The notes beneath the pieces are model-generated. The model was given only the letters and a program-made list of their open reading frames with translations. It searched no databases and was not told the DNA's origin. Below, piece after piece: positions 1 to 24,147 of a stretch of 24,147 nucleotides of DNA (within the stretch, counting starts at the first letter, position 1; the number at the start of each line of letters is the position of its first letter). Made by a program: the position numbers and the translations under genes. This stretch comes from Chrysochromulina tobinii (taxonomy: Eukaryota > Haptophyta > Prymnesiales > Chrysochromulinaceae), in NCBI GenBank assembly GCA_001275005.1, contig JWZX01002026.1, positions 1-24,147 of the forward strand, given 5' to 3'.

Positions 1-460
1 GGGACTCAGAGCTCGGCCTCACAAGGCCAGCTCTCGGGGCTGATTATTACTTAACATCCCTAACAAGTGTGATGCACAGAGAAGACGCGTAGGAAACTAT
101 GCGTTTCTATGCGTCTACGCGGCCCAGCGCCCCCAGCCCCACCCCGCCCCAGCGCAGAGACCACCATTTTCAAAACGTTAAAATCCCGCGTTATCCATTA
201 ACTGCTTATCCTGCGGCCGCTTATCGCACGCCATCTTCAGCTTGCCATCACGAGCCAACGTACGTCGTACCCCACATGGTGAGCGTCCCACCACGGTACC
301 CCCCGACGAGGTTACGACGAGGTGCGCGCGCCAGCACGTGGACCTACAGGTGATGAAACGAACAAAAGCAGCACTGGTCGGTCAAGTAGATGAATTCACA
401 CCCCGCCAAACTTGGAGCTGTAAATAGACGGCTGTGCGCTTTCTCTTGCAGCGTGCTGCG
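1..460. other. Upstream region of the prolyl 4-hydroxylase gene
   Basis: No gene is supported here. A small imperfect hairpin lies at 8-34 (AGAGCTCGGCCT paired with AGGCCAGCTCT around a short loop). A pyrimidine run ending in TTGCAG at 441-451 lies just before the ATG at 461 and looks like a 3' splice site, so the first intron of the gene could lie in the 5' untranslated region. The short open frames in this stretch start at alternative codons or have low-complexity composition, and I left them out. Confidence 0.4.
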
Positions 461-2323
461 ATGGGGAAGAGCAAGGGTGACAAGGGTGACAAGTCCGCTG
501 CGGCGGACGTCAAACCCTCCAAGCCCAAGGCGAAGAATGGCGAGGGCAGCAACCTCGCGCTCTACATGGGCTTCGCCTGCGCCGTCGCTGTGCTCGCGGT
601 TGGCCTCCAGGCGGCGGGCGTGCTGCCGCATATCTCGTGGTCGCTGCCTGCACCTCCGGTGCCCGAGACTCGTTCGAGCACGCCTCGTTCGAGCACGGCA
701 AAGATGGAAGTCACGGCCGACCCTAAGAAAGACGCAGCGGCAAAGATGCGGCGGCAGATGGAGATGCCGCAAAAGGCGCCGCCGCGCAGCCAGATGGGGC
801 CGATCGACCCAGGGTGTGTGGACGACAATGAGAGCTGCGAGAGCTGGGCGAAAACGGGCGAGTGCGACCGCAACGAGCCGTTCATGACGAAAACCTGCAG
901 GGCCTCGTGCCATGTGTGCAACGGCGGCAAGCCAAAGCCCAAGAAGGCGGGCGATTGCGAGGACACGAACGACAACTGCGCGACGTGGGCGGCCATCGGC
1001 GAGTGCCAGTCGAACCCGGGATTCATGCTGACGAGCTGCCCGGTCACGTGCCGGATGTGCAAGTCCGCGACGTGCAAGGACGACCTCGACAACTGCGCCG
1101 AGCGCGCCCGCGGCGGCGCCGCATCCAACTTCTCCGAGAACCTCAATTGCTACTATGAGCCGGAGCTCGTCGAGAAGTGCGCTTGGACGTGCGGCGCATG
1201 CAAGGAGCACCGGTTCGACCGGCCGCAGTGCGCGCGCTCCAAGGACGCGAAGCCGGGCGCCGTGCCGGGCTCGGTCGACTCCATCTTCCAGTCGATCGTC
1301 GACGAGTGGGAAGGGGTGAGTGTCCTCTCTGATGACCTCTGATTGCGCCTCAAATTGCATGCTGATGGCCTCTGATTGCATGCTGACGAGTGGGAAGGGG
1401 TGAGTGTCCTCTCTGATGACCTCTGATTGCGCCTCTGATTGCATGCTGATGGCCTCTGATTGCATGCTGATGGCCTCCTTCATCAGGTGAGTGTCCTCTC
1501 TGATGACCTCTGATTGCGCCTCTGATTGCATGCTGATGGCCTCTGATTGCATGCTGATGGCCTCCTTCATCAGGTGAGTGTCCTCTCGCGTGACCCCTGA
1601 TTGCATGCTGATGGCCTCCTTCATCAGGTGAGTGTCCTCTCGCGTGACCTCTGATTGCGCCTCTGATTGCATGCTGATGGCCTCCTTCATCAGGTGAGTG
1701 TCCTCTCGCGTGACCCATGGGTGCTCACGATCGACAACTTCGTCACGTCCGACGAGGCGGATGACATCCTCAAGGCAGGTTCTACAGGAGGCTCGGCATG
1801 GGCGCGCTCGCAGGCGGGTGATGGCGTGCAGGCGGCTCGCACCTCTTCCACAGCCTGGTGCAAGGGCAAGTGCCTACAACACCCCACAGTCCGAGCGGTC
1901 GAGGATCGAGTCTCGCGCCTGATGGGCGGTATCCCGATGGATCATGCCGAGCCCATGCAGGTGCTCCGGTACGAGACCGGGCAGTTCTACACGGTGCACC
2001 ACGACCAGAACTCGCCGCGCGCCTCCGCCTGGGGTCCGCGCATGTTTACCGTCTTCATGTACATCGGCGACGGGTATACGGGCGGCGAAACCAACTTCCC
2101 GCGCCTCAATCTGACCATCAAGGCCAAAAAGGGGAGCGCGTGCGTGTGGACATCCATCCTCGACTCCGACCCGTACCAGCGCGACGACCGCACCGACCAT
2201 CAGTCACTCCCAGTAGAGTCAGGCACCAAGTTTGGGGTCAACTATTGGATCCATATGTACCCATTCCGGGAGAAGAGCGACCGAGGGTGCGGCAACCAGG
2301 CGTACATCCAGAACTGGTACTAG
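461..2323 (+). CDS. Membrane-anchored prolyl 4-hydroxylase with N-terminal ShKT modules
   Basis: Two-exon model: 461-1315 and 1694-2323, phase 0, 494 aa. The ATG at 461 is chosen because the frame further upstream opens only at a GTG and crosses a likely splice acceptor. A basic N-terminus and a hydrophobic segment (about residues 32-52) predict a type II ER/Golgi membrane protein. Two clear cysteine-rich ShKT modules (about 118-152 and 162-198) and a third, more divergent one (about 200-247) follow. Exon 2 carries the 2-oxoglutarate/Fe(II) dioxygenase fold: H387-x-D389, distal H454 and the 2-oxoglutarate lysine K464, so the active site looks intact. The family hydroxylates proline in secreted proteins using O2 and 2-oxoglutarate and releasing succinate. 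The conserved start of the catalytic domain (RDPWVLTIDNF) spans the start of exon 2, which supports the chosen junction. In related algal proteins I know of, ShKT is usually C-terminal; here it precedes the catalytic domain. Confidence 0.85.
1316..1693 (+). repeat. Intron made of five tandem intron-like units (introner-type array)
   Basis: The motif GTGAGTGTCCTCTC occurs at 1316, 1400, 1487, 1574, 1628 and again at 1694, where it is the start of exon 2. Spacings are 84, 87, 87, 54 and 66 bp, all multiples of three. Units are filled with CTGATTGC, CTGATGGC and TGCATG words. Four of them end in CTCCTTCATCAG, so CAG|GTGAGT recurs at 1486/1487, 1573/1574, 1627/1628 and 1693/1694. The first unit instead ends in a second copy of the exon 1 end (GACGAGTGGGAAGGG at 1301-1315 and 1385-1399). 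Each unit has an in-frame TGA near its start, so retention would truncate the protein. The outermost splice pair gives a phase-0 join and restores the hydroxylase domain. Confidence 0.8.
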
Positions 2324-3002
2324 GCTGATCGCGTCGACTCGCGCCTGATCGGCGTGGAAGCGCGCGCATGCAAGTGCTCACCACGGCGCCGGATCTCGGC
2401 GTGGCAGCGCCCGCGCGCTAGGACGCCGTCGAGCCGAGCCGGTCTGCGCTCAGGTGCCAGGACGTGCCGAGAGTCAGAGAGAGATCGACGTCATCGGACG
2501 CACGTCCCTGTCGATGTATCACGCGCGCGCTGTCGGTCGGAGTATACTGAGTTGCATGCGCGCCTTACCCCGTAACGTAACGGTCGCCACGTGTGTGCGG
2601 ATACGTTATCGGACGCGAGGTGGGCGTATTACGCTATGAACTATACGGATTAGTAACACTTCTATATCGCGTGCAAGTAGATTCACACGTGCGAAAGCCC
2701 TGGACGGTACTGTACCCAAGGAGAGCAAGGTACCCCGATACTGTACCCGACCTCCGGGGACGCCCGGCGTCCTTCTATACGCCCAGTCTCTAGAGTCTAC
2801 CCAGACTACCGTTTGTACCGTACGCTACGCGCACAGTCTACACTCTACAGACACGGCGTCTATAGCAGACTCGTTGGACCAATAACGTAAACCACAGGAG
2901 GGCCGTCGGCGTGCGGGCGCAGCTCGAGCAGACGCAATACCCGCACCTAGAAAACGGTCGCCGCGGGTTGCGCGTCAGGTAGTTGTGCGCCGCGGCGTCC
3001 GG
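2324..3002. other. Convergent intergenic region
   Basis: This lies between the 3' ends of the hydroxylase (+) and the kinase (-). I see no gene. Composition shifts around 2520-2900 toward GTAC/TAC-rich words, with ACTGTACCC repeated near 2708 and 2742. No polyadenylation signal stands out. Confidence 0.4.
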
Positions 3003-4724
3003 TCATACCATCGAGAAGAAGCCCCGTGCGAGAGTGCAGTAGGGCCCCGGCTGGATCGGCTGCGAGTCGATGGGGGCCGGCGAGGCCGTCTCTGATGGCC
3101 TCTGCTGGCCTCTGATTGCCTCCCTCATCAGGGCCGGCGTGGCCGTCGATGTGAAGCGTGGTGAGGCGTCTCGTGGCGCGGCGGAGGGCGGAGTAAGAGG
3201 GTTGGTAAGTTCCCTAGGAGGAGAGCTGTGAAGGTGAGGAGCGCTGTGAAGGTGACGAGCACCACCGTCGGCGGCGGCGAGCCAACCCGTAGTGAGCGAG
3301 GCGTTGAGCGGGGACGGAGCGTTCAGTAGACCTTGCTGCATCGCCTCACAAGTGACCCGGAGGGAGGTGGGTGAGCCAGGTGGCTTGGCTGCGGGCACTG
3401 CCGCAGCCGCGAGAGCGGGCGGCGCGGGCGGCGGCGAGGGCGCGGGCGGCACGAGCGGCGGCGAGGGCGGCGCGAGCGCCGACGGGGCGGCGGGCGGTCG
3501 GCGCAGTGGTGGGACGTCGTCGGTACGCATCCCGGGTCGCGGGATGGCCGGGATGCCCGACCACAGAACCTTGGCGTCTCGTCGATCGAGGGCAGCCCAG
3601 TCGAGCGCCCACGACGGCGCCTGCGAGCCGCCTGATCTCTCTATGGCAGCTGCCAAATTAGGAGATCTCTCTACGGCAGCTGCCAAATTAGGAGCTGCCT
3701 GGTCGCTTGGCAACGTCGGCGAGTCCGGTGCGCTGTCCTGGGCGCCGCCCTCAGCGCCCGCAAACCACGCGTGAGCCTGCACCTCTTGCAGCCCCTTGGC
3801 GCCGAGACGAGTCGTCGGTGTGCGTCGGAGGAGACGTTTCATGAGGGAGGTGACGGCGGCTGAGAGGGAGGGGGCGTACGCGACCTTGACGTCGTGGTGG
3901 GAGGCGCGCCGGTAGATGTCGAGGGGCTCCTCGAGCGTCCCCTCCTCGGAGAAGGGCGTGTACCCATGCAGCAGCTCATATAGGAGCACACCGAGCGCCC
4001 ACCAGTCGACCGGCGCGCCATGGGGCATGCGCGAGATCATCTCGGGTGCGAGATACTCGGGCGTTCCACAGAGGGTGGTCGAATGCTCGGAGGCGGAGGC
4101 GGTCAGCCCAAAATCGACGAGCCGCACGAGGCCCTCCGCCTCCATGACCACATTCTCCGGCTTCAGATCGCGGTACACGAGGCCGACCTCGTGAACGTAG
4201 CCGATGGCCGAGGCGAGGCATGCGATGAGCACGCGCGCCTGGCCCTCGCTCAGCAGCGCCTGCTGCACGCGCAGGAGGGCGTACAAGTCGCCCGCCATGC
4301 TCGCCTCGAGCACCAGGTAGTTTTTGAACGCGTCGCACGACGCGCCCAGGAACTTGACGATGTACGGGTGGTCGAGACGCGAGAGGATGTGCTGCTCGCT
4401 CGCCTCCCACGAGGCGCTCGGCGGCGATATCTTGAGGGCGCGCCGTCTGCAGCGGTACTGCACGCACGAGAAGGCGCCACGCGGTGCGAGGCTCGCGCCC
4501 GCTCTCGACGGCGGCGCGAGTTTGCTGCAGCAAGGCGGCACGGCGACCTGTCGCCGGCCGCCGTCGACGCTGTCGGCGATGAGCCAAACTGTTCCGCTCG
4601 AGCCCGTGCCGAGGACGCGCAGCAGGCTCGCGAGCGACAGGTCTGCGCATTTGCTCGCGACCATCGACGCTGCCAAGCCGCTGCCCCGAAAGGAAGTGGA
4701 CGACAGCGACGGGCGGGCCTCCAT
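3003..4724 (-). CDS. AGC-family serine/threonine protein kinase (PKA/PKG-like)
   Basis: 573 aa from the ATG at 4724. Kinase landmarks in order: glycine loop GTGSSG (39-44), ATP-binding lysine K98 in ALK, helix-C glutamate (E107 or E110), catalytic loop YRDLKPEN (184-191, Asp186), DFG at 204-206, activation segment TTLCGTPEYLAPE (216-228), then DWWALGVLLYELL. The YRD form with CGTPEYLAPE is typical of AGC kinases, and DWAALDRR near 375-382 resembles their C-terminal tail. Everything needed for catalysis is present. No cyclic-nucleotide-binding domain is seen. After about residue 400 the protein is Pro/Ala/Ser-rich and probably disordered. Oddities: a likely in-frame intron between beta strands 2 and 3 (codons 60-89), a 10-residue duplication at about 345-364 and a repeat insertion near the C-terminus. 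The gene diverges from the coiled-coil gene at 5166. Confidence 0.85.
   Translation of the reverse strand: MEARPSLSSTSFRGSGLAASMVASKCADLSLASLLRVLGTGSSGTVWLIADSVDGGRRQVAVPPCCSKLAPPSRAGASLAPRGAFSCVQYRCRRRALKISPPSASWEASEQHILSRLDHPYIVKFLGASCDAFKNYLVLEASMAGDLYALLRVQQALLSEGQARVLIACLASAIGYVHEVGLVYRDLKPENVVMEAEGLVRLVDFGLTASASEHSTTLCGTPEYLAPEMISRMPHGAPVDWWALGVLLYELLHGYTPFSEEGTLEEPLDIYRRASHHDVKVAYAPSLSAAVTSLMKRLLRRTPTTRLGAKGLQEVQAHAWFAGAEGGAQDSAPDSPTLPSDQAAPNLAAAVERSPNLAAAIERSGGSQAPSWALDWAALDRRDAKVLWSGIPAIPRPGMRTDDVPPLRRPPAAPSALAPPSPPLVPPAPSPPPAPPALAAAAVPAAKPPGSPTSLRVTCEAMQQGLLNAPSPLNASLTTGWLAAADGGARHLHSAPHLHSSPPRELTNPLTPPSAAPRDASPRFTSTATPALMREAIRGQQRPSETASPAPIDSQPIQPGPYCTLARGFFSMV
3075..3147 (+). repeat. 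CATCAG-family insertion in the kinase 3' coding region
   Basis: The core at 3091-3131 is built of TCTGATGGCC, CTCTGATTGCC and CTCCCTCATCAG, the same words as the introns at 1316-1693 and 13472-14121. It is flanked by a 16-bp direct repeat with one mismatch (GGCCGGCGAGGCCGTC at 3075-3090, GGCCGGCGTGGCCGTC at 3132-3147). The repeat period is 57 bp, so the insertion adds 19 in-frame codons. The element runs opposite to the kinase gene, so it cannot act as an intron there and is read as protein. Confidence 0.65.
3634..3693 (-). repeat. 30-bp in-frame tandem duplication in the kinase
   Basis: Two 30-bp copies with few mismatches, encoding two 10-residue units of the form PNLAAAVERS/PNLAAAIERS in the tail after the kinase domain. 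Confidence 0.8.
4458..4547 (-). other. Probable in-frame 90-nt intron (exitron-like) in the kinase
   Basis: On the coding strand, codons 60-89 begin CAG|GTCGCC and end GTGCAG|TACCGC, a GT-AG pair in phase 0. Removing them joins GGRRQ to YRCRRRALK, which gives the expected short beta2-beta3 loop. Leaving them in adds 30 Pro/Ala/Cys-rich residues just before the ATP-binding lysine. No stop codon falls inside, so both forms are translatable. Confidence 0.5.
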
Positions 4725-5165
4725 TCTCTTTCAACGCAAGTTTTGGCGCAAAACTGCTTGCCGCCGAAGACTTGTTACAATCGTCCCTCAAGTGTGCATC
4801 TACATGTACCCTGGTGTGCGGTTGTCTTTTGTGTGGTGACTTGCCTTGACTTGACCTGACTTGTCTTGCTTTGCCTTGACTGCGGTAGAAGTCTATGCCC
4901 CCGGGGCGAGGTCGACTTCTACCCGTAGCGGGGTAGACTTCTACTCGTCCCCCAAGTGATACCCTCAGTGCGGGTCTACCCCGGTGTGCGGTTGCCTACA
5001 TCTACATTTACCCTGGTGTGCGGTTGTCTTTTGTGTGGTGACTTGCCTTGACTTGACCTGACTTGTCTTGCTTTGCCTTGACTGCGGTAGAAGTCTATGT
5101 CCCCGGGGCGGGGTCGACTTCTACCCGTAGCGGGGTAGACTTCTACCCCCATTCGCGGAAAAGCC
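4725..5165. promoter_or_regulatory. Divergent promoter region between kinase and coiled-coil gene
   Basis: 441 bp separate two outward-facing ATGs, so both promoters must lie here unless upstream exons exist. Most of it is a 202-bp-period direct repeat. The half nearest the + strand gene ends 19 bp before its ATG. No TATA box is obvious. Confidence 0.5.
4797..5146. repeat. 202-bp-period tandem repeat with internal inverted repeats
   Basis: Copies at 4797-4944 and 4999-5146 are nearly identical over about 148 bp. Each has a run of TTGACT/TTGCCT-like words followed by GTAGAAGTCTA, a CCCCGGGG-containing spacer, GACTTCTAC and TAGACTTCTAC. GTAGAAGTC and GACTTCTAC are reverse complements, so each copy can form a hairpin with either of two alternative right arms. 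A third, degenerate start of the unit (CCCCGGTGTGCGGTTG) lies near 4978-4994. Confidence 0.85.
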
Positions 5166-7427
5166 ATGACCACCGTCATCCGCGTCCTCGACCCAAGCTG
5201 TGCGGCCATCCAGGCGGTCCTGCACGACAAGGCCGCGGTCGTCGCAAACGGTCGCGATGTGGGCTTCATCCGCAACGCCGCCGCGCACTCGATCGGCCTG
5301 AACGTGTTTGCGGTGCTGGCTGCACCGCAGCACCATGAGCGCCTCGAGGACCTTGCCAAGTCTTTCAAGGTGTTCCCCGACATGAAGGACATCCGAGTCA
5401 ACAGCCAGCTATTGTTGGCCGCTACCAGCAGGATCGCCTTGCTCATCTCCTCCGCCAACAAGAGCACCTACGATTCGCAGCTCAAGTGTGATGAGAGCAA
5501 GCAGAAGGCGTCCTCGGCGAATCACAAGAAGGCGCGCAACATCTACACCAAGCGCACCGACTTGGGCGCTGCGATCACTGAGGAGAAGTTCAATGAGATC
5601 CTCGCCCTGGTCCAGACGGACTCGTGCACCGCTGAGCTCAAGCAGAAGCTCAAGGATCGTGGCATCCCCGAGGACGAGTACCTGATCGAGATCAACGACA
5701 AGGCCTTCGACGTGATGAAGTCGCTGGTAAGCGCATCGATCGAGCGCGAACGTTCTCCGGCGTCCGTCCCGCCTCCGCTGCAGTCGCAGCCGCAGCCGCA
5801 GCCACAGTTCTTGCTGCAGCTGCCGCCGCCGCCGCCGCCGCAGCCGCAGCCCATGTCGCAGCCGCAGCCTCTTCTGGCACTGCAGCAGTACGCGAACTAC
5901 GCGCGCATCGACAACCTCGACGTCAACGACCTAGTCGGAATGCTTTCGTCGCCGCAGTCGCAGCCGCAGTCGCGGCCGCTGTCGCAGGTGCAGCCGCTGC
6001 CGCAGACTTCTGCACAACCCGCTGTGCCGCCAATCATCTTCGACCAGGTCCAGCTGCACGACAATCTCGGCGACGATCTGGGCCTGCCGCCGCCCCAGGC
6101 TAGCTTCACCGCTGCCTTTGGCACCCTCGGCGGAGGGCTCGGTGGCGGGCTGAGCGGCCGGAAGAAAAAGCGCCTCCCGCCGACCAATGAGTGGGGAGGC
6201 AAATACACAGTCGTTCCCCGACCCCTCCCCCCGTTTGCCGCACCGCCGCAGCAGCTTCTGCCGACCGAGACCGTCGTGAGCGGCAGCATCGTCCTCGCAC
6301 CCGAGGTTGAATCACCGGGGGCATACGGCGCCGGCCTAGGCGCCGGCTTTGGCGCCGACTTCGGCGACCTCGGCGGCCTCGAGACCCTCCTCGATGGCAC
6401 GTTGGGCGGCTCGACGGTCATGGGGCGTGGCATGGCCTGGCATGACGGGCATGGCATGGCCGCCCCTGCGCCCGGCCTCGAGCCTCTCTTTGGGCTCGGC
6501 CCTCTGTCGAGACTGACAGAATTGACGCCCATCGGACCGGACGGCGCGCAGCCGGGCGCGGCGTTCCACGAGGCGCCAGAGCCGCGCCTGCCGTCCCGTA
6601 CAGGGAGCAGCCGTACTTCTCGCCTCGTCACTGAGGGTGAGCTCGCGCGCGTCGCCGCGGAAGCACACGCGCGTGGCTTTGCCTCGGGCGCGGCAGCCGG
6701 CTCAGCCCACGGGCTCGTCAAGGGCATGGAGATTGGCGCCAGCGTGGCCTCGAAGACCGTCGCTTGTCTTGCGGATCGATTTGTCGACCTCGAGAACAAG
6801 ATCGAGAAGTCGGGACAGGCGGTGCTCAAGGCGGTCGAGCATTCAAGCAACGAGACGCTCGAGGCGGTCGAGGAGGTGCGCGAGGCCGTCCAGGAGACAC
6901 GTTCTGAGCTCAAGGAAGGCTTTCAGGGTGTCGCCGACGCATTCATGCGCCTAGAGGAGAGCCTGTTCGATGGTCTGGATGCTCTGGAGGATCGGCAGGC
7001 GGAGCTTCGCAAGGCGGAGCAGGATCGGCAGGCGGAGCTTCGCAAGGCGGAGGAGGATCGGCAGGCGGAGCTTCGCAAGGCGGAGCGCGCGGCAAGGCGC
7101 GACATCTCTGCCGGCGAGGCGCAGCGCCATGCGGCGCTCTACAGCAAGGTCAGCGAGGTCGCCGCCAGCATGAGCGGCGCCGTGATGAGCGCGGGGTTCG
7201 ACGCGGGCGTGGAGAAGAAGAAGCCCGAGGAGGCAACGATGGAGGTCGCCGATGGTGAGGCCAAACGCGTGGCCAAGCGCCAAGCCAGCGCCGAGGCGAA
7301 CTCGGTCAAGCGCCTCAAGGAGGCCAGCCGTGAGCGCAGCCACATCTTGCCGTTCACCGCTCGGCGCAGCTTCGCCACCCCGCCGCTGTCGCCTTTGAGC
7401 AAGGCTAAGGCCAACAGGGGGCTTTGA
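5166..7427 (+). CDS. Unknown Q/P-rich, Gly-rich coiled-coil protein
   Basis: 753 aa, uninterrupted, ATG at 5166. I do not recognise the family. Residues 1-200 look folded: a mixed alpha/beta start with few low-complexity runs, then a Lys/Glu-rich helical stretch. Residues 201-290 are Gln/Pro-rich (many PQPQ units). Residues 310-440 are Gly/Pro-rich and include a basic patch GRKKKR (331-336) that could be a nuclear localisation signal. Residues about 485-660 are strongly helical and coiled-coil-like, with three near-identical 11-residue units (DRQAELRKAEQ) at 609-641. The tail holds Lys/Arg clusters and ATPPLSPLSK, which has proline-directed phosphorylation-type sites. There is no signal peptide or membrane segment. 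A scaffold or nuclear role is possible but is inference from composition only. Confidence 0.75.
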   Translation: MTTVIRVLDPSCAAIQAVLHDKAAVVANGRDVGFIRNAAAHSIGLNVFAVLAAPQHHERLEDLAKSFKVFPDMKDIRVNSQLLLAATSRIALLISSANKSTYDSQLKCDESKQKASSANHKKARNIYTKRTDLGAAITEEKFNEILALVQTDSCTAELKQKLKDRGIPEDEYLIEINDKAFDVMKSLVSASIERERSPASVPPPLQSQPQPQPQFLLQLPPPPPPQPQPMSQPQPLLALQQYANYARIDNLDVNDLVGMLSSPQSQPQSRPLSQVQPLPQTSAQPAVPPIIFDQVQLHDNLGDDLGLPPPQASFTAAFGTLGGGLGGGLSGRKKKRLPPTNEWGGKYTVVPRPLPPFAAPPQQLLPTETVVSGSIVLAPEVESPGAYGAGLGAGFGADFGDLGGLETLLDGTLGGSTVMGRGMAWHDGHGMAAPAPGLEPLFGLGPLSRLTELTPIGPDGAQPGAAFHEAPEPRLPSRTGSSRTSRLVTEGELARVAAEAHARGFASGAAAGSAHGLVKGMEIGASVASKTVACLADRFVDLENKIEKSGQAVLKAVEHSSNETLEAVEEVREAVQETRSELKEGFQGVADAFMRLEESLFDGLDALEDRQAELRKAEQDRQAELRKAEEDRQAELRKAERAARRDISAGEAQRHAALYSKVSEVAASMSGAVMSAGFDAGVEKKKPEEATMEVADGEAKRVAKRQASAEANSVKRLKEASRERSHILPFTARRSFATPPLSPLSKAKANRGL
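6990..7088 (+). repeat. 33-bp tandem repeat encoding 11-residue coiled-coil units
   Basis: Three nearly identical 33-bp units (GATCGGCAGGCGGAGCTTCG and onward), all in frame. They extend the coiled coil of the 5166-7427 protein by exact 11-residue steps. Confidence 0.9.
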
Positions 7428-7896
7428 GGTGCTGATCGGCATGCCACCGGCAAGGCCGCTGGCGCCGGACGGCCGGCACGCTCAGAGGATGAGCGCGCGG
7501 CGACTGGCGCGATACATGTAGGGATCTGCCACGTGTGCAGAAAGATATGATGCCGGGTGGCGTGCGGGACAGTGGCATGTTGCGTGCGACGGTTGCAGGG
7601 ATGGGGGCGTGGGAGAGGCTGGCGCGTGATGGAGGGGTGCGGGGGGCGCGTGAGTCCCCCGCAGACAGGATGTGAGCTCAGGATCTACAATGGGCCGTGC
7701 TGTGAGTCACATAGTGCTGCGTGGCTGAGATGGCGGCCATTGGCCTCGCGCACACGTACTACGGTCTACGCCACACGTTTAGCAACTTCAGTAAGGAATG
7801 TCAGGAGCTCAGAACGCTATAGCCTAGGTACTAGCGACCCCAGCGGGACCGGACGGTGACCTCTTGTAGGGACGGCCTGTTCGAAAATTCAAATCG

Positions 7897-8016
7897 ACAA
7901 ATGCGCGCGCGTGGGCTGTTAGTCTTACCGCTCCTACTACGTACTGCCCCTCTCTTACAAATGCGCGCGCGTGGGCCGTTAGTCTTACCGCTCCTACTAC
8001 GTACTGCCCCTCTCTT
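7897..8016. repeat. 60-bp tandem duplication
   Basis: Two copies, 7897-7956 and 7957-8016, starting ACAAATGCGCGCGCGTGGGC. They are almost identical, differing at only a couple of positions, so the duplication is recent or homogenised. Confidence 0.9.
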
Positions 8017-8184
8017 ATCTGGACGTCTTCTCTTTCTCTCTCTCTGCGTGCCTCTCGCCGTCACGACGTATCTATGCCCACAAACAGCTAATGCCTGTGG
8101 GGGGCGCCGGAACGGGCGGAAGGGTTGAGGCGGCTGAGAGGTGAGGGTGTGGAGGGAGGGGAGGAGAATGCAGGGAGGGAAGTG

Positions 8185-8262
8185 GGTGCACGCTGAGTAG
8201 GGAATGCACGCTGTGGGGAATGCATGCTGTGGGGAGTGCACGCTGTGGGGAATGTACGCTGA
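8185..8262. repeat. 16-bp minisatellite, about five units
   Basis: Units of the form AATGCACGCTGTGGGG with scattered changes (TGCATGCTG, GTACGCTGAG). Confidence 0.85.
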
Positions 8263-8399
8263 GTTCAAGACCGCCCGTGCCATTGGTAGGGCGGGGCAGC
8301 CAGACATATATCAGACGGTTTCTGCACCTGCTTTGACGCCCATCTCCGGCGCATGGGGGTTGCACCATTGGGAAACACGGGCAGGTGGGACAGCCGCGG

Positions 8400-8441
8400 G
8401 GCTCTGATGGGCTCTGATGGCGCTGATGGCCTCTGATTGGG
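8400..8441 (+). repeat. CTGATGGC/CTGATTGG word cluster (intron-element relative)
   Basis: GCTCTGATGGGCTCTGATGG, then CGCTGATGGCCTCTGATTGG. These are the same words as in the introns of the hydroxylase and the four-helix membrane protein, but the CATCAG end is missing and no flanking duplication is clear. It lies about 70 bp past the stop codon of the ERO1 fusion gene, antisense to it. Confidence 0.5.
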
Positions 8442-8512
8442 CGGGGAGCAGGGAAGGATCGTCGATGCCTTGCGCTCACCACGGCGCTCAGCGACTCTCA
8501 CGTCTCCTCGTC

Positions 8513-10750
8513 TCACGGCGCGTACACGCCCACGAGCTCGGCCTGGAAATCGTCGAGCATGCGGACGTTGTGCACCGTCTCGTACATCTCGGTGCCATCA
8601 GTGCCTCCGAGCTTGAGGATCGACTCGGGCCCCGCCGGATGCTCATCAAGGAAGGCAGTGAAGTCGTACACCTTTCCGTGCAGCGCCACCCAGCAGCTCT
8701 GCCAGCTGTTGTGCGCTGCCAGCTCCTCGGCGCTCACGGTACGAAGCGCGGGGGCGGCGGCGCTGGCGTCCGCGCCCTCGGCGGCCACACCCCCAGCAGC
8801 CGGCAGCGGCGCGGCGGCGGCGGCGGCAGCAGGCAGGCCGGCAGCGAATGTGGGCGGTGCCTCGAGAGAGGCGATGGGTAGGCGCTCCCCCACGATGGAC
8901 CCAAAGACAGTGCACTCCAGCAGAGAATTGCCGCCGCGCCGATTGTTGCCATGCACGCCTCCGGTCACCTCTCCAGCGGCCGAGAGCCCCTCTATGACAG
9001 ACCCATCTTCCCTTAGCACCCGCCCCCCCTCGTCCATTCGGATCCCCCCCATCGTGTAGTGGAGTACCGGTACAATCCGGCCGGCGTACAGCGTCGCCTC
9101 CGGCTCGAAGTCGCCATGACGAAAATCCTTTTTGCCAAAGGTGTCGTGGCCCGCCTCGGCTGCGGCCGCGTACGACTCGAGCGTCGCCCGCAGCCGCGCC
9201 GCCAGCGCCGCCACGCCCGCGCCGCCCGCACCGTCGGTGCAGTTGGCATTCGCCTGCGCGGCGCCGGCGACGCCATCCGGCGAGAGCATCCATTGGGCGA
9301 GCCCGTCCACGCTCGCGACTTTGACGAGCAGTCCTTTCTTGACGTAGAGCTCGACGTGTCGGCCTGCCTCGGTGGCCATGGGCTGGTTGAGGACGAGTAC
9401 AAACTCGGAGGCACCGGTAGCGATCTGGCCGTCGACGACCTTATCTCGCGGCGCGAGCTCGTTGACGAAGCGCTCGCCCGCTGGGGTGAGGAGGATGCCC
9501 CCCACGCCGCGCATCATCTCTCCACAGAGCACCTTTGTCGAGGCAGTGGGGTGCGCAGGGTCGACGAACCCCGTCGGATGGATCTGGACGCGATCCATAT
9601 CGACAGAGCCGGCCCCGATGGCCATCGCCATCTTCATCCCATCGCCCGTCGCCCACTCGCCGTTGGTCGTTGGGTACACGAGGAGGTCCGGCCGATGGCG
9701 AGCGAGCAGCGACGTGTTCGTGCGGTCGTTGGCAAAGCCACCCGTTGCAAGGACCGTCTGTGCGGCGCGAAGCTCGACCACGGCGCCCGTGGCCACCTCC
9801 ACATAACGTACGCCCACCACGCGCGCCGCCGGCACGGCACCCGCGGCCGGCGCGCTGCCGTCACCTTCGGCCGAGGCGCTCAGCTGCCCATCGGCGCCCT
9901 CGAGAAGGAAGCCGGTCATGCGGCAGCCCGTGCGCAAAGAGAGCTGCCCCGTCTTGACGTACGCTTTGAGCTCCTTTTGGAGGGCGAAGGTGAGCTCGGC
10001 TCCGACCATCCCGTTTGCGGGCCGGTGCGTGCGCGCGTGCGCGTGCCCGCCGAGCTGGGACACCATCGAGAGATCAATCGAGGTGCGCTTGAGCAGCCAG
10101 CCGATGGCTGCGGAGGAGTGCTGCACGAGCACGGAGATGAGCCCAGATCGAGCGAGATGGCTCGCCGACTTGGCCGTGTCTGCCGCGAAGGCGTCGACGG
10201 TGTCGTTGGTGTTCTCCTTGGAGCGACTGTGCGGCGGGCAGCATGCATTGATCCCCGAGGACGCCTTGGCACTATTCCCGCCCAGCTGCCTCTCCTTATC
10301 GAGCACCACCACCTTGGCACCACGATCGAGCAGCCGCAGGGCGGCGGTCATGCCCGCCACCCCTGTACCGACGACCACGGCGTCCGGGATCTCCCCCGGC
10401 TGGACACCCGGCCGCATCGCCATGGGACCGCCCGCCGCGGCGGCTGCGGCGGCGGGAGCGGCGGCGGCGCGCGGCGAGAGGTAATCGGCAAGGAGGGTCG
10501 AGCGCACATGGGTGGCAAATGAAGGGAAGGATCCCAAATGCTTGGCGGCCAGTAAGAGACGTGCGTCCGGCCGAAGCGCCAGCGAGACCGCGGCCACCTC
10601 CTCCGCGCGGGTCAGCTCTCCCGCAGCAGTGGCGCGTGCGAGCGCCGCGAGCGCCGTGTCAAGCAGGCTCACATAGCCCGGGCCGCCGTAGGCCACTTCC
10701 AAAGCTGATCGATCAGAGGCGGCGGCGATGGCGATGGACGCGGCGGCGGA

Positions 10751-10792
<42 letters not shown>

Positions 10793-10909
10793 TGGCGGCG
10801 TAACGGCAGCTGCCCCAGGGTATGTGAGGGTTCGCTGTTGCAGCGACGCGCCCGTGACGGCCGCGGCGGCGGTGGCGGCCTTGGCGGTGGCGGTGGCGGT
10901 GGCGGTGGC

Positions 10910-10941
<32 letters not shown>

Positions 10942-12518
10942 GCCCATCGGCCGCATAATACCGAGCGTATCTGAGCTCCGTGAGCTCCTTGACGTGGGTG
11001 ATGGCCGAGGAGAACTTATGGAGCGTGTTGAAGAGGGCGGCGACCTCGTCTCGTGAGACCGATGTGGGAAAGAGCTCGGGAGGGAGCAGCAGCAGCTTGA
11101 GCGCGGTGCCATAGCCGAGCATCGTCACCTTGGCGTGCAGTCGGCACTTTTGGCACGAGACGCAGTCGATGACGCGGCTCACGTTGTGGAAGACCCCCTT
11201 GAATTGCTTCTTGAGGCTCCACCAGCTCGCCTGTGGGGAAGAGGCGAGGGCGCCGTGGTGAGCCCTTGCATGCAGGGAGGGCTCCACCAGCTCGCCTGTG
11301 GGGAAACGCGCTCGGATGGCCCCACGGGATGGCCGTTCGGGGTAATGTTCGGGGTAATCGGGGGCGTCCGAGGGGGCGATCCGAGGCCGAGGTGGCACTC
11401 GAAGACGGCAATCTCGCGGCAATCTCGCGGCAATCTCGCGGCAATCTCACCTGCTCCTCGCGGAACAAGAGTCCCTCGTCGAAGGCCTCAAAGACCGCCG
11501 AGCACGACTTGAGGATCGCCGTGTCGAGGAAGCGGCGCACGAGCGCAGTCGCGTCCATCATGCCGCCCACCTCTTTCAAGCTGCCCCGCTCCGCCGCCGC
11601 CGCCGCCGCCATGGCCGAGGGCATCAAGTTGTAATCGTACGTCGACAGGAAGGGCGAGGCGCGTCGCACCGCCCGAAGCAGCACGACGAAGGCGAAGTGA
11701 AGGTTCTTGAGGCGCTCGGGGTGGCCATCGAATTGGCGCGCAAAGTACGCGAGATCGGGCTCCCAGTCCGTCCGGTTCTTGCGCTTCGAGGGCGGGTGGT
11801 AGAAGCGCGCCACGTGTGTGTTGGTCGCCGCATGCATGCCCGAGAGTAGCCGGTAGAGCACGCGCTCCTCGAGGCAGATGTTCTGGTCGGAGCCGGTGCG
11901 CACGAGGCAGTTCTCGTTGTAGATGGCCGCCCACACGTGCGAGCCGTTGTACCCCGTGTAGCTCTCCTCATTCAGCTGAAGGTTGACATAGTCGGAGGCA
12001 TTCGTCGGGATCGCCGAGCACATGTCGAGCCAGAACGACGGCAGCGTCTCGTCGTTGCAGTCCTCGGCGATGGTGCCCACATACGCGTGCTCCTCGGGCG
12101 TGATGGTCACGTCCACCGGGTCCGTGGGTACGCTCGACTGCTCGCGCGGCGGCGACATGGAGCTCGAGAACGGGCTGCCGCCGCCGCCCGTCGCCGCAGC
12201 GCCAAACGGGTCGGACGCCGAGTTGTCGGTGCCGAGCGTGCAGAGCGGCTCGGCAGTGTCCTCAGCCTTGCTCACGCACACGTGCTCCTCCTCCTCGGGC
12301 CCGCCCCAGTACTGGCACTTGCCATCCATGTTGACGTTGATCAGCCGAAAGAAGGGCGCCGTGCTGAGCTCGGCGAGCAGCGTGTGAAGCTGGTGCTCAT
12401 TGGCGGCCTCGACGGTCTCGAGGTTACACTGCGTGTCGGCTAGCGGCCCGGAGGGCAGCACGTCGAAGGGCGAGAACGGCGACGCGGCGAGCACCAGCGC
12501 TGCGAAGGCGGCGAGCAT
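8513..12518 (-). CDS. ERO1 - fumarate reductase - cytochrome b5 fusion protein
   Basis: Two exons, 12518-11451 and 11230-8513, phase 0, 1261 aa. Residues 1-13 resemble a signal peptide. ERO1 spans about 30-450: CQYW (68-71), YTGYNGSHVWAAIYNENC (187-204; FAD region), SGMHAATNTH (226-235), RLKNLHF (269-275) and the active-site motif C379-x2-C382-x2-C385. After an Ala/Thr-rich linker comes a soluble fumarate reductase (about 638-1140): FAD motif GTGVAGM (644-650), H907 in QIHPT, R943 in GERFVN, H1080 in HYTMGG and R1120 in GNNRRGG, the expected substrate-binding and proton-transfer residues. A cytochrome b5 domain (1185-1261) has heme histidines H1220 (HPAG) and H1243. The ERO1 active site, reductase and b5 lie in one uninterrupted exon, so the C-terminal fusion does not depend on splicing. 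Predicted role: pass electrons from folding proteins through ERO1 FAD to fumarate, probably in the ER lumen. No KDEL-like tail is seen. A canonical CX4C shuttle pair is not evident. Confidence 0.85.
10737..10941. repeat. GGC-repeat tracts encoding the Ala-rich linker
   Basis: Two runs of GGC/GGT triplets (about 10737-10796 and 10862-10940) separated by a less simple stretch. On the coding strand they read as poly-Ala and Ala-Thr within the linker between ERO1 and the fumarate reductase. The frame is kept across both. Lengths of such tracts are prone to variation and sequencing error. Confidence 0.85.
11231..11450 (-). other. Intron of the ERO1 fusion gene, with duplicated acceptor
   Basis: 220 nt. 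Donor GAGCAG|GTGAGATTG and acceptor TTCCCCACAG|GCGAGCTGG, phase 0. The join reads EEQ-ASWWSLKKQF and restores the ERO1 region ahead of the active-site cysteines. The donor side has four copies of an 11-bp word (GCGAGATTGCC). A 26-bp segment covering the acceptor and exon start occurs twice, at 11215-11240 and 11280-11305. Use of the upstream copy would shift the frame because the offset is 65 bp. Confidence 0.8.
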
Positions 12519-12784
12519 CCGTGGGCGCGTCCAGAGCCTGTGTCGACCGCCGCTCGCGGTGCAGACGTGTCAGAGGTCGCCGCGTCACCAATAAAAATCG
12601 TGCATCGTTGATTTGGAGTTTGTGTGCAAGCACCATGGCGACTAGGACTGGCGATTAGGACTGTGTTCCCAGACAAGGAAGCGCCGTCTTGTGCACCGCT
12701 TTTCTCAGAGCCTGTGCCGTCGCTTTTGGCGGCCGGCCGTCAGAGGGGCGCGCGGGCGCGGGCCTCAATCGGGAGCGCAAGGAG
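12519..12784. promoter_or_regulatory. Divergent promoter region, ERO1 fusion and four-helix membrane protein
   Basis: 266 bp between two outward-facing ATGs. ACCAATAAAAATC near 12587-12599 contains a CCAAT-like and AT-rich word in an otherwise GC-rich stretch, and is a candidate core element. No experimental support can be read from sequence. Confidence 0.45.
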
Positions 12785-14458
12785 ATGGCGTCGATAAGGA
12801 CCGTGCGTGAGGATAAGAAGCCGGTCGTTCGCAGCTCTGTGTCAAACGACGTCGATCACCTCGTCAACATGGGCGAGAAGGCTCTGCTCGAGACGGCGGC
12901 CAACACCGTGCACGACTTGCACAAGGACCAGATTCGCATCAAGAAGATCAACGTGGGCATGACGGAGCTTTCGCACCTGCACGCGCAGCTCAATAGCATC
13001 AATACCCAGTCGACGCTCATCGTCGGTTTCGCCGTCAGCTCGCTAGGCGCGGATTCGCTCGCAGAGCTCGCGGACAACACGGGCCAGTTTTGCATCTACA
13101 AGTCCGTCGCCTCGAAAATTGTCGGCTTTATCTTCATCAACGTGGGCGTCTTCTGCATCTTGAACGCGTTCACGGTGATCACGTGCGCAACGGCCATCAC
13201 CACGTGGTCCAACCGTCGCTGCTTCGACTACCCGGACACGCAGCATGTGGTGCGAGCGGTGCAGAAGATTATGTACGGCGACACGAACGTGAAGCTGCCC
13301 AGGTGGCGCGATGTGTGCTGCGACCCCGCTATGCGGCGACCCGTGCGCCACTTCCTCGACCTGCTCACCCAACGCTACGGCATCATCTCCTTTTGCTACA
13401 ACGCCGCCTTCCTCTCCTTTTTCATCTCGACAGCCTCGCTGCTCTGGCTCTTCCTGATTACGGATAATTATGTGCGTCTCACGCCCGAGGGCAAGGCACC
13501 TGAGTGCACCTGATGGCTACCTGATGACCTCCCTCATCATCTTGCAGGTGTGCCTCACACCCGAGGTCAAGGCGGAGGCGCTGATTGCCAAGGATTGCAT
13601 CTGAGAGCGTTTGAGTGCGTCTGAGTGCGTCTGAGTGCGTCTGAGTGCGTCTGAGTGCGTCTGGTTGCCTCCCTCATCAGGTGCGCCTCACACCCGAGGA
13701 CAAGGCGGAGGCGCTCGCCGCGGTGGCGCAGCCGCTGCCCGGCAATGCGAACTATACCGTGTGGAACCCGTTTGTCATTCGTACAACGCGCGGCATCTAT
13801 GCGGTACAGTGTACGAACCCGTACGTGATGGCATCTGATGGCATCTGATGGCATCTGATGGCACTGATGGCACATGCACCCATGCAGTGAATATGCATAC
13901 GATCGCACCCATGCTGTGGATTTTGCATACGATTGCACCCATGCTGTGAATATGCTGTGAATATGCATACGGTTGCACCCATGCTGTCCAGTGTACGCCC
14001 CCACTCCCTGACGAACCTGACGAACCTGGACGAGTGGGAGGCCTCTGATTGCCTCTGATTGCCTCATCAGGTACGGTTACAAGCTCTGATTGCCTCTGAT
14101 TGCCTCTGATTGCCTCATCAGGTACGGTTACAGGCTGGACGAGTGGGAGGATAATTCGTACGGCATCATCCTGACCACGTTTGCGACCCTCATCGTGCTC
14201 TCGTGCATCGCGGTGCTCTGGAAGATACCCAATGACGTGGCCCAGCAGTTCACCGACGAGAACCTGCTCAAGCTGTGGGGAGAGGTCACCTTCCGCCTGC
14301 CGACCCTCTCGGCAGGCGGCTATGTCGGAGCGGTCGGAGCGAGCGACGCTGCCGCATCGAGCTACGCCGGTCCGCGCGCGACCCTCCCACCCCCGCGCCG
14401 AGAGTTTGTGCCGACGCAGCTGCAAGAGTTCATGGATCAGCCGCCGCGTGGCCAGTAA
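12785..14458 (+). CDS. Four-helix membrane protein, possibly Orai-like channel
   Basis: Three-exon model: 12785-13471, 13681-13820, 14122-14458; 387 aa. The ATG at 12785 (GGAGATGGCG context) is preferred over an upstream TTG-opened frame. Four hydrophobic helices: about 73-92, 110-135, 197-222 and, in exon 3, about 285-310. Helix 1 is preceded by an amphipathic Lys/Leu/Gln-rich stretch ending LNSINTQSTLIVGFAV. That layout, and the word before helix 1, resemble the Orai calcium-channel family, but there is no decisive match and the pore-acidic residue is not obvious, so the name is tentative. A soluble loop (about 230-280) between helices 3 and 4 is encoded around the two introns. The C-terminus is Pro/Arg-rich. 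Joins: TAT|GTGCGC (phase 0) and AACCC|GTACGG (phase 2), giving DNY-VRLTPEDK and NP-YGYRLDEW. Confidence 0.7.
13472..13680 (+). repeat. Intron 1 of the four-helix protein, with repeated exon fragments
   Basis: It starts GTGCGTCTCACGCCCGAGGG and the next exon starts GTGCGCCTCACACCCGAGGA. A third copy (GTGTGCCTCACACCCGAGGT) lies inside at 13548, right after CTTGCAG. The inner copy reads VCLTPEVKAEALIAKDCI and then stops, so it looks like a dead cassette exon. The rest is CTGATGGC/CTGATGACC words, five or more GAGTGCGTCT units and a final CTCCCTCATCAG. 209 nt. Confidence 0.75.
13821..14121 (+). repeat. Intron 2 of the four-helix protein, nested repeats
   Basis: The donor is CC|GTACGT and the acceptor CATCAG|GTACGG, so GTACG is present on both sides. 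Inside are a CATCTGATGG run, a minisatellite of GCACCCATGCTGTG / GAATATGCATACG units, then two blocks of CTCTGATTGC ending in GCCTCATCAG. The first block is preceded by CTGGACGAGTGGGAGG and followed by GTACGGTTACAAGCT, both copies of exon 3 start sequence. Use of the inner acceptor (after 14070) gives an immediate stop. 301 nt. Confidence 0.75.
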
Positions 14459-14751
14459 GGTAGCCGTTAGTCAGCCGTTGTCCGCTTTGAGCCCGTCGAC
14501 CGTTACCAATGGCAACGGTGCACATTCACGTCACAATACGAGCGGTCACCAACCTTGTGCATGCGAAGCAATCCGGGTGTACGCGAAATCACCCGTCCCG
14601 TACATGTCACCGAGTAACGGCATGAGTACTTAGCAGGCGGATCTAGGTCGATCAGGCGTCGTCTTGAGCGACCGCGTCTTCTTGAGCATGCGGCTGTTCT
14701 GTGCAAGCTTTTTGCACTGCCTGTGCAAGCTTTTTGCACTGAAAACCATCC
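14459..14751. other. Intergenic region with 22-bp tandem repeat
   Basis: 293 bp between two + strand genes. Just upstream of the ankyrin gene ATG, CTGTGCAAGCTTTTTGCACT occurs twice with a 22-bp period (14699-14742). Each copy contains the near-palindrome TGCAAGCTTTTTGCA. No other structure seen. Confidence 0.5.
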
Positions 14752-15400
14752 ATGCCGTGTTGGGCCAACTTTTACGAGGCGGCGTCGCAATTTGACCCGC
14801 TCAACCCGGAACCGCTGCTCGAGATCATCAACAGCGGCGCCCACCTCGACCTTCCCGACCGGGACGGCCTCACGCTGCTTCACTACGCCGCCCGCGAAGG
14901 GCACTATGACGCCGTCCGGATGCTGGTGGAGGTGGGCGTCAAGCTGGAGATTCAGGACCGCGAGTACGTGCAGCGCCGCATTGGCCCGCGCCCGCCTTTC
15001 CCCCTCCGCTGCGCCCTCACCCGCCGCGCGCTCGCTCTCGCGCTCCTCCTCTCGTAGAGGCCGCACGCCGCTGCACCTCGCCTGCCTCTACGCCAACTAC
15101 CCACAGCGGACGGCGGGCTCGCAGCACGTGGAGATCGCCAAGTATCTCCAGCACGAGCACGCCAACACGAGCACCGCAGACAAGTACAATCGCGTACCGC
15201 TGTCCTACCTGCCGCAGTCCGCCAAGAAGCACGGCGTCGTGAGCTCGGTGGCCCTCCGCACTCCGGCCGTGTACGAGCCGCGATCGGTGTGGGCGGTGGA
15301 GCAGGTGGTGCATGCGAACCGCGCGATGCTCGGCACGGGCGGAGGCGTCCTCGACGGCAGCGTCGCGCAGGCGAGCGCCATCATCCTCAGCCGTCCGTGA
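14752..15400 (+). CDS. Small ankyrin-repeat protein
   Basis: Two exons, 14752-14963 and 15058-15400, 184 aa. The intron (94 nt) is ordinary: donor GA|GTACGT, a long CT-rich tract and acceptor TCGTAG. The phase-2 join creates REGRTPLHLACLY. Ankyrin repeat 1 is at about 37-68 (DGLTLLHYAAREGHYDAVRM). Repeat 2 starts at GRTPLHLACLY and includes an insertion (ANYPQRTAGSQ). A weaker third one begins near KYNRVPLSYL. The C-terminal 60 residues are unassigned. Ankyrin proteins bind other proteins; no partner can be read here. There is no signal peptide, so it is probably cytosolic. This is the only intron in the window that lacks direct repeats at its ends, which makes it a useful internal contrast. 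Confidence 0.75.
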
Positions 15401-15742
15401 GCGTAGCCGCGGTGTCAGAGAACAGACTGAGAGAGAGGTGATCGTGATGGAGAGAGAGAGGTGACGGGACCTACAGCTCTCGAGATCGAGATTCGAGGTC
15501 GCGATCTGGGCCGGTCGAGGGCTCTCAAGATCCGGATCAGCGAACTCCTCGAGTCTTGCTCTCTTTGCCCGACCGGGACCGGCGGGGGATCGGCGGTCAG
15601 AGTTGCACGACGACGATCGAGGACGCGTTTGCCCTAGAAAATCTTAAAACAGTTTACCGACCGCGTTTTGCGTCCCGACGTCGGCCGGGGGCGTTTTTGC
15701 GGCGAATTCCTTCACACCGCCCGGCGCTGATCGGTCACTTCG
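15401..15742. other. Convergent intergenic region
   Basis: 342 bp between two 3' ends. A GAGAGAGAGGTGA word occurs twice near 15430-15462. A/T-rich words appear around 15635-15660. No gene is seen. Confidence 0.4.
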
Positions 15743-16837
15743 TTATCGAATAGTTTTCGCAGTCGGAGTCGCACGGCCAACAAGCAAGCCGAGCGCAAAC
15801 GCGAGTGCGCACGCTGTCCCGGCGGCTGTCGCCGCTGAGCCCGAGGGACGTCCCACGCCCGAGGACTGCGCCGTGCTGAGCACGCCAGCTACCAGTGGCA
15901 AGGACAGCACCCAGCGCCACTGCCTTGACCATCCGGGCGGCGTGCTCAGTTCGGCGCTCGATTCGAGAATGGTCAGCGCTCTTGCCACGCGTGAGCGCGC
16001 CTCGGGACCAGCCGCAAGCGCGCTCGCAAGCAGTGCCCAGCCACGCGACACGCCGACCGTCTCGGCGGCCGAGGCGCCCGGAACGGCGCCCGCGGCCGTG
16101 CGGTGCGGCGCGGTATGCGTGTAGTGGAGTCCAAGGAAGGCTCGCCCACGCGCGGAAAGCGCATCGCCAACTGCCTGGCAGTGTGCTTGACGATCATCCA
16201 CGAGCACCACCCTCGGCTGCGGCAACGGCTGCGGCCGCGCTGCAGCCGATGACGGTGCCATCGCGGCCGCCTCCTTGGCTGCGGCCTCGTACGCGAGTAG
16301 GCCCTGAGGCTTCCGAGAGCCGCTGCAGAAGACGATGCCGTTCGCGTGGGCAAGAGGCGGAGAGTGGGGAGCAGTCGACACCGGCACGTCCGGCGGAGAC
16401 TGCAGCTCGCCGAACGATCGGGTCTCGTCAAACAGGCCTCCCAGTCCACAGCGCGCGAGCTGGGCGAGCGTGTCCTTGGCCATCTCCGGGCCGCGTGCGG
16501 TGAGGCCGATCATGGTGTAGCCGGCGGCCTTGAGATCCAAGAGAACGCGTTGTGTCGTAGCGCCTTCCGGTGGCACCACTGTGCACGTGCATTGCAACGC
16601 CTGCCACAGCTGCACGGCCACCGTCCACGAAGTTTGAACCTCCACGCCTGCATCTACAAGCGCGTCCTTGAAACCGACCGCCCACGGCTCGCTTGCATCA
16701 TTCTCGGGCGAGACGAGCGTCTCATCAATATCCAGATAGAGCACGTCGCCCGGCACCAGGTGAGTCTTGAGGTCGGCGATCGTGGAGAGGGGCGTCACCA
16801 CGTCGCCCGGCACCAGGTGAGTCTTGAGGTCGGCCAT
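15743..16837 (-). CDS. HAD-superfamily phosphatase (DUF2608-like) with C-terminal membrane segments
   Basis: 364 aa from the ATG at 16837; the frame is open further upstream only from a TTG. All four HAD motifs are visible: nucleophile DIDET (D36, D38), motif II threonine in GLTARGP, motif III lysine in SRKPQGLL and motif IV acidic pair in VVLVDDRQ. The order and spacing, with LTARGP after a cap-type insert and GLHYTH near the end of the fold, resemble DUF2608 proteins. Substrate unknown. A Pro/Ala-rich insert (around AAARPQPLPQP) precedes motif IV. The C-terminus has two hydrophobic stretches (WVLSLPLVAGVL and ACALAFALGLLVG), suggesting a tail anchor. The first 19 residues are duplicated: MADLKTHLVPGDV and then IADLKTHLVPGDV, so the original start may have been the second copy. 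Confidence 0.75.
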   Translation of the reverse strand: MADLKTHLVPGDVVTPLSTIADLKTHLVPGDVLYLDIDETLVSPENDASEPWAVGFKDALVDAGVEVQTSWTVAVQLWQALQCTCTVVPPEGATTQRVLLDLKAAGYTMIGLTARGPEMAKDTLAQLARCGLGGLFDETRSFGELQSPPDVPVSTAPHSPPLAHANGIVFCSGSRKPQGLLAYEAAAKEAAAMAPSSAAARPQPLPQPRVVLVDDRQAHCQAVGDALSARGRAFLGLHYTHTAPHRTAAGAVPGASAAETVGVSRGWALLASALAAGPEARSRVARALTILESSAELSTPPGWSRQWRWVLSLPLVAGVLSTAQSSGVGRPSGSAATAAGTACALAFALGLLVGRATPTAKTIR

Positions 16838-16850
16838 TGAGAGGGGCGTC
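16744..16850 (-). repeat. 57-bp tandem duplication at the start of the HAD gene
   Basis: Copies start at 16744 and 16801. They are identical through CGTCGCCCGGCACCAGGTGA and for about another 15 bp, then differ by a small indel. The unit is 19 codons, so the frame is kept. Confidence 0.85.
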
Positions 16851-17037
16851 AAACACAGTACTGTACGTCTTTGAAGAGCTTCAAAACCAGAAATCGAGCC
16901 TACACTCTCGATTTCGTCGCCACACTGTCTTCCCGGTCGATGGACTCCAGGAGCTGTATGGCCGCCGCGCGTGTCCGGCAAGCGCTTCGGTCCCAGTATT
17001 GTTCACGCACAGAACCAGTACGACGCTTGCGAACGTC
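16838..17037. promoter_or_regulatory. Divergent promoter region with two inverted repeats
   Basis: 200 bp between the HAD ATG and the proline-rich gene ATG. TTTGAAG/CTTCAAA (16870-16885, 2-nt spacer) is followed by GAAATCGAG/CTCGATTTC (16890-16898 and 16907-16915, 8-nt spacer). Both are perfect arms. They could be binding sites or hairpins in the HAD 5' leader. Confidence 0.5.
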
Positions 17038-17919
17038 ATGGCTTCACGCCAACCGTCCGTGGTGGTGCCGCCGCACGGTGCGGCACGCTGGCTGGGCCTC
17101 GCGCTTCTCGCTGCGGGCGCTTCGTTGTCTACCTGCCAGCTGATCCGCCCTCCGCCGCCGTCGATCCGCCCTCCGCCTCCATGGAGGCCACCTCCGCCTC
17201 AACCGCCACCCTTGGGCGACTGCAACTGTCCGGGCAGCTATTGCTTGGGCTATTGCTATGGCGGCCTGTGTGTGACGGATGAGAGTGGCTACGGCTGCGC
17301 CGCACCTCCGCCACTTCCCGCTCCTCCACCTCCGTCACCGCCGCCGCCGCCGCCTTCCCCTAATCCGCCGCCGCCCTTCCCACCAAGGCCGAAGCGACCG
17401 CCTTCTCCACCGAGACCGCCGTCGGCCCCCCCCCCGCCTCCTCGGCCACCTCCGCCTCCGCCTCCGCCGTCACCACCTCCGCCTTGGAATACACCCACCG
17501 GGCCGCTAGGCCAAGCGTTAGGCATGAGCGAAGAACAAACGAACTTGATCATGCTCGGATACGGCGCCGGCAGCATTGCTGCCATATTTATCTGCGGTCG
17601 CATGTGCTTTGTCTACTCCAAACGCGCAGCAAAGCGGCGGGCCGCGAAGCCTAGTATCAAGCGCGGCGGCGTGCAGGTCGAGGAGGACGTCATCCTTTAT
17701 CTGAATTCGGGAGAGCACTATGCGGCGAAGGGTGGACGCGTGCGGGTGAATCCTGAACTTGGCGATTCCCCGCGCGGGGGGAGTCGCGCGTCCTTTGATA
17801 CGGAGCTCTCCGAGCCTCCGGCGACGGAGGAGGCCGAGGCCGATGCGACGCTACCGACGATACCGAGCTCTCCGAGGCTGACCCCAGAGAAGCGTGAGGA
17901 GAGGATGACGTGGGCGTGA
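17038..17919 (+). CDS. Proline-rich single-pass membrane protein (extensin/pherophorin-like ectodomain)
   Basis: 293 aa from the ATG at 17038. The frame is open upstream but only from a non-ATG codon. A hydrophobic signal peptide (about 17-36, WLGLALLAAGASLSTC) is followed by PPPP runs. Next comes a short cysteine-rich module with six cysteines (CNCPGSYCLGYCYGGLC), then a long Pro/Ser stretch of SPPPPPP type. A membrane helix (about 175-195, IMLGYGAGSIAAIFICGRMC) is followed by basic residues KRAAKRR, so the cytoplasmic tail is about 95 aa. The tail is Ser/Thr/Pro/Glu-rich with several SP/TP sites. The Pro-rich region resembles hydroxyproline-rich algal cell-surface proteins and would be a plausible substrate class for the hydroxylase at 461-2323, but that link is inference. 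Confidence 0.7.
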   Translation: MASRQPSVVVPPHGAARWLGLALLAAGASLSTCQLIRPPPPSIRPPPPWRPPPPQPPPLGDCNCPGSYCLGYCYGGLCVTDESGYGCAAPPPLPAPPPPSPPPPPPSPNPPPPFPPRPKRPPSPPRPPSAPPPPPRPPPPPPPPSPPPPWNTPTGPLGQALGMSEEQTNLIMLGYGAGSIAAIFICGRMCFVYSKRAAKRRAAKPSIKRGGVQVEEDVILYLNSGEHYAAKGGRVRVNPELGDSPRGGSRASFDTELSEPPATEEAEADATLPTIPSSPRLTPEKREERMTWA

Positions 17920-18760
17920 TCGTCCGTCGATCATCGTTCAGTGTCTTGAGCCTTCGCGGGAGCCTCGCTGAGTTCCCTGCGACTCTCTGGCGCGTTCCAC
18001 CACGCCATTGTACATTGTCCGCTTGCGCTTTGCGGCTGCTCGCCATTGGGATCCAAGCGTCTTGCTATCGTGTGGCCGTGGGCCCGTGGCGCGTGGGCCG
18101 GCGACTCTGACTCTCTCGTTTGTCGGGCGGCTCGGCTCGGCCTCGGCGCCGGTCCGAGTCGACCGAGCACCCGGCACCCGGTCGCGAGCCGAGCTCGAGC
18201 GGGCGACGGTCGTCTCGTCTCTGGCGTTGCACTTATTAGTTATTTTGAAATCAGGTACTGGGGTTACGCTTACGGTGTGTGAATCCAGTATAATGTTAAT
18301 GCGAACCGGGGTGCGACCCTCCCGCGGCACGGAACCGGCGACGAACTCGTGTCCATCCGGGCCGGCATGCACCATGGAACTGTCACACATGGACAACTGT
18401 GCAACTCCGATAAAAGATAAAAGCATAAAAATCCGAACCGCGAGCGCGACTCGACTGACGACTCGGACCTCCAGCTGGACCGCCGCGCGCTTTTGTTTTT
18501 TAATTCGCAGTCCGCCCGACGGAGATCGTTCAGCTTTCGGAGATTAATCAGACTTAACTCGTAAATCTTAAATGACAAATAAATGGTAGCATCTCCGTAC
18601 GATATAGCATCAATCCAAAACGGGGGCAGGCGTCCGAGAAACACAGCGCAGTCTATGGTCACTCTAGACTCTTCAGTCCGTCGACGCGCCCTAAATCCAA
18701 AATCGACGCCCGGTATGCATGCCGGTATGTGCTATGCTCGCCTGCCTTCTACGTTAACTT
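17920..18760. other. Convergent intergenic region with AT-rich islands
   Basis: 841 bp between two 3' ends. AT-rich islands at about 18228-18255, 18284-18300, 18408-18432 and 18545-18610 contrast with the GC-rich background. No gene, tRNA or long repeat recognised. Open frames across it have no recognisable protein features. Confidence 0.4.
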
Positions 18761-20614
18761 CTACGGATTGTGAGTCGCTGTGCTCAGCTTCTGGCCGCCG
18801 TTGCAGCGGTGGTAGGCGATGACGTAGTCAATGTGCACGTACTCGGAGTGGAAGAGAACAAACTCGCGGTAGCGCGCGATCACCTGGCCCAGCTCGGCGA
18901 TCAGCGAATGGTGGCAGATTGGTGGCGTGACGCCCGGCACCGCCGAGAGCTCACGGAAGTTGACGGGGAAGATGGGCGCGCCATTGTCCATCGAGGTGGC
19001 CTTCGGGCCCATCTGCTGCGTGCGCACGGGGTAGCCGAGGGCCGCGCGCACCACGAGAACGTAGAAGACATCGCCCGGGTGGCGCACGGTTCTGCCGTAC
19101 AGCCGCTTGTGTAGCTCACTGCTCGGGTCGTACGCGCTGTCGGCGCCGACATACTGATCCGTCTTGCCAACGTCCTCCGCGAGGTAGATGCCGTCACCGA
19201 AGGCGGTGCCCGCGTTGGTGCCCGAGTAGCGCTCGTTCAGGCCCGTGGACAGCAGCTCTAGCAGCCGATCCGGGCTGGTGCCATGCAGGAGGATGGCCTC
19301 GTTGGCGCCTGCCTTCATGGTGAAGCCTTCTGCAGCTGCACGAGCCGTCCTCACCGGCAGGCCTGGCACCTTGTCGACATCCTTGCCCTTCTTCTTGAGC
19401 AGATCCATCTCCTCCTGAACGCGCTTCACGCCGGCCGTGTACTTGTCCAGGTTGCGTGGATGGTCGACCTTCCACGCGCAGGCAAGCTTCAGCGAGTCGT
19501 ATGGGCCATACTTCTTGCACACGTCCTTGCCCTTGCCGAGCGAGTCTGGGTGCTCTGTCTGGAGCAGCGCCTCGAGGGAGCGTAGCACGCTTGCATCGCT
19601 TGCATCTGACACGAGCATAGGCCGAAGGGCGAACCCGTCCTCCTCCAGCGCGCGATGAGCCTTCTCCTCCACACGAACCTTCTGGAGCGAGCGCGTGCTG
19701 CCACCGATCGACGGGTGCTCAGAGAGGTCCGCGGCAACGGCGGAGGTGATCATGTTGTTGAGCCCGCCTACGAGAACGCCGAGCAGAGTCAGGAGGGCGA
19801 CGAGTAGCCACGTGGCCATCGCATCCGAGTACACGGCGAAGGAGCCCAGCAGTGGCAAGAGCAGCACAAAGGCGCTCCGGATCGAGTATAGCTTGAGTCC
19901 AGGCGGCGGCGGCGTCCATGCGGTGCACTTGAGCTGCGGCGCCTCAACCCAAGCAGAGCCGTTCCACGCCTTCCATGTCATAGTGCTCACGTCGGGCGAA
20001 GCTGCAGCTGGGTCTGTTAGGGCCAGAAAAAAGCCCTGCTTCTTACCAAGATCCGACTCAGACTGCCCCATCCAGCCATTTCCAGCGAACGCAATCCAGC
20101 GAGTTGCATCGCTCGTGTGCTGATACGCGGGACGGCCGTTCACAAGCTTGCCGACGACGAGACGGTACGTGCCCGGGTACTTGGCCGCTTCACCAGGCAG
20201 CGAGCCGCCCTCGAGCTTGAGTCCAGGCGGCGGCGGCGGCGGCGGCGGCGTCCATGCGGTGCACTTGAGCTGCGGCGCCTCAACCCAAGCAGAGCCGTTC
20301 CACGCCTTCCATGCCATAGTGCTCACGTCGGGCGAAGCTGCAGCTGGGTCCATTAGGTCCAGGAAGCCATTCTTCTTACCAAGATATGACTCAGATTGCC
20401 CCATCCAGCTGTCTCCAGCGAACGCAATCCAGCGAGTTGCATCGCTCGTGTGCTGATACGCGGGCCGGCCGTTCACAAGCTTGCCGACGACGAGACGGTA
20501 CGTGCCCGGGTACTTGGCCGCTTCGCCAGGCAGCGAGCCGCCCTCGAGCTTGAGTCCAGGCGGCAGCAGCTTTTTGCCCCCGCCGAGGATGGACCATAAG
20601 CTCCACGAGGGCAT
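18761..20614 (-). CDS. Membrane-anchored PARP (ADP-ribosyltransferase) with duplicated N-terminal domain
   Basis: 617 aa from the ATG at 20614. The frame is open to 20698 but starts there only with GTG. A spliced 5' exon is possible (TTATGCAG|C lies just before this ATG). Residues about 20-119 and 131-230 are two nearly identical roughly 111-residue units (YPGTYRLVVGKLVNGRPAY ... WMGQSES ... WKAWNGSAWVEAPQLKCTAW) joined by poly-Pro. I cannot name this domain. Two hydrophobic helices follow (about 243-263 and 267-290). A basic/acidic helical linker then leads to a PARP catalytic domain with H444 (LLHGTS), Y477 (GDGIYLAED) and E584 (REFVLF). If aligned correctly this is the H-Y-E triad associated with polymer-forming PARPs. 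Substrate unknown. There is no cleavable signal peptide, so topology is uncertain. With two helices, the repeats and the catalytic domain would face the same side. Confidence 0.75.
   Translation of the reverse strand: MPSWSLWSILGGGKKLLPPGLKLEGGSLPGEAAKYPGTYRLVVGKLVNGRPAYQHTSDATRWIAFAGDSWMGQSESYLGKKNGFLDLMDPAAASPDVSTMAWKAWNGSAWVEAPQLKCTAWTPPPPPPPPGLKLEGGSLPGEAAKYPGTYRLVVGKLVNGRPAYQHTSDATRWIAFAGNGWMGQSESDLGKKQGFFLALTDPAAASPDVSTMTWKAWNGSAWVEAPQLKCTAWTPPPPGLKLYSIRSAFVLLLPLLGSFAVYSDAMATWLLVALLTLLGVLVGGLNNMITSAVAADLSEHPSIGGSTRSLQKVRVEEKAHRALEEDGFALRPMLVSDASDASVLRSLEALLQTEHPDSLGKGKDVCKKYGPYDSLKLACAWKVDHPRNLDKYTAGVKRVQEEMDLLKKKGKDVDKVPGLPVRTARAAAEGFTMKAGANEAILLHGTSPDRLLELLSTGLNERYSGTNAGTAFGDGIYLAEDVGKTDQYVGADSAYDPSSELHKRLYGRTVRHPGDVFYVLVVRAALGYPVRTQQMGPKATSMDNGAPIFPVNFRELSAVPGVTPPICHHSLIAELGQVIARYREFVLFHSEYVHIDYVIAYHRCNGGQKLSTATHNP
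19888..20553 (-). repeat. 333-bp in-frame tandem duplication in the PARP gene
   Basis: The word GAGCTTGAGTCCAGGCGGC starts at 20213 and again at 20546, and the sequence between is repeated with only scattered changes and a shorter GGC run in the left copy. 333 bp is 111 codons, so the reading frame is kept. Confidence 0.85.
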
Positions 20615-20910
20615 TGCTTCGCTGCATAACCATGTGAGCCGGAGAGCTTGCGGAACCGGAAGACGAGAAGGCACCAACTCACAGTTGAAAAGGTCCACTG
20701 CCTGAAAACACGGAGAGTTGAATATGTTTCGTCATTCCCTCCGGCTCACGGACTAAAAATATGCTAAATGGCCTTCAGTCCCACGGTCGTCACTCGTCAC
20801 GGTCCCACGCGCCGCACACCTAAAACATTTACTAATTCCAGTGAGCTGCGTCCGACCGCGACGCGCCGACGGCCCCCCCGAGGGTCACAGTCACACCCTC
20901 GCTTTGAAGC
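20615..20910. other. Region between PARP and PG-rich genes
   Basis: About 300 bp: the 5' leader of the PARP gene and the 3' flank of the PG-rich gene (both on the minus strand). On the minus strand a possible short first exon runs from an ATG near 20733 to a CAACT|GTGAGT donor, and would join in frame to the acceptor TTATGCAG before the PARP ATG. AT-rich words lie near 20720-20765. Confidence 0.35.
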
Positions 20911-22410
20911 TCAACTCGCCGCTCGCTGACGATGACGCATGAGGAGCTGATCGCGTGTGCTGTCACCGCCGAGCTGCTCACACGAAGGGTGCGGCGTCAC
21001 CGGCAGCCCGCGCGCACCGAGCGCCGCACCGAGCGCTGCGGCGGGCGTGGACGGCGTCAACGGGCGCGTCGCCAGCGCCTCCAGCGCCTCCGGTTCCTCC
21101 TCCTCCTCGATGCCCATCGCCAGTCCGGTGCTCTGCCCAAACGAGCCCCCATGCGAGCCCCCGGAGGACAGCGAGGCTGCGGCCCGGGGCGGCAGCGAGC
21201 CGAGGGCGCGTAGGTGGGCGGATCGGAATGGCTTGGTGCGCGGCAGGCCGGTGCGTGGCAGCGGGCGCGTGCGCCCCACGCCCGGCGGAACCGCGTACTC
21301 GTGCGCTGGTCCAGGCATCTCGACCGACGCGTTGCGCATCGCGAGCTGACGTGCGAGAAGTCCGCCATGGCCGTCCTGTACTCCTGTGGTCGCAACGAGG
21401 CGCCCTCGGATATTGGTGCGTCCGCGCGAGTGGCGGTTGGTGTGAAACAAGCTCCCACTGGGCACCTGAGCGCCCTTGGCTGAGCCCCCGTCGCCCTCCG
21501 CTCCCCAGTCCTCAGATGCCGGAGTGCTCGTCGCCATGGCCATCGGAGCGCCGGCCGGAGTCGAGACGCGAGATGATGAGGTACCGGTATGGACCCACTG
21601 TTCGGCCGTGCCGCCGGCCAAATTAGGGTCGGCCGTGCCGCCTTCCAAATTAGGATCGGCCGTGCCGCCGGCCTCGCCGGTGGGCGAGCCGTGCGGTAAG
21701 GGCGCGGGCACGACCTGACGTTGCAGATGGTCCACGTGTTGATAGCGTGAGGGCGGCGGCGCCCCGAAGGCCGCGGAGGGCAGATCCCGGTTAGGCAGCG
21801 GGTTGGCGTTGGTGCCATCGTGCCAATCGGGCGCACCCTCCATGAGATCGGGTGGGCCGCCCGTGCCGCTCAGCCTCGACGTGCGCCCGGCGCTCCGGCT
21901 AAAGTCGACGTGCCGCGCCGCGAGCGCAATCCGCGTGTCGAGGGGTGAATAGCTGAACGGTGACGGAAGCTCGGGCGGCGGCTGGCGTGTATTCGGCGCG
22001 CCGTCGATGGGGCGCAGCTGGCCATCCGGCGTCTCCTCATAGGTGAAGCCAGTCGCCGTTTGGGCCCGTATCGACGGCGTCGTGCCGCGCTGCCGGATCT
22101 CTTCGCGCGCCGCGAGCATCGGCCTGCGCACTGCTTTGGCTGTGGCGATGCGCGGCGGCGGCTGCGACTGCGGACGGACCATGGCAGTGTACAGCTCGGG
22201 ACGGTGCGAGCCCGGGCCAAGGGCGCTGGTGACCGTCTTCTTATTGCACGCACGCTCCGGGCCCAGGAAGGCTGAGAAGCCTGCAACCGACTCGCCGGAC
22301 CGGGCCTCCACCCTGAATGAGGGCTGCTCGTAGCGGCCCGGTCCGACGCCGGGCGGCGTACTCCGCACCATCGCCGATGCGGAGCGCGAGGAGGTGCTGT
22401 TGCCAAACAT
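20911..22410 (-). CDS. Sperm-tail PG-rich repeat (STPGR) protein, likely axonemal
   Basis: 499 aa, ATG at 22410 in a good context (GCCGCCATG). PG-rich motifs in order: GVGPGRYEQP (about 21-30), LGPGSHRPELY (about 65-75), a PSPFSY type word (about 149-154) and GPAHEY (about 367-372), separated by Ser/Arg/Pro-rich sequence. Proteins with such GPGxY words (STPGR/SHIPPO) are mostly associated with microtubules of cilia and flagella, so a flagellated life stage is implied. The rest is low complexity and probably disordered, with an acidic EEEEEPEALEAL patch near the C-terminus. A 9-residue duplication (GGTADPNLE/GGTADPNLA) lies at about 246-263. No membrane or signal segment. The family call is fair; the precise orthologue is unknown. 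Confidence 0.65.
   Translation of the reverse strand: MFGNSTSSRSASAMVRSTPPGVGPGRYEQPSFRVEARSGESVAGFSAFLGPERACNKKTVTSALGPGSHRPELYTAMVRPQSQPPPRIATAKAVRRPMLAAREEIRQRGTTPSIRAQTATGFTYEETPDGQLRPIDGAPNTRQPPPELPSPFSYSPLDTRIALAARHVDFSRSAGRTSRLSGTGGPPDLMEGAPDWHDGTNANPLPNRDLPSAAFGAPPPSRYQHVDHLQRQVVPAPLPHGSPTGEAGGTADPNLEGGTADPNLAGGTAEQWVHTGTSSSRVSTPAGAPMAMATSTPASEDWGAEGDGGSAKGAQVPSGSLFHTNRHSRGRTNIRGRLVATTGVQDGHGGLLARQLAMRNASVEMPGPAHEYAVPPGVGRTRPLPRTGLPRTKPFRSAHLRALGSLPPRAAASLSSGGSHGGSFGQSTGLAMGIEEEEEPEALEALATRPLTPSTPAAALGAALGARGLPVTPHPSCEQLGGDSTRDQLLMRHRQRAAS
21604..21673 (-). repeat. 27-bp in-frame tandem repeat in the PG-rich gene
   Basis: CCAAATTAGG at 21618 and 21645 marks two 27-bp units, followed by a partial third. 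They encode GGTADPNLx units. Confidence 0.8.
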
Positions 22411-23546
22411 GGCGGCAGCGTGAGCGCGGTGCCGCGAGCGTCAGCAGCAGTCGTCGAGCAGCACGCTCTCGCATTTGCTAAACAGCTCCTGCGTCGCGAA
22501 GATTGCACCACGACGACGCTTTCGGGTGCCATCCAACGGAGCACAGGAGAAACACAGCGTGATGAAGTGCAGAGTCGAGCTCCTCGATCGCTTATTCAAT
22601 GATGCAACTGTTGAACGCGGACGCTGTGGCTCATTTGGGATCCGCCAGCATCCACGTGCTTTGGCCTTTGCCGTCTTGTTCTGAGACTGAGTTCACGTCC
22701 TTCTGTCGTGACTCGTGTGGATCGCGGATGGACGGAGCTGCAGGTGGCGCTGCTCGCCGGACACTGCGTTTCGGCGTCGCAGCCGCCCTCTTTTTCCACC
22801 CGTTCCACCTCTCCAGCTCAGAACCATGCGCGGCCGCTCGCACTCACACATGAACGCTCACACCGTCCCACACGTCCGACGTCGATCCCACACAACCGAG
22901 AACTCCGCGCAGGGCCGAACGCGGCCCCACATGTATGTGCGTGCGACGGGCACCCTCTCGTGCGAACAAACATGCGATGTACCGACAGAACGCTGGCCAA
23001 GAATCCCGATCGCGTTTGGGAGGAGCCAAGCTGCAGCTCGACTAGACCAGTCGAGATCTAGGCCTGGATGCAAAAGCCCTTGCGCCTAGGGACGAGCCCC
23101 TTTTCATGGACCTGTGGACGTGGTCGCTTCGGGAGGCGGCCAGGAGGTCGGGAGTGCAGCGCCTCGCCCCGCACCACTCAGCACGCGCGCCTCCCCCTCT
23201 CAAGCCGCATGCCCCCTCTTCCCCTTCTCCTCTCAACCATGCGCGTGGCCGTTCACACCAAGCATTTCGGAAACGCCGCGCATGCCGAACGCGGCCCCAC
23301 ATGTATGTGCGTGCGGCGGGCGCCCTCTCGTGCGAGGCCGTGTGTGGCGCCACCGGGGAGCGCGTGCTCGCGACGCCTGTGTCCCGCCGTCCGTTGGAGT
23401 GACCGAGCCCACGCCGCCGCGCGGGGCAACCCCGATGAGTCGGTCGCGGCTGATGCCTCCGGGGCATCGCACGGCGCGCGGCGGGCACACGCCAGAGAGA
23501 GATGTGGGTCCTGCTGGTCTTCCGCGCAGCGCGCTCCAGAGCCGGC
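22411..23546. other. Intergenic region with a dispersed duplication
   Basis: 1,136 bp between the start of the PG-rich gene and the end of the LRR gene. No gene is supported: frames on both strands are short and rich in Arg/His/Pro/Cys without domains. It holds a 52-bp direct repeat with a less similar shared leader (CT-rich run, then an ACCATGCGCG-like word). Confidence 0.45.
22914..23335. repeat. 52-bp direct repeat, 370 bp apart
   Basis: Copies at 22914-22965 and 23284-23335, starting GCCGAACGCGGCCCCACATG and differing at only a few positions. Weaker similarity extends upstream of each copy, so this may be a diverged 370-bp duplication. Confidence 0.8.
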
Positions 23547-24147
23547 CTATGCGCGGGTGACTTGAGTGTGCGCGCTGAAGGCCCCCGGTTCGACGACGGT
23601 CGATGATGGGATCAAAATCAACACAAGAGAGGTGCAGTCGCGAAAGGCGCCCTCACCAATCTGCGTCACCGACGCGGGGAGCGTGATCGACGCGAGCGAT
23701 TTGCACTTGAAAAAGGCGTAATCACCAATCTGCGTCACCGACTCGGGGAGCGTGATCGACGCGAGCGAGTCGCAGCCGCGAAAGGCGTGCCCACCAATAT
23801 GCGTCACCGACTCGGGGAGCGTGATCGACGCGAGCGAGGCGCAGGCGAAAAAGGCGTACTCACCAATCTGCGTCACCGACGCGGGGAGCGTGATCGACGC
23901 GAGCGAGTCGCAGCCGGCAAAGGCGCACTCACCAATCTGCGTCACCGACTCGGGGAGCGTGATCGACGCGAGCGAGGTGCAGCCGTTAAAGGCGCTCCTA
24001 CCAATCTTTGTCACCGACGCGGGGAGGTCCGCGACCGACTTGAGCGACTTGCAGCCTCGCATCGTGAGCTCTCGCAGCGCCGTCAGCCTCGCCACAGACG
24101 CCGGCAGCGCCTCCCCCTTCCACTTCTTCCCGCTCAGATTCAGCCCG
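23547..24147 (-). CDS. BspA-type leucine-rich repeat protein (5' partial)
   Basis: The frame is open to the window edge, so the N-terminus is missing and the GTG at 24095 is not a credible start. At least 199 codons are visible. Six copies of a 23-residue unit (SLASITLPESVTQIGECAF) plus flanking partial units form a BspA-type (LRR_5) domain, preceded by a plain LRR-like stretch (LTALRELTMRGCKSLK). The last unit decays (LILIPSSTVVEPGAFSAH) and caps the array before the TAG stop. Such proteins are common in large protist families, and their repeats act as binding surfaces. Unit sequences are nearly identical at DNA level (69-bp period), suggesting recent expansion or conversion. Confidence 0.85.
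   Translation of the reverse strand, partial: GLNLSGKKWKGEALPASVARLTALRELTMRGCKSLKSVADLPASVTKIGRSAFNGCTSLASITLPESVTQIGECAFAGCDSLASITLPASVTQIGEYAFFACASLASITLPESVTHIGGHAFRGCDSLASITLPESVTQIGDYAFFKCKSLASITLPASVTQIGEGAFRDCTSLVLILIPSSTVVEPGAFSAHTQVTRA

Follow-up and report, generated by a model that had tools for sequence, protein, structure and literature searches.

Fusion of ERO1, soluble fumarate reductase and cytochrome b5 in one predicted protein of Chrysochromulina tobinii and of other eukaryotes

It is still debated how disulfide bonds form in the endoplasmic reticulum (ER) when oxygen is absent, and the answer proposed for yeast is built on a weak interaction. According to Kim et al. (2018; PMC6242907), the yeast soluble fumarate reductase Osm1 can pass electrons from the FAD of Ero1 to fumarate without O2, although the two proteins bind with a Kd of only ~200 µM. 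In their docking model, the flavins are more than 20 Å apart, too far for direct transfer, and the authors offered a conformational change or indirect transfer via a missed component as ways out. An Osm1-heme chimera that had lost Ero1 binding still mediated thiol oxidation, and physical interaction was thus not strictly needed, which weakens the case for proximity being essential. The window analysed here, 24,147 nucleotides of contig JWZX01002026.1 from the alga Chrysochromulina tobinii, raises the question of whether nature has joined both steps in one polypeptide. An earlier note on this DNA had reported such a protein and pointed to the link between yeast Ero1 and Osm1, which the cited paper bears out.

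The fusion gene lies on the minus strand (12518-8513) and consists of two exons and one intron; the spliced translation comprises 1,261 aa with zero internal stops (Table 1). The start methionine at 12518 is the first one downstream of an upstream in-frame stop, and the stop-to-stop frame holding exon 2 extends over 977 aa. The splice junction is consistent with homologues that are uninterrupted there (P0001, ...LFREEQASWWSLKKQF; P0004, ...LFREKQAEWWSLKKQF), and a retained intron would put the gene out of frame because 220 = 73 x 3 + 1. The coordinates and the phase-0 intron given in the earlier note match this gene model exactly, and the junction agrees with the homologues.

The domains follow each other in the order of signal-like start, ERO1, Ala-rich linker, helical module, soluble fumarate reductase (SFR) and cytochrome b5. 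Pfam PF04137 (ERO1) matched both exon 1 (6.3e-48, 164.1 bits) and exon 2 (2.8e-23, 83.1 bits) against a curated cut-off of 27, FAD_binding_2 (PF00890) matched at 1e-63, over its curated cut-off, and Cyt-b5 (PF00173) at 3.1e-17 with 62.8 bits against a cut-off of 23.7. As all these matches exceed the curated cut-offs, chance is excluded as the source of the domain calls. The fusion of ERO1, SFR and cytochrome b5 in one predicted protein is a real observation. The closest solved relatives of the ERO1 half are human and yeast Ero1; for the SFR half, the closest is Osm1, its best match in both sequence and structure. We rejected an identity as complex II (SDHA) flavoprotein, for which the best succinate dehydrogenase chain scored 78.6 bits as opposed to 251 bits for Osm1.

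Table 1. Features of the fusion gene in the window (all on the minus strand; row counts refer to the alignment of 159 rows unless fusions are named)
Feature	Position	Strand	Description
Exon 1	11451..12518	-	356 codons, residues 1-356; covers the signal-like start and the greater part of ERO1 (PF04137 6.3e-48)
Hydrophobic signal-like segment	12438..12518	-	Residues 1-27; best 10-residue Kyte-Doolittle window 2.75
C81 to C93	12240..12278	-	Wider-spaced substitute for the C-x4-C shuttle; 0/97 fusions with C-x4-C here
Intron	11231..11450	-	220 nt, phase 0, predicted; GTGAG...CCCCACAG
Exon 2	8513..11230	-	906 codons with stop, residues 357-1261: ERO1 end, linker, SFR, b5
CVSCQKC, ERO1 active site	11144..11164	-	Residues 379-385; CxxCxxC, three Cys in 159/159 rows
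Ala/Thr-rich low-complexity linker	10715..10945	-	Residues ~452-528; weakly conserved
Four-helix module	10481..10672	-	Residues 543-606, between ERO1 and SFR
Soluble fumarate reductase domain	8921..10384	-	Residues 639-1126
SFR catalytic H907, E927, R930, R951	9446..9580	-	159/159, 158/158, 158/158, 154/155 rows with residue
SFR catalytic H1080, R1120	8939..9061	-	153/154, 152/153 rows with residue
Cytochrome b5 domain	8558..8731	-	Residues 1190-1247; heme ligands H1220, H1243, each His in 151/151 rows with residue

Is the fusion peculiar to this alga? When the ERO1 part of the spliced product served as query and only proteins of at least 694 aa were admitted, 283 matches were obtained, the best 120 of which have ERO1 and FAD_binding_2; among these 120 listed, 94 also carry cytochrome b5 and the remaining 26 appear cut. 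A profile built from 13 divergent members gave 306 matches, the best 120 of which have all three domains under a ranking that favours the full architecture. The two protein searches combined yielded at least 176 distinct fusions. The named hosts among the matches listed are Emiliania, Guillardia (a cryptophyte), Hondaea (a thraustochytrid), the greens Prasinococcus and Mesostigma, many diatoms (e.g. Leptocylindrus) and a chlorarachniophyte labelled Norri... (taxid 91329). Emiliania, a haptophyte like Calcidiscus, is the first named relative of the window's fusion among the matches listed. The earlier note had tentatively ascribed the joining of both steps to this alga; instead, the fusion is common to several major eukaryote groups, with the ERO1 domains in one clade. 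As grounds for abandoning the fusion, the note had named homologues encoded by two genes and transcripts ending in the linker. The homologues are fused, and 18 rows with all three domains among the matches listed are transcript-derived: they come from MMETSP or from those EukProt entries whose names are transcript-style (P0007, P0014, P0030, P0037, P0041, P0050, P0051, P0061, P0066, P0112, P0113, P0242, P0252, P0254, P0259, P0271, P0275 and P0282).

Most database names seen conceal the ERO1 half (succinate dehydrogenase flavoprotein, cytochrome b5 domain protein, flavocytochrome c, hypothetical); one fusion row, P0010, is named ERO1-like protein alpha. Seven fusion rows have two b5-like HPxG motifs close to the C-terminus.

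The conservation alignment comprised 158 fusions of at least 990 aa and the window's protein (159 rows), with 18 shorter fusions left out. Of the 203 columns fixed to 95% or more, the window matches 197. Among the ERO1 FAD-pocket positions, which we take to be those of human ERO1A, T188, W196 and H229 are present in 159/159 rows. Position 186, presumably equivalent to the FAD contact R187 of human ERO1, is Ser in the window as opposed to Arg in 142/159 rows, and R1121, adjoining the catalytic R1120, replaces a Leu that all 151 further rows with a residue there share; both count against the explanation favoured below. We assigned the SFR catalytic residues by sequence alignments with Osm1 and flavocytochrome c3; R951 aligns with a residue at which the entry 6ku6, an Osm1 R326A mutant, departs from Osm1. 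The earlier note counted four reductase active-site residues; the set numbers six (H907, E927, R930, R951, H1080, R1120). Its view that the ERO1, SFR and b5 active sites are intact in one fused protein holds, with Pfam matches over cut-off and residues that are near-invariant in 159 rows. K76, S78 and K255 are second-flavin-pocket residues of Osm1 according to PMC6242907. The first two correspond to K678 and S680 in the window (Lys in 123/159 and Ser in 159/159 rows). K255 corresponds to E881, at a position where Lys occurs in 20/159 rows, which again speaks against the favoured explanation.

The ERO1 half deviates from its family in the shuttle region. Of 111 standalone ERO1s, 105 carry the C-x4-C motif there, whereas none of the 97 fusions scored does, namely those with more than 380 aa of the ERO1 part. 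Four of the six standalone exceptions hold at most five residues in the region, P0129 has a short stretch without the motif, and P0233 has another Cys spacing. Elsewhere ahead of the active site, C-x4-C occurs in 2/97 fusions. The C81/C93 pair is present in 98/103 rows, its two cysteines being 10 to 43 residues apart, and the loops are often acidic; 44/103 rows contain five cysteines rather than three between C68 and C93, and the shuttle pair is therefore ambiguous there. Because the motif of the outer shuttle disulfide is absent, we regard the ERO1 half as a variant of the ERO1 domain and rejected its identity as a canonical shuttle-type ERO1 of the human or yeast kind, C-x4-C being missing in 97/97 fusions. 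Compared with the ERO1 family (human ERO1A, 3ahq/3ahr; yeast Ero1, 1rp4), the fusions also form a separate clade.

This clade emerged from an unrooted ERO1-domain tree with 22 fusions and 48 standalone ERO1s; these 70 domains were picked from 208 by redundancy and coverage, and the shuttle loop was excluded. A branch supported at 100/99 and recovered in 200/200 bootstrap trees examined sets the fusion ERO1s apart from the others. The genome searched (53.15 Mb, 2,253 contigs) contains two further ERO1 genes, one at C2052 and one at C794, both with an ordinary C-x4-C shuttle, and no second soluble fumarate reductase was found in it besides the fusion. The C2052 ERO1 forms a long branch in the tree; for the C794 ERO1, the first named relative is Calcidiscus, followed closely by a row labelled Cerati... 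(taxid 2916, a dinoflagellate now called Tripos). Trees of the ERO1 and SFR halves, made from 58 of the 159 rows, have 19 of 55 splits in common, as opposed to a mean of 0.25 and a maximum of 2 after shuffling. One ERO1 clade and the splits shared by the half-trees fit a single fusion inherited as a unit; against it stand four pairs of well-supported splits on which the half-trees disagree. The fusion may stem from the last common ancestor or have spread later, for example with plastids. The named hosts except Hondaea belong to plastid-bearing groups.

A second mark of the family lies between ERO1 and SFR. Residues 530-612 were predicted as four helices (pLDDT 91.2, pTM 0.80). An HMM of the module (residues 543-606) matches 175 of the 176 listed fusions, including 74 of the 75 outside its building set, and 0/120 standalone ERO1s. 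The sole fusion missed is P0112, which has no such module and for that reason was not used to build the HMM. No Pfam match below E 0.1 was found with the 12 members searched and no PDB fold match at E<=0.001. The four-helix module, without known relative, is a family mark of the fusions. The earlier note was right about the fusion itself and missed the changed shuttle cysteines, this module and the two other ERO1 genes.

Where would such a protein reside? Among the 123 rows, the window's protein included, that start with Met and have an intact N-terminus, 103 have a 10-residue Kyte-Doolittle window of at least 2.0, compared with 245 of 2,460 internal control segments; the signal-like call is a hydrophobicity scan only. 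The sequon N191 is present in 155/159 rows. From the signal-like start and the conserved sequon we infer an ER-luminal location. A KDEL-like C-terminus was found neither in the 176 listed fusions (one ends NFEL) nor in the window (VYAP), which counts against it.

The fusion is probably a single-chain, ER-luminal, disulfide-generating enzyme with fumarate as terminal acceptor, as judged from its sequence. A dithiol of PDI or a client would reduce the cysteine pair C81/C93 on the long loop, from where electrons would pass to the active-site disulfide within C379xxC382xxC385 and on to the ERO1 FAD. The SFR FAD could then be reached directly or via the b5 heme (H1220/H1243) as a one-electron bridge, and fumarate would be reduced to succinate at the H907/R951/H1080/R1120 site. 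We infer the direction of electron flow, fumarate as the substrate, b5 as the bridge and the partners; fumarate use without oxygen is plausible. Covalent joining would solve the affinity problem of Ero1 and Osm1, and the b5 heme and the helical module are two candidates for the missing component, and for these reasons we favour fumarate-coupled disulfide formation. By the logic of gene fusion, the covalent joining of Ero1/Osm1-type partners in distant lineages supports a functional link. The fusion might serve low-oxygen or peroxide-sparing folding, and the two other ERO1 genes with C-x4-C O2-dependent folding. It also counts against this explanation that the predicted structure of a full-length homologue, with pTM 0.54, leaves the domain arrangement and hence the b5 bridge uncertain, and that nearly all named hosts come from algal groups that produce oxygen.

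Among known systems, yeast Ero1 and Osm1 have the same folds and catalytic residues as the fusion, and an SFR re-oxidising the ERO1 flavin, demonstrated in yeast, would operate likewise in the fusion. However, the yeast proteins bind weakly as two molecules and Osm1 has no heme domain (PMC6242907), whereas the fusion is a single chain with b5, wider-spaced shuttle cysteines and an extra helical module. In the bacterial flavocytochrome c3 fumarate reductase (Shewanella, 1qjd), flavin domain, fumarate site and heme domain are likewise in one chain, but ERO1 is absent and the heme domain, which feeds the flavin, is N-terminal and of c-type rather than a C-terminal b5. Yeast Ero1 has a C-x4-C shuttle. 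The mitochondrial Erv1-Osm1-fumarate route of yeast (Neal et al., 2017, as cited in PMC9516139) also couples a thiol oxidase to fumarate via Osm1, as the fusion might via its SFR, but with another thiol oxidase, separate proteins and the intermembrane space as location. The earlier note knew of no described protein with this architecture; we likewise found no paper on such a fusion in the open-licence PMC literature (without bioRxiv and with few subscription journals), judged from listings and abstract starts.

Other roles for the b5 domain and the SFR have to be weighed against fumarate-coupled disulfide formation. The b5 could be an input that passes another donor's electrons to the SFR flavin for making succinate, with ERO1 working separately with O2 and the fusion merely co-localising or co-regulating the two. 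The heme domain feeding the flavin of flavocytochrome c3, a close structural relative, and the attachment of b5 on the C-terminal side of SFR rather than to ERO1 would suit this role, but an ERO1 domain that forms a distinct clade, has an altered shuttle and carries a module of its own on the side of SFR exceeds what co-localisation needs, and we know of no luminal electron donor to b5; we consider it unlikely. Somewhat less likely again is a thiol-driven ene-reductase whose acceptor is another alpha,beta-unsaturated acid or free flavin, since Osm1 is the best match of the SFR half and it retains the six residues that line up with the fumarate site in Osm1 and in flavocytochrome c3. A mainly O2-using ERO1 with another thiol partner, in which SFR rarely turns over and keeps the FAD oxidised or loaded, would agree with the named hosts, which are mostly from aerobic algal groups, and with the rebuilt shuttle loop; the near-complete conservation of the SFR catalytic residues argues that turnover is under selection and makes this reading very improbable. 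A gene-model or assembly artefact of two separate genes, to which the Ala-rich linker and one predicted intron could point, is scarcely credible given the same fusion in at least 176 proteins of many sources, 18 of them from transcripts, and a splice junction that fits uninterrupted homologues.

Taking fumarate-coupled disulfide formation further, we tentatively envisage a mini respiratory chain of the ER lumen in one polypeptide (thiol to ERO1 FAD to b5 heme to SFR FAD to fumarate), which might have arisen as an early eukaryote paralogue beside the O2-using ERO1 and been retained by haptophytes, cryptophytes, stramenopiles, rhizarians and greens; its shuttle loop would be made for the purpose and its helical module a new docking device. 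If true, the capacity for disulfide formation free of oxygen and peroxide would not be special to yeast but widespread among eukaryotes. The extra heme domain and the helical module could bridge the flavin gap of the Ero1-Osm1 model, and the fusion provides a single protein for measuring ERO1-to-SFR electron transfer. The same fusion in distant eukaryotes suggests that disulfide bonds could form without oxygen in organisms beyond yeast, and points, in abundant marine algae, to secretion that does not depend on oxygen.

Seven fusion homologues (P0056, P0067, P0078, P0090, P0105, P0117 and P0252) carry two HPxG cytochrome b5-like motifs within their last 260 residues, and in P0056 the second b5-like domain is complete and visible in the alignment. 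Among the standalone proteins, P0233 (489 aa) is the sole ERO1 in which the shuttle region is filled yet the cysteine spacing is different. Its branch in the ERO1 tree has weak support and lies near the fusions, outside the main group of standalone proteins; P0233 could be an intermediate.

Further frames and repeats were found in the window (table below). At the left end, the frame with ShK domains and the frame with a 2OG-Fe(II) oxygenase domain, the latter prolyl 4-hydroxylase-like, are possibly exons of a single gene. The repeated units bearing GGTGAGTGTCCTCTCTGATGACCTCTGATTGC between them are splice-donor-like. Tandem duplication was also observed in two other frames: the N-terminal half of the PARP frame contains two copies of a 333-nt segment (94% matches) ahead of the catalytic domain, and in the DUF2608-matching frame a 57-nt unit occurs twice in tandem (16742-16851).

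Other features of the window
Feature	Window positions	Strand	Remark
Frames with ShK domains and with a 2OG-Fe(II) oxygenase domain	428-2323	+	two frames
Tandem repeats, 54-87 nt, containing GGTGAGTGTCCTCTCTGATGACCTCTGATTGC	1301-1716		between ShK and 2OG-Fe(II) oxygenase frames
26-nt repeat	11215-11240 / 11280-11305		copy of exon start in fusion intron
DUF2608-matching frame	15743-17002	-	
PARP catalytic domain frame	18761-20731	-	
BspA-type leucine-rich repeats	23547-24146	-	continuing past window end

The intron of the fusion gene (11231-11450) holds the motif GTGCTCACCACGGCGC close to its 3' end, as does the second intron of the standalone ERO1 gene C794 (G000:C794). In both introns, the start of the following exon is duplicated inside the intron. 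Across the 53 Mb genome, GTGCTCACCACGGCGC gave 1152+1196 matches with at most one mismatch, as opposed to 4+4 for the reversed control; where copies stand in tandem, as some of them do, their spacing is about 50-80 nt. Although four of the six matches in the window (at most two mismatches) were not tied to introns, the GTGCTCACCACGGCGC family looks like introner-type repeats.
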